Source: Amycolatopsis sp. WQ 127309 (lineage in GTDB: Bacteria; Actinomycetota; Actinomycetes; Mycobacteriales; Pseudonocardiaceae). Taken from it: DNA of 64,000 nucleotides. The DNA lies in assembly GCF_023023025.1 (NCBI RefSeq), contig NZ_CP095481.1:2108001-2172000 (forward strand), given 5' to 3'. Positions 1 through 64,000 of this stretch are shown here, piece by piece. Position 1 is the first letter of the stretch, and each line of letters begins with the position of its first letter. The notes beneath the pieces are model-generated. The model was not told where the DNA came from. It saw only the letters and a list, made by a program, of their open reading frames with translations, and did no database searches. Position numbers and translations under genes: made by a program.

Positions 1-951
1 CAGGTGCGCGGCCGAGAGGGCCTTCGCGTCGGCGGTGGTGGCGCCGGCCAGCACGGCGGCGCCCGCACGCCCCTGGAACAGGTGCACCCGTTCCAGGGCC
101 CCAGTACCGAGGGAAGTGGTGGTGCCCCCCTTGGCCAGCATCGCGGTCGTCGTGTGCGATCCGGCCTTGGTGTCCAGGTAGGCGACGCCGCCCGGGACCG
201 GACGCAGTTCGTAGGCATCCCCGGTGACCTGGGCGACAGATGTGATCCGGGCGTCCTTGTCGATGCCGACCAGTTGCCGCCCCTGCACCCCGACGATGCC
301 GATGTCGGCTGGGACAGCGGACGTGATCTGTCCCGGCACGGTCACGGAGGCGTCGATCGTGCCGCGGGCGAGATCCGTCTGGAGCAGCCCGGTGTCCCGA
401 TCGTCGGTTCCGGTGTCCAAGGTGAAGACGGCTTTGTCGCCGGTACCGCAACCCGGCGAGAAGTATTTGAGGCCCACCCCACTGGCCAGCGGGTGAACGA
501 CACCGTCCGCCAAGTCGACGGAGTACGCGAACGCTCCGTGGTCACGGGCAGCCTGCTGGTTGACCGCCGACCCGGGCAGGATCGCCACCGCTGCGTAACG
601 GCCGTCGCCGGAGAGACATTGATAGCCCGTCCACGAGGCCTCGTCCCGACCGGCCGGGCGCAGGAGCGCCACCTCCTGCCAGGCGAATCCGGCGGCCTCA
701 CGCCCCAAGAGCAGGTGGTAGCCCGACGCGTCCCCCCAGCCGTCCAGTGCGACGTCGGGCGAGGCTGCGGCGCCATTGCCGAAATCACCGGCGACGGCCG
801 CGTTCAGCTTCGCCGGAGACGAAGGCGCGGCCTCCGCGGCCACCGGCTGGACGAGTCCGCCGACCAGCGCGCCGGTGACAAGCAAGACGCCCGCCATGCG
901 CAGCTTCGACCGTCTCGCCTTCGAGCGTGCACGACTATTAATGCCGAACAT
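1..951 (-). CDS. Secreted protein, N-terminal part only (runs off window start)
   Basis: The frame is open for 317 codons from an ATG at 951 to the window edge, with an AGGGGG ribosome-binding site 8 bases upstream. Residues 1-40 form a signal peptide: a basic stretch (SRARSKARRSKLR), a hydrophobic core (MAGVLLVTGALVGGL) and an Ala-rich cleavage region (AAEAAP). The mature part alternates short hydrophobic strands with Gly/Asp turns (for example GIVGVQGRQLVGID, GGVAYLD), suggesting a beta-rich, propeller-like extracellular domain. I do not recognise the family. Large secreted actinobacterial proteins with such N-termini sometimes end in RHS or golvesin-like domains, but the C-terminus is outside the window. 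Confidence 0.75.
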   Translation of the reverse strand, partial: MFGINSRARSKARRSKLRMAGVLLVTGALVGGLVQPVAAEAAPSSPAKLNAAVAGDFGNGAAASPDVALDGWGDASGYHLLLGREAAGFAWQEVALLRPAGRDEASWTGYQCLSGDGRYAAVAILPGSAVNQQAARDHGAFAYSVDLADGVVHPLASGVGLKYFSPGCGTGDKAVFTLDTGTDDRDTGLLQTDLARGTIDASVTVPGQITSAVPADIGIVGVQGRQLVGIDKDARITSVAQVTGDAYELRPVPGGVAYLDTKAGSHTTTAMLAKGGTTTSLGTGALERVHLFQGRAGAAVLAGATTADAKALSAAHL

Positions 952-1152
952 TGATTTGCCCCCTCTGTTCACGCGGTCCGCGTGAAAGATCCAGGGAGGA
1001 CAGTAAGTACGGCGCCAGGCGACTGGCAAGAGCCGAATGGTCGAACGATCATGAACGCCCGCCGAAGGCACTAATTCCTGCGCAAGTGCCCTAATGATCC
1101 CAATCGGATCAATGCGACATAAAACCCTATTCGCTACAGATTGACCTTTCGA
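952..1152. other. AT-richer intergenic region
   Basis: This spacer lies between the 3' end of the kinase gene and the start of the secreted-protein gene, both leftward. It is less GC-rich than its flanks and probably carries the promoter of the secreted-protein gene. It holds an inverted repeat GGCACT (1067-1072) / AGTGCC (1085-1090) and a near-direct repeat CACTAAT/CCCTAAT. No convincing -10/-35 pair could be fixed by eye. Confidence 0.4.
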
Positions 1153-2940
1153 TCAGCTCTGCGGCATTTCCGACAGGACCTCCGTGTTCCACCACTGGTA
1201 GAGCATGTCCAGCTGGTTGGTGTCCGCGACCTTCGTGGACAGCAGGACGCCCGCGATCAGGTTCTTCTTCTCCGTCCACACGAGCTGCGCCGGGTCACCC
1301 AGGAAGCACGTCAGGTACTCGCCCTCGATCGGGTTCCGGACTTCCGCTCGGTAGTACGTGCCCCAGATCTTCGGGTACTTTTCCGGGCGGCAGGCGCCTT
1401 GCGCGTCGTTGCGGGTCAGGCCCTGGGTCTTGACGATGTTCTGGAAGTAGGCGTCCATCGCGGCCGCGTCGGCGAAGCGGTAGAACTTCGCTCCGGTCGG
1501 CTGGGGGAAGACCACGTTGCCGATCTTGACGTCGCCGACGTTCGAATCCGTGCACTCGACCGCCGCTGCCGTGCCGGTGGGTGCGGCCGCGTCGACGCAC
1601 GTGTATTGCTTGTAGACGGCCGGAAGGGCGTTGTACAGCGCCATGTCGTGCTCCTGCTTCGGGGGCGAAGATTCCGAAGTGGACGGTGGTGGCTGTGAAG
1701 ACGAAGAAGTGGCAGGGGGAGTCGAGGACGAACCCGGCGGCACCGTGACCGGCACGGTCGGCGACGGGCTGCCCGTCTGCGTCTTGTCCTTGCTCACGAA
1801 GTACGTGACCAGCAACGCCACCACGACGATCCCGGCGAGCGCGCTGCACAACGCGATCCACCGGCCCCGCTGGGACTTCGACGGCTGAGGCTGCGACGGC
1901 GCGGTCAGCGGGGCCGGGCCGGTCAGCGGCCGCGGGCCCGTCGGCGGGCCGGTGTACTGCCCCGTCGGCGGGCCCGGGTACGGGCCGGTCGGCGGAGCCG
2001 CGTAGGCCGGCATCGGCCGTGGCGGGGTCATCGGCGCGGACATGCCGTGCTGCGCGGCCAAAGTCGGGCGCGGCGGGGTCACCGGGCCGGGCAGGGTTTT
2101 CTGCCAGGTCTGGATCGGCGCGGGTGCCGGTGCCGCCAGCGCGGTCCGGACGGCGGCCGCGAACGCCGCCGCCGTCGGGTAGCGGTCGGCCGGGTTCTTC
2201 GCCATCCCGCGCGCCACCACGGCGTCCAGCGCGCTCGGCACGCCCGGGCGCGCCTGCGAAAGCACGGGCGGCGGCGCGGTCAGGTGCGCGCCCATCTGCG
2301 CGGCCGCACCTTCCGCCTGGAACGGCCGGTGCCCGGTGAGGCACTCGAAGAACACGCACGCGAGCGCGTAGACGTCGACGAGGCCGGTGATCGGGGCGTC
2401 GCCGAAGCGTTCCGGCGCCATGTAGTCGAGCGTGCCGATCACGTTGCCGGTGCCGGTGAGCGACGTCGCCTCGCCGCTCATCGAGCGCGCGATGCCGAAG
2501 TCCACGAGGTACACGAAGTCGCCGCTCGTGACGAGCACGTTCGACGGCTTGACGTCGCGGTGCACCAGGCCGTCGACGTGCGCGGCGTCGAGCGCGCCCG
2601 CCACCTGCTCGACGATGCCGGCGGCGCGATCGGGCGTCAGCGGCCCCTCTTCGAGCAGCTCCTTCAGGTCCTTGCCCTCGACCAGCCGCATGTCGAGGTA
2701 CAGCTGCCCGTCGATCTCGCCGTACGCGTGGATCGGGATGACGTGCGGCTCGCGCAGCCGCGCCACGATCTGCGACTCGCGCCGGAAGCGCGCGCGGAAG
2801 GCCTCATCCGATACGTACGGGTCGGACAACAGCTTCAACGCGACGACGCGGTCGTGCGCCGTGTCGTAGGCGCGGTGGACCTCACCCATGCCACCGCGGC
2901 CCAGCAGGCCTTCGATCCGGTACGGCCCGAACTGCTCCAT
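1153..2940 (-). CDS. Transmembrane serine/threonine protein kinase (PknB family)
   Basis: 595 residues. It phosphorylates Ser/Thr of cytoplasmic targets in response to an envelope signal. The kinase domain spans residues 1-270: Gly loop GRGGMGEV (14-21), catalytic Lys36, HRD catalytic loop (127-129), DFG metal loop (147-149) and APE (175-177). A Pro/Gly/Thr-rich linker with GPPTG repeats (280-355) leads to one membrane segment (361-383). An extracellular Ser/Pro/Thr-rich stalk and a ~165-residue sensor-like domain with several Cys follow; no PASTA repeats are visible. An in-frame TTG lies 12 bases upstream, but the ATG at 2940 has GGGGAGAG in front of it, so I use the ATG. The gene is divergent from the phosphoesterase gene. 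Confidence 0.93.
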   Translation of the reverse strand: MEQFGPYRIEGLLGRGGMGEVHRAYDTAHDRVVALKLLSDPYVSDEAFRARFRRESQIVARLREPHVIPIHAYGEIDGQLYLDMRLVEGKDLKELLEEGPLTPDRAAGIVEQVAGALDAAHVDGLVHRDVKPSNVLVTSGDFVYLVDFGIARSMSGEATSLTGTGNVIGTLDYMAPERFGDAPITGLVDVYALACVFFECLTGHRPFQAEGAAAQMGAHLTAPPPVLSQARPGVPSALDAVVARGMAKNPADRYPTAAAFAAAVRTALAAPAPAPIQTWQKTLPGPVTPPRPTLAAQHGMSAPMTPPRPMPAYAAPPTGPYPGPPTGQYTGPPTGPRPLTGPAPLTAPSQPQPSKSQRGRWIALCSALAGIVVVALLVTYFVSKDKTQTGSPSPTVPVTVPPGSSSTPPATSSSSQPPPSTSESSPPKQEHDMALYNALPAVYKQYTCVDAAAPTGTAAAVECTDSNVGDVKIGNVVFPQPTGAKFYRFADAAAMDAYFQNIVKTQGLTRNDAQGACRPEKYPKIWGTYYRAEVRNPIEGEYLTCFLGDPAQLVWTEKKNLIAGVLLSTKVADTNQLDMLYQWWNTEVLSEMPQS

Positions 2941-3058
2941 CACTCTCCCCAAGCCCCCCGGCTCGAAACCCGTCTACGGGCCGACGCAAATGCTAAGGCG
3001 CAGGTTCCCCGGAACGGGGGCGAAGTCATCCAACCGTTGAGCACGTATCCTGGAGCCC

Positions 3059-4039
3059 GTGAGCACGCTCAGTAACAAACCCACGTCGGGGGCGAAGGCG
3101 ATCCGCCTCGCCGCGGGGACAGTGGCGCTCGGCGCCGCGACCCTCGGTTACGCCGTCGGCATCGAACGGCGCCTCTGGACCCTGCGCACCGCCGAACTCC
3201 CGGTGCTGGCGCCCGGGTCGCGGCCGTTCACCATCCTGCACGTTTCGGACCTGCACATGCTGCCGAGCCACCGGAGCAAGCAGCGCTGGGTCGCGGCCCT
3301 GAACGAGCTGAACCCGGACCTGGTCGTCAACACGGGTGACAACCTGTCGCACCACCAGGCCGTGCCTTCGGTGCTGCGCGCGCTCGGCCCGCTGCTCGAC
3401 CGGCCCGGCGTGTTCGTCTTCGGGAGCAACGACTACTACGCGCCGAAACCCAAGAACCCGGCCCGCTACCTGATGCCGAAGGGCAAGAAGAAGCGCATCC
3501 ACGGCGTCCAGCTGCCGTGGCGCGACCTGCGGGCGGCGTTCGTCGAGCACGGCTGGACCGACCTGACGCACGTGCGCCGCACGATCGACGTCGGCGGCCA
3601 GCGGGTGTTCGCCGCGGGCGTCGACGACCCGCACCTGCGCCGCGACCGCTACGCCGACATCTCCGGCCCGGCCGACAGCGGCGCGGCCGTCCGCCTCGGC
3701 GTGACGCACTCGCCGGAGCCGCGGGTCCTCGACACGTTCGCCACGGACGGTTACGACCTCGTGCTGGCCGGCCACACCCACGGCGGCCAGCTGCGCCTCC
3801 CGGGTTACGGCGCGCTCGTCACCAACTGTGACCTGGATCGCAGTCGCGCCCGCGGCGCCTCGCGCTGGGGCGCGCACATGTGGCTGCACGTCTCGGCCGG
3901 CCTCGGGACGTCGCCGTGGGCCCCGGCCCGGTTCGCCTGCCCGCCCGAAGCGAGCCTGTTGACGCTGGTCCCGCGCGGCTCGGAGGCTTCGGAGTCGCGT
4001 AAGGCAGCCCGCCGTAAAGCCCGCGACAACGTCCGCTAG
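3059..4039 (+). CDS. Membrane-associated calcineurin-like metallophosphoesterase
   Basis: 326 residues, GTG start. The metal-binding motifs of the calcineurin-like phosphoesterase fold appear in order: DLH (64-66), GDN (93-95), GSND (122-125) and GHTHGG (238-243). These coordinate two metal ions and make it a phosphohydrolase of YkuE type. Residues 11-33 are hydrophobic and could anchor the protein to the membrane. The C-terminus is basic (RKAARRKARDNVR). The substrate cannot be told from sequence; YkuE-like relatives act on membrane or nucleotide phosphoesters. The gene is followed directly by tRNA-Pro. Confidence 0.88.
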   Translation: MSTLSNKPTSGAKAIRLAAGTVALGAATLGYAVGIERRLWTLRTAELPVLAPGSRPFTILHVSDLHMLPSHRSKQRWVAALNELNPDLVVNTGDNLSHHQAVPSVLRALGPLLDRPGVFVFGSNDYYAPKPKNPARYLMPKGKKKRIHGVQLPWRDLRAAFVEHGWTDLTHVRRTIDVGGQRVFAAGVDDPHLRRDRYADISGPADSGAAVRLGVTHSPEPRVLDTFATDGYDLVLAGHTHGGQLRLPGYGALVTNCDLDRSRARGASRWGAHMWLHVSAGLGTSPWAPARFACPPEASLLTLVPRGSEASESRKAARRKARDNVR

Positions 4040-4068
4040 ACTTCTCCACGACCCGTTAAGCAGTACCT

Positions 4069-4142
4069 CGGGGTGTGGCGCAGCTTGGTAGCGTGCCTCG
4101 TTCGGGTCGAGGAGGTCGTGGGTTCGAATCCCGCCACCCCGA
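4069..4142 (+). tRNA. tRNA-Pro, anticodon CGG
   Basis: A 74-base cloverleaf. The acceptor stem CGGGGTG / CACCCCG pairs perfectly and is followed by discriminator A. The anticodon stem CCTCG/CGAGG closes the loop TTCGGGT, giving anticodon CGG, which reads CCG, a very common proline codon in this GC-rich genome. The T arm carries GGTTCGAATCC. The 3' CCA is not encoded. A terminator hairpin follows within 10 bases. Confidence 0.95.
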
Positions 4143-4148
4143 CGAGTA

Positions 4149-4176
4149 AGAGCCGGTGTCTTCGGACACCGGCTCT
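4149..4176 (+). terminator. Intrinsic terminator behind tRNA-Pro
   Basis: A perfect 12-bp stem (arms 4149-4160 and 4165-4176) is closed by the very stable tetraloop TTCG. It lies between the tRNA gene and the convergent methyltransferase gene. There is no long T tract, as is usual for GC-rich actinobacteria, so it may work in both directions. Confidence 0.8.
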
Positions 4177-4193
4177 TCTGGTTTCCGGGGTTC

Positions 4194-4976
4194 TCACACT
4201 CTCGTCGCGGTCAGTTCCACCCAGCACTGGCTGAAGTCGCCGTCACCGCTTCTGACCCACGTCCACGCCGAGCGGGCCGCGCTCGCCAGCTGGTCGCGGT
4301 CGCGCCCGTAGTCCGGGTCCGAGATCGCCGCGTCCAACCGGGACTCGACGTACCTCGCCAGGTCGCGGTAGGTCATGTCCTCGCGGTAGCGGGGGCGCGA
4401 GACGATCTCCGTGAACCCCGCCGCCGCGCAGTGGTCGGCGATCTTGCGGCCGGCGAACGGGTCGCCGCCCGCGCGGCGGCGCAGCAGGTAGTGGCCGCGC
4501 AGGGCGGCGTCGACGTTCGCCGTCTTCGGGCGCAGCCGGGCCTTGCTCCAGTCCGAAGTGGACAGCGCGAGCCTGCCACCCGGCTTCAGGACGCGGCGCA
4601 GCTCCGCCAGCGCGTCCACCGGCGCGGCGAGGTGCTCGAACAGCGCGTGCGAGAACGCGACGTCGACGCAGCCGTCGTCGAACGGCAGCGCGTACGCCGA
4701 CGCCACCACGAAGTCCACTGTGGACCGGCCGGCCCGGCGCGCGGAGTCGCGGGCCATCGCGACCTGACCGGCGTCGACGTCGACGCCGGTGACGCGCGAC
4801 CCGGCGTCCAGCCCCAGCGTGATCGAACCCGGGCCGCAGCCGAGGTCGACCACCCACATCCCCGGCCCGAACAGCGGCTGGGCGAACGTCGCGCGTTCGG
4901 CAGCCGTGCGCGCGGACATCATCGAAACCGCGTCTCGCCCGTAGCCCGGCGCGTAACCCTCCAGCACCCCGCACAC
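4194..4976 (-). CDS. SAM-dependent class I methyltransferase
   Basis: 260 residues, GTG start. The SAM-binding motif I VVDLGCGPG is at residues 42-50, followed by the acidic end of strand 2 (VTGVDVD), motif-IV-like FSHALFEHL and the post-motif LRRVLKPGGRLALS, all typical of the Methyltransf_11/25 fold. The substrate is not identifiable; the UbiE/BioC-like architecture suggests a small molecule. The start lies 30 bases from that of the divergent S9 peptidase gene, so the two share a very short promoter region. Confidence 0.85.
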   Translation of the reverse strand: MCGVLEGYAPGYGRDAVSMMSARTAAERATFAQPLFGPGMWVVDLGCGPGSITLGLDAGSRVTGVDVDAGQVAMARDSARRAGRSTVDFVVASAYALPFDDGCVDVAFSHALFEHLAAPVDALAELRRVLKPGGRLALSTSDWSKARLRPKTANVDAALRGHYLLRRRAGGDPFAGRKIADHCAAAGFTEIVSRPRYREDMTYRDLARYVESRLDAAISDPDYGRDRDQLASAARSAWTWVRSGDGDFSQCWVELTATRV

Positions 4977-5006
4977 AGTACGGCCAGAAGGTGGCAGGAT
5001 CGAGGG

Positions 5007-6857
5007 GTGAGCACGCAGTCAGCCAACCAATATCCGCCCGCGGTGGTCCCGGACCGGCTGTTCGACGAGGCCGAGACCGAAGCCCGCTGGCGCGCCCGCT
5101 TCCACGCGCCGCGCATTTCCGTGCCCGACTGGGCCCGCGACGCCCCCGATTCAAACGTCTACGTCTCCAACTCCAGCGGTGTCTGGGAGGTCTACGCCTG
5201 GAACCGCGCGACCGGCGAGCACCGCCGCGTCACCGATCGGCCCAACGGCACCATGCACGCCACGCCCTCGCCGGACGGCGAGTGGATCTGGTGGTTCGAC
5301 GACACCGACGGCGACGAGTTCGGCTCGTGGGTGCGCGAGCCGTTCGCCGCGACCGAGGGCAGCAAGCCCGAGAAGGCGGTTCCGGACGTCCACGACGGCT
5401 ACCCGGCCGGCCTCGAGATCGGCACCGGCCTCATCGCGATCGGCGTCTCGACCGACGACGGCAGCGAGCTGTTCGCCCGGATCGGCGGCGAGACGCACCG
5501 CTTCTACAGCCACGCGGACGACGCCGGCATCACGTCGCTCTCGCGTGACGAGAGCCTGATCGCCATCTCGCACTCCGAGCACGGCGACTCCCGCCACCCG
5601 GCGCTGCGGATCCTCGCGACCGACGGGTTCGCCACCGTCGCCGACAAGTGGGACGGCGAGGGCAAGGCCCTGTCCGCCCTCGAGTTCTCCCCGCTGCCCG
5701 GCGACCAGCGCCTGCTGGTGCTGCACGAACGGCGGGGCCGCGAAGAGCTGCTGGTCTGGGACGTCCGGGCGGACACCGAGACGGAGATCGAGCTCGACCT
5801 GCCCGGCGAGGTCGTCGCCGGCTGGTACCCGGACGCGCGCGCCCTGCTGGTCGTGCACTTCCACGAGGGCCGCAGCTCGTTGTACCGCTACGACCTCGAC
5901 TCAGCCGAGCTGTCCTCAGTGGACACTCCGGCGGGCCGGATCGGCGGCGCCGGCGTGCGTCCCGACGGGACCGTCGAGTACTCCTGGTCGAGCGCGGCCG
6001 AACCGGCCGCCGTCCGCGCCCGCACCACCGACGGCGCCGACGCGGTGCTGCTGTCACCGCCGGGTGACCGGGCGCCGGGGTCGGAGCCGCTGACCGACGC
6101 GTTCGTCGAAGGCGTCGGCGGCCGGATCCACGCGCTGGTCTCGCGGCCGTCCGGGGCGCCGGAGGGCCCGCTGCCGACGGTGTTCTCGCTGCACGGCGGC
6201 CCGCACGCGGCCGACGAGGACCGCTTCTCGGCGTACCGCGCGACCTGGCTCGACGCCGGGTTCGCCGTGGTCGAGGTCAACTACCGCGGTTCGACCGGCT
6301 ACGGCTCGGCCTGGCGCGACGCCATCGAGGGCCGGCCCGGGCTGACCGAGCTGGAAGACGTCGCCTCGGTGCACGACTGGGCCGTCCAAAGTGGACTCAG
6401 TGACCCGAAGAAGTGCGTCGTGAACGGCGCTTCGTGGGGCGGTTACCTCTCCCTGCTCGCGCTCGGCACGCAGCCCGCGCGCTGGGCGGCGGGCGTCGCC
6501 GGGGTGCCGGTGGCGGACTACGTCGCCGCGTACGAAGACGAGATGGAGCAGCTGCGCTCGTTCGACCGCGCGCTCTTCGGCGGTTCGCCCGACGACGTGC
6601 CCGCGGTGTACGCCGAGTGCTCGCCGATCACCTACGTCGACGCCGTCACCGCGCCGGTGCTGGTGCTGGCCGGCGACAACGACCCGCGCTGCCCGATCCG
6701 GCAGATCGAGAACTACCTCGACCGGCTCGGCGGCCGCGAGCTGCACCACGAGTTCTACCGGTACGACGCCGGCCACGGCTCGCTGGTGATCGCCGAGACG
6801 ATCAAGCAGACGTCCATCGAGGTCAACTTCGCCCAGCGGGCCCTCGGCCTGCGCTGA
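5007..6857 (+). CDS. S9-family prolyl oligopeptidase / acylaminoacyl peptidase
   Basis: 616 residues. An N-terminal beta-propeller of WD40-like PD repeats (about residues 50-340; for example ATPSPDGEWIWWF, SRDESLIAISH) precedes a C-terminal alpha/beta-hydrolase domain. The triad is visible: Ser476 in GASWGGY, Asp559 in GDNDPRCP and His590 in DAGHGS. Such enzymes cleave short peptides after proline or remove acylated N-terminal residues. There is no signal peptide, so it is probably cytoplasmic. The frame stays open upstream, but homology begins at the GTG at 5007 (VSTQSANQYPP). The gene ends just before a strong bidirectional terminator. Confidence 0.92.
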   Translation: MSTQSANQYPPAVVPDRLFDEAETEARWRARFHAPRISVPDWARDAPDSNVYVSNSSGVWEVYAWNRATGEHRRVTDRPNGTMHATPSPDGEWIWWFDDTDGDEFGSWVREPFAATEGSKPEKAVPDVHDGYPAGLEIGTGLIAIGVSTDDGSELFARIGGETHRFYSHADDAGITSLSRDESLIAISHSEHGDSRHPALRILATDGFATVADKWDGEGKALSALEFSPLPGDQRLLVLHERRGREELLVWDVRADTETEIELDLPGEVVAGWYPDARALLVVHFHEGRSSLYRYDLDSAELSSVDTPAGRIGGAGVRPDGTVEYSWSSAAEPAAVRARTTDGADAVLLSPPGDRAPGSEPLTDAFVEGVGGRIHALVSRPSGAPEGPLPTVFSLHGGPHAADEDRFSAYRATWLDAGFAVVEVNYRGSTGYGSAWRDAIEGRPGLTELEDVASVHDWAVQSGLSDPKKCVVNGASWGGYLSLLALGTQPARWAAGVAGVPVADYVAAYEDEMEQLRSFDRALFGGSPDDVPAVYAECSPITYVDAVTAPVLVLAGDNDPRCPIRQIENYLDRLGGRELHHEFYRYDAGHGSLVIAETIKQTSIEVNFAQRALGLR

Positions 6858-6869
6858 CCCACACCAAGT

Positions 6870-6922
6870 GCCGTGAGGGGCACCTTCAGGGACAGATAAG
6901 CCCTGAAGGTGCCCTTCACGGC
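6870..6922. terminator. Long bidirectional hairpin terminator
   Basis: Two 22-base arms (6870-6891 and 6901-6922) pair along their whole length with one G-U pair in RNA, around a 9-base loop (acagataag). The hairpin lies between the convergent S9 peptidase and tautomerase genes and would terminate both. The arm contains GTGAAGGGCACCTTCAGGG, itself partly palindromic (AAGGTGCCCTT), a design that looks like a dispersed repeat family. Confidence 0.8.
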
Positions 6923-6924
6923 TT

Positions 6925-7110
6925 TCAGCGTTCCGAGTGCAGGACGCCGCCCGTCGACCAGTGGTCCGCGCCGACCTCGATGAGCGTCACCTGGACGCCT
7001 TCGGGCTTGCCGCCGCAGGTGCGGACGAACGCGTCGGTCAGCTCCCGGACCAGGGCGCTCTTCTGGGCGGGCGTGCGGCCGGGGAACATCGAGACGCTGA
7101 TCATCGGCAT
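6925..7110 (-). CDS. 4-oxalocrotonate tautomerase family protein
   Basis: 61 residues, the size of a 4-OT monomer. Pro2 follows the initiator Met, giving the catalytic N-terminal proline; the sequence begins PMISVSMFPGRT and carries the conserved EVGADHW segment near residue 45. These enzymes tautomerise or decarboxylate small keto acids and work as hexamers. AGGAGAG lies 8 bases before the ATG. It begins 42 bases after the last FemAB-like gene on the same strand and ends at the terminator, so it is probably the last cistron of that operon. Whether it serves that pathway is unknown. Confidence 0.85.
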   Translation of the reverse strand: MPMISVSMFPGRTPAQKSALVRELTDAFVRTCGGKPEGVQVTLIEVGADHWSTGGVLHSER

Positions 7111-7152
7111 GGCGGGGCTCTCCTGAAGCGCGGCGGGTGAGATGCCGCGAAG

Positions 7153-8178
7153 CTAGCAAACCGGGACGGCCGCCGCGTACTGCGGGACGAGCCGCGCCCC
7201 GAGCGTCGCCTTCATCTCGGTCATCTTCTTGCCGAACACCACCGACGACCGCCCGTGCGCGATCGCCCAGCTCACCGCCTCGCCGTAGAAGTGGAAGTAC
7301 AGGTTGGGCCGCCCGCCGGCCTCGGGCCCGAGCGCGCCCCAGTGCCGCGCGATCGGCAGCTCCGGGTGGTCGAGCAGGGTCGCCACGGCGAGCAGCCGCC
7401 CGGTGCCGGTGTCGCGGTACTCGATCACCGTGACGTCGGGCTGGCGCAGCAGCTCCGTCAGGTAGCCGGTGAAGTGCGGCAGCGGCACGATCGGCACGTC
7501 GTGGTGCTTGCGTTCGTTGTGCCGCAACACTTCCGCGATGGCGACCGGGTCGGCCTCCTTGCCCGGCACGCACCGCACCTCGACGCTCGGGTCGGCGTCG
7601 AAGGTGCGGAAGATCTTGCGCAGGTTCTGCTTGCGCTTGCGAGCCAGCGAGTGCATCCAGTCGTCGCGGGAGCCGAACGCGCTGACGTCGAGCACGGCGA
7701 TGTCCTCGGTCCGCCGCACCAGCCGGAACCGGCCGCCGACGGCGTCGAGCCCGGCCTCGCCGACCTGCCGGACCAGCATCCCGCGGAACCCGCGGCCGAG
7801 CTCGGCGCGGATCGCCGGGACGTACGTCTCGAGCAGCCGCGTCACGCCGCCGTCGTCGCCCGGGTCCGCGAACCACCAGCCGGGCTGGGAACTCGCGCCG
7901 GGCCCGCGGACGTCGAGGCCGCCGAGCCGGCCGCGGCGCGCGGTCGCGGAACCGAAGCGGTTGCGGCGGGTCCGGCCGGTGACCCACGCGGCGCAGACGA
8001 CACCGCGGGGTTCGTCGCCGTCGCGGAGCACGGTGACCGGCTGCGGGGTCCGCGCGGCCCACGCCTGGGTCCGGAGCACCTCCCAGCTCCAGTCGGCCCG
8101 GAGCCCGGCGCGCTCGCGCAACGCCGTCCAGTACGCCGGTTCCGCGTCGTGGCGCGGGTCGAGCACGTCGGTCACCAT
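7153..8178 (-). CDS. FemAB/GNAT-like acyl(aminoacyl)transferase, paralogue 4 of the array
   Basis: 341 residues. It opens with VLDPRHDAEPAYWTALRER, the signature that also opens its three neighbours (DPRtDPepaGWaaF). The C-terminal half has the FemAB/Acetyltransf_6 pattern: basic SLARKRKQNLRKIFR, the TVIEYRDTGTGRLLAVATLLDHPE strand-turn-strand, ARHWGAL, LYFHFYGEAVSWAI and VVFGKKMTEMKATLG. Relatives transfer aminoacyl or acyl groups to peptidoglycan or other envelope acceptors. The start at 8178 overlaps the stop of the upstream paralogue by 7 bases. The last motif reads GKKMTEMK instead of GRGxxxLK, and this is the most diverged member. Confidence 0.75.
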   Translation of the reverse strand: MVTDVLDPRHDAEPAYWTALRERAGLRADWSWEVLRTQAWAARTPQPVTVLRDGDEPRGVVCAAWVTGRTRRNRFGSATARRGRLGGLDVRGPGASSQPGWWFADPGDDGGVTRLLETYVPAIRAELGRGFRGMLVRQVGEAGLDAVGGRFRLVRRTEDIAVLDVSAFGSRDDWMHSLARKRKQNLRKIFRTFDADPSVEVRCVPGKEADPVAIAEVLRHNERKHHDVPIVPLPHFTGYLTELLRQPDVTVIEYRDTGTGRLLAVATLLDHPELPIARHWGALGPEAGGRPNLYFHFYGEAVSWAIAHGRSSVVFGKKMTEMKATLGARLVPQYAAAVPVC

Positions 8179-9215
8179 CGGATCACCGGCCTCGGCACGA
8201 CGGCCCCGGCCATCGGGGCCGGGGAGAACCCCAGCGATGTCTTGAGGTCGGTGACCCCGCGGCCCAGGGACAGGAACTTCCGGCGGTGCTCGATCATGTG
8301 CCCCACCCCGCGCGCGACGACGTCGAAGTAGAGGTGCTTCGGCCGGCCCTCGGCGGGCGGCAGGGCGGCCCAGTGCTGGTGCAGCGGCATCACCGGGTGG
8401 TCGAGCAGGTCGGTGAAGGCGAGCAGCCGGCCGTCGGCGTCGTGGTAGGTCGTCGTGACGACGTCCGGGCGCCGGATCAGCTCGTCGAGGTACTCGCCGG
8501 TGACCGGGCCGCGCTGGTCGAACTTCACCGGGCCCTTGGCCGCGCGGTGCGCGTGCAGCATCGCGGCCAGTTCGGCGCCGTCGAGGTCGTCGCGGGCGGT
8601 GCCTGCGCGGACGGTCAGGCCGGGGTCGGCGGCGATCTTGCGGATCTGGCCGCGCAGGCTCGACCGGCGGTTGCGGCTCAGCGTCGCGAGCCAGCCGTCG
8701 AGGTCGGTGAAGGTGTTCTCCAGCACCAGCGTCGGCTGGATCTCCCGGACGAGCCGGCCCCGCCCGGACACCAGCCCGGTGGCGTCCGGCGCGACCGCGC
8801 GGTAGACCACGCCGAGGCAGCCCGGCCCGGCGAACCGGCACACCGCCCGCTCGAACCGGCGCAGGATCTCGCGCTGCCCGGCCGGGTCGACGTCTTCGGC
8901 GAACAGCCACGCCGGGTAGCTGCTCAGCCAGGCGTGCTGGACCTCCAGCCAGCGCGGCCCCCAGCGGGCGACCCCGCCGACCGGGCCCGGACCGGTGGCC
9001 GAACCCGGGCGGCACAGCATGGCGAGCACAGCGGCGACGATCGCGCCGCCGTCGGTGACCACGGTCAGCAGGTACGGGCTGCGCGAGTGCCGCGACTCCG
9101 TGCACAGCAGGCTGTAGTCCCAGGTCAACGGCGCCTGCTGGGTGTGCAGGAACGCGGCCCAGCCGGCGGGCTCGGGATCGGTGCGCGGGTCGAGCACCCG
9201 CACGGCGAAGGTCAT
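8172..9215 (-). CDS. FemAB/GNAT-like acyl(aminoacyl)transferase, paralogue 3
   Basis: 347 residues, ATG at 9215. It carries the family opening VLDPRTDPEPAGWAAF, the central LARLSRNRRSSLRGQI-like basic segment (here LATLSRNRRSSLRGQIRKI), the strand pair TTTYHDADGRLLAFTDLLDHP, the QHWAALP block, LYFDVVARGVGHMI and the end motif LGRGVTDLKTSLGF, then VPRPVIRW. This is the double-GNAT layout of peptidoglycan-bridge FemX enzymes, but no lipid II acceptor can be inferred. The stop overlaps the next start and the start overlaps the previous stop by 4 bases, so translation is coupled. Confidence 0.75.
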   Translation of the reverse strand: MTFAVRVLDPRTDPEPAGWAAFLHTQQAPLTWDYSLLCTESRHSRSPYLLTVVTDGGAIVAAVLAMLCRPGSATGPGPVGGVARWGPRWLEVQHAWLSSYPAWLFAEDVDPAGQREILRRFERAVCRFAGPGCLGVVYRAVAPDATGLVSGRGRLVREIQPTLVLENTFTDLDGWLATLSRNRRSSLRGQIRKIAADPGLTVRAGTARDDLDGAELAAMLHAHRAAKGPVKFDQRGPVTGEYLDELIRRPDVVTTTYHDADGRLLAFTDLLDHPVMPLHQHWAALPPAEGRPKHLYFDVVARGVGHMIEHRRKFLSLGRGVTDLKTSLGFSPAPMAGAVVPRPVIRW

Positions 9216-10270
9216 CGGCCCAGCACCGGACGCGGCACGGCGATCGACCACAACGAGCGCGTGCCGAAGCCGAGCGCGACCTTTTCGGCGAGCATCGCCC
9301 GGCCCGCGGTCAGTTCGGGCCGCCCTTCGGCGATCATGTGCGCCACGCAACGGGCGTAACAGTCGACATAGAGCCCCTTCCGGCCGCCGGCCGCGCTCGG
9401 TCGCGCCGCCCAGTGGTGCACCGCGCACCCCGCGGGATGGTCGATCATCGTGGCGAAGCCGAGCAAGCGGCCGGCGTTGTCGCGGTAGGTCCGGGTCAGG
9501 ACGTCCGAACGGCGGACCAGCGTGTCGAGGTAACCGGGCGCGACCGGGCTGCGGGTGTCCATGCGCAGCCCGCCGATCCGCGACCGCTGTCCGCCCGCCC
9601 ACGCGCGCTCGTCCTGCCGCGCGCGGTGGGCGTTGAGCAGCACGGCCAGTTCGTGCGGGTCGACGTCGGTGCGGCCGAACGCCGCTTCGGTGCCGACGTC
9701 CTGGTGGAGGTACCGCCGGACCTCGGGAGCCAGCCCGCGCTCCCATTCGTCCACTGTGGAATACGTGTTGCGCAGCACGGCGGCCGGGTCGATCTCGCGG
9801 GCCGCCCGGCCCCGGCCGTCCAGCGCCGGCACCAGTTCCGGGTTCATCGCCCGGTAGATCACCCCGAGCAACCCGGGCCCGACGTAGTCGCGCAGCGCGC
9901 GTTCGAACCGCCGGACGGCGGCCCGCTCGTCGACGCCGTCGTCGAAGACGCACGCGGGGTAGCCGCTCAGCAACGGGAGGTAGACCTCGGCCCAGCGCGG
10001 CCGCAGCCGGCCACCGGAAAGCGGCCCGAACTCGCGGGACCGCCAGCCCCGGCACACCATCACCGACAGCGCCCCGACGACCCGCTCGCCCTCGCGGACG
10101 ACGGCGAGCACCGGTGGGTTCTTCGCCAACCACGCCTCGCGGCGCAGTAGTTCGTAGTCCCACACGGGTGGCAGGCACCGGGCGCGGAACGCCGCCCAGC
10201 CGTCGGGTTGCGGGTCGACGCGGGGGTCGACGACGTCCACTTGCGACACCATGGTCGCGGTCGCGGTCAT
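9212..10270 (-). CDS. FemAB/GNAT-like acyl(aminoacyl)transferase, paralogue 2
   Basis: 352 residues, ATG at 10270, with an ATGA overlap on the upstream paralogue. Family blocks seen: VVDPRVDPQPDGWAAF near the N-terminus, WAEVYLPLLSGYPACVF, GPGLLGVIYRAMNPE, VLRNTYSTVDEWERGL, LTRTYRDNAGRLLGFATMIDHPA, HHWAARP, LYVDCYARCVAHMI, TAGRAMLAEKVALGFG and the tail AVPRPVLGR. The end motif has AEK where the others have LK. The substrate is unknown; the level of identity to its neighbours suggests local duplication followed by specialisation. Confidence 0.75.
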   Translation of the reverse strand: MTATATMVSQVDVVDPRVDPQPDGWAAFRARCLPPVWDYELLRREAWLAKNPPVLAVVREGERVVGALSVMVCRGWRSREFGPLSGGRLRPRWAEVYLPLLSGYPACVFDDGVDERAAVRRFERALRDYVGPGLLGVIYRAMNPELVPALDGRGRAAREIDPAAVLRNTYSTVDEWERGLAPEVRRYLHQDVGTEAAFGRTDVDPHELAVLLNAHRARQDERAWAGGQRSRIGGLRMDTRSPVAPGYLDTLVRRSDVLTRTYRDNAGRLLGFATMIDHPAGCAVHHWAARPSAAGGRKGLYVDCYARCVAHMIAEGRPELTAGRAMLAEKVALGFGTRSLWSIAVPRPVLGR

Positions 10271-11307
10271 CGGCCCAGCACCGGCCTCGGCACCGCCGCG
10301 GCGAAGAGCGCGCGCGGCCGGAACCCCAATTCCCGCTTCAGTTCGACCATGCCCCGGCCCGCCGAAAGTTCTTTCGCCCCGCGCCGCGCCATGAATCGGA
10401 CAGCGCGGACATACGCGTCAAAATACAACCCTGCGCCCCGGCCGCGTTCGTCCAGCGGCAACGCCGCCCAGTGCTGCAGGCTGGGGCTGTCCGGGTGGTC
10501 GAGCATGGTGTTCACGGCCAGCAGCCGGCCGTCCGCGTCGCGGTAGGTCAGCGTGTGGACGTCCGGACGCCGGACGTAGCGGTGCAGGAACCCGGCCGAC
10601 GGCATCGTGCGCGTGTCCAGCGGGAGCTTCCCGTACCGCTCGCGGTGCACCTTGATCAGCGACGCGACCTCGACGCCGTCGACGTCGTCCCGGCCGGGGC
10701 CGCCGCGCACCACCAGCGCCGGGTCCTCGGCGATCCGCCGGCCGCGGCGGCGCAGGCTCGATCGGCGGGCGGACGGGAGCGTCGCGAGCCAGTCGTCTTC
10801 GGTGGTGAAGCGGTTTTCCAGCACGGTCGTCGGGTCGGTCGGCTTGACCAGCCGGGCCCGGCCGCCGACGCCGGCGGCGAACTCCTCGCCGATCGCGCGG
10901 TAGACCACGCCCAGCAGCCCGGGGCCCAGGTGCCGGCGCAGCTGCCGTTCGAACTCGCGCACCAGCGGCTGCCGGTCGGCGGCCGGGAGCGCCGGCGCGA
11001 ACACGATGCCCGGGAAGCCGCTCAGCCACGGCTGGTAGACCTCCGCCCAGCACGGGCGCGGCGAACGACGTCCCGGCGCCGGCGCGAACCGCGAGGACCA
11101 CGGCAGGCGGCAGACCAGAACGGACATCCCGGCGACGACTTCGTCCCCCTCGACGGCGGCGACGACCAGCTGCGGGTTGCGCGCGCCCCAGGCCTCGAGG
11201 CCCATCAAGCCGTAGTCCCACACCGGGTGCAGCCGTGCGGTCCGGGAGAAGTCCACCCAGCCCGCGGGCGCCGGGTCCGTGCGGGGATCGTGGAACACGA
11301 ACCTCAT
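10267..11307 (-). CDS. FemAB/GNAT-like acyl(aminoacyl)transferase, paralogue 1
   Basis: 346 residues, ATG at 11307, coupled by ATGA to the ligase-like gene upstream. It has the same blocks as its three downstream neighbours: HDPRTDPAPAGWVDF, WAEVYQPWLSGFPGIVF, GPGLLGVVYRAIGEE, VLENRFTTEDDWLATL, PSARRSSLRRRGRRI, LTYRDADGRLLAVNTMLDHP, LQHWAALP, LYFDAYVRAVRFMA, LSAGRGMVELKRELGF and AVPRPVLGR. It is the closest of the four to the array consensus. No signal peptide or membrane segment is present, so it acts in the cytoplasm or on the inner face of the membrane. Confidence 0.75.
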   Translation of the reverse strand: MRFVFHDPRTDPAPAGWVDFSRTARLHPVWDYGLMGLEAWGARNPQLVVAAVEGDEVVAGMSVLVCRLPWSSRFAPAPGRRSPRPCWAEVYQPWLSGFPGIVFAPALPAADRQPLVREFERQLRRHLGPGLLGVVYRAIGEEFAAGVGGRARLVKPTDPTTVLENRFTTEDDWLATLPSARRSSLRRRGRRIAEDPALVVRGGPGRDDVDGVEVASLIKVHRERYGKLPLDTRTMPSAGFLHRYVRRPDVHTLTYRDADGRLLAVNTMLDHPDSPSLQHWAALPLDERGRGAGLYFDAYVRAVRFMARRGAKELSAGRGMVELKRELGFRPRALFAAAVPRPVLGR

Positions 11308-12080
11308 GCGACGACGACCGGGCTGCCGTGACGCGGGCAGGACTCGATCCGGCCGGGCACCCCACCGGCCGGGATGACGTCGACGAACCGCGGGGACTCC
11401 TGGCGCAGCAAGGTGAAGGCGAGCCCGCCGGCGGTCGGCCGGGCGTGGACGTGCGGCCAGTCGAGGTGCCACCGCCCGCAACCGGCCAGCGCGCCGAGGT
11501 AGCCGAGCGCCGGGTCGTGCAGCACGCCGTACGGGCCGGCGTCCAGCGAGTCGAGTTCACGGTGCGGCACGGCTTCGACACGGTGCGCGCTGTCTTCGGG
11601 CAGGGCGGCGGTGAACGTCGTGATCGCCTTGTCGTCGCCGACGGCGAGCACGCGGTGACCGCGCGCCAGCACCGCCGTCAGCTCGCGGAGCACGGACGCG
11701 CTCGGCGCGTCGGGATCGGCGACGCAGCCACGAACGCCTTTCGGCAGGTCGGAAGGCGGGCGGAGATCGTCTTGTCCCAAAAGGACGATCAAGCTGCCGG
11801 GCGTGGGCCGCCGCGCCGTCCGCAGCACCCGGCCGAGGCCGCGCGACGGGTCGGTCCACTGCGCACCCCCGGCGAGCGGGACCAGGTCCACGAGCTTGTG
11901 CACGGCTTCTGCGAGCGGCGCCGCGCCGCCGTTCGTCCCGGTGCGACCCGGTACCAGCACTGGATCTTCACGGCCGTCGAGCGCCCAGCGCTCGCGGTAG
12001 AACGGCACCGTGGCGAACGCCGAGCGCACCGCCCGCGCGTAGGCAGCACGCCACACAACACCAGCCCCCAGACTCCACAT
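11304..12080 (-). CDS. Degenerate phenylacetate-CoA-ligase / LuxE-like protein
   Basis: 258 residues from the ATG at 12080; a GTG at 12137 would add 19 residues, and neither has a clear ribosome-binding site. The N-terminus (AVRSAFATVPFYRERW) matches the opening of the phenylacetate-CoA ligase/LuxE adenylating fold, and the C-terminus (GRWHLDWPHVHARP, FTLLRQESPRFVDVIPAGG, GRIESCPRHGSPVVV) resembles its D-box and Cys-rich end. The central ATP-binding P-loop (usually SSGTTG-like) is not visible and the protein is shorter than the usual 400 or more residues. It may be a partner or acyl-binding protein, or have lost activity. First gene of the leftward operon. Confidence 0.6.
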   Translation of the reverse strand: MWSLGAGVVWRAAYARAVRSAFATVPFYRERWALDGREDPVLVPGRTGTNGGAAPLAEAVHKLVDLVPLAGGAQWTDPSRGLGRVLRTARRPTPGSLIVLLGQDDLRPPSDLPKGVRGCVADPDAPSASVLRELTAVLARGHRVLAVGDDKAITTFTAALPEDSAHRVEAVPHRELDSLDAGPYGVLHDPALGYLGALAGCGRWHLDWPHVHARPTAGGLAFTLLRQESPRFVDVIPAGGVPGRIESCPRHGSPVVVA

Positions 12081-12137
12081 GGCCGGGGAGTCTGCGCCAT
12101 CGCGAGGCGTAGTGGAAGGACTTCGTCCGCAGGACAC

Positions 12138-12284
12138 CCCGAATGCCGGATGGGTTAATACTTTGGTCTGGGTCTGAACGGAGGAATTCGCAGTAAAGCT
12201 GTCCCCAAACGTCGATCGGTCTGCTTATAACTCCGCAACGCCGCGCATCGACAAGCGGTCTGAGCAGATCCAACTGGGGTATTC
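12138..12284. promoter_or_regulatory. Divergent promoter region of the surface-molecule locus
   Basis: About 150 bases separate the leftward ligase-like gene from the rightward glycosyltransferase operon. The stretch is clearly less GC-rich than its surroundings (for example GGGTTAATACTTTGG near 12152 and CTGCTTATAACTCCGC near 12221). The TTATAACT segment could be part of a -10 element for the rightward operon, but no -35 could be fixed. One shared control region for both halves would fit a common pathway. Confidence 0.45.
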
Positions 12285-12356
12285 ATGAGCACCATTCGCA
12301 CTGTCGGTGATCGGACGGACACGAATCCGGCATCACCCGCCCGGCGTTGCAGATGA
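12285..12356 (+). CDS. Possible 23-codon upstream ORF coupled to the glycosyltransferase
   Basis: ATG at 12285, 23 codons (MSTIRTVGDRTDTNPASPAR..., ending RCR), stop TGA at 12354-12356. The stop overlaps the ATG of the glycosyltransferase (12353) in an ATGA arrangement. CTGGGG lies 7-12 bases before the ATG as a weak ribosome-binding site. It is the only ATG ahead of the glycosyltransferase in this leader. It could be a short leader peptide that sets translation of the operon, or simply the 5' leader with a chance ORF. There is no enrichment for one amino acid, so it is not an obvious attenuation peptide. Confidence 0.35.
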   Translation: MSTIRTVGDRTDTNPASPARRCR

Positions 12357-13363
12357 CCAGGGCATTCCCTGGTCCGGCGACGTGCGGACTCACCGTAGTC
12401 ATTCCGTGCTTCAACGAAGTCGACAACGTCGGACCGTCCTATCGGGAAATAACCAACGAACTGTCCGACTATTCACTCGAACTGTTTTACATCGATGACG
12501 GGAGCACCGACGGAACGCTGGGCGAGATCCGCACACTCGCCGCGGCCGACCCCCGGGTGCGGTATGTGTCCTTCAGTCGCAATTTCGGTTTCGAAGCCGC
12601 CTTCTCGGCCGGCTACCGGTACGCGTCCCAACCCTGGGTGCTGCACATCGACGCCGACCAGCAGTTCCCCGCCGCCGAGTCGCACAAGCTCATCGCGGCG
12701 GCCGAACAGGGGTACGACGCGGTGTTCGGCGTCCGCACGAACCGGCAGGACCCGCGGCTGCGGCGCTGGGGCACCGCCGCGTTCCACTTCATCGGCGCCC
12801 GCCTGCTGCGCATCGAGATCCCGCCGGGCGCCACGGCGTTCCGGCTCGTCCGGGCCGAGCTGGCCCGGAAGATCGTGGACCTGCGGCTCGGCACGCCGTA
12901 CTTCCTGGCCACGGTCCCGCGGCTGACGAGCCGCTACACCTGTGTCCAGGTCGCACACCGGGCCCGCGAGCGCGGTGAGTCCAAAGTGGGCATGAGCTTC
13001 CTGTCGTCGCACGCCATCGAGCTGTTCGTCGGGTTCACCCGCCGGCTGACCACCGTGGCCTCGGCGACCGCGTTGTTCGCCGCCGGCTTCGGCGTGCTGG
13101 CCGCCGCGGCGGCGGCGTCCGGCCTGCTCGGCTCGAGTGCCACGGCCGTGACGCTCTTCATGCTGCTCACCGTGCTGCTGCTGGTGCTCTCGCTGACCGT
13201 GCGCTACCTCGTCGTGGTCGGCGCGGGGCAGCCGAAGCCGCGGCAGTTCTACATCCGGGAGGCGAACGTCGTGGTCGACGTCGAGGACCGGCTCTTCACG
13301 ACCGAGGACCCCGAGGGGCCCCGGCGGATCGATGTGCAACTGGGGAAAGGCATTTCAGCGTGA
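12353..13363 (+). CDS. GT2 glycosyltransferase with two C-terminal membrane segments (GtrB/DPM1-like)
   Basis: 336 residues. The GT-A nucleotide-sugar domain shows VVIPCFNE (15-22), DDGS (48-51) and DADQ (100-103), and the QVAHRARERGESKVG stretch is the typical catalytic-base region (R-ESK) of undecaprenyl/dolichyl-phosphate sugar synthases. Two hydrophobic helices follow at about 228-285, placing the enzyme at the membrane. It probably transfers a sugar to a polyprenyl phosphate. ATG at 12353 is chosen over an in-frame TTG at 12347 because of the ATGA coupling to the upstream ORF. First main gene of the rightward operon; its stop overlaps the next start by GTGA. Confidence 0.85.
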   Translation: MTRAFPGPATCGLTVVIPCFNEVDNVGPSYREITNELSDYSLELFYIDDGSTDGTLGEIRTLAAADPRVRYVSFSRNFGFEAAFSAGYRYASQPWVLHIDADQQFPAAESHKLIAAAEQGYDAVFGVRTNRQDPRLRRWGTAAFHFIGARLLRIEIPPGATAFRLVRAELARKIVDLRLGTPYFLATVPRLTSRYTCVQVAHRARERGESKVGMSFLSSHAIELFVGFTRRLTTVASATALFAAGFGVLAAAAAASGLLGSSATAVTLFMLLTVLLLVLSLTVRYLVVVGAGQPKPRQFYIREANVVVDVEDRLFTTEDPEGPRRIDVQLGKGISA

Positions 13364-14601
13364 CAAGTTCCGAGAGAGGCTCCGCGAGAACCCTGGTGAT
13401 CCTGGGCGGCGCGGACGGTGCGGTGAGCACCTACGAACGGGCCCGCGAGCTGGGCTTCCGCACGATCTGCGTCGACGTCCGCCTCGGCGCGCCGGGGGTC
13501 GCGTTCGCGGACGAGTTCCTGCAGGTCAGCGTGCGGGCGCCGGAGCAGATCGCGGCCGCGCTCGACGGCCGGCCCGACATCGCCGGGGTGCTCTGCCCGG
13601 CGAGCGACGTCGGCCTGCCGACGCTCGCGTGGCTCACCCGGCACTGGGGCCTGCCGGATCCCCTGCCCGAGTACGCGGTCCAGGCGTCGACGGACAAGTC
13701 CGTCTTCCGCGCGCTCTGTGACCACTTGGGACTCCCGGGCTACCGCAGTGTCGCCGGCCGCCCCGGCCCGGAGCTGGTCAACGCCGCCCAGCAGCTGCGG
13801 TTCCCGACGCTGGTCAAGCCGGTCGACTCGTCCGGCAGCCGCGGGGTCGTCTCCTGCTCCGGCCCCGGCCGGCTGGCCAAGGCGTTCACCGAGTCGCTCG
13901 CGTTCTCGCCGTCCGGCCGCCTGGTCGTCGAGGAGCACCTCGACGGCACGCACTACACGATCGAAGCGCTGGTCGTGGACGGCCGGATCGTCTTCCACGC
14001 CGTCACCGAACGCACGCTCACGCCGCCGCCGTTCTTCGTGACGTCGTCGCACCTGCTGCCCGGCGAACTGCCCGCGGACGCCGAGCTGCGGCTGATCGAG
14101 GCGCTCGACCTGATCTGCGCCGAGCTCGGCTACCGGACCGGGCCGCTCACGCTGGACGCCGTCCTGGGCCGCGACGGGCAGCTCTACCTCATCGAGATGG
14201 GCGCCCGGATGGGCGGGAACGGCCTCGCGGAAGCGATCCAGCACTGTTACGGCGCCGACCTGATCGCCGCCGGGATCGCGGCGGCCACCGGTGACGCGGT
14301 GGAGCTGGACCTGCACGCGGCGAAGCCGACGCTGGTGCACATCCTCGCGTCCGACCGCGGTGGTCATCTGTCCCGGGTGGACGGTGTCGAGGACGTCCGC
14401 ACGATGCCCGGCGTGGTCGGGCTGCACCTGTTCGCCGACGAAGGGTCCTACGTCAAGCCGTACGAGCAGGCCGGCTACAAGCTGGGTTACGTCGTGCTCA
14501 CCGCCCGGTCCGTGCCCGAGGTGCTCGCCGCGGAGAACGAGGTGCGCGGCACGCTGAAGTTCCTGCTCCACGAGCAGGACATGGCGGTACCCCTGCCGTG
14601 A
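13360..14601 (+). CDS. ATP-grasp ligase
   Basis: 413 residues, GTG start. N-terminal Rossmann-like part (LVILGGADGAVSTYERARELG), then the ATP-grasp domain: KSVFRALCDHLGLP, FPTLVKPVDSSGSRGV (flexible loop with the ATP-contacting Lys), VEEHLDGTHYTIEALVV and the metal-binding LYLIEMGARMGGNG. Members join a carboxylate to an amine or thiol with ATP (amino-acid ligases, carboxylases). Together with FemAB-like genes across the divergent promoter it could make an amide-linked decoration. Substrates are not predictable. Coupled at both ends by 4-base overlaps. Confidence 0.85.
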   Translation: MTSSERGSARTLVILGGADGAVSTYERARELGFRTICVDVRLGAPGVAFADEFLQVSVRAPEQIAAALDGRPDIAGVLCPASDVGLPTLAWLTRHWGLPDPLPEYAVQASTDKSVFRALCDHLGLPGYRSVAGRPGPELVNAAQQLRFPTLVKPVDSSGSRGVVSCSGPGRLAKAFTESLAFSPSGRLVVEEHLDGTHYTIEALVVDGRIVFHAVTERTLTPPPFFVTSSHLLPGELPADAELRLIEALDLICAELGYRTGPLTLDAVLGRDGQLYLIEMGARMGGNGLAEAIQHCYGADLIAAGIAAATGDAVELDLHAAKPTLVHILASDRGGHLSRVDGVEDVRTMPGVVGLHLFADEGSYVKPYEQAGYKLGYVVLTARSVPEVLAAENEVRGTLKFLLHEQDMAVPLP

Positions 14602-15857
14602 CGGGGTTGTCCCCCGCCGCCCCGCCGGTCGTGGCCCCGCCACGGCCGGCGGTGGTGCTGCGCCTGCTCGCCGGCCGCGGGGTGTTCCGGTTGTCGGTCC
14701 AGCTGATGGGGCTGGTCCTGCTCACCGCGTGGGGCGCGCACGACTACGGGCGCTTCACGAACGCGCTCGGCCTGATGACGTGGCTGAACTTCGTGCCGGC
14801 CGCGGCGGAGAAGTCCGCGCTCAAGGCGTTGCCCCGGCTGCGCCTGACCCGGGACGCGGTCGCCGCGCTCGCGGTCCGGATCGCCGCCGTGCCGGTGCTG
14901 GTGGTGCTGGCCGCCATGGTCGTCGCGCTCGTCGTCGCGCCGGAGTCGGACGCGGCGCTGTACCTGACGGCGGCCGCGTGGTCGATCGCCGGCGGGCTGC
15001 TGATGACCGTGTCCGGTCTGCACCGGCTGCGTGACAAGTCCATTTTGGACGCGCTCGCGTTCGCCGCGGGCTCGGTCGTCGTCGGGATCATCACGTGCGT
15101 GACCTGGGCGGTGCGGTGGTCCCCCGAGACGCACCTCGCGCTGCTGCTCGCCGGGCTCGTCGTGATCCTCGGCGCGTCGGTGGCCCTGCTGCCGAGGCCG
15201 TGGCTGCGCGGCGGCGGCGTGCCCGGGCACCGGCTCCTGCCGGCGTACGGGCGCAGCACGGTCCTGCTCGGCCTGACCGAACTGCTCGACGTGATCTCGA
15301 CGTCGGTGGTGTTCGGCGTGCTGGCGCTGTCCGGGCGGACGACCGACAGCGGCCCGTTCTACCTGGCGCTGCTGGTGTCGAGCGCGTTCTGCTCGCTGCT
15401 GTTCTACCAGCTGAAGCTGCACCAGCCGACGGCGTCGCGGCGGATGCGCGGCACCGGCGCGGTGGCCGGCCGGGCGCGCGCGTCGGAGCTGCTGAAGCTG
15501 GTCGAACGGGCCGGGATCGGCTTCGCCGTGCTGCTCGGGGCGGGTCTCGCCGTGCCGTCGACACGCGCGTTGCTCATGACCGAGGACAGCTACGTCGTGC
15601 TCGGGGTGCTCGTGCTCGTCGAGACGGGGCTGTACGCGACCGGGCTCTACGCGAGCTTCCTCATCGAAAACACCAACAGCAAGGTGCTGACCCTGACCTC
15701 GGGCACCGCCGTAGTAGCGCTCGCCGCCACCGCCGTCGGCGCCGCGCTGCTCGTGCCCCCGCTCGGGCCGGTCGGCGGGTTCGCCGCCCTCGTCCTCGCG
15801 CTCGCGGTCAAGGCGGCCGTCCTGCGGCGCCTGCTCCACCGCCGTCACTCGTTCTGA
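14598..15857 (+). CDS. MOP-superfamily membrane protein, flippase-like
   Basis: 419 residues, GTG start overlapping the ATP-grasp stop (GTGA). About 12 hydrophobic segments are visible, with short basic cytoplasmic loops (LPRLRLTRD, HQPTASRRMRG) and a very short N-terminus. This pattern matches polysaccharide flippases (Wzx/MATE type), which turn lipid-linked oligosaccharides to the outer face of the membrane. No Wzy polymerase lies beside it. Between a polyprenyl-sugar synthase and a carbamoyltransferase, export of a modified glycolipid is the simplest reading. Confidence 0.7.
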   Translation: MTGLSPAAPPVVAPPRPAVVLRLLAGRGVFRLSVQLMGLVLLTAWGAHDYGRFTNALGLMTWLNFVPAAAEKSALKALPRLRLTRDAVAALAVRIAAVPVLVVLAAMVVALVVAPESDAALYLTAAAWSIAGGLLMTVSGLHRLRDKSILDALAFAAGSVVVGIITCVTWAVRWSPETHLALLLAGLVVILGASVALLPRPWLRGGGVPGHRLLPAYGRSTVLLGLTELLDVISTSVVFGVLALSGRTTDSGPFYLALLVSSAFCSLLFYQLKLHQPTASRRMRGTGAVAGRARASELLKLVERAGIGFAVLLGAGLAVPSTRALLMTEDSYVVLGVLVLVETGLYATGLYASFLIENTNSKVLTLTSGTAVVALAATAVGAALLVPPLGPVGGFAALVLALAVKAAVLRRLLHRRHSF

Positions 15858-15869
15858 ACTGGGAGAATC

Positions 15870-17687
15870 ATGTACGTACTGGGCATCAGCAGGGTCCACG
15901 ACTCGGCGGCGGCACTCGTGCGCGACGGCGAGATCATCGCCTTCGCCGAGGAGGAACGCTTCACCCGCAAGAAGCACGACGGCGGTTTCCCCGCCGAGGC
16001 CATCAAGTTCTGCCTGGAGCGCGCCGGGATCACGCTGGCCGACGTCGACCACGTCGCCTACTACTGGCAGCGCTGGAAGGAAGGCATCCACGCGGCCAAG
16101 GTGTTCGCGCGCTACTTCCCCGGCACGCTGGACGTCTTCCGCAACGCCAACGGCGACGAAGGCGGCCGTTCGTCGGGCATGGTCGACACCTTCAAGACCG
16201 GCGGCGGCTCGGGCCACGACGACTACCACGTCGGCGGCGCGGTCCTGGCCCACATCAAACGGTCCTACACGCTGGAGCAGGAAGTCAAGGACGCCACCGG
16301 GTGGACCGGCCCGACGAAGTTCAAGACGCACCTCGTCGACCACCACCGCGCGCACGCGGCCAGCGGCTACTTCATCTCGCCGTGGGACGAGTCGGCCGTG
16401 CTCACCTTCGACGGCATCGGCAGCGACGGCACGGCGACCTACCTCGCGCACGGCCGCGGCAACAAGATCGTCGACCTGCGGCGCATCAAGTTCCCGCACT
16501 CGCTCGGCGCGATGTACGCCGGCGTCACCGGTTACCTCGGCTTCTACCCGACCCGCGACGAGGGCAAGATCATGGGCCTCGCGCCGCTGGGCGAGGACAC
16601 CTACGTCGACGCGTTCAAGCAGCTCATCCACCTCGACGACGACGGCGGCTTCGAGCTGGACCTGAGCTGGTTCGCCCACCACCGCACCGGCAAGCACGTG
16701 ATGGCCGAGAAGTTCGCCCGCACCTTCGGCCCGGCGCGGCCCAAAACCCGCGTCACGGCTGAGAATCCCGTTCCCCAGCACTACTGCGACATCGCGTACG
16801 CGCTGCAGGTGACGCTGGAGGAAGCGGGCCTGCACCTGGCCCGGTGGCTCCAGCGCGAGACCGGTTCGAAGCGGCTGTGCGTCGCCGGCGGCGTCGCGCT
16901 CAACAGCGTCATGAACGGCCGGATCCTGCTGGAGACGCCGTTCGAGGACTTCTTCGCCCAGCCCGCGGCGGCCGACGACGGCTGCGCGCTCGGCGCGGCG
17001 CTGGAGGTCTCGGTCGGCAAGTACGGCAAGCCGCGCCCGCGTGACGGCTACACCTACACCGGCCCGGACTACACCGAGGCCGAGATGGAGGTGGCGCTGC
17101 AGGACGCCGGCGTCGAGTACACCCACGTCGACGACATCGCCGCGCACACCGCCGCGAAGATCGCCGACGGCCGGATCGTCGGCTGGGTGCAGGGCCGGAT
17201 GGAGTGCGGGCCGCGGGCGCTGGGCAACCGCTCGCTCGTCGCCGACCCGCGCGACCCGGAGTCGAAGACCCGGATGAACGAGAAGGTCAAGCACCGCGAG
17301 GCGTTCCGGCCGTTCGCGCCGTCGTGCCTGGCCGAGCGCGCGGGCGAGTACTTCGTCAGCGACTACCCGTCACCGGTGATGCTGCTGGTGTTCGACGTCC
17401 TGCCCGACAAGCGCGCCGAGGTGCCGGCGATCACGCACGTCGACGGGACCGCGCGGGTGCAGACGGTCAGCGAGGCGGACAATCCGCTGTACTACCGGAT
17501 GATCAGCGAGTTCGAGAAGCTGACCGGCGTGCCGATGGTCGTCAACACGTCGTTCAACGACAACAACGAGCCGATCGTGGCGAGCCCGGCCGACGCCATC
17601 GCCTGCTACCTGAAGACCGACGTCGACGCGCTGGCCCTCGGCCCGTTCTGGGTCGAGAAGCCGCGGCTGGAGGAAGACACCGAATGA
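15870..17687 (+). CDS. Carbamoyltransferase, CmcH/NodU family
   Basis: 605 residues, ATG with GGGAGA upstream. It transfers a carbamoyl group from carbamoyl phosphate to a hydroxyl, through carbamoyl-AMP. N-terminal Kae1-like domain: HDSAAALVRDGEIIAFAEEER near residue 10, DHHRAHAASGYF with His158, His159 and His162, and a Gly-rich GIGSDGTATYL stretch. C-terminal YrdC-like part: GRMECGPRALGNRSLVADP, KHREAFRPFAPS and NTSFNDNNEPIVASP. Family members act on Nod factors, cephalosporins, novobiocin and other products. The neighbouring sugar genes suggest that a sugar or lipid-linked hydroxyl is the acceptor. Its stop overlaps the next ATG. Confidence 0.93.
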   Translation: MYVLGISRVHDSAAALVRDGEIIAFAEEERFTRKKHDGGFPAEAIKFCLERAGITLADVDHVAYYWQRWKEGIHAAKVFARYFPGTLDVFRNANGDEGGRSSGMVDTFKTGGGSGHDDYHVGGAVLAHIKRSYTLEQEVKDATGWTGPTKFKTHLVDHHRAHAASGYFISPWDESAVLTFDGIGSDGTATYLAHGRGNKIVDLRRIKFPHSLGAMYAGVTGYLGFYPTRDEGKIMGLAPLGEDTYVDAFKQLIHLDDDGGFELDLSWFAHHRTGKHVMAEKFARTFGPARPKTRVTAENPVPQHYCDIAYALQVTLEEAGLHLARWLQRETGSKRLCVAGGVALNSVMNGRILLETPFEDFFAQPAAADDGCALGAALEVSVGKYGKPRPRDGYTYTGPDYTEAEMEVALQDAGVEYTHVDDIAAHTAAKIADGRIVGWVQGRMECGPRALGNRSLVADPRDPESKTRMNEKVKHREAFRPFAPSCLAERAGEYFVSDYPSPVMLLVFDVLPDKRAEVPAITHVDGTARVQTVSEADNPLYYRMISEFEKLTGVPMVVNTSFNDNNEPIVASPADAIACYLKTDVDALALGPFWVEKPRLEEDTE

Positions 17688-18409
17688 CGATCTCCGCACC
17701 CGCCCCGGTCACCCCCGATCAGGGGTGGGTCGGCGCGTTGTACCGGCGGCGGCGGTGGCTGTGGCTGGTGGCCGCCGTCCCGGCCGTGGTCACGACGCTG
17801 CTGATCATGGTGATCCTGCCGCCGGACCAGACGCTGGACAACGTCGGCGACTGGGCGTTCAAGCTGTGCCCGTTCCTGTTCGCGGTGCTCACGGTCGCGC
17901 TGTTCCCGCGCACGAAGCTGGGCCCGGCGCTGATCGTGTTCGCCGTGTTCGTCTACATGTCCTATTTGGACACCGAACTGGTGATGCGGGTCCAGGCGTT
18001 CGCCCGCGACGCGGCCACGGACGACGACGCGTTCCAGCCCGTCTACCAGTTCGAGCTGTTCGTGACGACGTTCATCGTGCTGTTCGCGCTGCTGGCCTAC
18101 CGCCTCGGCGGCGGCCGGACGGCGAACGTGCTCAAGGCCGGCGTCGCGTCGATCCTGGTGGTCATCTCGGGCGTCAACGACCTGACGTTCTGGGCGCTCA
18201 ACGACGTCTGGGCGGCGGGCACGAAGCCGACCGAGCTGAAGTGGGCGTCGCACATGATCGTGTTCCTCGGCGGGCCGCCGAGCGTGCCCGCCGCGGTGGC
18301 GTTCATGGCCGTGCACCTGGTGCTGGCCGCGATCGTCGTCGCGTTGCCGGTGGGCCGGTGGGTGAACCGGGCGCTCAGAGTCCCCGCTTCACCGACTGAA
18401 GCTTCGTGA
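17684..18409 (+). CDS. Polytopic membrane protein of unknown function
   Basis: 241 residues, ATG at 17684 in ATGA overlap with the carbamoyltransferase. Six or seven hydrophobic segments can be seen, beginning RRWLWLVAAVPAVVTTLLIMV at about 23-43. An acidic loop (RDAATDDDAFQP) and the polar stretch GVNDLTFWALNDVWAAG within a membrane region are notable. I do not recognise the family. Its tight coupling says that it works with the carbamoyltransferase, for example as acceptor-handling membrane partner. The last 35 bases overlap the convergent downstream gene. Confidence 0.75.
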   Translation: MTISAPAPVTPDQGWVGALYRRRRWLWLVAAVPAVVTTLLIMVILPPDQTLDNVGDWAFKLCPFLFAVLTVALFPRTKLGPALIVFAVFVYMSYLDTELVMRVQAFARDAATDDDAFQPVYQFELFVTTFIVLFALLAYRLGGGRTANVLKAGVASILVVISGVNDLTFWALNDVWAAGTKPTELKWASHMIVFLGGPPSVPAAVAFMAVHLVLAAIVVALPVGRWVNRALRVPASPTEAS

Positions 18410-19001
18410 CCGCGGCCGGGTCGCCCTGGAAGTCCAGGTTCACGGCGTCCCGGCCGAACACGAACAGCAGCAGGTCGACCGGGTCCCCGACCACCGTCAC
18501 GGGGTCGGGCCCGGTCTTGACCGCGGCCTCGCGGCCGTCGGTGGTCCGGAGGGTGACGCCGACCGGCGACTTGCGGAGGTTGAGCTTCGCGGCGCCCTTG
18601 GCCGAGCGCCACGCGGTGGCGTCCCGGGTGGGGTCGGCCGGGCGCGGCTGCCAGTCCGGCTGCGCGCGGCGGACGTCCTCGTGGTGGACGAGGAACTCGG
18701 CGCCGTTGGTCAGCTCGTCGAGCGGGCCGATCGAGGTGGGCCAGAACTTCGACGGCCCCTGGCGCACCTGGTCGACGAGGCTCGCCCACGGCTTCGCGGC
18801 GTAGCGGTCTTGGACCTTCTTCGTGTACCCGGCGAGCGCGGGCACCGCGATGCCCGGCGCGGCGTCGATCCGGTGCTCGCGCACGACGAGGTGCGCGGCG
18901 AGATCCCGCGTCGTCCAGCCTTCGCACAAAGTCGGCGCGTCGGGCCCGAGGTCCTCGAAGAGCGAGCTCAACGCCTGGCGTTCGTCAGCAGCGACACCCA
19001 T
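18375..19001 (-). CDS. TIGR03085-type metal-binding protein (DinB/maleylpyruvate isomerase fold)
   Basis: 208 residues, ATG at 19001. The N-terminus (LFEDLGPDAPTLCEGWTTRDLAAHLVVREHR) has the TLCxGWTxxDLAAHL signature of the mycothiol-dependent maleylpyruvate isomerase/DinB fold, and the middle has EFLVHHEDVRRAQP, whose His residues complete the metal site. Members use or bind mycothiol-like thiols in actinobacteria; a precise role is not known. It is convergent with, and overlaps by 35 bases, the membrane protein gene, and is divergent from the flavin oxidoreductase gene. Confidence 0.8.
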   Translation of the reverse strand: MGVAADERQALSSLFEDLGPDAPTLCEGWTTRDLAAHLVVREHRIDAAPGIAVPALAGYTKKVQDRYAAKPWASLVDQVRQGPSKFWPTSIGPLDELTNGAEFLVHHEDVRRAQPDWQPRPADPTRDATAWRSAKGAAKLNLRKSPVGVTLRTTDGREAAVKTGPDPVTVVGDPVDLLLFVFGRDAVNLDFQGDPAAVTKLQSVKRGL

Positions 19002-19074
19002 GTGTGTGACGCTACTCGCCGGTACCCGGGTCGGCGACGGGAAGAGACCGCGAGCACGTGTCGTTGACCGGGAT

Positions 19075-20142
19075 GTGAGCCGACTCTTCAGCCCGATCAC
19101 CGTCCGCGGCCTGACGCTGCCGAACCGCGCGTGGGTGTCCCCGATGTGCCAGTACTCCGCCACCGACGGCCTGCCAGGCGACTGGCACCTCGTCCACCTG
19201 GGCCAGTTCGCCACCGGCGGCGCCGGCCTGGTGCTGACCGAAGCGACGGCCGTCACCCCTGAGGGCCGGATCAGCCCGCAGGACACCGGCATCTGGAGCG
19301 AGGCGCACGCCGACGCGTGGCGCCGGGTCGTCGAATTCGTGCACGCCCAGGGCACCGCGATCGGCATGCAGCTGGCCCACGCGGGCCGCAAGGGCTCGAC
19401 GAAGCGCCCGTGGGACGGCTCGGGCAGCGTCGCCGCTTCGGACGGCGGCTGGCCGAGCGTCGGCGCCGACGCCCAGGCGTTCGGCTCGTACGACCCGGCG
19501 CGGCCGCTTTCGACGGACGAGGTGAGCGCCCTGCCGGCGGCGTTCGCGGCCGGCGCCCGCCACGCGCTGGACGCCGGGTTCGACCTGCTGGAGCTGCACT
19601 TCGCGCACGGCTACCTGGTGCACCAGTTCCTGTCGCCGCTGTCCAACTCCCGCACGGACCGCTACGGCGGCGACTTCGAGGGCCGCACCCGGCTGGCGCT
19701 GGAGATCACCGACGCGGTGCGCGCCGAAGTGGGCTCATCGGTGCCGCTGTTCGCGCGCTTGTCGTCGTCGGACTGGACCGAGGGCGGCTGGACGATCGAG
19801 GACTCGGTGCGTCTCACGAAGCTGCTGGCCGAGCGCGGCGTCGACCTGGTCGACGCGTCCTCGGGCGGCAACACCCCGAACCCGGACATCCCGGTCGGCC
19901 CGGGCTACCAGGTCCCGTTCGCCGCCCGGATCCGCACCGAGACGGGCCTGCCGACGGGCGCGGTGGGCATGATCACGGACCCGGAGCAGGCGGAGGAGAT
20001 CGTGGCCTCGGGCTCGGCGGACGCGGTGTTCCTGGCCCGAGCCCTGCTGCGCGACCCGCACTGGCCGTTGCGAGCGGCGAACGTCCTGGGCGCCGACGTG
20101 CCATGGCCGAACCAATACGCCCGAGCCAGGTCCTGGCACTGA
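19075..20142 (+). CDS. Old yellow enzyme, NADH:flavin oxidoreductase (YqjM-like)
   Basis: 355 residues from GTG 19075. A TIM-barrel flavoenzyme of the classical thermophilic-like (YqjM) subgroup: FSPITVRGLTLPNRAWVSPMCQYSA carries the FMN-tuning Cys, QLAHAGRKGS the substrate-binding His, and HFAHGYLVHQFLSPLSN with RTDRYGG closes the active site. It reduces activated C=C bonds with NAD(P)H. The open frame runs further upstream, but that part reads through the divergent gene and has no family match. Downstream is the 21-bp repeat array. Confidence 0.93.
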   Translation: MSRLFSPITVRGLTLPNRAWVSPMCQYSATDGLPGDWHLVHLGQFATGGAGLVLTEATAVTPEGRISPQDTGIWSEAHADAWRRVVEFVHAQGTAIGMQLAHAGRKGSTKRPWDGSGSVAASDGGWPSVGADAQAFGSYDPARPLSTDEVSALPAAFAAGARHALDAGFDLLELHFAHGYLVHQFLSPLSNSRTDRYGGDFEGRTRLALEITDAVRAEVGSSVPLFARLSSSDWTEGGWTIEDSVRLTKLLAERGVDLVDASSGGNTPNPDIPVGPGYQVPFAARIRTETGLPTGAVGMITDPEQAEEIVASGSADAVFLARALLRDPHWPLRAANVLGADVPWPNQYARARSWH

Positions 20143-20146
20143 CTCC

Positions 20147-20311
20147 CGTAACCCACGTGACTGGACCCGTATCCCACGTGACTGGACTCGTATCCCATGT
20201 GATTGGGGCCGGAACTCGCGAGTTCCGGCTTCAATCACGTGAGTTCCGGGTCCAGACACGCGAGTTCCGGGTCCAGACACGCGGGTTCCGGCTCTGATCA
20301 CGCGGGTTCCG
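20147..20311. repeat. Two opposed blocks of 21-bp tandem repeats
   Basis: Three units start at 20147, 20168 and 20189 (core CCCACGTGACTGGAC). Four full units and a partial fifth start at 20217, 20238, 20259, 20280 and 20301 (core CGCGAGTTCCGGGTCCAGA). The reverse complement of the second block aligns with the first: both share GACCCG, a variable 5-base part, then CGTG-CTG. So one 21-bp unit occurs in both orientations about a small palindrome, GGAACTCGCGAGTTCC (20211-20226). The array lies between the flavin oxidoreductase and glutamate decarboxylase genes. Translated, it gives 7-residue repeats (REFRVQT), but no plausible gene carries it. Confidence 0.9.
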
Positions 20312-20422
20312 GGGCCGTGGCGGGACTGACTTTTGCCGCGAAAGGTCGGTTGCGGTCTCTTTCGGACCGGGACCGACCGTTCGCGCACGCGGCTGCCGGC
20401 GGATGGCGCTACCGTCGGTTTC

Positions 20423-21811
20423 ATGGTTCTGCACCAGGGAAAAACCGACCGCCCGGACCGCGTCGGCGGCACGAATCCGATGTACGCCGGAGCGAACCCG
20501 GCGCTCGCGGCGGGCTTCGTCATGCCGCACGACAAGCTGCTCGACGCGCCCGTGCCACCGGACACGGCGCTGCAGCTCGTGCGCGACGAGCTGATGCTCG
20601 ACGGCAACGCGCGGCTGAACCTCGCCACGTTCGTCACGACGTGGATGGAACCGCAAGCGCGTGAGCTGATGGCCGAGTGCGTCGACAAGAACATGATCGA
20701 CAAGGACGAGTACCCGCAGACCGCCGAGCTGGAGCGGCGCTGCGTGAACATCCTCGCCGACCTGTGGCACGCGCCCGACCTCACCGACATCATGGGCTGC
20801 TCGACGACCGGGTCGTCCGAGGCCTGCATGCTCGCCGGGATGGCGTTGAAGCGGCGCTGGTCCAAGCTGGGCCGCACCGGGAAGCCGAACCTAGTGATGG
20901 GCGTGAACGTCCAGGTGTGCTGGGAGAAGTTCTGCGAGTACTGGGAGGTCGAGCCGCGGCTGGTGCCGATGGAGGGCGACCGGTACCACCTCTCCGCCGA
21001 GGAGGCCGTGGCGCGCTGCGACGAGAACACGATCGGCGTGGTGGCGATCCTCGGCTCGACGTTCGACGGCAGCTACGAGCCGGTGGCGGAGATCTCGGCG
21101 GCGCTCGACGCGCTGCAGGAGCGCGCGGGCTGGGACATCCCGGTGCACGTCGACGGCGCGTCGGGCGCGATGATCGCGCCGTTCCTCGACCCCGAGCTGG
21201 AGTGGGACTTCCGGTTGCCGCGGGTCGCGTCGATCAACACGTCCGGCCACAAGTACGGGCTGGTGTACCCGGGTGTGGGCTGGGTGATCTGGCGGAACAA
21301 GGAGGCGCTGCCGTCGGAGCTGGTGTTCAACGTCAACTATCTCGGCGGCGACATGCCGACGTTCGCGCTGAACTTCTCCCGCCCGGGCGCGGAGGTCGCG
21401 GCCCAGTACTACACGTTCGTGCGGCTCGGCCGCGAGGGATTCCGCGCGGTGCAACAGGCCTCGCGTGACGTGGCGACGCACTTGTCGGCCGGCGTCGCCG
21501 ACCTGGGCCCGTTCGAGCTGCTGACCCACGGCGACCAGCTGCCGGTGTTCGCGGTCACCACCCGCCCCGGCGTGAACTTCGACGTCTTCGACGTGTCCCG
21601 CCGGCTGCGCGAGCGCGGCTGGCTGGTGCCGGCGTACACGTTCCCGGCCAATCGCACGGACCTGGCGGTGCTCCGCATCGTGGTCCGCAACGGCTTCACG
21701 CACGACTTGGCGGACCTGCTGCTGGCCGACCTGGCCCGGGTGGTCCCGGAGCTGGAGAAGGAAGGAGGCCGCTCCAAGGACCCAGCCAAGGCGACGGCGT
21801 TCCACCACTGA
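20423..21811 (+). CDS. gad: Glutamate decarboxylase
   Basis: 462 residues, ATG at 20423. A PLP enzyme of the group II decarboxylase family converting glutamate to GABA and CO2 with uptake of a proton. Seen are NLATFVTTWMEPQARELM, the conserved TTGSSEACMLAGMALKRRW, VHVDGASGAMIAPF and the PLP-lysine motif INTSGHKYGLVYPGVGW. Length and the C-terminal HH-containing end match bacterial GadB. No GadC antiporter gene is nearby, so a role in GABA metabolism or general acid stress is likely. An earlier in-frame region is open but unconserved. It ends 4 bases before a hairpin terminator. Confidence 0.95.
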   Translation: MVLHQGKTDRPDRVGGTNPMYAGANPALAAGFVMPHDKLLDAPVPPDTALQLVRDELMLDGNARLNLATFVTTWMEPQARELMAECVDKNMIDKDEYPQTAELERRCVNILADLWHAPDLTDIMGCSTTGSSEACMLAGMALKRRWSKLGRTGKPNLVMGVNVQVCWEKFCEYWEVEPRLVPMEGDRYHLSAEEAVARCDENTIGVVAILGSTFDGSYEPVAEISAALDALQERAGWDIPVHVDGASGAMIAPFLDPELEWDFRLPRVASINTSGHKYGLVYPGVGWVIWRNKEALPSELVFNVNYLGGDMPTFALNFSRPGAEVAAQYYTFVRLGREGFRAVQQASRDVATHLSAGVADLGPFELLTHGDQLPVFAVTTRPGVNFDVFDVSRRLRERGWLVPAYTFPANRTDLAVLRIVVRNGFTHDLADLLLADLARVVPELEKEGGRSKDPAKATAFHH

Positions 21812-21814
21812 GCG

Positions 21815-21852
21815 CGCGAACGGCCGGCTCCCGGAGGAACCGGCCGTTCGCG
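21815..21852. terminator. Terminator between glutamate decarboxylase and dps
   Basis: A perfect 13-bp inverted repeat, CGCGAACGGCCGG (21815-21827) and its complement (21840-21852), around a 12-base loop, placed between two convergent genes. It can serve both directions. Confidence 0.75.
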
Positions 21853-21860
21853 AGACGGGG

Positions 21861-22337
21861 TCAGGCCTGCTGGGCCTGCCACATCCAGTGCGCCTCTTCG
21901 AGGGCGCGGGTGATCTCGATCAGCAGGTCCTGCGTCACGAGGTCGCTCTTGTCGGTCTCGTCGATGCGCTTGCGCAGCCGCTCGATGAGGGTCGAAAGGA
22001 TGTCGACGATCGCGGCGACGGTCGACTCGACCGACTGCCAGTTGTCCGGGTAGTCGGGTACGCCGGAGCTCTCGACGACGGTCTTCGCCTTGCCGTTCGG
22101 TGAGACGCCGATGGCGTTCGCCCGCTCGGCGACCTGGTCGACGTACTCGCGCGCGGTGGTCACGAGTTCGTCGAGCTGCAGGTGCGCGCTGCGGAAGTTC
22201 GCGCCGACGACGTTCCAGTGCGCCTGCTTGGCGATGAGGGAGAGGTCGACCAGGTCCACCAGCGTCGCCTGGAGGGCGTTGCCGGTGATCTCCTTGTCGG
22301 CCTCGGCCAGCGGGCTCTTGATCGGGGACTTGGCCAT
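21861..22337 (-). CDS. dps: Dps-family ferritin-like DNA-protecting protein
   Basis: 158 residues, ATG at 22337 with AGGAAAGGATC upstream. The ferritin-like four-helix fold shows the shared ferroxidase ligands: QAHWNVVGANFRSAHLQLDEL (His and Asp/Glu of one subunit) and the second helix AREYVDQVAERANAIG. Dps dodecamers oxidise Fe(II) with H2O2, store iron and shield DNA. The N-terminus MAKSPIKSPLAEADKE is short and without a long Lys-rich tail, so DNA binding may be weak. It lies 31 bases behind ohr on the same strand, making a peroxide-defence operon. Confidence 0.92.
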   Translation of the reverse strand: MAKSPIKSPLAEADKEITGNALQATLVDLVDLSLIAKQAHWNVVGANFRSAHLQLDELVTTAREYVDQVAERANAIGVSPNGKAKTVVESSGVPDYPDNWQSVESTVAAIVDILSTLIERLRKRIDETDKSDLVTQDLLIEITRALEEAHWMWQAQQA

Positions 22338-22368
22338 GCTTGATCCTTTCCTGGAAGCCGGAGCGGGA

Positions 22369-22791
22369 TCAGACGGTCGCGGAGAGCGCGACCTCGATGT
22401 TCCCGCGGGTGGCGTTGGAGTAGGGGCAGACCTGGTGGGCCTGCTCGACCAGCTGGTCGGCTTGGGCCTGCTCGACACCCGGCAGCGACACCTTCAGCGC
22501 GACGCCGAGACCGAAACCGACGTCCTGCTTGAGCACGCTGACCTCGGCCGTGACGGTCGTGTCGTGCAGTGCCACCTTGGCCTGACGCGCGACCAGCTGC
22601 AGCGCGCTGTGGAAGCACGCCGAGTAGCCGGCGGCGAAGAGCTGTTCGGGGTTCGTCTTGTCCCCGCCCGGGCCACCCATCTCCTTCGGGATGGCCAACG
22701 ACTCGTCGATGACGCCGTCGGACGAGGTGACCTCGCCGTTGCGGCCGTCTCCGCGTGCCGTCGCCACCGCGGTGTAGATCGCCTGACCCAT
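22369..22791 (-). CDS. ohr: Organic hydroperoxide resistance protein (OsmC/Ohr family)
   Basis: 140 residues, ATG at 22791. A thiol peroxidase that reduces organic hydroperoxides to alcohols using reducing power from small dithiols. The two catalytic cysteines are in GYSACFHSAL (Cys59) and VCPYSNATRGN (Cys122); the TNPEQLFAAGY segment before Cys59 is diagnostic for Ohr rather than OsmC. First gene of the ohr-dps operon. No OhrR-type MarR regulator is next to it. Confidence 0.95.
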   Translation of the reverse strand: MGQAIYTAVATARGDGRNGEVTSSDGVIDESLAIPKEMGGPGGDKTNPEQLFAAGYSACFHSALQLVARQAKVALHDTTVTAEVSVLKQDVGFGLGVALKVSLPGVEQAQADQLVEQAHQVCPYSNATRGNIEVALSATV

Positions 22792-22926
22792 GCTTCGCCT
22801 GCCTTCTTCCGGGGACGCTCCGCGTCGAGCGTCTCAGTGGGTACAACATCCCGCACCTGCGGAACAGTGCCCCTACATGGCAGGCATCACGTGCTTCGGT
22901 TACCCGGCACCGGCCGGGCGAAACGC

Positions 22927-23499
22927 TCAGGAGTGGCGCGACACCGCGAACTCGGCGACCTGACGGCCGATCAGCCGCAGCGTGCGGGTGCTCTTCTCGT
23001 CGGACGCGCCGCCGCCGTCGTCGAACTTGGTCTCGGCCGAGTTGATCGAACCGCCCAGCGGGGTGGCCCAGCCGCGCAGCGCGTGCGTGATCGTGCGCAG
23101 CTGCTCGAGGGTGGTGACCGCGGCCTGCCAGCCGTACGCGACGGCGGCGAGGCCGACGGCGCGGCCGTCGAGGTAGGGGCGGGCGTCGTCGCGGAGGTCC
23201 TCGACGTAGTCCAAGGCGTTCTTGACCAGGCCGGACAGCGCGCCGTGGTAGCCCGGCGAGACGACGATCAGCCCGTCGGCGTGGCGGACGGCGTCGACGA
23301 GCTGCATCGCGCGTTCGTCGCGCGCCGGCTCGCCTGCGTCGTAGAAGGGCAGCACCAGGTCCGGGCCGGAGAGCAGCCGCGTCCGGACGCCGACTTCCGC
23401 CGCGGCGGCGAGCGCGATCTGCAGCGCGCGTTCGGACTGCGAGCCCTCGCGCAGAGAGCCGCCGATCCCGAGCACATTGACCGTCTTGGCTGAAGTCAC
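22927..23499 (-). CDS. NAD(P)H-dependent FMN reductase
   Basis: 190 residues, GTG start. The flavodoxin-like fold of the SsuE/ArsH family begins VLGIGGSLREGSQSERAL (phosphate-binding loop for FMN) and has SPGYHGALSGLVKNALDYVEDL, the flavin-contacting block. It reduces FMN with NAD(P)H, feeding monooxygenases or reducing quinones. The start lies 16 bases from a perfect 18-bp palindrome (23516-23533), so it is probably regulated there. It is divergent from the esterase gene. Confidence 0.9.
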   Translation of the reverse strand: MTSAKTVNVLGIGGSLREGSQSERALQIALAAAAEVGVRTRLLSGPDLVLPFYDAGEPARDERAMQLVDAVRHADGLIVVSPGYHGALSGLVKNALDYVEDLRDDARPYLDGRAVGLAAVAYGWQAAVTTLEQLRTITHALRGWATPLGGSINSAETKFDDGGGASDEKSTRTLRLIGRQVAEFAVSRHS

Positions 23500-23515
23500 G
23501 CTTTCCAGGCTAACC

Positions 23516-23533
23516 CCTCCACTTAAGTGGAGG
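23516..23533. promoter_or_regulatory. Perfect 18-bp palindromic operator candidate
   Basis: CCTCCACTT followed by AAGTGGAGG, a perfect 9+9 palindrome with no spacer, lies 16 bases upstream of the FMN reductase start and about 100 bases before the divergent esterase. Its position over the reductase promoter or 5' end suggests a repressor site. No regulator gene is adjacent, so the binding protein is unknown. Confidence 0.65.
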
Positions 23534-23590
23534 ACCAGACTTTGGGACGGAGGTCCAGGTCACAGCCGGTGGCCCACTGGACCAGCTACC

Positions 23591-23602
23591 TACTGGCAAG
23601 TA
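23591..23602. promoter_or_regulatory. Short inverted repeat before the esterase gene
   Basis: TACT-GGCA-AGTA, a 4+4+4 inverted repeat 34 bases before the ATG of the esterase gene. The TACT/AGTA half-sites resemble those of HxlR-type regulators (such as TTACT...AGTAA). The repeat is short, so this is only a candidate. Confidence 0.35.
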
Positions 23603-23636
23603 ACATCTGGGCGGCACCGATGCACAGGAGGCAACG

Positions 23637-24689
23637 ATGGCGATCCCGCTCCCGGTCCGCGTCCAGGCCGCCGCGTCCCAGCTCGTGTTCTGGCTACCCG
23701 AGCCGGTCCGGCGGGCGGTGGCCGGGCGCCCGGTGCGCCTCGACGGCCAAGACCTCGCCCTCGACGCCCAGCTGCTGCTGCGGCTGCAGAAGCTCTCCGG
23801 CGCGGAGCTGGTCCAAGGTTCGGTCGACAGCTCCCGCGCCCTGCTCGACGTCGGCCGGCACCTGGTGAGCGGCAAGTCGATCGAGCCCGTCTCGGTGCGC
23901 GAACTCTCCGTGCCGACCCCGGACGGCGATCTCCCGGCGACGCTCTACACGCCGGTCGGGCTGCCGGAGAAGTCGCCGCTGCTGGTGTTCTTCCACGGCG
24001 GCGGCTGGGTGATCGGTACCCGCGCCAGCCACGACAACGCCGTCCGCTTCCTGGCCAAGCACGCCGGGGTGCGGGTGCTGTCGATCGAGTACCGGCTGGC
24101 CCCGGAGTTCCCGTTCCCGGCGGCCGCCGACGACGCGCTGGCCGCGTTCGACTTCGCGCACGCCAAGGCGGGCGACCTCGGCGCCGACCCGGCCCGCATC
24201 GCGGTCGGCGGCGACAGCGCGGGCGGCAACCTCGCCGCGGTGACGGCCCAGCAGGCCGTCAAGCGCGGTGGCCCGGCGCCGGCGTTCCAGCTGCTGATCT
24301 ACCCGGCCACCGACTTCGCGCAGCGCTACCGCTCGCAGGACCTGTTCGCCGAGAACCTGTTCCTGACCGACGCGCACATGAAGTGGTTCGAAGGCCATTA
24401 CGTGCCGAAGGGCAGCGACCTGACCGACCCGCGCCTCTCCCCGCTGCGCGCGGACGACCTGAGCGGCCTCCCGCCGGCCCTGGTCGTGACGGCGGGCTTC
24501 GACCCGCTGCGCGACGAAGGCGAGGCGTACGCGAAGAAGCTCGCCGACGCCGGGGTCGAGGTGGCGTTGCGCCGGCACGAGGACCTGATCCACGGGTTCA
24601 TCAACTTCACGGGCGTGGGCACGAGGTTCCGCGAAGCCCTCGCCGAGACGGCGGGAGCGTTGCGCCAGGGTCTGTCCATTCGCGACTGA
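23637..24689 (+). CDS. Alpha/beta-hydrolase esterase of the hormone-sensitive lipase family
   Basis: 350 residues, ATG with AGGAGG 5 bases upstream. HSL (family IV) esterase marks: oxyanion-hole motif HGGGWVIG, nucleophile elbow GDSAGGN, acid in the VTAGFDPLRDEGEAY block and catalytic His in HEDLIHGFINF. The first 110 residues are a helical cap-type extension (RVQAAASQLVFWLPEPVRR) not needed for catalysis. It hydrolyses esters of short to medium acids; the natural substrate is unknown. Confidence 0.92.
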   Translation: MAIPLPVRVQAAASQLVFWLPEPVRRAVAGRPVRLDGQDLALDAQLLLRLQKLSGAELVQGSVDSSRALLDVGRHLVSGKSIEPVSVRELSVPTPDGDLPATLYTPVGLPEKSPLLVFFHGGGWVIGTRASHDNAVRFLAKHAGVRVLSIEYRLAPEFPFPAAADDALAAFDFAHAKAGDLGADPARIAVGGDSAGGNLAAVTAQQAVKRGGPAPAFQLLIYPATDFAQRYRSQDLFAENLFLTDAHMKWFEGHYVPKGSDLTDPRLSPLRADDLSGLPPALVVTAGFDPLRDEGEAYAKKLADAGVEVALRRHEDLIHGFINFTGVGTRFREALAETAGALRQGLSIRD

Positions 24690-24737
24690 CGCGGGGCCGG
24701 ATCAGTCCACTGAGGACTGACCGGCGCCCCGGGAAAC

Positions 24738-24784
24738 GACCCGGAGCCCGGCGCGGAGGAATGTCCGCCGCCGGGCTCCGGGTC
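24738..24784. terminator. Bidirectional terminator after the esterase
   Basis: A perfect 16-bp inverted repeat (24738-24753 and 24769-24784) with a 15-base loop. It separates the convergent esterase gene and the small secreted-protein gene. Very GC-rich with no T tract. Confidence 0.75.
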
Positions 24785-24803
24785 CCCCTGTTCCTCCGAT
24801 GGC

Positions 24804-25334
24804 TCAGCCCGCGGGCAGTGGCGGTACCGGCAGCGGCAACGGCGGCACCGGGAGCCCGCCGAGCAGGCCGCCGAGAATGCCCGTTACCGCGCCCAGCAGT
24901 GCTTTCACCAGGTCACTGACGATCTTCAGCGGTCCCGGCAGGTCCGGCAGCGAAGGGATCGGCAGCGGCAACGGCGGCAGCTGGCGCGCCTTGGCCGTCG
25001 GGTCGGTCAGCAGCCGGACGGACTCGTCCGCGCGGCCCTTGGCCAGCCCGGCGAGCTGCTGGGTGTCGGTCTGGATCGTGTAGCGCTTCCCGGCGGCGAT
25101 GTCCGACATCACCGGGCTCATCTGCCCCAGGTCGGACCGGGTCGCGCCGACGTTGCCCGCGTAAGCCACCTTGGTCAGGTCGTCACGCATCTGCAGCACC
25201 TGCGCGGCGAGGGCCTGGGTGCTGGAGGAACCCTTGCCCCCGTCCGGGCTCGCCGAAGCGATGCCCGCCGTCGCGACAGCCAGCAGACTGCCGGCGGCTA
25301 CCAGGGCGATGGACCGCCCGAACTTGCCTTTCAT
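24804..25334 (-). CDS. Small secreted protein with Pro/Leu-rich C-terminus
   Basis: 176 residues. The ATG at 25334 has a near-perfect AGGAGG 7 bases upstream; the frame is open further but unneeded. Signal peptide MKGKFGRSIALVAAGSLLAVATAGIASAS, with cleavage after about residue 29. The mature part has a polar helical domain (STQALAAQVLQMRDDLTKVAYAGNVGATRSDL), then PPLPLPIPSLPDLPGPL, a hydrophobic Gly-rich helix (ALLGAVTGILGGLLGG) and PVPPLPLPVPPLPAG. The mirrored Pro/Leu stretches around a hydrophobic helix could associate with membrane or wall. No known family recognised. Confidence 0.8.
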   Translation of the reverse strand: MKGKFGRSIALVAAGSLLAVATAGIASASPDGGKGSSSTQALAAQVLQMRDDLTKVAYAGNVGATRSDLGQMSPVMSDIAAGKRYTIQTDTQQLAGLAKGRADESVRLLTDPTAKARQLPPLPLPIPSLPDLPGPLKIVSDLVKALLGAVTGILGGLLGGLPVPPLPLPVPPLPAG

Positions 25335-25730
25335 ACCTTTACCTCCTGGCCTCGGGAGACCTGACGGGTTAAAGCGATACCCGCCGTATCGGAGATAAGC
25401 CACCCTCTCACCGGTTGGTGACGTTTTCCTACCCTTACGTGCCGGATGCGGAAACGGCGAACTCACCCGCAATTGATTAACGCCGAAACCTTGCCAATAC
25501 CCCTGAAGATCATCCGAGACGATCCCGTTCGCCACCACGGGTCACGGCCGTCCACTATGGAACAGTTCGGCCACTCATCCGGGTGCAACTGGTGATCAAT
25601 TGGCTTCATCACTCCGTGGGACCGCGTGTCGCAACTGCTCCAGAAGGGCGGCCCGCACGCTCGCACCGCCACCCACAAGGTGCGCCGAAAACCGCGTTCC
25701 CCGTGGTGGGAGCACGAACCGGAAAATGCT
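25335..25730. other. 396-base intergenic region with a possible structured 5' leader
   Basis: It lies between the stop of the TetR gene and the start of the secreted-protein gene, both leftward, so it holds the terminator of the first and the promoter/leader of the second. Seen are an inverted repeat TCACC-GGTT-GGTGA (25408-25421) and a 6-bp hairpin CGATAC/GTATCG (25375-25391) whose loop CCGCC could instead pair with a nearby GGG. Small open frames here are not convincing. No known riboswitch consensus could be matched. Confidence 0.4.
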
Positions 25731-26327
25731 TCAGAGCGGGAGGCCCGCCTCCAGGTGCGCGAAGGCCTCGTCGAGCGAGTTCAGGAGCAGGTCCGGGTCG
25801 CCGCCTGCGGTGTAGAACGCCGCGAGCACGACGCCGACCACGGCGCCCGCCCAGTTGCGCACCTCGAAGTCGGTCGCGGACCGGCCGGCGCGGCGGGCCG
25901 CGAGGTCGGCGAGCAGGTCGATGCCGGCGCCGTACTGCTCCAGCATCGGGGCACGCAGCTCCGGCTCGTTGAACACCAGCAGCTGCCGCTCGCGCTCGTC
26001 CTGCCAGGCGTCCTCCGGCAGTGCCTCGTAGACGTCGCGCAACGTCGCCCGCAGCGCGCCGATCAAGCTCAGCTCGGGCGGCTGGGCCAGCGCGGCCTCG
26101 ACCATCATCGGGTCGAGGGCGTCGTAGAGGACCGTCGCCTCCTTCGTCGGGAAGTACCGGAAGAAGGTGCTCGGCGAGATCTCCGCCGCGGCCGCGATCT
26201 GGTCGACCGTCGTGGCCGTGTAGCCCTGCTCCCGGAACAGCCGCAACGCGTGCCGCTGGATCGCGGCCCGCGTCTTGGCCTTCTTGCGCTCTCGCAACCC
26301 CGTGGGCTCAGCCGGCGACGACGTCAT
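25731..26327 (-). CDS. TetR-family regulator of the adjacent MFS pump
   Basis: 198 residues. The N-terminal helix-turn-helix is clear (RAAIQRHALRLFREQGYTATTVDQIAAAAEISPSTFFRYFPTKEATV), the usual TetR pattern; residues 60 onward form the ligand-binding helices (TetR_C_17-like, with WAGAVVGVVLAAFYTAGGD). The start overlaps the end of the MFS gene by 20 bases on the same strand, so the pump and its repressor are co-transcribed and self-regulated through the palindrome at 27845-27865. The ligand is probably a pump substrate, unknown. Confidence 0.9.
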   Translation of the reverse strand: MTSSPAEPTGLRERKKAKTRAAIQRHALRLFREQGYTATTVDQIAAAAEISPSTFFRYFPTKEATVLYDALDPMMVEAALAQPPELSLIGALRATLRDVYEALPEDAWQDERERQLLVFNEPELRAPMLEQYGAGIDLLADLAARRAGRSATDFEVRNWAGAVVGVVLAAFYTAGGDPDLLLNSLDEAFAHLEAGLPL

Positions 26328-27834
26328 GCTCCGATTCTCGCGGCTCGGTCCCGGCGGCCGCGCGGCCGGGCAGGAAGAGCGCCGCCAGCAGCGCGCCGGC
26401 CACGCCGAGCCCGGCGCAGACCCACAGCGTCGCGGCCATGCCGTCGGCGAACGCCGCCCGTGCGGAATCGGCCAGCCCGGGCAGGTGCAGCTTCGCCGCG
26501 ACGGCGACCGCGGCGGACGCGCTCCCGCGGGCCGCGTCGGCCACCGGCGCGGGCAGCCCCGCGACGACGACGCCGTCGCGGTAAACGCCGTTGAGGACCG
26601 TGCCGAGCACCGCGACGCCGATGGTGCCGCTGACCTGGCGCAGCACCTGGATCAACGCCGAACCCGCGCCCGAGCGGCCCTCGGTCAGCGCGCCCATCGC
26701 CATCGACATCAGCGGCGGCAGGGTGCACCCGGTGCCGAGGCCGATGACGCTCTCCCAGCCGATCGTCAGGCCGTACCCGGCCGCGGCCGGCGCCGTCGCA
26801 CCCCAGCCCAGCCCCGCCGCGAGCAGCACGAACCCGCCGGTGACGACCACGCGGACGCCGGACGCGGCGACCAGCCGTTCGGCGATCTTCGCCGAGACCA
26901 GCATCCCGCCGATCAGCGGCAGCAGCCGCACTCCGGTCTGCAGCGCGTCGGCGCCCTGCACCGCCTGGAACAGCTGCGGCAGCACGAACAGCAGGCCCAT
27001 CAACGCGAACGACGCGACGGTCGCGAGCACCGCGCCCCAGACGAACCGCGGCTCCCGGAACAGCGCGAGGTCGGCGAGCGGCGCGGCCACCCGCGTCTGC
27101 TCCCGGACGAACACCGCGAGCAGGACGGCGCCGAGCCCGAGCAGCCCGTACGTCACCGGGTCGGCCCAGCCGTGCTCGCCCGCGTGGACGAAGCCGTAGG
27201 TGAGCGCGACGAGCCCGGCCGCCGACAGCGCGATGCCCGGGTAGTCGATCCCGCCCCGGCCGGAGCCGCGGGTGAGCGGCACCAGCAACAGCACCGCGAC
27301 CAGGCCGACGACCGTCAGCGGGACGTTGATCAGGAACACCGAGCCCCAGGCGAAGTGGTCGAGCAGCCAGCCGCCGAGCAGCGGGCCGAGCGGGATGCCG
27401 ACGAACGTCGCCAGCACCCAGGTCGTCAGCGCCCGCGCCCGTTCCTCCGGCGGGAAGAGGATGTTTAGCAGCGAGAGCGACAGCGGGATCAGGAACGCGG
27501 CGCCCACGCCCAGCAGGACCCGGGCGGCGATCAGCTCGCCGGGTGAGCCGGCGTAGGCGCACCAGAGTGACGCCGGCCCGAACACCGCGAGCGCGCCGAG
27601 CAGCAGCTTCTTCGGGCCGAACCGGTCACCGAGCAGGCCCGCCGGCAGCAGCAGCGCGGCCAGCGCCAGCGTGTAGGCGTTGCCGAACCACTGCAGCTGC
27701 GTGGTCGTGGCGCCGAGGTCGACGGCCAGCGTCGGTACGGCGACGTTCAGCACAGTCAGGTCCAGGCCGACGGTCAGCAGGCTCACCGCGAGCGCCCCGA
27801 GCGCCCACCACCTGCGTGGATACAGCTGATTCAT
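26308..27834 (-). CDS. MFS drug efflux transporter, DHA2 (EmrB/QacA) family
   Basis: 508 residues with about 14 membrane segments. Motif A GDRFGPKKLLL (loop 2-3) and motif D1/C elements (LTVLNVAVPTLAVDL near the N-terminus, GPLLGGWLLDHFAWGSVFLINVP) mark the 14-TMS drug:H+ antiporters. An ATG at 27846 is also in frame, but it lies inside the palindromic operator; the ATG at 27834 (MNQLYPRRWW) has GGGGG 6 bases upstream and is preferred. Followed by its TetR repressor. Confidence 0.93.
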   Translation of the reverse strand: MNQLYPRRWWALGALAVSLLTVGLDLTVLNVAVPTLAVDLGATTTQLQWFGNAYTLALAALLLPAGLLGDRFGPKKLLLGALAVFGPASLWCAYAGSPGELIAARVLLGVGAAFLIPLSLSLLNILFPPEERARALTTWVLATFVGIPLGPLLGGWLLDHFAWGSVFLINVPLTVVGLVAVLLLVPLTRGSGRGGIDYPGIALSAAGLVALTYGFVHAGEHGWADPVTYGLLGLGAVLLAVFVREQTRVAAPLADLALFREPRFVWGAVLATVASFALMGLLFVLPQLFQAVQGADALQTGVRLLPLIGGMLVSAKIAERLVAASGVRVVVTGGFVLLAAGLGWGATAPAAAGYGLTIGWESVIGLGTGCTLPPLMSMAMGALTEGRSGAGSALIQVLRQVSGTIGVAVLGTVLNGVYRDGVVVAGLPAPVADAARGSASAAVAVAAKLHLPGLADSARAAFADGMAATLWVCAGLGVAGALLAALFLPGRAAAGTEPRESEHDVVAG

Positions 27835-27844
27835 AGTGACCCCC

Positions 27845-27865
27845 ATTTGGTAGTGACTACCAAAT
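27845..27865. promoter_or_regulatory. Perfect palindromic TetR-type operator
   Basis: ATTTGGTAGT, one base (G), then ACTACCAAAT: a perfect 10+1+10 palindrome starting 11 bases upstream of the MFS gene start. It is AT-rich against a GC-rich background and matches the usual size and TTTGGTAGT-like form of TetR-family operators. It would block transcription or translation initiation of the pump operon. The divergent MFS gene starts 80 bases away and may also be affected. Confidence 0.85.
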
Positions 27866-27946
27866 GAGAGTAGCTCTCACGATGTCCGGGCGCCAGGTCC
27901 GAGAAATAAGTTGCACGCGCGTACCACCTTGGGTTCTCATCGAGGC

Positions 27947-29152
27947 GTGCCTCTGCAGCCCTACCGCCGGGTGCTCTCCGTCCCCCGCGTCCCCTCGACG
28001 ATGGCCATGATGTTCCTGGCCCGGCTGCCGATGACCATGAACGGCGTCCTGCTGACGCTGTACGTCGTCACCGGGCTCGGCCGCGGCTACGGCGCCGCCG
28101 GGCTGGTCGGCGCCGGCGTCACGCTCGGGATGGCCCTCGGGGCGCCGCTGCTCGGCCGGGCCTTCGACAAGTACGGGCTGCGCCCGATCGTCGCCGTCTG
28201 CGGCACCGGCACCACGGCGTTCTGGATCCTCGCGCCGCACCTGCCGTTCGAAGCGCTCGCCGCGGTCGCCGTCCCGGCCGGGATGCTCTCGGTGCCCGCG
28301 GGCTCGCTGGCCCGGCAGGTGCTGGCCACGCTCGTCCCGGTCGAGGAGCGCCGGGCGGCGTACTCGCTGGACACCATCTCGATCGAGGCGACGTTCATGA
28401 TCGGCCCTGCAGCCGGGATCGCAGCGATCACCGCGTTCTCACCGACGTGGACGCTGAGCGCGCTCGGCGTGCTCTTCGGCGGCACGGCGTTCCTGATCTG
28501 GCTGGTGAACCCGCCGATCCGCGACGCCGCCGAACAGGGGGTGGCCACCGCCCGGCCGCCGCTGCGCAGCTGGCTGACCGGCAGGCTGGTGGGCACGCTG
28601 ATGGTCGCCGCGGGCGCGTTGTTCGTGCTCGTCGGCACCGAGCTGGCGACACTCGCGACCCTGCGCGCGCACGGCGACATCGGTGTGACCGGGCTGGTGA
28701 TCGCGGTGATGTGCGCCGCGTCGATCACCGGCGGCATCGTGCACGGCTCGGTGAAGCGGTCGCTGCCCCAGGGCGTGCTGATGCTGCTGCTCGCGCTGCT
28801 GGTAGTGCCCGTGGGGCTCGCCGAACAGCCGTGGTGGCTGCTGACGCTCGTGCTGATCCCGACGAACCTGCTCTGCGCGCCGACGCTGGCCGCGACCACC
28901 GAGACGGTCAGCCGGCTCGCGCCGCCGCGGGTGCGCGGCGAGGCGATGGGGCTGATGGACGGGTTCACCCGGCTCGGTCTCGCGGCGGGCAGCCCGGTGG
29001 TCGGCTTCGCGATCGACCACTCGAGCCCGGCCTGGGGCTTCGCCGCGGCCGGCATCGGCGGGCTGGTGATCGCGTCGGCGGGCCTGGTCGGCCTACGCCG
29101 GCCCCGCAGGCCCGAACCGGCGCCGGTACCCGCGCTCGCCGAGACCTGCTGA
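27947..29152 (+). CDS. MFS transporter, DHA1-like
   Basis: 401 residues from GTG 27947 (VPLQPYRRVLSVP); a TTG at 27911 would add 12 residues. About 12 membrane segments, with motif-A-like GRAFDKYGLRPIV between segments 2 and 3 and RTRGEAMGLMDGFTRLGLAAGSP-like second-half motif (here RVRGEAMGLMDGFTRLGLAAGSP). Probably an exporter of small molecules; the substrate is unknown. It is divergent from the TetR-controlled pump and may share its operator region. Confidence 0.85.
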   Translation: MPLQPYRRVLSVPRVPSTMAMMFLARLPMTMNGVLLTLYVVTGLGRGYGAAGLVGAGVTLGMALGAPLLGRAFDKYGLRPIVAVCGTGTTAFWILAPHLPFEALAAVAVPAGMLSVPAGSLARQVLATLVPVEERRAAYSLDTISIEATFMIGPAAGIAAITAFSPTWTLSALGVLFGGTAFLIWLVNPPIRDAAEQGVATARPPLRSWLTGRLVGTLMVAAGALFVLVGTELATLATLRAHGDIGVTGLVIAVMCAASITGGIVHGSVKRSLPQGVLMLLLALLVVPVGLAEQPWWLLTLVLIPTNLLCAPTLAATTETVSRLAPPRVRGEAMGLMDGFTRLGLAAGSPVVGFAIDHSSPAWGFAAAGIGGLVIASAGLVGLRRPRRPEPAPVPALAETC

Positions 29153-29157
29153 CGCCG

Positions 29158-29538
29158 TCAGCTGCAGGCGGTGCGCAGCGCGTCGAGCTTGCCGACGTTG
29201 CGCTTGGCCCACCGGGCCACGACGCCGGCGTCCTCGATGCGTTCCTTCTGCACCTCGACGTAGGAGTCCGCCATGCCGAGGAGCGCGTTCTTGACGTCCT
29301 GGTCGCCGACGTTCCCGGCCAGCGCGCGCAGCCGCTGCGCCTTGTCCGCGGCCCGCTCCTTGAGCCGCTGCGGGTCGACGAGCGGATTCAGGTCCGCCAG
29401 CCCGAGCGCCTCGGCGCAGGCGCCGACCTTGTCCGCGGTCTTGCTGCCCTGGTCGACCGCGTCGCTGACCTGATCGCACCCGCTCAGCAGCAGTGCGGCC
29501 CCGGCCAGCAACGCGGCCGTCCTCCCCCAACTTGTCAT
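29158..29538 (-). CDS. Small lipoprotein
   Basis: 126 residues, ATG at 29538. Signal sequence MTSWGRTAALLAGAALLLSGC with lipobox LLSGC, so Cys21 is lipidated and the protein is anchored outside the membrane. The mature part is helical and charged (DQGSKTADKVGACAEALGLADL, RLKERAADKAQRLRALAGNV, YVEVQKERIED) with three more cysteines possible for one disulfide. No family recognised. It lies 17 bases behind rtcB on the same strand. Confidence 0.85.
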   Translation of the reverse strand: MTSWGRTAALLAGAALLLSGCDQVSDAVDQGSKTADKVGACAEALGLADLNPLVDPQRLKERAADKAQRLRALAGNVGDQDVKNALLGMADSYVEVQKERIEDAGVVARWAKRNVGKLDALRTACS

Positions 29539-29555
29539 ATCACCCAAGGTACCGC

Positions 29556-30737
29556 TCAGCCCTTGACGCAGACCACCTGCTTGAGGTGGGCGACGACCTC
29601 GACCAGGTCGGTCTGGGCCTTGATGACCGAGTCGATGTCCTTGTACGCCGCCGGGATCTCGTCGACGACACCCGAGTCCTTGCGGCATTCGACGCCCGCC
29701 GTCTGCGCCGCCAGGTCGTCCGCGGTGTAGAGCTTCTTCGCCTTGGTCCGCGACATCCGGCGGCCGGCGCCGTGCGACGCCGACTGGAACGACGACTGGT
29801 TGCCGAGCCCGCGGACGATGTACGAACCGGTCCCCATGCTGCCCGGGATGATCCCCAGGTCACCCGAGCCGGCGCGGATCGCGCCCTTGCGGGTGACGAG
29901 CAGCTCGACGCCGTCGTAGGTCTCTTCGGCGACGTAGTTGTGGTGGCACGAGATCGCGTCGTCGAAGGTCGTGCCCGGCACGACGTCCGCCAGCGCCAGC
30001 TTCACCAGCGCGACCATCGTGGCGCGGTTGCGCGCCGCGTAGTCCTGCGCCCAGAACAGGTCACGCCGGTACGCCTGCATCTCCGGGGTGCCCGCGACGA
30101 ACACCGCGAGGTCCCGGTCGGGCAGGTCGGCGTTGTGCGGCAGCTTCCGCGCGACGGCCATGTGCCGTTCCGCGAGCTCCTTGCCGATGTTGCGCGACCC
30201 CGAGTGCAGCATCAGCCAGACGCGGCCGACACCTTCTTCGAGGCAGACCTCGATGAAGTGGTTCCCGCCACCGAGGCTCCCGATCTGCCGCGCGGCCCGG
30301 TCGTGCAGCTCTTGGACGCCGGTGTGCAGCTCGCCGAAGCCCTTCCAGAAGGCGTCCCAGCCACCGACGCCGTGCACCTTCGCCGGGTTCACGGGCGTCT
30401 TGTGCAACCCGAACCCGACCGGCACGGCGTTTTCGATGCGACGGCGCAGCTTCCCGAGGTCGTCGGGCAGGTCGGCCGCGGTCAGCGACGTCCGCACCGC
30501 GCTCATCCCGCACCCGATGTCCACGCCGACCGCGGCGGGCGAAACGGCGTCACGCATGGCGATGACACTGCCGACGGTCGCCCCCTTGCCGTAGTGCACG
30601 TCGGGCATCACGGCGACCCCGTGCACCCACGGCAGGTTCGCGACGTTGTGCAGCTGCCGCATGGCCTGCTCTTCGACGGACGCGGGATCAGCCCACATCC
30701 GAATCGGCACGCGGGCACCGTCGACAGCCGTGTACAT
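29556..30737 (-). CDS. rtcB: RNA-splicing ligase RtcB (3'-phosphate/5'-OH RNA ligase)
   Basis: 393 residues. It joins RNA 2',3'-cyclic or 3'-phosphate to 5'-OH ends with GTP and Mn(II), through a GMP-histidine intermediate. Signatures in order: MPDVHYGKGATVGSV (Asp46, His48), GVDIGCGM (Asp73, metal ligand Cys76), SLGGGNHFIEV, MLHSGSRNIG, CHHNYVAEE and SMGTGSYIV, then SASHGAGRRMSR with the guanylylated His322. No RtcR or RtcA gene is beside it. It may repair RNA after toxin or stress cleavage, such as tRNA or rRNA cuts. Confidence 0.95.
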   Translation of the reverse strand: MYTAVDGARVPIRMWADPASVEEQAMRQLHNVANLPWVHGVAVMPDVHYGKGATVGSVIAMRDAVSPAAVGVDIGCGMSAVRTSLTAADLPDDLGKLRRRIENAVPVGFGLHKTPVNPAKVHGVGGWDAFWKGFGELHTGVQELHDRAARQIGSLGGGNHFIEVCLEEGVGRVWLMLHSGSRNIGKELAERHMAVARKLPHNADLPDRDLAVFVAGTPEMQAYRRDLFWAQDYAARNRATMVALVKLALADVVPGTTFDDAISCHHNYVAEETYDGVELLVTRKGAIRAGSGDLGIIPGSMGTGSYIVRGLGNQSSFQSASHGAGRRMSRTKAKKLYTADDLAAQTAGVECRKDSGVVDEIPAAYKDIDSVIKAQTDLVEVVAHLKQVVCVKG

Positions 30738-30835
30738 GATTTCCTCCCCTGGAAATGGTTTCGGGACTTAGAATCCCCCCTGACGGGGAATCGGACAAGG
30801 CGATTTCCGATCGTCCACTGTGGAGGAGAACGGAC

Positions 30836-31819
30836 ATGGGCCTGCTACCCGGCCCCGCGGCCGCTGCCCGGGGGATGGTTCCGGACGCCGGGCTCAGCGC
30901 CGAGCCGCACTTCGACGAGCCCGGTCTCGCCGCCGCCGTCTCCGCCGCCCTCGCCGGTGACTGGCACCCCGCGGCCACCCTCGTCGCCACCCTGAACGGT
31001 GACTGGGACCGGCGCACCGCCGTCGTCGACGCCCTCGCCAAGACGGCCACCACCGAACGCCAATGGCTGCGGGACTGGCTCGCCGAGCGGGAAGACGATC
31101 CCGACGCCGTTGTCGTGCAGGCGCAGACGTTCGTCGCCCTGGCCTGGCAGCGGCGGGGCAACGCCGGCGCCCGGCACACCGACCGGCAGCAGTTCGTGCC
31201 CTTCTACCAACTGCTGGAATACGCCCGCGACACCGCCTGGAAGGCGGCCGAACTCGCCGGAACGGATCCGACACCCTGGGCGACCCTCGTCACCATCTGC
31301 ATGGGGCTCGAAGTCCGGTACCAGCCCTTCGACGGGATCTGGTCGGGTCTGCTCGTCCGCGCGCCTGCCCACCGCCTCGGCCACAACCGCGCGCTGCAGT
31401 ACTGGTGCCCGAAGTGGCACGGCACCGAAGAGCGCCTGCTCGATTTCGCCGCCGGTGCTGCGGCTTTCGCGCCGTCGCTGACGCCACTGCCTCTGCACGC
31501 GGCCTTCGAAATGGCCATGGAGGGCAACCCGATCTGGCGAAGCCGCTACGTCCGGGACGCCCTCGACGCGGCCCTGCCCTGGTTGGACGGCGAAGGCGCC
31601 GAGCACCCCGCTACCCGGGAAGACCGCGGCTACGCGATCTACGCTCTGCACCACAACGGCCGTCACGACGAAGCCGTCGCCCAGTTCCGGCGGCTCGGCG
31701 GGCACGCCGACGGCTACGTCTGGAACTTCGACACCGACGTCAAGCGGTCCGCGAACCCGGTGAAGCAGTTCGCGACCCTGCGCGCGCGGGCTTGCCGGAA
31801 CGCGGCCCGGGACGCGTGA
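30836..31819 (+). CDS. Conserved hypothetical protein, helical repeat-like
   Basis: 327 residues, ATG at 30836 with GGAGGAG upstream. The sequence is Ala/Trp-rich and mostly helical (ALAGDWHPAATLVATLNGDWDRRTAVVDALAK, ERQWLRDWLAEREDDPDA, DTAWKAAELAGTDPTPWATLVTICMGLEVRY), reminiscent of TPR or SEL1-type solenoids. No catalytic motif is visible and I do not recognise the family. It is divergent from rtcB with 98 bases between starts; that space contains one of the GTCCA-N3-TGGA(C) palindromes (30813-30825) overlapping the region just before the ribosome-binding site. Confidence 0.75.
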   Translation: MGLLPGPAAAARGMVPDAGLSAEPHFDEPGLAAAVSAALAGDWHPAATLVATLNGDWDRRTAVVDALAKTATTERQWLRDWLAEREDDPDAVVVQAQTFVALAWQRRGNAGARHTDRQQFVPFYQLLEYARDTAWKAAELAGTDPTPWATLVTICMGLEVRYQPFDGIWSGLLVRAPAHRLGHNRALQYWCPKWHGTEERLLDFAAGAAAFAPSLTPLPLHAAFEMAMEGNPIWRSRYVRDALDAALPWLDGEGAEHPATREDRGYAIYALHHNGRHDEAVAQFRRLGGHADGYVWNFDTDVKRSANPVKQFATLRARACRNAARDA

Positions 31820-31848
31820 AGGCCCCCTCGACGACCGAGGGGGCCTTC
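31818..31848. terminator. Terminator between hypothetical gene and asd
   Basis: A perfect 13-bp stem (31818-31830 and 31836-31848) with a 5-base loop; the left arm overlaps the stop codon of the upstream gene. It lies between convergent genes and can serve both. Confidence 0.8.
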
Positions 31849-31858
31849 GACGTCGGAC

Positions 31859-34161
<2,303 letters not shown>

Positions 34162-34444
34162 GCCCGAACCTCCTCGACGGGCCGGGTCTGCTCCCTGGTG
34201 GGCACCGGAGAGCCCCCGCGTCCCATAGTTGAGAAGGAGCCTACCGGGGGTTCAGCGGCCTGCCACACCATCGAGTGGCGCCGGCCACCGGCTCGGGGCA
34301 GCGCGGAAGTAAATCTTCCGTAACACCAAGGAAATGCGCGGAGCCCTTCCTTCCGAGTGATGCAGCGCACTCCTCGGAACCTCCATCCATGCCCCCGCCA
34401 CCACCCTCAGCGGAGGCGCTTCGCGCCGCTGTAGCTTTTCGATC
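34162..34444. other. Intergenic region upstream of ask and of the nitroreductase
   Basis: A divergent space of 283 bases. It must hold the promoter of ask-asd and that of the nitroreductase. There is a short hairpin GGGC...GCCC near 34200 in the ask leader and a less GC-rich stretch near 34310-34340 (AAGTAAATCTTCCGTAACACC). No lysine-riboswitch pattern and no leader peptide were found. Confidence 0.4.
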
Positions 34445-35035
34445 GTGCGCAAACCAGCTGTGACGAGCATCCCGATCGCCTCCCTGATGGCCGAGCGCTG
34501 GAGCCCGCGGGCCTACGACGCGTCTGCCGTCGTCACCCCGGACCAGCTGCGAGCCCTCCTGGAGGCGGCCCGCTGGGCACCGTCGTTCGGCAACACCCAG
34601 CCGGCGCGGTACCTGGTGGGCGTCCGCGGCACGCCGGCGTTCGACGCGATCCTGGCGACGCTCAACTCGGGCAACCAGGCGTGGGCCCGGCGGGCGAGCC
34701 TCCTGCTGATCGGCGTCATGGTGACGACGAACGCGAAGGGCGACGTCCCCTACACGGAGTACGGGCTCGGGCTGGCTTCGGAGAACCTCGTGCTGCAGGC
34801 GGTGGAGCTGGGGCTGATCGCCCACCAGATGGCGGGCTTCTCGGCGGAGGCGGTCCAGTCGACGTTCGCACTGCCTGCGGACGCGGTCCCGAAGGTGGCG
34901 ATCGCGGTCGGTTCGCCGGCGCACCCGGAGGTCCTGGAGGAGGACTGGCGGATCGAGCGCGAGAAGGCGGACCGGGTCCGGATCCCGCTGGAGGAGTTCG
35001 CGTTCACCGAAAAGTGGGGCAACCCGGCGCTCTAG
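34445..35035 (+). CDS. Nitroreductase family FMN-dependent oxidoreductase
   Basis: 196 residues, GTG start. FMN-binding pattern: ERWSPRAYDASAVVTPDQLRALLEAARWAPSFGNTQPARYLVG (Arg and Ser/Asn contacts for FMN phosphate), LASENLVLQAVELGLIAHQM and VAIAVGSPA near the C-terminus. It reduces nitro compounds, quinones or enones with NAD(P)H. Its stop codon overlaps that of the convergent membrane-protein gene in a CTAG tetranucleotide. Confidence 0.9.
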   Translation: MRKPAVTSIPIASLMAERWSPRAYDASAVVTPDQLRALLEAARWAPSFGNTQPARYLVGVRGTPAFDAILATLNSGNQAWARRASLLLIGVMVTTNAKGDVPYTEYGLGLASENLVLQAVELGLIAHQMAGFSAEAVQSTFALPADAVPKVAIAVGSPAHPEVLEEDWRIEREKADRVRIPLEEFAFTEKWGNPAL

Positions 35036-35736
35036 ACCGGCAGGACCACGGCCCGGTCGCGGATGCGGTCCAGCGTCCCGAAGGGCACCACGGCGCCGAC
35101 GTCGTCGACGGCGGCGAACCCGCCCACGGTCGCCCTGATGTCGACGATGGCTTCGGCGGTAGCGGCGTCGAGCCCGCAAACCGACGCAATCACGTCCGCC
35201 GGCGCGTTGTTGAGATCGACGAGGCCACCGTCGTCGTAGTTCCGCGGCAGGTCGGGACGGCCGACCCGCAGGTCGCGCGCGATGAGCGGATCCTCGGTGG
35301 CGAGCTTCCGGGCTTCGGTGCGGCGATCACGCGCGGCCAGCGCGGCGGCGAGCGCCGGATCGGGGCCGTCGAGGCGCTCGCCGGGGACCTGGCGCAGGAT
35401 TTCGCGGCGCAGCTTGGCCTGCTGCACGCAGCCGACGGCGACCACGACGAGTCCGAGGACCACCGCGATCGACGTGAGCAGGTTCCCGGTCGACCCCACG
35501 ACCTTGCCCGCGGCGTCCTTCGGGGCGAGGGACATCAGCACGCCCATGAGCGCGGCCGCCACTCCGAAGACGGCGGCCTTGACGTAGAGCGACTTCCGGC
35601 CCAGCCGCACGGCGGCGTGCACGAACGGAACCCACGCGAAGAACCCGATCGTGGCGATGGTGACGACGAAGTACCAACGGCTCCCGAGGCGGACGACCGC
35701 ACTCGGCACCGTCGCGACAGGCTGTGAAACGGACAT
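35032..35736 (-). CDS. Membrane protein with C-terminal helix-hairpin-helix (ComEA-like) domain
   Basis: 234 residues, ATG at 35736. Three membrane segments (about residues 20-42, 52-74 and 88-110: FVVTIATIGFFAWVPFV, VKAAVFGVAAALMGVLM, LTSIAVVLGLVVVAVGCV), then a charged helix (RDRRTEARKLATEDPLIARDLR) and a C-terminal VDLNNAPADVIASVCGLDAATAEAIVDIR block of the helix-hairpin-helix type, seen in ComEA and in nucleic-acid-binding proteins. Whether it binds DNA is unclear; the same motif is also used for protein contacts. Known as a small conserved family in actinobacteria. Confidence 0.8.
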   Translation of the reverse strand: MSVSQPVATVPSAVVRLGSRWYFVVTIATIGFFAWVPFVHAAVRLGRKSLYVKAAVFGVAAALMGVLMSLAPKDAAGKVVGSTGNLLTSIAVVLGLVVVAVGCVQQAKLRREILRQVPGERLDGPDPALAAALAARDRRTEARKLATEDPLIARDLRVGRPDLPRNYDDGGLVDLNNAPADVIASVCGLDAATAEAIVDIRATVGGFAAVDDVGAVVPFGTLDRIRDRAVVLPV

Positions 35737-35830
35737 GATCAGCACCCCTTCCGGCGTGCTGATGTCGCCTGGCGACGACACTGCGTTACGAGGTCGCGCC
35801 CCGGGTCAGCCGATCGTGATCACCGTGAGA

Positions 35831-36211
35831 TCAGGAACCGCCGCCCACCCGGCGGATCACCTTCGCCAGGATTCCCGAGACCACGAGCCAGAAGATCGCC
35901 GCGATGCCGAAGTTCACCAGGACCCGCAGCTTGGCGTCGGCGGGTGTGAACAGGTCGCTGAAGCCCAGCGCCAAGCCGTCCGCCCAGGAGTGGACGAACG
36001 AGACGATGCCGTTGTCCGGGTTGGCCGAGCCGACCGTGAAGATCACGTGGATCACCAGGATCGCGGCGAAGACCAAGCCCACCCAGCGCACGATCGACGC
36101 CACCGCGTTGGCCACCTTGCCCCCGGCGCGACGCCAGTCGACGGGTGCCCGGCGGGCGACGCGCGTCTCCGTGTCCTCCGAAGACGCCGACGACTCTGCG
36201 TGTTCAGCCAT
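35831..36211 (-). CDS. Small membrane protein, two segments
   Basis: 126 residues, ATG at 36211. An acidic N-terminus with Ser/Glu (MAEHAESSASSEDTETRV) precedes two hydrophobic helices (ASIVRWVGLVFAAILVIHVIFTV and LVNFGIAAIFWLVVSGILAKVIRR) separated by an aromatic, polar loop (NPDNGIVSFVHSWADGLALGFSDLF). No recognised domain. A conserved actinobacterial type sitting in front of leuA. Divergent from leuA; the 126 bases between its start and the leuL start carry the leu promoter. Confidence 0.8.
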   Translation of the reverse strand: MAEHAESSASSEDTETRVARRAPVDWRRAGGKVANAVASIVRWVGLVFAAILVIHVIFTVGSANPDNGIVSFVHSWADGLALGFSDLFTPADAKLRVLVNFGIAAIFWLVVSGILAKVIRRVGGGS

Positions 36212-36337
36212 GCCCGCAGTTTCGCACGGCACTGGGCCGATTGCTACCCGCTGGTAACTCGGATGGCGGATGATGACGTAACGGTTGGATCGCGACCTCA
36301 CTTCCCCCCGGCCTGGCTCGATGGTTATGGTGGGGGC

Positions 36338-36363
36338 GTGGCGCGTGCTCTCCTGCTTCGCTG

Positions 36364-36379
<16 letters not shown>
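36338..36379 (+). CDS. leuL: leuA leader peptide
   Basis: GTG at 36338, 13 codons, stop TGA at 36377: MARALLLRCRDGA. Three consecutive Leu codons (CTC, CTG, CTT) form the sensing run, with GGTGGGGG as ribosome-binding site. It sits 75 bases before the leuA ATG, inside an RNA region with mutually exclusive hairpins. Ribosome stalling at scarce leucyl-tRNA would switch the structure. Leucine leader peptides before leuA are known in Corynebacterium and Streptomyces. Confidence 0.85.
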
Positions 36380-39186
<2,807 letters not shown>

Positions 39187-39205
39187 TCCACAGGCCGGGC
39201 CGCGG

Positions 39206-40132
39206 TCAGCGGTAGCCGGTCGTATCCGCCTCCTTGCCCGCGTCGACCACCTCGACCATGTAGCGCCACGCGTCCGGGCGGCTGCCGTCGGTGTCGTCGA
39301 CTTCGTACTCCCGCGCCAGCTGGCCGCTGCTCACCGTCTGCCCGGCCCACCGGTGCCGCTCCGGGTCCGTGGCCAGGGCCACCACTGTGCGGCCGCAGAA
39401 GGTCGGGGACTCCGAGATCGCGAAGTGCGGGGTCTTCTCCAGCGCGTCGCGCCAGTTCTCCTCCGTGACGCCGTAGATGTCCAGCATCGCCTCCGAGCGC
39501 AGGTAACCCGGCGTGAACGCGACCGCCGTGCACTCGTGCGCCGACAGCTCCGCGGCTTCACCGATCGCGAGCAGGTGCGCCGACGCCTTCGCGACGTAGA
39601 ACGGCAGCGACGTGCCCTCGCGGTAGTTCGCGTTGTACTCCGCGGTGCCGTCGGTCATCTCGACGACCAGGCCGCCCGGGCGGCGGATCAGCAGCGGCAG
39701 CAGGTGGTGGCCGGTGATCAGGTGCGCGTCGATGCCCAGGCGGATCATGCGCAGGCCGGCGTCCAGGTCGTGCTCCCAGACCGGCTTGCCCCAGCCCAGG
39801 TGCTGGTCGCCGCCCCAGATGCCGTCGACCAGGATGTCGAGGCCGCCGTGTGCGGCGTCGACCCGCTTCGCCAGCGCCGCGACCTCCGCCGGCTCCAGGT
39901 GGTCGACCCGGACGGCCTCGGCCTGGCCTCCCGCCTGCTCGATCAGCTCGACGGTCTCTTCGATGGTCTCCGGACGGTCCACTTCGGACTTCGTGGTGCC
40001 GCTGCTGCGGCCGGTCACGTAGACGAAGGCGCCCGCGCGGCCCAGCTCGACCGCGATCGCCCGGCTCGCACCGCGGGTGCCGCCGGCGACCAGCGCGACC
40101 TTTCCGGACAGGGTGTTCGATTCGGTGCTCAT
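39206..40132 (-). CDS. Short-chain dehydrogenase/reductase with altered catalytic motif
   Basis: 308 residues, ATG at 40132. DHRS1-like family: the N-terminal cofactor motif is GGTRGASRAIAVELGRAGAFVYVTGRS, in which GASR replaces the usual GIG turn. The catalytic region reads TSLPFYVAKASAHLLA: YxxK rather than YxxxK, so the Tyr-Lys spacing is one short or the aligned Tyr is Phe. The usual catalytic Ser is replaced by Thr in VVEMTDGTA. The C-terminus TPGYLRSEAMLDIYGVTEENWRDAL is typical of the family. Activity therefore needs testing. Confidence 0.85.
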   Translation of the reverse strand: MSTESNTLSGKVALVAGGTRGASRAIAVELGRAGAFVYVTGRSSGTTKSEVDRPETIEETVELIEQAGGQAEAVRVDHLEPAEVAALAKRVDAAHGGLDILVDGIWGGDQHLGWGKPVWEHDLDAGLRMIRLGIDAHLITGHHLLPLLIRRPGGLVVEMTDGTAEYNANYREGTSLPFYVAKASAHLLAIGEAAELSAHECTAVAFTPGYLRSEAMLDIYGVTEENWRDALEKTPHFAISESPTFCGRTVVALATDPERHRWAGQTVSSGQLAREYEVDDTDGSRPDAWRYMVEVVDAGKEADTTGYR

Positions 40133-40261
40133 GACCTCACGATCACCCCGAACCATGACAACTCCTGACATGGTTCACCCAATCTGTGGAAGAGCTGTCG
40201 GCTTCCTGTGAGTCCCCCTTGATCGGGATTCATCCGGGCCGCGCGGGCGGTTAATGGAGGT

Positions 40262-40813
40262 GTGGACGCGACTACGGCAGGACTGCTGGTGCTGTTCGTC
40301 GTCTCGCTGGTGCCGCTGCTGCCCACCGAGGTGACACTCCTCGGCATGGGCATCGCGGCGGCGCAGGGCGGGACGTCGCTGGCGCTGGTCATCGCCGTGG
40401 CCACGGCCGGGTGCCTGGTCTCCGACCAGGCGCTCTACGCCCTCGGCCGGTTCGGTGGCCGGGCGGCGCTGGACCGGTTGAGCCGGCGGAAGAAGATCGC
40501 CGCCGGCATCGGCTGGCTCGACGGCCGCCTGCAGCGCCACCCGCGGCCGGTGCTGGTGGTGGCCCGCTGGCTGCCGTCGGGCGGGACGGTCGGCGCCCTC
40601 CTCGCCGGCTCCCTCCGGTGGCCCATGGCGGAGTTCTTCACCGCGTCGGCCGTCGGCGTCACGCTCTGGACGTCCTACGTCGCCTTCCTCGGCTACGCGG
40701 GCGGCCAGATCATCACCGAACCCGGGATCAGCATGCTGCTCTCCCTCGGCGTCGCCTTGGTCCTGGGTTCGGTGATCACCTACAGCGTGAAGCGCGGCGC
40801 TAGAGCGATTTGA
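40262..40813 (+). CDS. DedA-family membrane protein
   Basis: 183 residues, GTG start. Four or five hydrophobic segments with the DedA (SNARE-associated) core: PTEVTLLGMGIAAAQGG, GCLVSDQALYALGRFGG and the RP...VVARWLPSGGTVGALLAGSLRWPMAEF motif with the membrane-dipping Arg. DedA proteins translocate undecaprenyl phosphate or phospholipids across the membrane. The last 14 bases overlap the convergent peroxiredoxin gene. A second DedA lies at 44044. Confidence 0.85.
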   Translation: MDATTAGLLVLFVVSLVPLLPTEVTLLGMGIAAAQGGTSLALVIAVATAGCLVSDQALYALGRFGGRAALDRLSRRKKIAAGIGWLDGRLQRHPRPVLVVARWLPSGGTVGALLAGSLRWPMAEFFTASAVGVTLWTSYVAFLGYAGGQIITEPGISMLLSLGVALVLGSVITYSVKRGARAI

Positions 40814-41444
40814 CGGCCTCGAGAATCGCCGCGGGCTCCGTGCGCGTCGTGTAGTCCGGGTGGACGTCGACGTACCGGATCGTGCGGTCCCGGTCGACCA
40901 CGACGACCGCCGGGTACGCCAGCTCCCATTCGCCGGTGCCGTTGACCTGGCCCAGGTCCGTGCCGATCGAGCTCATCGCCACCCGCACGGCGTCCGAGAC
41001 CCGGAACGTCAGCCCGAGCTGCCGCGAGACGACGTTCCCGACGTCCGACAGCACGGCGAAATCGAGCTCGTTCTTCTCCTGCGTGGACAGTGAGCCGTCC
41101 GCGGTCTGCGGGCTGATCGCGGCCAGCGTCGCGCCGAGCTTCGCCAGCTCGGGAACGACTTCCTGCTGGTAGGTGCGCAGCGTCAGGTTGCAGAACGGGC
41201 ACCACTCGCCGCGGTAGAACACGAGCACCGCGGGCCCGTCCGCGACGAGCTGCCCCAGGCTGACGGGCTCGCCATCCGCGCCCGGCAGCGTGAAGTCCTC
41301 GATCGTGACCCCGGCTTCGGCGAACTTCGTCTCGTCGGCCGCGCGGGCCATGTCGGCCTCGAAGACCGTGAACACCTCCGGCGGCAGCGCGCTCCGGCCG
41401 TGGTCCTTGACGCCGTCCAGCCCGCTCTTCAGGTCGTTCCCCAC
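40800..41444 (-). CDS. Peroxiredoxin-like AhpC/TSA-family protein
   Basis: 214 residues from the GTG at 41444, with CGGGGA upstream; the frame extends further but across the operator region. The thioredoxin fold has the peroxidatic-type motif VFYRGEWCPFCNLTLRTYQQEVVPEL (CxxC), then LAAISPQTADGSLSTQEKNELDFAVLSDVGN and VVVVDRDRTIRYVDVHPDY. It is an actinobacterial peroxiredoxin-like protein that reduces peroxides through thiols. Divergent from its likely TetR regulator across two copies of a palindromic operator. Confidence 0.88.
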   Translation of the reverse strand: MGNDLKSGLDGVKDHGRSALPPEVFTVFEADMARAADETKFAEAGVTIEDFTLPGADGEPVSLGQLVADGPAVLVFYRGEWCPFCNLTLRTYQQEVVPELAKLGATLAAISPQTADGSLSTQEKNELDFAVLSDVGNVVSRQLGLTFRVSDAVRVAMSSIGTDLGQVNGTGEWELAYPAVVVVDRDRTIRYVDVHPDYTTRTEPAAILEAVKSL

Positions 41445-41460
41445 TTGGGTCCCCGTTCGT

Positions 41461-41503
41461 TGTACTGATCGGTACAGTGCGGCTGACTGTACTGTTCGGT
41501 ACA
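41461..41503. promoter_or_regulatory. Two copies of a TetR-type operator
   Basis: TGTACTGATCGGTACA (41461-41476) and TGTACTGTTCGGTACA (41488-41503) are 16-base inverted repeats of TGTAC/GTACA with a 6-base centre, differing at one position. The second ends on the first base of the regulator's ATG (41503). Starts are 27 bases apart. The site lies between the peroxiredoxin and TetR genes, so the TetR protein probably represses both. Confidence 0.85.
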
Positions 41504-42111
41504 TGGAGACGCAAGCAGCGGCCACGACCGCGCGTGGCCAGCGGACCCGCGACGCGATCGTCGACGCGGCGGCGGAGCTGATGTACGTCCACGGCGTCGC
41601 GGGCACGAGCGTCGACAAGGTGCTCGCCGCGAGCGGGGCCGGGAAATCGCAGATGTACCACTACTTCAAGAACAAGGATCAGCTGGTCGAGGCCGTGATC
41701 GACCGCTACCTGGCGCAGATCCTCGGCAACCAGCCGGCGATCTTCACGCTGGCGTCGTGGGCTGATTTCGACACGTGGACCGAGCAGCTGCTCGACGTCC
41801 AGCGCCGCGCCGCGGCGCCGATCCCGTGCCCGCTCGGCAACCTGGCCGGCGAACTCGGCGACGACCCGAAGGTGAGGCCGCTGCTCGACCAGGCCTACCG
41901 GACCTGGGAGTCCCACCTGACGCGCGGCCTCGAACGGCTACGCGACCAGGGCGAACTCCCGGCCGACGCCGACCCGGCGCGGCTCGCCCAGGCCGCGATG
42001 GCGTGTGTACAGGGCGGCCTGCTGCTGGCCCACATCCGCGGCGACCTGACGGCCTTGGAGGACGCGCTGCACATCGCCGTCGCCCACCTCCGCGCTCACC
42101 GCACGTCGTGA
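41503..42111 (+). CDS. TetR-family regulator (LmrA/YxaF-like)
   Basis: 202 residues, ATG at 41503. N-terminal HTH (RDAIVDAAAELMYVHGVAGTSVDKVLAASGAGKSQMYHYFKNKDQLVEAVI) with the GAGKSQMYHYF signature of the LmrA/YxaF branch; the C-terminal domain (TetR_C_11-like) has PCPLGNLAGELGDDP. It is divergent from the peroxiredoxin, with the twin operators between them. Because the second operator touches its own start codon, it should repress itself strongly, perhaps released by a thiol-reactive or quinone-like ligand. Confidence 0.92.
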   Translation: METQAAATTARGQRTRDAIVDAAAELMYVHGVAGTSVDKVLAASGAGKSQMYHYFKNKDQLVEAVIDRYLAQILGNQPAIFTLASWADFDTWTEQLLDVQRRAAAPIPCPLGNLAGELGDDPKVRPLLDQAYRTWESHLTRGLERLRDQGELPADADPARLAQAAMACVQGGLLLAHIRGDLTALEDALHIAVAHLRAHRTS

Positions 42112-42147
42112 GTGGTTAGGGCGGTTCTAGCCGCCCTGACCACTCAC
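42108..42147. terminator. Terminator containing both stop codons
   Basis: A 17-bp inverted repeat (42108-42124 and 42131-42147) with a 6-base loop TTCTAG and one G-U pair. Its left arm contains the TetR stop codon and its right arm the LysR stop codon, so both convergent genes end inside the hairpin. Confidence 0.8.
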
Positions 42148-43052
42148 GAGCCGGTGAGCTGAGCGACCTCCGCGCGCAGCTCTTCGATCACCTGGGCCAC
42201 GGCCGGACGCTGCAGCGCGCCGGTGCGGCAGACCACTTCCACCAGGCGGGCCGCGCGGATCCCGGCCAGCGGCCGGCCGATCAGGCCGCTGCCGCGGCGG
42301 GTGTCCATCGTGTACCGCGGCAGCAGCGCGATGCCGTGCCCGGCCGCGACCAGCCGTTCGGTGATCCGGAAGTCGTTGATCCGCTGCACCACCACCGGCC
42401 GGACGCCGGTGCGGACGGTCAGCGAGCGCAGCACGTCGTCCACCGGGAAGCCGAAGTCGACGCTGATCCAGCGTTCGTCGGCCAGCTCCGGCAGCTCGAC
42501 GCGGCGCCGGTTCGCCAGCCGGTGCCCGGCCGGGAGCGCGACGTCGAGGGGTTCGCGCAGCAGCGGGACGACGTCGAGGCGGCCGGCGTCGAACTCCGGC
42601 GCGTGCTCGTCGCGGTGCGCCACGACGACGTCGTAGTCCGCGACCAGGCCCGGCACCTCCGGTGGCGTCATGTCGACGTCCCGGACGTCGATCTCGAGGC
42701 CCTCGTACCCGGCGACGCGGGTGAGCAGGCCCGGCAGCAGCATCAGCCCGGCTGACTGGAAGATCGCGACCCGCACGCGCCCGCGCGGCGCGCTGCGGTA
42801 GGTGTCCAGTTCGGACTCGGCGCGCTCCAGCGCGGCCAGCACCTCGTCGGCCCGGGCGACCAGCGCGCGGCCGGCGTCGGTCAGCCGCAGGCCGCGGCCC
42901 GCCGGTTCGGTGAGCGGCAGGCCGACTTCGCCTTGCAACGCGCGTAGTTGCTGCGACACCGCGGACGGCGTGCAGTGCAGCGCGCGAGCGGCCGCCGTCA
43001 CGCTCCCGCGGTCGGCGAACTCCCGCAGCGTGCGCAGGCGACCCAGATCCAC
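42144..43052 (-). CDS. LysR-type transcriptional regulator
   Basis: 302 residues, GTG start. Winged HTH at 1-60 (LRTLREFADRGSVTAAARALHCTPSAVSQQLRALQGEVGLPLTEPAGRGLRLTDAGRAL), then the periplasmic-binding-protein-like effector domain (RVRVAIFQSAGLMLLPGLL, CLAGHGIALLPRY-like AAGHGIALLPRYTMD). It is divergent from the EamA transporter gene by 86 bases, the usual LysR layout, so it probably activates that exporter in response to a substrate such as an amino acid. Confidence 0.93.
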   Translation of the reverse strand: MDLGRLRTLREFADRGSVTAAARALHCTPSAVSQQLRALQGEVGLPLTEPAGRGLRLTDAGRALVARADEVLAALERAESELDTYRSAPRGRVRVAIFQSAGLMLLPGLLTRVAGYEGLEIDVRDVDMTPPEVPGLVADYDVVVAHRDEHAPEFDAGRLDVVPLLREPLDVALPAGHRLANRRRVELPELADERWISVDFGFPVDDVLRSLTVRTGVRPVVVQRINDFRITERLVAAGHGIALLPRYTMDTRRGSGLIGRPLAGIRAARLVEVVCRTGALQRPAVAQVIEELRAEVAQLTGS

Positions 43053-43138
43053 GGCGTCAGCGTACGTGAAGCACGGCTACACGATTCCTGCAGATATTCT
43101 CGCTGGTCCTTCACGGTCGGTCTTGTCAGAGTGGAGGC

Positions 43139-44047
43139 ATGCCCACCCGTGACCGTCTGCTGGCCATGTTCGTCGCCGTCCTGTGGGGCCTCAACTTCCT
43201 CGCCATCCACGCCACGCTCGGGCAGTTCCCGCCGGTGTTCGCGGGCGCGCTGCGGTTCGCCGTGATCGCCGTTCCGACGATCCTGTTCGTGCCGTGGCCG
43301 AAGGTGAAGGTGCGGCACCTGCTCGGTTACGGGCTCGGCTTCGGCACCGGGCAGTTCGCGTTCCTGTTCATCGCGATGGACACCGGGATGCCGACCGGGC
43401 TCGCGTCGCTGGTGCTGCAGGCGTCGGCGCCGTTCACGGTGCTGCTCGGTGCCGTCTTCCTGCGGGAACGCGTCACCGCGCGGCAGCTGGCCGGGATCCT
43501 GCTGGCCGTCGCGGGGATGACGGCGATCGCGTGGCAGCAGTCCGGGCACGCGGCGCTGCTGCCGATGGTGCTCACCGTGCTGGCCGCGCTGAGCTGGGCG
43601 TTCGGCAACCTGAGCACGCGGCGGGCGGAGCCGGACAACCCGCTGCACTTCACGCTGTGGATGTCCGTGGTCCCGCCGCTGCCGATGTTCGCGTTGTCGC
43701 TGGTCATGGAGGGGCCGGCGGCGCAGTGGCACTCGCTGGCGACGCTGGGCACGCCGACCGGGCTGACCGCGCTCGGCGGGCTGGCCTACGTCGTGCTGTT
43801 CGGCACGATCGTCGGCTCCGGCATCTGGACGACGCTGATGCGCCGCAACCCGGCCGGCGTCGTCTCGCCGTTTTCACTGCTGGTGCCGGTGGTCGGGCTG
43901 ACGGCGTCGTTCCTGCTGCTGGGCGAGCGGCCGAGCGGCCTGGAGATCGCCGCCGCCGGGGTCGTGATCGGCGGCGTTCTCCTGGGCTCGCTCAAGTCCG
44001 CGCGCAAGCCCGATCCCGAGCTGCTGCCGGAGGAAGTGCCGGTTTAG
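43139..44047 (+). CDS. EamA/DMT-family transporter
   Basis: 302 residues with ten hydrophobic segments arranged as two EamA repeats (about 1-135 and 145-290; for example RLLAMFVAVLWGLNFLAIHATLG and LTVLAALSWAFGNLSTRRA). These exporters carry amino acids or metabolites such as threonine, cysteine pathway products or purines. GTGGAGGC lies 5 bases before the ATG. Regulated presumably by the divergent LysR protein. Its stop overlaps the convergent DedA stop. Confidence 0.9.
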   Translation: MPTRDRLLAMFVAVLWGLNFLAIHATLGQFPPVFAGALRFAVIAVPTILFVPWPKVKVRHLLGYGLGFGTGQFAFLFIAMDTGMPTGLASLVLQASAPFTVLLGAVFLRERVTARQLAGILLAVAGMTAIAWQQSGHAALLPMVLTVLAALSWAFGNLSTRRAEPDNPLHFTLWMSVVPPLPMFALSLVMEGPAAQWHSLATLGTPTGLTALGGLAYVVLFGTIVGSGIWTTLMRRNPAGVVSPFSLLVPVVGLTASFLLLGERPSGLEIAAAGVVIGGVLLGSLKSARKPDPELLPEEVPV

Positions 44048-44688
44048 GCGGCCGGTTCTTCCTGCTTGGGCGTCTCTTCGTCTTCGTGGTTCTTGCCGAG
44101 GCGCTTCTTCATGACGAAGAAGACGACGACGCCGATGACGATCGCGGCGACCAGGCCGTACTTGGAGAAGTTGCCGAGCCACTTCTCGGCGACGACGCCG
44201 AGGTAGTAGACGAGCGCGGTGGTGCCGCCCGCCCAGACGATGCCGCCGAGCGCGTTGGCGATCAGGAACTTCGGGTAGTGCATCTTCAGCGACCCGGCGA
44301 GCGGGCCGGCGAGGATGCGCAGGAACGCGATGAACCGGCCGAGGAACACGGCCCACATGCCGCGTTTGTTGAAGATGCGTTCCGCGTTGGCGATGTGCGT
44401 CGGCCCGAAATGCTTCGGGAATTTCCGGCCCGCCCAGGCGAACAGCCGTTGCCCGCCGGTCTTCCCGATCAGGTAACCGATGCTGTCGCCGACGATGGCG
44501 CCGGCGCTGGCCAGCGCACCGATCCAGAGCGGGTTCAGGTTGCTGTGCTGCGACGCCAGCAACGCGGCGCTGACCAGCACGATCTCGCCGGGCAGCGGAA
44601 TGCCGAGGCTCTCGATCATGATCACCGCGGCGACGATCAGGTACACCGAGATCGGCGGGATCGCCTCCAGCCATTGATCGATGTGCAC
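44044..44688 (-). CDS. DedA-family membrane protein
   Basis: 214 residues. Segment pattern of DedA proteins, with [20 protein letters not shown] (membrane Glu), [60 protein letters not shown] (membrane Arg motifs FxGRFxxxxR) and a last segment [18 protein letters not shown]. It is a closer match to canonical DedA than the copy at 40262. The cytoplasmic C-terminal tail is acidic/basic ([15 protein letters not shown]). Undecaprenyl-phosphate or lipid translocation is the likely role. Confidence 0.9.
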
Positions 44689-44797
44689 TGCGGGTACCCC
44701 CTGGAAATCGGTCGTCTGTCACCGCAGGGTACCGGGGCCGGTCCGCACCGGGGGCCCCACTCAGGTATCCCTCCGTGTACGACTTAAGTCGCGTTTT

Positions 44798-45439
44798 TCA
44801 CCCCAACGCGGCAAGGGCCGGCCCGACCGGGAAGTCGCCGGAAACGACGTCGAACCCGCGGTTTTCGGTGAGCGGCTCCCCGAGCACCCCGACGACCACG
44901 GCGGCGACGTCCAGCCGCGTCACCCGCCCGGGTTCGAGGTGCCCGGCGACCTTGACGCGCCCGGTGGCGGGGCCGTCGGTGAGCGTGCCGGGCCGGACGA
45001 TGGTCCAGGTCAGCGCGGACTTCTGCAGCGCGAGGTCGGACAGCTGCTTGGCGAGCAGGATCGACCGCACGAGCCGGTCACCCTGGTCCGGGGAGTCGGC
45101 GAACTGCGCGGAGACCTGGATGTACCGCGCGACGCCGGCCTTCTCGGCGGCGTGGACGGCCGTGACGGAGCCGTCCCGGTCCACGAGGTTCACCGACGCG
45201 GGTTCCGGATCGGGCGCTCCAATGGCCGCGATGACGACGTCCGAGCCGAGGAAGGCTTCGACGAGGTCCTCGGGATCCGCCGTGACGTCGGCGACCACGG
45301 GTTCGACGTCGAGGTCTCGGAGGACTTCGGCCCGCTGCCGGCTGCGGAGCCCGGCCCGGACGGTGTGTCCTTTGGCCGCCAGAAGCCGTGCGATGTGGAA
45401 CCCGGTTCGCCCCGACGCGCCCAGCACGGTGACCTGCAT
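44798..45439 (-). CDS. NAD(P)-binding atypical SDR (NmrA/NAD(P)H-binding)
   Basis: 213 residues, ATG at 45439. Rossmann start VTVLGASGRTGFHIARLLAAKGHTVRAGLR (GASGRTG loop; Arg after strand 2 indicates NADP preference), then EPVVADVTADPEDLVEAFLGSDVVIAAIG and LTWTIVRPGTLTDGPATGRV. No catalytic Tyr-Lys pair is evident, so it may act as a redox sensor or an epimerase-like enzyme. Divergent from nothing; it follows the sigma factor gene on the same strand, separated by the paired DnaA-box-like repeat. Confidence 0.87.
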   Translation of the reverse strand: MQVTVLGASGRTGFHIARLLAAKGHTVRAGLRSRQRAEVLRDLDVEPVVADVTADPEDLVEAFLGSDVVIAAIGAPDPEPASVNLVDRDGSVTAVHAAEKAGVARYIQVSAQFADSPDQGDRLVRSILLAKQLSDLALQKSALTWTIVRPGTLTDGPATGRVKVAGHLEPGRVTRLDVAAVVVGVLGEPLTENRGFDVVSGDFPVGPALAALG

Positions 45440-45487
45440 GCGGTCGATCCTCCCGCAAGAACGGCGGCCGCGCTCGTCCTTCCCCAG

Positions 45488-45519
45488 GTTGTCCACAGGT
45501 GTGCCCCCATGTGGACAAC
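45488..45519. repeat. Inverted pair of DnaA-box-like sequences, copy 1
   Basis: GTTGTCCACA (45488-45497) and TGTGGACAAC (45510-45519) form a 10-bp inverted repeat with a 12-base spacer. Each arm contains TTGTCCACA, the DnaA box of GC-rich actinobacteria. It lies just after the sigma factor gene, so it could also act as a hairpin terminator for it. Confidence 0.7.
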
Positions 45520-46683
45520 TCACGCCAGCCGGGACGCCCGTGACTGCAGGTAGGCCTGCTCCGGCAGGCTCAACGTCCGCCGCGACGCCGTCAGGTACGC
45601 CTCTCGCGCCCCGACGACGTCGCCCGCCAGCTCCAGCAGGTGCGCCCGGACCGCGTCCACCCGATGGTGGGCCTCCAGATCGGCGCCGGCCAGCTCGGCC
45701 AAGCCCGCTTCCGGCCCGTGGACCTGGGCGAACGCCACGACGCGGTTGAGCGTGACCATCGGGCCCGGCGCGACCACGCGCAGCAGGTCGTAGAGGGTGA
45801 GGATCTCGGCCCAGTCGGTGTCCGCGGCCGTCGGGGCCTCGGCGTGGACGGCCGCGATCGCCGCCTGGAGCTGGTACGGGCCGACCGGCGACGTCGACAA
45901 CGCGGTCGTGATCAGCGAGACGCCCTCGGCGATGAGCTCCGCGTTCCAGCGGGACCGGTCCTGCGCCGCGAGCGGGACCAGCGCGCCGGTCGCGTCGACC
46001 CGGGCCGGACGGCGGGCTTCGGTCAGGAGCATCAAGGCCAGCAGGCCCGTGACCTCGCCGCCGGGCGGGAGCTGGCGGGTCAGGCGGATCGCCTCCGTCG
46101 TCAGCTCGACGCGGTTCAGGGCGTCACCCGAGCTGGCCGTGTGCCCCTCGGTGAAGATCAGGTACAGGACCTGCAGCACCGCGGCCAGGCGGCCGGGGTC
46201 CGGCGACGGCGTGAACCGCTCGCCGCGCAGTTTCTGCTTCGCGCGGCTGATGCGCTGGCCGATCGTCGCCTCCGGGACGAGGAACGCGCGCGCGATCTCC
46301 GCGGTCGTCAGGCCGCCGACCGCCCGGAGCGTCAGCGCGACCTGGGACGGCCGGGTCAGCGACGGGTGGCAGCACAGCAGCAGCAATGTCAGCGTGTCGT
46401 CGACGCCGGCGACCGGCTCCGGATCCGGCGGCTCCGCCAGCGCGACCGTCTCCTCGCGCCGCTGCCGCGCGGTCTCGCTGCGCCACTGCTCGATCCGGCG
46501 CCGGGACGCGGTCGTGATCAGCCACCCCTTCGGGTGATCGGGCAACCCGTCGACGGGCCACTGCAGCGACGCCGCCAGCAGCGCCTCCTGGACGGCGTCC
46601 TCGCAGGTGTCGAAGCCGCCGTACCGCCGCACGAGCGCGGCGAGGACCTGCGGCGCGAGCTCGCGGAGCAGGCCTTCGATCAC
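45520..46683 (-). CDS. ECF42-type RNA polymerase sigma factor with C-terminal extension
   Basis: 387 residues, GTG start. Sigma region 2 (about 10-75; GFDTCEDAVQEALLAASLQWP, GWLITTASRRRIEQWR) and region 4 (105-165; LRAVGGLTTAEIARAFLVPEATIGQRISRAKQKLR) are followed by a long helical, TPR-like extension (DUF6596 and C-terminal repeats, 175-387). This architecture defines ECF42, whose genes pair with YCII/DGPF proteins instead of anti-sigma factors; the extension controls activity. It is coupled to the YCII gene by a GTGA overlap. Confidence 0.93.
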   Translation of the reverse strand: MIEGLLRELAPQVLAALVRRYGGFDTCEDAVQEALLAASLQWPVDGLPDHPKGWLITTASRRRIEQWRSETARQRREETVALAEPPDPEPVAGVDDTLTLLLLCCHPSLTRPSQVALTLRAVGGLTTAEIARAFLVPEATIGQRISRAKQKLRGERFTPSPDPGRLAAVLQVLYLIFTEGHTASSGDALNRVELTTEAIRLTRQLPPGGEVTGLLALMLLTEARRPARVDATGALVPLAAQDRSRWNAELIAEGVSLITTALSTSPVGPYQLQAAIAAVHAEAPTAADTDWAEILTLYDLLRVVAPGPMVTLNRVVAFAQVHGPEAGLAELAGADLEAHHRVDAVRAHLLELAGDVVGAREAYLTASRRTLSLPEQAYLQSRASRLA

Positions 46684-47051
46684 AGCTCGGTCCCGTGCAG
46701 GCCCATCACCGGCCGCACCTCCACCACCCCGAAGGCCGCCTCCGGGATCCGCCCGGCGATCTCGAGCGCGCGCTCTTCGCTTTCGCAGTCGAGCAGGTAG
46801 AAGCCGGCGAGGAACTCCTTGGCCTCCGCGAAGGGCCCATCGGTGGTCAACGGCCCGCTGTCGCCGACGCTGACCTGCTTGGTGAGTTCGGGAAGGGCGA
46901 GCCGCTCGGAGACGAGCCGCTCCCCGGAGGCGTCGAGATCGTCGTTGAGCCGCTGGTAGTAGGCCAGCCCGGCAGCCCGCTGCTCAGCGGTCATCCCCTC
47001 CCACGCCCGGCGGGACTCGGGGTTGCCGTAGATCAGGACCACGTATTTCAC
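46680..47051 (-). CDS. YCII-related (DGPF) protein, ECF42 partner
   Basis: 123 residues, GTG at 47051 with GGAGG upstream. It begins VKYVVLIYGNPESRRAWEGMTAEQRAAG and carries DGPFAEAKEFLAGFYLLDCESEERALEIAGRIP, the DGPF signature. These small proteins accompany ECF42 sigma factors; some relatives have dehydratase or dehalogenase-like activity. It is translated in the same operon, overlapping the sigma gene start by four bases. The frame extends upstream but without conservation. Confidence 0.92.
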   Translation of the reverse strand: MKYVVLIYGNPESRRAWEGMTAEQRAAGLAYYQRLNDDLDASGERLVSERLALPELTKQVSVGDSGPLTTDGPFAEAKEFLAGFYLLDCESEERALEIAGRIPEAAFGVVEVRPVMGLHGTEL

Positions 47052-47135
47052 GAGCGCCTCCGCAGCTGTGTCGAAATCCGCCCGGCGGCGCCTACGTCCC
47101 CATCGGAAGCGCCACCGACACCCCAGGAGAATGTC

Positions 47136-47576
47136 ATGACCGAGCACGACGAGACCCGGATTCGCAAGCTGCTGGCGGTGCGCACGGACGCGATGACCAG
47201 CCGTGACGCCGAAACGCTGGCTTCGCAGTACACGCCGGACGTCATCGCGTTCACCCTCGCGCCACCCCTCGCCCACCGCGGCGCGGACGTCATCGACGTC
47301 GACGCCCGCAAAGCGTGGTTCGACGGCTTCGAGGGCCCGATCGAGTACGAGGTCCGCGACCTCGAGATCACGGTGGGCGGCGCCATCGCGTACTGCCACT
47401 CGCTGACCTGCCTCTCGACAACGCCGAAGGGCGCGCCGGCGAGCTTCGAGCTGTGGTTCCGCTCGACGATCTGCTTCCGCGAGGACATCGGGGAATGGCG
47501 GATCACGCACGTCCACGACTCGACGCCGTTCTACATGGACGCCACGATGAGCGCGGCGCTGGACCTGAAGCCCTGA
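47136..47576 (+). CDS. SnoaL/NTF2-like protein
   Basis: 146 residues, ATG at 47136 with AGGAGA upstream (an ATG 5 bases earlier is out of frame and stops at once). Cone-shaped NTF2 fold: helix RIRKLLAVRTDAMTSRDAETLASQYTPDVIAF followed by strands (YEVRDLEITVGGAIAYCHSL, WFRSTICFREDIGEWRITHVHDSTPF). Such proteins are ketosteroid-isomerase-like enzymes or binding proteins. Divergent from the YCII-ECF42 operon with 84 bases between starts, the typical target-gene position in ECF42 loci, so it is probably under that sigma factor. Confidence 0.88.
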   Translation: MTEHDETRIRKLLAVRTDAMTSRDAETLASQYTPDVIAFTLAPPLAHRGADVIDVDARKAWFDGFEGPIEYEVRDLEITVGGAIAYCHSLTCLSTTPKGAPASFELWFRSTICFREDIGEWRITHVHDSTPFYMDATMSAALDLKP

Positions 47577-47678
47577 TCCGCAGAAGCCCGCCCCCCGCCC
47601 TCCTCCTGGGGGGCGTGCCCTTGTCCAGTCTATCGGCGCCCACCGACGGGAAAGGCTGATCAGGCTTCGGTCGCCGGA

Positions 47679-47710
47679 GTTGTCCACATTGGAGCAGGCC
47701 TGTGGACAAC
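47679..47710. repeat. Inverted pair of DnaA-box-like sequences, copy 2
   Basis: GTTGTCCACA (47679-47688) and TGTGGACAAC (47701-47710), again a 10-bp inverted repeat with a 12-base spacer; the arms are identical to those of the copy at 45488 but the spacer sequence is different. The two copies bracket the ECF42 locus. Confidence 0.75.
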
Positions 47711-47924
47711 CGGTTGTGAACGGGCGATGGAGATGCGGAAGGGGCCCGCTCAGCTGGCGCAGCCAGGCCGAACGAACCGAGAAAGTCTTGGGGCAGGCCA
47801 GAGAAGCGGGCGGCCATGCCCAGCGGTGGGCAACGGCGGTTTGGGACGGTGAACGTCCCGAAACGTCCATCGGCGAGGCAATTCCGGAAGCAACCCGGCG
47901 AAACCGGAAGCGGGCCCCGAGCAA

Positions 47925-47960
47925 AAGACCGGCCGGGCAGCAATCTGCCCGGCCGGTCTT
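47925..47960 (-). terminator. Terminator of the opp operon
   Basis: A perfect 16-bp inverted repeat with a 4-base loop (arms 47925-47940 and 47945-47960). On the minus strand the right side is followed by TTTTG, so it reads as an intrinsic terminator downstream of oppF. Confidence 0.85.
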
Positions 47961-47988
47961 CGGATCACAAGGTCACCAGACTAAGAGA

Positions 47989-49101
47989 TCACAGGATCTC
48001 GGCTGAAGTGCCGATGTCCGGCGGACCCAGGTCGGGGTTCAGCGCCCCGGTCAGTTCCACCAGTTCCGGCTTCACCTCGTGCGGCTGGATGCGGCCGTCG
48101 CGGATGTCCTCCGCGTAGTGGCACGCCACCCGGTGGCCGCCGCCGATTTCGCGGAGCTGGGGGCGGTCCGTGTCGCACAAGCTCGCCTGGCGCCAGGGGC
48201 AGCGCGTGTGGAAGCGGCAGCCCGACGGCGGGTTGGCCGGTGACGGGAGGTCGCCCGCGAGCAGGATCTGCTCGCGCGTGTCCTCCACCTGCGGGTCCGG
48301 CACCGGGATCGCCGACAGCAGCGCCCGGGTGTACGGGTGCAGCGGGTCGCGGTAGAGCGAGTCCGCGTCCGTCTCCTCCACCAGCGCGCCCAGGTACATC
48401 ACGCCGATGCGGTCGGAGATGTGCCGCACCACCGCGAGGTCGTGCGCGATCACCACGTACGTCAGGCCGAGCTGGTCCTGCAGATCCTCCAGCAGGTTCA
48501 CCACCTGGGCCTGCACCGAGACGTCCAACGCGGACACCGGCTCGTCCGCGACGATCAGGTCCGGCTCCACCGCCAACGCCCGCGCGATGCCGATGCGCTG
48601 GCGCTGCCCGCCGGAGAACTCGTGCGGGTACTTCCGCAGCGACGACTCCGGGAGGCCGACGGCGGACAGCAGCTGACGCAGCCGCCGCTGGGTGGTTTCC
48701 TTGTCCTTGTCGAGGCCGTGCGCGTGCATGCCCTCGACGAGGATCGACTCGACCGACTGCCGCGGGTCCAGGCTGGACATCGGGTCCTGGAAGATCATCT
48801 GCATCCGGCGCCGGGCCTTCCGCAGATCCTCTCCCTTGAGCTTCGCGACGTCGGTGCCGTCGAACTTCACCGAACCCGACGTCGGTTCGTTGAGCCGCAG
48901 GATCGCCCGGCCCAGCGTGGACTTGCCGCAGCCGGACTCGCCCACCAGGCCGTAGGTCTCCCCGCGGCGGATGGCCAGGTCGACGCCGTCGACCGCGTAG
49001 ACGTGCCCGACCGTCCGGTCGAACACGACGCCGCTCTTGATCGGGAAGTGCACCTTGAGGTCGTTGACCTCGAGCAGCACGTCACCAGCAGGCTGGTTCA
49101 T
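47989..49101 (-). CDS. oppF: Oligopeptide ABC transporter ATP-binding protein OppF-like
   Basis: 370 residues, ATG at 49101, in ATGA overlap with oppD. ABC ATPase with Walker [11 protein letters not shown]-loop [12 protein letters not shown], signature [32 protein letters not shown] and H-loop IAHDLAVV. The C-terminal oligopeptide-transporter domain has CRFHTRCPW...C-H Cys ([21 protein letters not shown]), a probable Fe-S or zinc motif of the OppD/F type. It drives peptide import together with OppD. Confidence 0.93.
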
Positions 49102-50093
49102 CGGGCTCCTCCTCCCGCCACGACCGCCGGCCGCACGGGGTTGTGGCAGCGCAGCAGCCCGCCGTGGTCGGGCACCAGCTGCGGCGAGACCTCGCGGCAG
49201 ACCGGCAGCGCGTTGGGGCAGCGGGGCGCGAACGCGCAGCCGCCGTCCCACGGGATGTTGTCGGCCACGGATCCCTTGATGGGGACCAGTTTCTCGCCGC
49301 GGCCCGCGTCAAGGCGCGGGATCGAGGCGAGCAGGCCGTGGGTGTACGGGTGACGCGGCTCGGCGAACAGCTGGTGCCGCTTCGCCCGCTCGACGATCCG
49401 GCCGCCGTAGAGCACGTTGACCTCGTCGCACAGCCCGGCGACGACGCCGAGGTCGTGCGTGATCATGATCAGCGCGGTTCCGGTGTCCTGCACCAGTTCC
49501 CGCAGCAACGCCAGGATCTGCGCCTGGATGGTGACGTCCAGGGCTGTGGTCGGCTCGTCGGCGATGAGCAGCCGCGGCCGGCACGCCAGCGCGATCGCGA
49601 TCAGCGCGCGCTGCCGCATGCCGCCGGAAAGCTGGTGCGGGTACTCGGAAAGCCGCCGCGACGGGTCGGGGATGCCGACCTTGTCCAGCAGGTCCGTCGC
49701 TTCGACGGACGCCGCCTTGCGCGACATCCCGCGGTGCCGCTCCAGGACCTCGGTGATCTGCAGCCCGATCGGGATGACCGGGTTCAGCGAGGACAGCGGG
49801 TCCTGGAACACCATGCCGAGGTCGCGGCCGCGCCGGTCGCGCATTTCGCGGTCCGACAGCTTCAGCAGGTCGGTGCCTTCGTAGCTCACCGAACCGCTGA
49901 CCTTGTTGCCGCGCCGCGCCAGCAGCCGCATGATCGCCAGCGACGTCACGGACTTGCCGCAGCCGGATTCGCCGACCAGGCCGACGGTCTGGCCCGGCTC
50001 GACGTCGAAGCTGACGCTGTCCACCGCGGTGAACGGCCGCTCGCCACGGCGGACGAAGTCGACCGTCAGGTCACGGACTTCAAGGAGTGCCAT
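49098..50093 (-). CDS. oppD: Oligopeptide ABC transporter ATP-binding protein OppD-like
   Basis: 331 residues. Walker [17 protein letters not shown]-loop [12 protein letters not shown], signature [33 protein letters not shown] and H-loop ITHDLGVV are complete. The C-terminal [21 protein letters not shown] carries the OppD-type Cys motif. Partner of OppF; the pair form the ATPase of an importer for short peptides. Overlaps oppF by 4 bases; 6 bases lie between it and oppC. Confidence 0.93.
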
Positions 50094-50099
50094 GGGTTC

Positions 50100-51029
50100 T
50101 CACCGCCTGTTCTTCGGGTCGAGGGCTTCGCGGAGGGACTCGCCGAGCAGCGTGAACCCGAGCGCCACGATGATGATCGCGATCGCCGGGTAGTACGCGA
50201 GCTCCGGACGGATGTCGAGGAACTGGCGCGAGGCCTTGCCCAGCATCAGCCCCCACTCCGCGCGCGAGGGGTCCGGGTCGCCCAGGCCGAGGAACGACAG
50301 CGCCGCGGCCTCGAGGATCGACGTGGCCAACGTGAGCGTGGCCTGCACGATGACCGGGCCGAGCGAGTTCGGAAGCATGTGCCGGAACACGATCGCCCCG
50401 CGCTTCACGCCGAGGGACGTCGCCGCCAGCACGTGGTCGGCGTCGCGCTGCACCAGCATGGAACCGCGCAGCAGCCGGGCGAAGATCGGCACGCCGACCA
50501 TCGACACGGCCAGGATGACCGTCCACTGGCTCGGGTTCGCGAACAGCGCCGCGATCGAGATGGCCAGCAGCAGCGAGGGGAACGACAGCATGACGTCGAC
50601 GAGTCGCATGAGGACGGTGTCGACCCAGCCGCCGAACGCGCCCGCGATCCCGCCGATGATGACGCCGATGAGCACGCCGATCACCGTGGCCAGCACGCCG
50701 ACGAGCAGCGTCTGCTGGGCGCCGACGATGAGCCGGGACAGGAAGTCGCGGCCGAAGTCGTCCACGCCGAGCGGGTAACCGGGCATCGAACCGGGGATGA
50801 TGCCCCGGCCCAGCTGGACCTGGTCCTGCAACGCGCGGTCCTGCGGGTCCTTGGGGGCCAGCAGCGGCGCGAAGATCGCCAGGAGCAGGAACAGGCCGGT
50901 GATGCCACCGCCGGTGAGCGCGACCGGGCTGCGCAGCATCCGGCGCAGGGCTTCACCGCCGAGGCTGCGCCCGCTCGCCGCGGCGAGCTTGTCGATCGGT
51001 TCCTTCTTCTTGTTCAGCAGAGTGTTCAT
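50100..51029 (-). CDS. oppC: Oligopeptide ABC transporter permease OppC-like
   Basis: 309 residues with six hydrophobic segments. A cytoplasmic N-terminus (LLNKKKEPIDKLAAASGRS) precedes ALTGGGITGLFLLLAIFAPLLAPKDP; the permease core has QTLLVGVLATVIGVLIGVIIGGIAGAFGGWVD and the EAA loop MSMVQRDADHVLAATSLGVKRGAIVFRHMLPNSLGPVI-like segment (here MLVQRDADHVLAATSLGVKRGAIVFRHMLPNSLGP), which contacts the ATPases. Overlaps oppB by four bases. Confidence 0.93.
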   Translation of the reverse strand: MNTLLNKKKEPIDKLAAASGRSLGGEALRRMLRSPVALTGGGITGLFLLLAIFAPLLAPKDPQDRALQDQVQLGRGIIPGSMPGYPLGVDDFGRDFLSRLIVGAQQTLLVGVLATVIGVLIGVIIGGIAGAFGGWVDTVLMRLVDVMLSFPSLLLAISIAALFANPSQWTVILAVSMVGVPIFARLLRGSMLVQRDADHVLAATSLGVKRGAIVFRHMLPNSLGPVIVQATLTLATSILEAAALSFLGLGDPDPSRAEWGLMLGKASRQFLDIRPELAYYPAIAIIIVALGFTLLGESLREALDPKNRR

Positions 51030-52027
51030 CGCACACGCACCCTCGGGTCGATGATCCCGTAAGAGACGTCGACCAGCATGTTCACCAGCACGTACACCAC
51101 CGCCCCGAACAGCAGGAGGGCCTGCAGCCGGGGGTAGTCACGCCGTTCGATCCCCTCGGCCAGCAGGAACCCGAGGCCGCGGAAGTTGAACACCCGCTCG
51201 GTCAGCACCGCGCCGCCGAGCAGGGCGCCGGTCTGGAGGCCGATCGTCGTGACCACCGGCAGCAGGCCGTTGCGCAGGACGTGCCGGGTGCGCACCACCT
51301 GCTGCGTCAGGCCCTTGGAGTTGGCCGTGCGGACGAAGTCCTCGTTGAGGACGTCCAGCACCGACGCGCGGGTGATCCGGGTGATCACCGCGAGCGGGAT
51401 GGTGGCGAGCGCGAACGCGGGCAGGACCAGGTGCTTGATCGCGTCCCAGACGGCGTCCCACTCACCGGTCATGATGCCGTCGAGGATGGCGAAGTTCGTG
51501 ATCGCGGTGGCGTCGAGACCCGCGGCCTGGCGGCCCTGCGACGGCAAGCCGAGCGGGGAGGCCAGCAGGTCCTGCATCATGTAGCCGAGGAAGAACACCG
51601 GCACCGCGACGCCGATGAGGCTGAGCACGATGACCAGGTTGTCGACCGGCCCGCCGCGGAACCGCGCGGCCAGGTAACCGGCGGGGATGCCGACGACGAT
51701 CGCGATGATCATCGCGGTGAGACCGAGCTCGATGGTCGCCGGCAGGAAGGTGACGATCTCGCCCATGACGGGCTGGGTCGACACCAGGGAGTTGCCGAAG
51801 TCGCCGGTGAACGCCCGGCCGAGGAACCCGAAGTACTGCAGGATGATCGGCTGGTCGAGCCCGAGGACGTGGTTGAGGTTGGCGATCTTCTCCGGCGTCG
51901 CCTTGTCACCCAACAGCGCGGCGGCGGGGCCGCCGGGCAGGGACCGGAGCCAGGCGAAGATCAGGATGGACAGGATGAAGAGCGTCGGAATCGCTTGTAG
52001 CAACCGACGCACGAGAAAACGGAGCAC
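51026..52027 (-). CDS. oppB: Oligopeptide ABC transporter permease OppB-like
   Basis: 333 residues. N-terminal LRFLVRRLLQAIPTLFILSILIFAWLRSLPGGP is typical of OppB/DppB; the permease core contains GDFGNSLVSTQPVMGEIVTFLPATIELGLTAMIIAIVVGIPAGYLAARFRGG and the EAA loop TRASVLDVLNEDFVRTANSKGLTQQVVRTRHVLRNGLLPV. Partner of OppC. It starts 82 bases after oppA, with a long hairpin between them. Confidence 0.93.
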   Translation of the reverse strand: MLRFLVRRLLQAIPTLFILSILIFAWLRSLPGGPAAALLGDKATPEKIANLNHVLGLDQPIILQYFGFLGRAFTGDFGNSLVSTQPVMGEIVTFLPATIELGLTAMIIAIVVGIPAGYLAARFRGGPVDNLVIVLSLIGVAVPVFFLGYMMQDLLASPLGLPSQGRQAAGLDATAITNFAILDGIMTGEWDAVWDAIKHLVLPAFALATIPLAVITRITRASVLDVLNEDFVRTANSKGLTQQVVRTRHVLRNGLLPVVTTIGLQTGALLGGAVLTERVFNFRGLGFLLAEGIERRDYPRLQALLLFGAVVYVLVNMLVDVSYGIIDPRVRVR

Positions 52028-52060
52028 GTGCAGTCCTTCGTAGCCAGCCCGGGATTAGGC

Positions 52061-52094
52061 GCAAGGGGTGGGCGCGGTAGCGCCCACCCCTTGC
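52061..52094 (-). other. Intercistronic hairpin between oppA and oppB
   Basis: A perfect 15-bp stem (52061-52075 and 52080-52094) with tetraloop GGTA on the RNA transcribed from the minus strand between oppA and oppB. There is no T tract. It probably stabilises the oppA mRNA end or partly terminates, raising the binding protein over the permeases, a common arrangement in opp/mal operons. Confidence 0.7.
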
Positions 52095-52109
52095 TTGGCC
52101 GAAATCAGA

Positions 52110-53780
52110 TCAGCTGACAGTCACGGTGTTGAAGCGCTCGTCGGTGAGCGGGCTCGCCACCAGACCCTTGACCTTCGGGCCGACCACGATCGCCGGGGTC
52201 GGGTAGGCGATCGGGATCGCCGGCAGGAAGTCCATGATCTGCTTGTTGACTTCCTGGTACGCCTTGGCGTGGGCGTCACCGGCCGCCGAAGCGTCCGCCG
52301 CGCTCAGGGCCGAGAAGAGCTGCGGGTTGTTGAACCCGAACTCCTTCTTCTCACGGCCGAAGAACGTGCCCACGAAGTTGCCGGCGTCGTTGTAGTCACC
52401 GGTCCAGCCGAGCAGGTGGAGGTCCTGCTTGCCGGCCTTCTGGACGTCGTCCTTGTAACCACCGTTCCACGGCTCGGCGTGGGTCTCGATCTTGATGCCG
52501 ATCTTCTTCAGGTCCTCGGAGATCGCCGTGAAGGTGTCCGCCGGGTTCGGCATGTACGGCCGGGTGACCTCGGTCGGGTAGTAGAACTTCAGCGTCAGAT
52601 CCGTCGCCCCGGCCTCCTGCAGCAGCTGCTTGGCCTTCTCCGGGTCGTACGGGTACTTGGTGACGTCGTCGGTGTAACCCGAGATGACCTTCGGGACGAA
52701 CTCGGTCGCGACCTCGGAACCCTCGGCCAGCTTCGACTTCACGAACTGCTCGCGGTTGACGCCGTAGGCCAGCGCCTGGCGGACCTTGACGTCCTTGAGC
52801 TTCGGGTTGTTGGCCTGGTTGATGCCCAGGTACAGCACGTTGAACGACGGGCGGATGAGAACCTGCTCACCGTCGTTGCGCAGCAGGCCGTAGTCCGCCG
52901 GGTTCGGGTAGTCGTAGCCGTTGATGTCGCCGGCCTTGAGCGCCTGCTTGCGGGCGTTCTCGTCCGGGATCACCTTGAAGATCAGCTTGTCGAGCTTCGG
53001 CGGCGTCGGGCTGCTGTCGTTCTTGACCAGCGTGATCTCGCCCTTGGCCTGGTCCCAGCTCTCGAACTTGAACGGGCCGGTGCCGACCGGGAACTTGTTC
53101 GCGTACTCGCTGTAGGTGAACGAGTCGCCGCTCTGGGTGACCGTGTCGGCGTTGTGCGCCTTGAGCGCGGTCGGGCTCTGGATGGCGAACGACGGCAGCG
53201 TGAACGCCGACGGGAACGCGCCCTTGGGCTTGTTCAGGTTCAGGACCGCGGTCGCCGGGTCCTTCGCCTCGCAGCTCTTGTAGACGGGGTCACCCGTCGC
53301 GTCGCCCTCGTTCTTGGCGAAGCCCTCGAAGACGTCGCCGTAGTAGATCATCTGGCTCTGGGCGGCGGCGCCCTTCATGTTGAACCAGCGGTCGAAGTTG
53401 AAGCAGACCGAGGCGGCGTCCATCGGGGTGCCGTCGGAGAACTTGACGCCCGACTTCAGGGTGAACGTCCAGGTCTTGCCGTCGTTGCTCGGCTCCCACT
53501 TCTCGGCGAGAGACGGCTCGAGGTCGGCGGTGCCCGGCTTGTTCTGGATCAGCGTGTCGTAGATCTGGCGGGTGATCCGGAAGGTCTCGCCCTCGTCGTT
53601 GAACGCCGGGTCGAACATCTTCGGGTTTCCGGCGGCGCCGAAGATCAGCGTGCCTCCGGTACCACCTCCAGCGCCCTCGTCACGCTTCGAATCCGCACAG
53701 GCGGACAGCGAAACCGCGAGCGCGCCGGTGAGCCCGATCAGGGCCACGCGGCGTGTTCGGGTCAGCCGCAATTGCTGCAT
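52110..53780 (-). CDS. oppA: Oligopeptide-binding lipoprotein OppA-like (SBP_bac_5)
   Basis: 556 residues, ATG at 53780 with AAGGGG upstream. Lipoprotein signal RRVALIGLTGALAVSLSACADS (lipobox LSAC; Cys about 26). The extracytoplasmic solute-binding domain of family 5 shows RITRQIYDTLIQNKPGTADLEPSLAEKWEPSNDGKTWTFTLKSGVKFSDGTPMDA, LGINQANNPKLKDVKVRQALAYGVNREQFV and GWTGDYNDAGNFVGTFFGR. It captures peptides for the OppBCDF importer. First gene of the operon. Confidence 0.94.
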   Translation of the reverse strand: MQQLRLTRTRRVALIGLTGALAVSLSACADSKRDEGAGGGTGGTLIFGAAGNPKMFDPAFNDEGETFRITRQIYDTLIQNKPGTADLEPSLAEKWEPSNDGKTWTFTLKSGVKFSDGTPMDAASVCFNFDRWFNMKGAAAQSQMIYYGDVFEGFAKNEGDATGDPVYKSCEAKDPATAVLNLNKPKGAFPSAFTLPSFAIQSPTALKAHNADTVTQSGDSFTYSEYANKFPVGTGPFKFESWDQAKGEITLVKNDSSPTPPKLDKLIFKVIPDENARKQALKAGDINGYDYPNPADYGLLRNDGEQVLIRPSFNVLYLGINQANNPKLKDVKVRQALAYGVNREQFVKSKLAEGSEVATEFVPKVISGYTDDVTKYPYDPEKAKQLLQEAGATDLTLKFYYPTEVTRPYMPNPADTFTAISEDLKKIGIKIETHAEPWNGGYKDDVQKAGKQDLHLLGWTGDYNDAGNFVGTFFGREKKEFGFNNPQLFSALSAADASAAGDAHAKAYQEVNKQIMDFLPAIPIAYPTPAIVVGPKVKGLVASPLTDERFNTVTVS

Positions 53781-54054
53781 CTGGCACCCCTTGGGAGATG
53801 TTCGGGTTTTTAAGTCACCGTCCGGTCGGTCAGGAACACCCCGGACGATCGGTGTGCTCGCCGACACTAGCGGGAACTCGGCTCGCACTTAAGCACGTGA
53901 GGTTACGATCGCGCTACGTGGGCGTCGATTTGACCGCAATGTGTCCGTAAATCACGACAGAATGTGACCATTTGTGGGCTACGAGTGCGCCGAGTGCCCG
54001 AACCCTGACTCAGATGGCGGTACCCGCGTTAGCCCAGCAGGGTTTTGCGCGAAG
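53781..54054. other. Promoter region of opp operon and 3' end of the kinase gene
   Basis: The oppA promoter must be here, in an AT-richer stretch (for example near 53935-53975, AATGTGTCCGTAAATCACGACAG). The two neighbouring genes are both leftward, so this is also the 3' region of the kinase gene. No clear palindromic operator or small gene was found. Confidence 0.4.
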
Positions 54055-54603
54055 TCACCCTTGATCGATACGGAGTGCTTCGGACACGGAGCGTGAGTGA
54101 TCCAACCCCGACGAAAGTCGGGTTCCGGCCGCATCGGGGGTGCCGTCGACGGCGAACCAGCCGCGCTCGAACCGTTGCCAGCGGCCCAGTTCCGCCCTCG
54201 ACGCCACTCCGTCGCGCGCCACGGACCGGGCCAGCCGCTCGGCCTCCGTGCCGCCGGAGATCCAGCAGAGGTGGGAAAGCAGGGGTCTTGCCGAAGCCCG
54301 GCCGCTCGAAACACCTTCCAGCACCAGGACGTCCGGCAGCATCACTCGAACGAGTTCCCCCGGCTGCGGGACTCCAGTGGACCAGCCCAGCTGCCGATAG
54401 GCGCCGTCGACGCCGGCCGCGAGGGGCTTCAGAACGCCGTCGACGAGCCGTGGCCACCACCCGACCGGGTCGTCCCAGGTCGCGAACGCGTCCGTGCTCA
54501 CGAGCTCGGTGCGGCACCCGCGGGCCCGCAGCCCGGCGACGACTTCCGAGGCCAGCGTGGACTTCCCGGCCCCCGAGGGGCCGTCGACGGCCAGCAGCCG
54601 CAC
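54055..54603 (-). CDS. Uridine-kinase-like P-loop protein (start uncertain)
   Basis: 182 residues from the GTG at 54603. VRLLAVDGPSGAGKSTLASEV carries the Walker A motif (residues 8-15) typical of uridine kinase/phosphoribulokinase-type enzymes; a Walker-B-like DVLVLEGVSSG follows, and the LSHLCWISGGTEAERLARSVARDG block is a lid-like region with the ERW... C-terminal strand FERGWFAVDG. It would phosphorylate a nucleoside or sugar with ATP. The same frame runs upstream (DALIEALLAAPARLGR) right up to the stop of the preceding gene, but without a canonical start there (see findings). Confidence 0.65.
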   Translation of the reverse strand: MRLLAVDGPSGAGKSTLASEVVAGLRARGCRTELVSTDAFATWDDPVGWWPRLVDGVLKPLAAGVDGAYRQLGWSTGVPQPGELVRVMLPDVLVLEGVSSGRASARPLLSHLCWISGGTEAERLARSVARDGVASRAELGRWQRFERGWFAVDGTPDAAGTRLSSGLDHSRSVSEALRIDQG

Positions 54604-54649
54604 CCTGCCGAGCCGCGCGGGCGCGGCCAGCAGGGCTTCGATCAGCGCG

Positions 54650-55084
54650 TCACTTGCCGACGCGCTCGACCGCGGGAAGCCCTTTGACGTCGTCCGGGGC
54701 CGACACCCGGGCTTCCAGCTCGACGATCCGGCGTTCCAGCTCACGCTTGGCGTCTTCGAGCTCGCAGCGCAGCAACGCGGTCTCCTCGACCGACGTGCGC
54801 ACTTCTTCCTCCAGGTGCCCGACCTCAGTGGACAGGTGCAGTGACACCAGCGCCAGCACGACACCGGCGAGCAGGAAGACGAAGTTCGACGGGGTCTCGA
54901 CCCCGCTCAGGTTGGCCAGGAACTGCGCGGCCGACGGGATCACGGCCAGCACCACCACGCCGACGGCGACGACCAGCCACACGCCCGCGTACTTCTCGCG
55001 GAGCTTGCGGCGTCGCATCATCTCGAGGACGACGAACAGCACCAAGCAGGCGATGACGATGCTGAGGATGCGCCAACCGGCCAT
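54650..55084 (-). CDS. DUF2304 membrane protein
   Basis: 144 residues, ATG at 55084 with AAGGAG upstream. DUF2304 layout: three hydrophobic segments (ILSIVIACLVLFVVLEMM, GVWLVVAVGVVVLAVIPSAA, NFVFLLAGVVLALVSLHLSTEVG) and a C-terminal coiled coil (EEVRTSVEETALLRCELEDAKRELERRIVELEARV). These small proteins nearly always lie beside a GT2 sugar transferase and are thought to aid polyprenyl-sugar synthesis. It starts 13 bases behind the GT2 gene. Confidence 0.87.
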   Translation of the reverse strand: MAGWRILSIVIACLVLFVVLEMMRRRKLREKYAGVWLVVAVGVVVLAVIPSAAQFLANLSGVETPSNFVFLLAGVVLALVSLHLSTEVGHLEEEVRTSVEETALLRCELEDAKRELERRIVELEARVSAPDDVKGLPAVERVGK

Positions 55085-55097
55085 CTTCGCGAGCTCC

Positions 55098-55850
55098 TTA
55101 TGCCGAGTCGGACGAGTCGACCGCGGGGCGGCGGCGCACCAGCGCCAGCAGCAGCGCGAGCCCGGCCCGGCCCAGGTAGACAGCGGACTTGACGGGCGAG
55201 TGACTGGGGGTGCCGCCCGCGCGCTCACGCATGACGACCGGGATCTCCTTGATGACCAGCTTCGCGCGGATCGCCATCACCAGCGACTCCACCGTGTCGC
55301 CGAGGTACTCGGCCGGGTAGTAGCCGGCGAACAGCCGGATCGCGCGCGGGCCCATCGCCTTGAACCCCGACGTGACGTCGGTGAGCTTGGTCTTGCCCAG
55401 CCGCGAGAACACCAGCGACAGCGCGACCATGGCGTACTTGCGCGGGCCACTGGCCTTGTACGAGCCCTTGCCGGCGAACCGCGAGCCGATCACGATGTCC
55501 GCGTCGTCCAAGCCGCGCAGGAGGGCCTCGAGCTCGTCCGGGTCGTGCTGGCCGTCCGCGTCCACCTGCACGACGACGTCGTACCCGCGCGCGGCGGCGT
55601 AGCGGAAACCGGTGCGCATGGCCCCGCCGACCCCGAGGTTCACGGCGAGCCGGGCCACCTCGGCGCCGGCCGCGCGGGCCAAGCGGGCGGTGTCGTCGAC
55701 CGAACCGTCGTCGACCACCAGCAGGTCGCCGCCCGGGAGCGCCTTCTTCACCTGCTCGATGACCGAAGCGACGCTCGCCTGCTCGTTCAGCGCGGGCATC
55801 ACGATCAGCACTCGGCGGTGGGTCACGGAGGTCAGAGAAGACGCGGACAC
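55098..55850 (-). CDS. GT2 glycosyltransferase (DPM1/polyprenyl-phosphate sugar synthase type)
   Basis: 250 residues, GTG start. GT-A motifs: VLIVMPALNEQASVASVI, VDDGSVDDT, the DxD-like QVDADGQHDP and GSRFAGKGSYKASGPRKYAM, with catalytic ERAGGTPSHSPVKS near the C-terminus. No membrane tail, so the DUF2304 protein following it may supply the anchor. It probably makes a polyprenyl-phosphate sugar used by the DUF6541 membrane protein. Confidence 0.9.
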   Translation of the reverse strand: MSASSLTSVTHRRVLIVMPALNEQASVASVIEQVKKALPGGDLLVVDDGSVDDTARLARAAGAEVARLAVNLGVGGAMRTGFRYAAARGYDVVVQVDADGQHDPDELEALLRGLDDADIVIGSRFAGKGSYKASGPRKYAMVALSLVFSRLGKTKLTDVTSGFKAMGPRAIRLFAGYYPAEYLGDTVESLVMAIRAKLVIKEIPVVMRERAGGTPSHSPVKSAVYLGRAGLALLLALVRRRPAVDSSDSA

Positions 55851-55867
55851 GCGATCACTTTAGCCTT

Positions 55868-57835
55868 TCACTGCCCGTTACCGGCCGGAGACCCAGGCGC
55901 GGCCCCGGAAGCGACGACGCCCTGCTGCCCCTCGATCTCGTAGATCGAGGCCCCGGCGTTGTGGTAGACCAGCTTGAACCCGGGGCTCTTGTCCAGGCCC
56001 AGGAGGCCGACGTCGTTGGGGGTCGTCTTGGTGACCTTCCCCTCCCCGACGAAGGCGTAGCGCACCTTCAGGTTGGTGAGCAGCCGGCGCACTTCCGGGT
56101 ACTTCTCGACCTCGTTGGCGTAGACGCTCAGGTAGCCCGCGTCCGTGTTCAGCTCGGCGCCGTAGAAGTTCCACTGCGTCGGCATCACGCCGGCCAGCGC
56201 GTACATCCAGACCGAGCCGTCGGCCTTGTCGTTCAGCACCCGCTCGCCCGGCGCGGTGTGCTGCGCGAGCCAGGCGAACGCGGTCTCCTCGTCCTTGCTG
56301 ACCGTCGGGCCGTCGCTGTAGTTGAGCTGCAGGCGGGCGGCGTTGCGGCCGATGTAACCGCCGCGGCTCAGCCCGCCGACCACCAGGGCCACCACGACGA
56401 CGCCGGCCAGGGTGAGCGTCGCCGGCTTGAGGTTCGGCAGCCGGGGTGCGACCTTCTCGGCGAACCAGCCGGACGCGGTGTGCGCGAACTCGCCGAACGC
56501 GACGCAGCCGGCGAGCGGCACCAGGGCCGCGACGCGCCAGTTGTCGTTGTAGAACGGGCTGCTCAGCGTGTGGATCAGGTTGCTCTCCATCGACACCGTC
56601 GCGGCGAAGAGCGTGCCCAGCACGACGTACGCGCCGACCATCCACAGCATCCGGCGGTGCTTGACCAGCAGGAACACACCGATGATGGCCGGGATGCCGA
56701 TCCACCACTGCGGGAACGCGGCCATCGGCGAGAACGTGATCGTCTCGCCGAACGCGCCGGACACGGTGGCCTCGGACGCCCAGAAGGCGCTCGTCACGCC
56801 ACCCGCGTTGTACAGCGACGGCAGCACGACCGGGATGCCGAACGCGGCCGCCAGCACGACGCTCGCGACCAGCGAGGTCAGCGACCGCCGCCAGACGATC
56901 ATCTCGAAGCGGAAGACCACCGCGAGCAGGATCAGCAGGAAGTACACGATGACGACGAACACGACACTCGTGTGCAGCCCGGCCAGCCCGGCGACGCCGA
57001 CGCCGATGGCGACCGGCCCGGCGATCGAGCGGGGCTCCAGCAGGTGGCGCGCCACCGCGAGCATCGCCGGGATGAGCGCGACCCCGGCGACGAACGGCCA
57101 CAGCGGGCCGCGCCACAGCGAGTCGTACGGGAACACCGTGAAGCACGCCGACACCGTGGCGGCCGCGGCGACGCCGACGGCCGGCATCCGCCAGGCGTGG
57201 CACATCGCGGCGACGCCGAGCGGCACGGTGAGGACCACCGCGAGCGCCGCGAGGTTCAGCGTCGGCATGATCGTCAGGCCGCCCTTGCCGAAGACCAGGG
57301 CGAGCAGCGCGTGGTAGGTGTCCGGGTAGAAGTAGTGCGTCTCGTTCGGCAGGTTCGCGATCGTGCCGACGGTCGACGGGCGCGCGTCGCCGTGCTCGGC
57401 GATCCAGCGCACCAGGTTGGCGTGGAACGGCGCGTCCCAGCCCTGCTGGACGTTGTCGATGCTCCGGAAGCCGCGCAGGATCGTCACGGTGCCGATGCCC
57501 ATGCCGGCGGCGACGCCGAGGCCGATGAGCACGTGGTCGCGGACGCTGCGCGCGGGCCGCTCCGGCTCTTCCCAGTCCGGGTGGCGGCGGCGCGTGAACC
57601 GGGTCACGGCGAAGGCCAGGCCGAAGCCGGCCGCGGAGAGCACCAGCGTCCACAACGCGACGTTGAGCGTCGTCCAGCGGATGCCGAACCGGCCGAGCAC
57701 CGGGATGCCGAGCGCGACCAGGCCGAACGTCAGCATCGGCGCGGCGGCGGCCAGCGTCCAGCCGCGCAGCTGGATCGCGGCACCGAACACCAGACCCGGC
57801 AGCCAGAACGCGAGCAAAACGAGCAGTACGTTCAT
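55868..57835 (-). CDS. DUF6541-type polytopic membrane protein, probable GT-C transferase
   Basis: 655 residues with about 13 hydrophobic segments and a soluble C-terminal domain (about 500-650). It resembles actinobacterial wall-arabinan/mannan transferases of the GT-C class (DUF6541): periplasmic loop with NVQQGWDAPFHANLVRWIAEHGDARPSTVGTIANLPNETHYFYPDTYHAL, which carries the acidic and aromatic residues expected for polyprenyl donor and acceptor binding. The DUF-family assignment is from layout; the sugar is unknown. Confidence 0.65.
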   Translation of the reverse strand: MNVLLVLLAFWLPGLVFGAAIQLRGWTLAAAAPMLTFGLVALGIPVLGRFGIRWTTLNVALWTLVLSAAGFGLAFAVTRFTRRRHPDWEEPERPARSVRDHVLIGLGVAAGMGIGTVTILRGFRSIDNVQQGWDAPFHANLVRWIAEHGDARPSTVGTIANLPNETHYFYPDTYHALLALVFGKGGLTIMPTLNLAALAVVLTVPLGVAAMCHAWRMPAVGVAAAATVSACFTVFPYDSLWRGPLWPFVAGVALIPAMLAVARHLLEPRSIAGPVAIGVGVAGLAGLHTSVVFVVIVYFLLILLAVVFRFEMIVWRRSLTSLVASVVLAAAFGIPVVLPSLYNAGGVTSAFWASEATVSGAFGETITFSPMAAFPQWWIGIPAIIGVFLLVKHRRMLWMVGAYVVLGTLFAATVSMESNLIHTLSSPFYNDNWRVAALVPLAGCVAFGEFAHTASGWFAEKVAPRLPNLKPATLTLAGVVVVALVVGGLSRGGYIGRNAARLQLNYSDGPTVSKDEETAFAWLAQHTAPGERVLNDKADGSVWMYALAGVMPTQWNFYGAELNTDAGYLSVYANEVEKYPEVRRLLTNLKVRYAFVGEGKVTKTTPNDVGLLGLDKSPGFKLVYHNAGASIYEIEGQQGVVASGAAPGSPAGNGQ

Positions 57836-57916
57836 CGAATTCGCAGTCCAAACCTTACCGGCACTTCACGCCGTTTCCCGTCCCCACCGGCGGGCCCAAC
57901 GCACCTTACTGGGCCG

Positions 57917-59221
57917 CTATGAAGACGTTTCACCGGTGTCCGAGGTTGTCACGGCCGTCGGTTCCGGTGCGCGCCGGAGAACGAACGCGAGCACCACGGC
58001 CAGGCCCAGCGTCGGCGCCACGGCCAGTGCGACGACCGCGCGGAACACGGTGTCGCCTGGTAGGAGCACCAGCAGCAGGGACGCCGTGCCGGTGACCACG
58101 GCCCACGTGAGCAGCACGAGCTTGGCCTGGGTGCGGGCCACGAGCACGGCCGTGAGCAGCTGCATCGGCACCAGCAGCACCGACGACCACACCAGCCCCG
58201 CGACCGACCAGCCGTCGATGTCGTAGCGGGGGCCGCTGATGAACCGCACCGCCCACGGCCCGAGCCACATCCCGACCAGGGCGCCGAGAGCGGCGAGGAC
58301 CAGGGACGCGGCCGCGCCGAGCGCGAGCACGCGACGCAGCTTGTGGCGGCCTTCGGCGGTGACCGAGAGCCGCACGACGAACGGGACGGCCAGCGACTGC
58401 ACCGGCCCGATCAGCGTCAGCGGCAGCCGGGCGATGACCAGCGCGGCGAACAGGGCGCCGACGCGGTCGCCGTCGCCGCCCGGGGCCAGCAGGCCGACCA
58501 GCGCCGGGTAGCCGGTGATGACCGCGGCCGTCAGGGCCGCGCCGACCAGCAGCATGCCCATCCGGCGGGACGTGACGCCCCAGCCGTCGCCCTCCACGTG
58601 CGGGTCGAGCAGCCGCCGGGCCGGCCGGGCGAACAGCAGCCAGGCGAACGACCCCGCGGCGACCGCGACGGCCAGCGAGACGATGTTGTAGGCGACCGAG
58701 ACGACCAGCACGCCGAGCACGAGTGCCCGGATCGCCGGTTCGGCCACCACGAGCAGCGAGAACGCCTTCACCTTGTGCTGCCCGATCAGCAGCCCGCGGG
58801 TGCCGAACTGGCAAGCGAACGCGACGCCGCCGGCCAGCACGATCAGGGCCAGCGACCAGTCGCCGTGGAAGAGCTTTTCGTTGACCGGCGGGATCAGCAG
58901 GGCGAGGGAGAAGACCGCCGCGACCAGCACGCCGACGGCCACCGCGCGCAGCGCCGGGCGGCCCGCCTTGCCGCCGCCGAGCGCGGCCACCGCCGACTGG
59001 CGGGAGAGCTCCTGCTCCAGCGGCGAGAGCGTGCTGCCGAGGCCCATCACCAGGCCCCAGAAGGTGACGAAGATGGCGTACTCCTGCGGCGGCAGCAGCC
59101 GCTGGCAGGCGACGGTGAGGACGTAACCGAGGCCGATCGACACGATCAGCGAGCCGCCGAGGCTGCCCGCGGTCGTGCGGCCGCTGCGGGCGGCGGCCGG
59201 AGTCTCCACCTCGGTGCTCAT
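57917..59221 (-). CDS. MOP-superfamily flippase-like membrane protein
   Basis: 434 residues, ATG at 59221. About 12 hydrophobic segments and the polysaccharide-synthesis-type opening TTAGSLGGSLIVSIGLGYVLTVACQRLLPPQEYAIFVTFWGLVMGLGSTLSPLEQELSRQ. It probably flips lipid-linked glycans, as does the flippase-like protein at 14598, but the sequences are not close. Overlaps the GT2 gene start (ATGA) and lies 81 bases before the DUF6541 gene. Confidence 0.8.
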   Translation of the reverse strand: MSTEVETPAAARSGRTTAGSLGGSLIVSIGLGYVLTVACQRLLPPQEYAIFVTFWGLVMGLGSTLSPLEQELSRQSAVAALGGGKAGRPALRAVAVGVLVAAVFSLALLIPPVNEKLFHGDWSLALIVLAGGVAFACQFGTRGLLIGQHKVKAFSLLVVAEPAIRALVLGVLVVSVAYNIVSLAVAVAAGSFAWLLFARPARRLLDPHVEGDGWGVTSRRMGMLLVGAALTAAVITGYPALVGLLAPGGDGDRVGALFAALVIARLPLTLIGPVQSLAVPFVVRLSVTAEGRHKLRRVLALGAAASLVLAALGALVGMWLGPWAVRFISGPRYDIDGWSVAGLVWSSVLLVPMQLLTAVLVARTQAKLVLLTWAVVTGTASLLLVLLPGDTVFRAVVALAVAPTLGLAVVLAFVLRRAPEPTAVTTSDTGETSS

Positions 59222-60237
59222 CGGCGCCGGAGCGAGGTCCGCACGGCCATCGCCAGCCCGCGCACGACACCCGCGCCGAAGCCGCCGGCGAACACCGGCA
59301 GCAGCTTGGTGACCGCGCGGGCCTCCGGCCCGGTCGCGCCGCACTTCTTCACGACCTCGCCGGCCGCGACCGCGCCGAGCACCCCGGCGGCCAGCGTCGT
59401 CTTCGGCTTCTTCGCGGCGAAGGCCAGCCCGAGGACGCCGACGGCGAGCGCGCCGAACAGCGCGTTGCGGGCCGGGCCGGGCGAGCCGATGTAGGAGTCC
59501 ACATAGGTCGTGCCGCGGAAGTAGGCCTGCTGCGTGAACTTCTTGAAGGAGTCGCGCCCGTTGTAGGTCGCGGACAGCTCCGGGGCCAGCCAGATCCGCT
59601 CGCGCTCGGCGATCCAGCGCAGCATGCGGGTGTCGTCGCTGGCGAAGCGGATGTCGTCGAACAGCGACGCGAACGCCGTGACCGAGCCTTCGAGGAGGGC
59701 GCGGCGGGCGCAGAAGAACGTCGTCCCCTTCGGGTAGACGTCGAATTCCTCGATGCCGTAGGACATCAGCCGCGGGTTCGCGCAGTACTTGCGCCACGGG
59801 ACCTTGACCAGCCCGGCCATGAACCCCGCGTACGGGTTGTGCTCGGAGGCGACGTTGATGTGCCCGTTCCAGACCGCGCGCTCGGGGTGGTCCACGAGCT
59901 GGTCGCGCAGGAACGTGAGGGTCGGCTCGTCGAGGATGACGCGGCTGTCGAGCAGCGCGATCCACTCGCCGGACGACTTCGCGATGCCCGCGCTGCGGGC
60001 CTCGAACCGGCCGCCGTTGGCCTGGCTGAGCACGGTGATGCCGTGGCGTTCGCGCAGTGCGTCCAGCCGGGTCGGCGTGGCGTCGGTGCTGCCGTCGTCG
60101 ACCACGACGACCTCGATCGGCCAGTTGGCCGCCTCGGCCGAGGCGAGCAGCGCGCCGACACTGCGTTCGATCCAGTCCTGCTCGTTGTAGACCGGGATCA
60201 CGACGCTGAGCGAGGGGAGGAGCGGGTTCGCACTCAC
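59218..60237 (-). CDS. GT2 glycosyltransferase with C-terminal membrane segments
   Basis: 339 residues, GTG at 60237. GT-A core: SVVIPVYNEQDWIERSV, VVDDGSTDATPTR, the LLDSRVILDEPTL metal region and SDDTRMLRWIAERERIWLAPE near the acceptor site. Hydrophobic helices at about 275-335 (NALFGALAVGVLGLAFAAKK) bind it to the membrane. It adds a sugar to a lipid-linked acceptor made for the flippase that follows. Divergent from the WecB-like gene; 84 bases between starts. Confidence 0.88.
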   Translation of the reverse strand: MSANPLLPSLSVVIPVYNEQDWIERSVGALLASAEAANWPIEVVVVDDGSTDATPTRLDALRERHGITVLSQANGGRFEARSAGIAKSSGEWIALLDSRVILDEPTLTFLRDQLVDHPERAVWNGHINVASEHNPYAGFMAGLVKVPWRKYCANPRLMSYGIEEFDVYPKGTTFFCARRALLEGSVTAFASLFDDIRFASDDTRMLRWIAERERIWLAPELSATYNGRDSFKKFTQQAYFRGTTYVDSYIGSPGPARNALFGALAVGVLGLAFAAKKPKTTLAAGVLGAVAAGEVVKKCGATGPEARAVTKLLPVFAGGFGAGVVRGLAMAVRTSLRRR

Positions 60238-60321
60238 CGGGCCGAGGCTACCCGGCGGCCTCTGCGCCGGGTCGGCCAGTATCCTTGCGCCACCGCACCC
60301 GACCAGAAATGGGCCTTCACG

Positions 60322-61419
60322 GTGATTTCCTTCATTCTCGGCACCACCGCGGAACTGATCAAGATCGCGCCCGTCTACCACGGGATCCGCGAGCGCGGGA
60401 TGCGGCCCAAGATCTGGTTCACCGCGCAGCACGTCGACGAGGTGGCCGACGTACTGGCCGACCTGGACATGCCGGCGCCCGACGTCTGGCTGGTGCCGGA
60501 GGAGAAGGCGCACAACCTCGAGTCGCCGTCGCAGGTGCCGGGCTGGGCCGCGCAGGTCATGCGCACCGCCTGGAGCCGCCGCCACGAGCTGCGCGCCGCC
60601 CTGAACGAGGACGGCCGGCCACCGCTGGTGCTGGTGCACGGCGACACGTTCACCACGCCGTACGGCTCGCTGATCGGGAAGCGGATCCTGAAGTCCCGCG
60701 TCGGGCACGTCGAGGCCGGGGCGCGGTCGGGCAGCATCCTGTCGCCGCTGCCCGAGGAGCTCAACCGCAAGATCGCGGCGAAGATCGTCGACATGCACTT
60801 CGCGCCGAGCATCCGCGAGGTGAACAACCTGCGCAACGCCCGCGGCGTCGTCGTCGACACCGAGGCGAACACCGCGATCGACGCCATGCGCCTGGCCATC
60901 AACCAGCCGCTGGACGTGCCGAACCTGCCGGAGAAGTTCGGCCTGGCCACGCTGCACCGCTTCGAGCTGGTCTCGCGCGCGGACAAGTACCGCGAGGTGC
61001 TGGAGATCCTGCGCGAACAGAGCCGCAAGATGCCGATCCTGTACATGGCCGGCGCGCCCGAGCGCGAGAAGATCCGCTCGCTGGGCCTGGACAACCTGTT
61101 CGACGACAAGTTCATCGCGCAGCCGAAGATGCGGTACCTGAAGTTCCTGCCGCTGGTCGCGCGCGCCGAGTACGTCGTCACCGACTCGGGTGGTCTCTCG
61201 GCGGAGTGCTACTACCTCGGCCTGCCGTGCGCGGTGCACCGCGAGCGCACCGAGACGCCGCAGCACCTCGGCGAGACGGTGGTGCTGACGGAGATGCGCG
61301 GCGACAAGCTGCAGAACTTCCTCGACACCTACCAGAACCGCCGCGGTGAGTCCTGGATGGACAAGTACCACCCGTCCGAGATCATCGTGGACACCCTGGC
61401 GCAGCTCGGCTACTGCTGA
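60322..61419 (+). CDS. WecB-family nucleotide-sugar epimerase-like protein
   Basis: 365 residues, GTG at 60322. GT-B/epimerase fold of UDP-GlcNAc 2-epimerase: FILGTTAELIKIAPVYHGIRERG at the N-terminus, LVHGDTFTTPYGSLIGKR, GHVEAGARSGSILSPLPEELNRKIAAKIVDMHFAPS and the C-terminal DSGGLSAECYYLGLPCAVHRERTETPQHL. The Asp/Glu/His active residues are kept. It probably makes UDP-ManNAc or a related sugar for the neighbouring GT2 and flippase. It sits opposite the polysaccharide operon and likely belongs to it. Confidence 0.88.
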   Translation: MISFILGTTAELIKIAPVYHGIRERGMRPKIWFTAQHVDEVADVLADLDMPAPDVWLVPEEKAHNLESPSQVPGWAAQVMRTAWSRRHELRAALNEDGRPPLVLVHGDTFTTPYGSLIGKRILKSRVGHVEAGARSGSILSPLPEELNRKIAAKIVDMHFAPSIREVNNLRNARGVVVDTEANTAIDAMRLAINQPLDVPNLPEKFGLATLHRFELVSRADKYREVLEILREQSRKMPILYMAGAPEREKIRSLGLDNLFDDKFIAQPKMRYLKFLPLVARAEYVVTDSGGLSAECYYLGLPCAVHRERTETPQHLGETVVLTEMRGDKLQNFLDTYQNRRGESWMDKYHPSEIIVDTLAQLGYC

Positions 61420-61476
61420 CGCCCGTTGGGGTGACGCGGGTCGCCGCGGCCGCGGGGATCGGGCAGCTTTGCCGCC

Positions 61477-62034
61477 ATGATCCACTTCGGACTCGCGGCG
61501 GTCCTGCTGGCCGTCCCGCCGATCGACCAGGCCGCCACGCGTGACGCGGCGCTGAGCGCGGGGTACCAGCAGGCGTACGTCGGCGCGGCGGCCCCGATCG
61601 CCCTGCGGATCCGCGCCGCGTACGACATCCCGGCGTCGGTCACGGTGGCCCAGTCGATCCTGGAGTCGAACTGGGGCCGCAGCAAGCTGTCGACGGCCGA
61701 GCTGAACTACTTCGGCTTCAAGTGCGTCCGGCCGGCGAGCCCGGGGCCGATCGCGGTGCGCTGCGCGCGCTACCAGACGTCCGAGTGCGTGCCGTCGCCG
61801 TGCCACCCGGTGGACGCGTTCTTCCGCTCGTACGCCTCGGCCGACGACTCGTTCCGCGACTACGGCCGGCTGCTGACGACGTCACCGAACTACGCGGTGG
61901 CGTTGCCGGTGCGCGCCGATCCGGACGCGTTCATCCGGGCGGTGGCGCGGAAGTACGCCACCGACCCGGAGTACGCGAACAAGGTGATCCGGCTGATGGA
62001 CCTCTACGACCTGCGCCGCTTCGACGCCCGCTAG
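61477..62034 (+). CDS. Secreted GH73-like N-acetylglucosaminidase
   Basis: 185 residues, ATG at 61477, with a short signal peptide ([20 protein letters not shown]). The muramidase/glucosaminidase domain has [25 protein letters not shown] (catalytic Glu in ESNWG), ELNYFGFKC and a second region [21 protein letters not shown]. Cys residues suggest one or two disulfides. It hydrolyses peptidoglycan glycan strands, and with the amidase at 63083 could assist wall remodelling. Its stop overlaps the recR stop in CTAG. Confidence 0.85.
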
Positions 62035-62627
62035 AGCACCCGGCGGCCCGAGAGCGCGCGGCCCAGGGTCAGCTCGTCCGCGAACTCCAGGTCACCGCCC
62101 ATCGGCAGCCCCGACGCCAGCCGCGTCACGCTCAGCCCCGGGAAGTCGCGCAGCATGCGGACCAGGTACGTCGCCGTCGCTTCGCCCTCGGTGTTGGGGT
62201 CCGTCGCGATGATGATCTCGGTGATGTCCGCCTCGCCGATGCGCTTGAGCAGCTCACGCATCCGCAGCTGCTCCGGGCCGATGCCCGACAACGGGTCCAG
62301 CGCGCCGCCCAGGACGTGGTAGCGGCCCTTGAACTCGCGCGTGCGCTCGACCGCCAGGACGTCCTTCGGCTCCTCGACCACGCAGATCACCGTGAGGTCG
62401 CGGCGCTCGTCGCGGCAGATGCGGCACCGCTGCTGCTCGGAGACGTTGCCGCAGACCTCGCAGAACTGCACGCCCTCCTTGACCTTGCCGAGGACGTCCT
62501 GCAGCCGGGAGATGTCCACCGGGTCCGCGGCCAGCAAGTGGAACGCGATCCGCTGGGCGCTCTTCGGCCCGACCCCCGGCAACCGCCCGAGCTCGTCGAT
62601 CAGGTCCTGGACGACACCTTCGTACAA
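62031..62627 (-). CDS. recR: Recombination mediator protein RecR
   Basis: 198 residues, TTG start at 62627. HhH N-terminus ([28 protein letters not shown]), a zinc motif ([18 protein letters not shown]), and the TOPRIM domain with [39 protein letters not shown]. It loads RecA at single-strand gaps together with RecO/RecF. It lies 5 bases behind ybaB, the conserved bacterial pair; dnaX is not in the window. Confidence 0.96.
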
Positions 62628-62632
62628 GTTCG

Positions 62633-62995
62633 TCAGCCGCCGAAGCCGAGGGCGCCGAGGTCCGGCATGCCGCCACCGCCGCCACCGAGGCCGCCGGCCA
62701 GCGGGCCGAGCTTCTGCTCGGTGAGCTTCTGCGCGCTCGCCGACGCGTCGCGGACCGCCGCCACGATCAGGTCGGACAGGGTCTCGACGTCGTCCGGGTC
62801 GACGACCTTCGGGTCGATCTGGAGGCTCTTGAGCTGGCTGTCACCGGACACGGTCGCGGTGACCAGCCCGCCGCCGGCACTGCCGGTGACCTCGGTGTTG
62901 GCGAGCTCCTCCTGCGCCTCGACGAGCTTCTGCTGCATCTGCTGGGCCTGCTGCATCAGCTGGGAAATGTCGAAGCTGCCGCCGGGTTGCACCAT
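62633..62995 (-). CDS. ybaB: YbaB/EbfC-family nucleoid-associated protein
   Basis: 120 residues, ATG at 62995. The DNA-binding dimer fold shows [71 protein letters not shown], with a Gly-rich, Pro-containing C-terminal tail ([24 protein letters not shown]). EbfC proteins bind DNA and bend it, often in an operon with recR. Divergent from the amidase as in M. tuberculosis Rv3715c-Rv3717. Confidence 0.93.
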
Positions 62996-63082
62996 GATCG
63001 CACTCGGTCCTCTCTGCACGCCTGTGTCACCACCAGGGTAGTCGCGCCACGGGCGGGCCCCGGTTGTGGCACCGTGGTCGCC

Positions 63083-63934
63083 GTGCGACGCGCGATTGCT
63101 CCCCTCCTGCTGGCCGGTGCCCTGCTGCTCACCGGCTGCGAAGAAGACACCCCGGCGGCTCCCGCGCCCGCCCCCGTCGTCACCCGGACGGTCACGCCCA
63201 CGCCGACGACCGTCACGCCTTCGCCGGTCGTGCCGCCCGCGCCGCCCTCTTCGGCGGCCGCGCCACCGGTCGCCCCGGTCGCTTCGGGCAAGGTCGTCGT
63301 GCTCGACCCGGGGCACAACGGCGGCAACGGCTCGCACAGCGCGGAGATCAACCGGCTCGTGCCCGCGGGGCGCGGGCAGACCAAGCCGTGCAACACCACC
63401 GGCACGTCGACCAACGCCGGTTACCCCGAGCACGCGTTCACCTGGGACGTCTCCCAGCGGGTCGGGGAAGCGTTGTCGGCCAAGGGGATCCGCGTCGTCT
63501 ACACGCGACAGAACGACACCGGCGTCGGCCCGTGCGTCGACAAGCGGGCCGCGGCCGGCAACGACGCGAACGCCGACGCCGTCGTCTCGATCCACGCCGA
63601 CGGCTCGAACGCGCCCGGGGCGACCGGCTTCCACGTCGCCTACTCGTCGCCGCCGCTGAACGCGGCGCAGGGCGCGCCGTCGACGCGGCTGGCCCAGACG
63701 TTGCGCGACACGATGCGCACGGGCGGCTTCAGCGTGTCGAACTACATCGGCGGCAACGGCCTTTCGGCGCGCGCGGACCTCGGTGGCCTGAACCTCTCGA
63801 CGCGGCCGATCGCGCTCGTCGAGTGCGGGAACATGCGCAACGCCGCCGAAGCGGCCCGGATGTCGAGCGCCGAGGGGCGGCAGCAGTTCGCGTCCGCCAT
63901 CGCGGCGGCGATCGAGGCCTACCTGGCCTCGTGA
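63083..63934 (+). CDS. Zinc N-acetylmuramoyl-L-alanine amidase, lipoprotein
   Basis: 283 residues, GTG at 63083. Lipoprotein signal [19 protein letters not shown] (lipobox LTGC), then a Pro/Thr-rich linker and an Amidase_3 domain: [13 protein letters not shown] (zinc His), [28 protein letters not shown] (zinc Glu), [11 protein letters not shown] (zinc His) and [18 protein letters not shown] (catalytic Glu). It cleaves the bond between MurNAc and the stem peptide. M. tuberculosis Rv3717 lies in the same divergent position to ybaB-recR. Confidence 0.93.
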
Positions 63935-64000
63935 GCCGCGGTGACGGCCTCGCCGTGCAGGGTCGCCCACTTCGTGAGGACGCCGATCGGCTCGACGAGC
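63919..64000 (-). CDS. C-terminal end of a gene running off the window
   Basis: On the minus strand an open frame ends with stop TAG at 63919-63921, giving the last residues [26 protein letters not shown]. It overlaps the last 16 bases of the amidase gene, in the convergent orientation. Only about 27 codons are visible, so no function can be named. Confidence 0.4.

Follow-up and report, generated by a model that had tools for sequence, protein, structure and literature searches.

GdmN, the decarbamoylnovobiocin carbamoyltransferase and TobZ are antibiotic tailoring enzymes, and Amycolatopsis and its relatives are producers of many antibiotics. In PaaK-like enzymes, a TSGSSG-type P-loop, an RYxxGD motif and a C-terminal GKxR motif presumably act as the catalytic motifs. 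The prototype three-component glycosylation system consists of a GT-A enzyme, a GtrA flippase and a GT-C enzyme, according to the excerpted text of PMC13390465. A gene set comparable to the one analysed here was not found described in the literature searches made.

The locus is located at 6925..18409 of the window (the whole stretch of 64,000 nucleotides that was analysed) and consists of two operons transcribed in opposite directions. The leftward operon (minus strand) includes, in order from the divergent region, lig (11304-12080), encoding a ligase-like protein of 258 aa, four genes for FemAB/GNAT-like transferases, fem4 (10267-11307), fem3 (9212-10270), fem2 (8172-9215) and fem1 (7153-8178), and a gene for a 4-oxalocrotonate-tautomerase-like protein of 61 aa (6925-7110; PF01361, 5e-12). 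The start of lig, first called at 12137, was moved to 12080, the ATG being shared with its relatives. The rightward operon (plus strand) encodes GT2 (12353-13363; GtrB/ArnC-type polyprenyl-phosphate glycosyltransferase), an ATP-grasp enzyme (13360-14601; amino-acid-ligase-like), a polytopic membrane protein of about 10 hydrophobic segments at the flippase position (14598-15857), a NodU/CmcH/TobZ-type O-carbamoyltransferase (15870-17687) and mem (17684-18409; orphan protein with 6-7 transmembrane segments). Among the nine internal junctions, six are 4-base overlaps (ATGA/GTGA), one is a 7-base overlap and the other two are spacers of 12 and 42 bases. The GC content of the putative divergent promoter region (12081-12352) is 59.6%. 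In its AT-rich centre (12130-12290) it falls to 54.7%, whereas the window has 70.8%; 0.25% of 161-base windows are as low as this. This region includes a CTTATAAC-like box, common to the Amycolatopsis aligned, and a leader ORF of 23 codons (12285-12356, plus strand), of which the stop overlaps the GT2 start (ATGA) and of which start, length and stop are conserved in 6/6 Amycolatopsis aligned. The divergent operons, tight junctions and AT-richer shared region described in the sequence-only reading were thus all observed.

That reading counted 11 genes. Apart from the window, a tautomerase adjoining the cassette was seen only in four close Amycolatopsis (L041, L046, L052 and L054). In the 19 loci L022-L040, whose flank on the fem1 side is visible, none was detected beside that gene; the fem1-side flank lies outside the sequence in some of the loci L041-L068. 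Since the tautomerase does not travel with the cassette, the divergent set stands with a core of ten genes, the tautomerase being an accessory gene outside the conserved cassette.

An orthologue of the carbamoyltransferase was detected in 22 of the 200 family genomes, including 6 of the 11 in the genus of the window, with an identity of 76-100% within the line and at most 49% for the other matches listed. All 22 type A loci (window, L021-L040 and L111) are divergent, and each has lig, GT2, ATP-grasp, carbamoyltransferase and mem together with two or more fem genes. Both halves are present in every one of these 22 genomes, indicating that the two operons form one inherited unit in these soil actinobacteria, as had been proposed. 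The genera named with the cassette are Amycolatopsis, Saccharomonospora, Prauserella, Goodfellowiella, Actinokineospora and Actinophytocola, and an arrangement kept across genera indicates more than chance; the cassette is present also in Streptosporangiaceae, and further loci were found in Herpetosiphonaceae. In the type B clusters (L112-L116), GT2, ATP-grasp, the polytopic protein, a mem homologue, fem and lig are all present (5/5) in shuffled order, and no carbamoyltransferase was found within 20 kb. The ligase-like gene was detected at 29 loci in 27 of the 200 genomes, 27 of these loci being inside clusters that hold both halves, so that the operons do not occur mostly on their own. In a class-wide draw, the cassette was present in 2 of 394 genomes, one of which is that of the window. 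For these counts, L074 (Kribbella), in which the cassette genes are broken, was left out of the intact clusters; L041-L077 come partly from the same genomes as L021-L040 (for instance L047/L022, L049/L024 and L059/L029, with contigs of equal length); and the gene content of L032, L033, L035, L036, L051 and L056 was taken from tblastn. The alignments over L021-L040 were A1 (without L029, no gene), A2 (without L022, L023 and L036) and A3 (without L024 and L030), the A2 and A3 omissions having uncertain ends or start, or being near-duplicates; A4 included 26 FemAB-like sequences, A5 50 (window, 48 of the 120 matches listed and one locus) and A6 42.

GT2 showed a family match of 8e-29 and a match to phrog_841 of 2e-40, and its best solved relatives are the GtrB sll0501 (5ekp, 2.4e-26 over residues 5-289) and ArnC (9bhc, 1e-21). 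It resembles GtrB/ArnC both in sequence and in its two C-terminal hydrophobic segments (241-259 and 265-283). With GtrB and ArnC as the best solved relatives, the acceptor is predicted to be a polyprenyl, and GT2 probably loads a sugar on polyprenyl phosphate, in agreement with its earlier description as a polyprenyl-type enzyme. Likewise borne out was the ATP-grasp ligase, with ATP-grasp_4 (PF13535, 1e-12) and LAL_C2 (PF18603, 6e-15) domains and a match to the L-amino acid ligase BL00235 (3vot, 2e-19). GT2 and ATP-grasp are fused into one ORF of 730-744 aa in 11 Amycolatopsis loci (9 after removal of two duplicate contigs) and into one ORF of 760 aa in the type B cluster L116, where both domains were confirmed by Pfam. 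GT2 was not found by tblastn in L069, L074, L076 and L077, indicating that the lipid-sugar step is not universal.

For the sugar donor, four Streptosporangiaceae loci (L070, L071, L073 and L075) hold a UDP-galactopyranose mutase inside the cassette, and this is the sole mutase of each genome, as matched by hand between mutase positions and locus contig ranges. The base rate of mutase in Streptosporangiaceae is 26/120, three of them weak. The single mutase in the genome of the window adjoins DprE1, DprE2 and DPPR synthase (arabinogalactan locus). The genome of L069, in which GT2 is not nearby, is devoid of mutase, and the type B and Herpetosiphonaceae loci yielded none. The location of the sole mutase, inside the cassette in the four Streptosporangiaceae and in the arabinogalactan locus in the genome of the window, points to galactofuranose (Galf), which is thus probably the sugar of the cassette, chiefly on the evidence of the four Streptosporangiaceae.

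The carbamoyltransferase belongs to its predicted CmcH/NodU family by both Carbam_trans_N (PF02543, 2e-60) and Carbam_trans_C (PF16861, 1e-71), and its best solved relatives, GdmN, the decarbamoylnovobiocin carbamoyltransferase and TobZ, match at about 1e-99. It is adjacent to mem at 37 of 37 mem loci, in one case as fragments. In profile searches, no family match above the cut-off was obtained for lig, the polytopic protein or mem, and the predicted structure of mem (pLDDT 85) gave no significant PDB match. The label of MOP flippase given to the polytopic protein found no confirmation: PF01943 gave no match at the locus, no MOP Pfam match was obtained for 20 members of the protein, and hhalign against MOP gave 0.1%. 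The cassette of L029 is without this protein. Among the cassette genes, in which the two membrane proteins are without family, no GT-C transferase, GtrA, polymerase (Wzy), phosphoglycosyl transferase or aminotransferase was recognised.

The fold of lig is that of PaaK/ANL, but the three catalytic motifs were detected in 0/50 lig sequences against 7/7 PaaK-like enzymes and the carboxy-terminal subdomain is absent. Thus lig is predicted to be a pseudo-enzyme with a shrunken PaaK fold. Of the four proposed FemAB-like paralogues, all genes were found, and the fem profile aligns with an outgroup FemAB-like profile, its alignment including a PF04339 member (hhalign 98.4%, E 4.6e-15, 315 columns). 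The classical FemAB domain PF02388, however, gave no match in any of fem1-fem4 or in the whole genome of the window. PF13480 (Acetyltransf_6) is passed by fem2 alone (25.8 bits, cut-off 22), fem1 and fem4 being below the cut-off and fem3 without Pfam match, and none of the four passes PF04339; the outgroup FemAB-like member of L070 passes both PF04339 (5e-15) and PF13480. As judged from the sequence tree, fem1-fem4 are four old orthologous lines, each forming its own clade. The fem1 gene of type A clusters, or its fem1-like counterpart of type B, is retained in every complete locus seen, while fem2, fem3 and fem4 are each absent from different strains, a separate loss that argues against an obligatory linear chain.

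We propose, with a probability of about 0.5, that the ten genes form one pathway, in which a decorated polyprenyl-phosphate monosaccharide is built in the cytoplasm and moved outward. UDP-galactofuranose would be supplied by the host arabinogalactan pathway in Pseudonocardiaceae or by the in-cassette mutase in Streptosporangiaceae, and GT2 would load polyprenyl phosphate with the sugar, which is probably Galf. The ATP-grasp ligase, physically linked to GT2 in two lineages, would activate a carboxylate, probably that of an amino acid, for joining to the lipid-sugar or its precursor. The involvement of amino acids would agree with the aspartate decarboxylase, MbtH and NRPS genes that adjoin fem/lig in one Actinophytocola (two loci). 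Each FemAB-like enzyme may attach a single acyl or aminoacyl group, the dead lig serving as partner or substrate receptor, and the NodU-type enzyme would O-carbamoylate the intermediate. The polytopic protein may then flip the product, and mem may anchor the carbamoyltransferase or pass the product on. The enzyme families fit the lipid-linked, carbamoylated sugar proposed earlier, which may be located at the surface.

The chance neighbourhood of two independent operons could be argued from the divergent transcription and from L117, where a lig-fem4 pair stands without the other half in an NRPS context, but it is highly improbable, being contradicted by the census, in which both halves are kept in 22/22 type A loci and, in other orders, in 5/5 type B clusters. 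Rather unlikely is a specialised-metabolite cluster whose secreted product would be a small molecule, glyco-peptide or lipid-like, such as an antibiotic, with the polytopic protein as exporter and no envelope polymer decorated. The patchy spread (22/200 and 2/394, the latter including the genome of the window), the antibiotic-tailoring relatives of the carbamoyltransferase, and the NRPS, MbtH and aspartate decarboxylase (PanD) genes near fem/lig in that Actinophytocola agree with such a cluster. GT2 is, however, of the membrane GtrB/ArnC type, the kind loading polyprenyl phosphate, the cassette showed no recognisable regulator, carrier protein or scaffold synthase, and closely related copies are retained by many species of one genus.

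The GtrB type of GT2 would agree with an acyl/carbamoyl variant of three-component glycosylation: after loading of the lipid by GT2 and flipping by the polytopic protein, mem or a GT-C encoded elsewhere would pass the sugar on to a wall polymer, be it arabinogalactan or another; in the genome of the window, the Galf supply also coincides with the arabinogalactan pathway. We consider this improbable: GT-C and GtrA were not recognised in the cassette, mem has neither family nor significant PDB match, and the cassette-bearing Streptosporangiaceae are without a second mutase, making arabinogalactan unlikely as acceptor everywhere.

If the proposed single pathway is correct, Amycolatopsis and relatives carry an uncharacterised lipid-linked sugar of predictable and testable composition. 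GT2 gains a named candidate donor, UDP-Galf, and its repeated natural fusion with ATP-grasp indicates which enzyme works beside it. The four related transferases, singly missing in natural strains, offer a structure series that already exists in nature. An adenylation fold that is dead would be retained as partner, and a defined context is given to two unassigned families of membrane proteins, that of mem and that of the polytopic protein. It is possible, if doubtful, that the cassette represents an envelope pathway class without earlier description, in which a single furanose on polyprenyl phosphate (Galf in type A) is converted into an acyl/peptidyl and carbamoyl conjugate before export, a dead PaaK-fold protein recruits several specialised FemAB-like transferases, types A and B are variants that differ in carbamoylation and in how the sugar is supplied, and the loss of individual FemAB-like genes lets strains alter the molecule.

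Compared with the known systems, the mycobacterial-type arabinogalactan locus holds the sole mutase of the genome of the window but is separate from the cassette, about 0.8 Mb away. GT2 matches the polyprenyl-phosphate glycosyltransferases GtrB and ArnC, whereas the GtrA or GT-C partner of three-component glycosylation systems was not recognised in the cassette and the partners are instead ATP-grasp, FemAB-like enzymes, a carbamoyltransferase and a PaaK-fold protein. Unlike the PaaK/CapK adenylate-forming ligases, lig is without the three motifs and the carboxy-terminal subdomain. The carbamoyltransferase is like the NodU/CmcH/TobZ enzymes in both domains but forms a separate orthologous line tied to the orphan membrane protein mem. 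The Fem proteins are linked to the FemAB-like (PF04339) and BioF2-like GNAT (PF13480) transferases by the PF13480 match of fem2 and by the profile alignment, but differ in that up to four old orthologous lines are present in a single operon.

The gene calls bore out the map of the sequence-only reading, with a leftward operon of a tautomerase, four FemAB-like genes (fem1-fem4) and a ligase-like gene (lig), and a rightward operon of GT2, ATP-grasp, polytopic protein, carbamoyltransferase and membrane protein (mem) genes. The overlapping junctions that it had described were found at seven of nine, and its AT-rich intergenic promoter region corresponds to a divergent region of 272 bases with an AT-rich centre. 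The lig start is most likely at 12080, because relatives share this ATG. A leader ORF of 23 codons (window 12285-12356, plus strand) ends in a TGA overlapping the GT2 start; its start, length and stop are conserved in all six aligned Amycolatopsis, while the peptide sequence varies. Downstream, a pyridoxal-dependent decarboxylase gene (window 20423-21811) has the opposite orientation to its counterpart in six close Amycolatopsis loci, which marks a local inversion adjoining the cassette.

The ten cassette genes, from fem1-fem4 and lig to mem, behave as one unit, as had been proposed for the two operons. Among 200 genomes of Pseudonocardiaceae, the carbamoyltransferase orthologue was detected in 22, set apart by an identity gap of 76% vs 49% among the matches listed, and all 22 loci carry both halves in divergent arrangement, with lig, two to four fem genes, GT2, ATP-grasp, carbamoyltransferase and mem. 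The polytopic protein is present at 21 of the 22; the exception, G045, also has a type B cluster (related genes in shuffled order; L116) with its own polytopic copy. Flanking genes differ between most genera. In a class-wide draw of 394 genomes, the orthologue (E 1e-170) was detected in only two, the window's genome and a further member of Pseudonocardiaceae. Scanning one genome per species (84,980 species) for mem with two peptide patterns, which may miss diverged relatives, gave 37 loci, each with mem accompanying the carbamoyltransferase: 29 (L041-L068, L072) in Pseudonocardiaceae, MAG contig L063 included, and eight in Nonomuraea (2), Acrocarpospora (2), Kribbella, Sphaerisporangium and two MAGs labelled Herpetosiphonaceae. 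These MAGs (L076, L077; Chloroflexota) hold PaaK-like, FemAB-like, carbamoyltransferase and mem genes, the carbamoyltransferase being 64-66% identical to the query set; transfer or mis-binning may account for their presence. The Nonomuraea glycinis locus (L069:8175-10687) holds only carbamoyltransferase and mem, and the cassette genes of Kribbella turkmenica (L074:5832-12152) are fragmented, by either decay or assembly error.

The lig search of the same 200 genomes gave 29 loci in 27 genomes, 22 being the cassette and five (L112-L116) type B clusters. In these clusters GT2, ATP-grasp, the polytopic protein and a mem homologue are shuffled among lig, fem1-like and further fem genes and the gene of a sugar-nucleotide SDR enzyme, and no carbamoyltransferase was found within the 20 kb read. 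The GT2 half and its fem/lig counterpart are thus linked despite the broken order. Their mem homologue, which thus occurs without carbamoyltransferase, matches the second mem of L071 at 50-54%; mem itself could be placed in no family and had no significant match in the PDB. A second, diverged lig is frequent in type B clusters, and a SnoaL-like protein and an unassigned Cys-rich protein occur in four of the five. A protein of about 750-770 aa lies near three of them (L113:3014-5272, L115:5234-7489, L116:13462-15768), its N-terminal start presumably resembling geosmin-type terpene synthases. In Acrocarpospora (L071:4735-20539 and L073), a type A cluster (divergent, with carbamoyltransferase) that includes mutase and PaaK adjoins a type B-like set. 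The remaining lig loci are an isolated weak match (L118) and a lig-fem4 pair (L117) adjoining NRPS, MbtH, ATP-grasp and aspartate decarboxylase (PanD) genes. In one Actinophytocola genome, PanD, MbtH and NRPS genes adjoin fem/lig at two separate loci (L111:16543-19001, L117:1-11271), a neighbourhood that hints at beta-alanine or peptide substrates.

In a tree of 86 FemAB-like proteins, fem1, fem2, fem3 and fem4 form separate lines running through genera (support 98/95, 99/94, 100/99 and 97/77, the last rising to 100/91 without L039). At two Actinophytocola loci (L040, L072), fem1 is joined by a single relative that branches off before the fem3/fem4 split. All complete loci retain fem1; single losses in Amycolatopsis and Actinokineospora concern fem2 (L041, L046), fem3 (L052, L054) or fem4 (L043, L044, L049, L053, L023, L029). 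Because different strains lose different single genes, the pattern is easier to reconcile with separate decorations than with a single obligatory chain.

As for the sugar, UDP-galactopyranose mutase lies inside the cassette at L070, L071, L073 and L075, and none of these four genomes has another copy. In the window's genome and in Actinophytocola (L072) one copy lies outside the cassette; in the former its neighbours are the DPPR synthase, DprE1 and DprE2 genes of the arabinogalactan locus. In the Nonomuraea cavernae family, 26 of 120 genomes have mutase; the carbamoyltransferase orthologue occurs in two, both with mutase in the cassette. Streptosporangiaceae are not known to have arabinogalactan. 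The placement of mutase suggests galactofuranose (Galf) as the sugar. Mutase is absent from the genomes of L069 and L077, and the failure of tblastn to find GT2 at L069, L074, L076 and L077 counts against a universal rule.

The best reading is a pathway for a modified, exported polyprenyl-phosphate monosaccharide, probably Galf, and it draws on the observed families, fold, fusions and co-inheritance. In the cytoplasm the lipid sugar would undergo ligase, FemAB-like and carbamoyl transfer reactions, and it would then be moved outward; we infer the identity of the sugar, the donors, the step order and the destination. The polytopic protein is flippase-like in size and hydrophobicity and gave no profile match, and a Polysacc_synt protein (PF01943, 7e-18) is present in the Herpetosiphonaceae cassette L077. 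GT2 and ATP-grasp form a single open frame in 11 Amycolatopsis loci (nine after dropping two contigs found twice) and also in one cluster of type B. With GT2 being of the GtrB/ArnC type, this fusion and the similarity of the ATP-grasp protein to L-amino acid ligases tie lipid-sugar formation directly to ligase chemistry.
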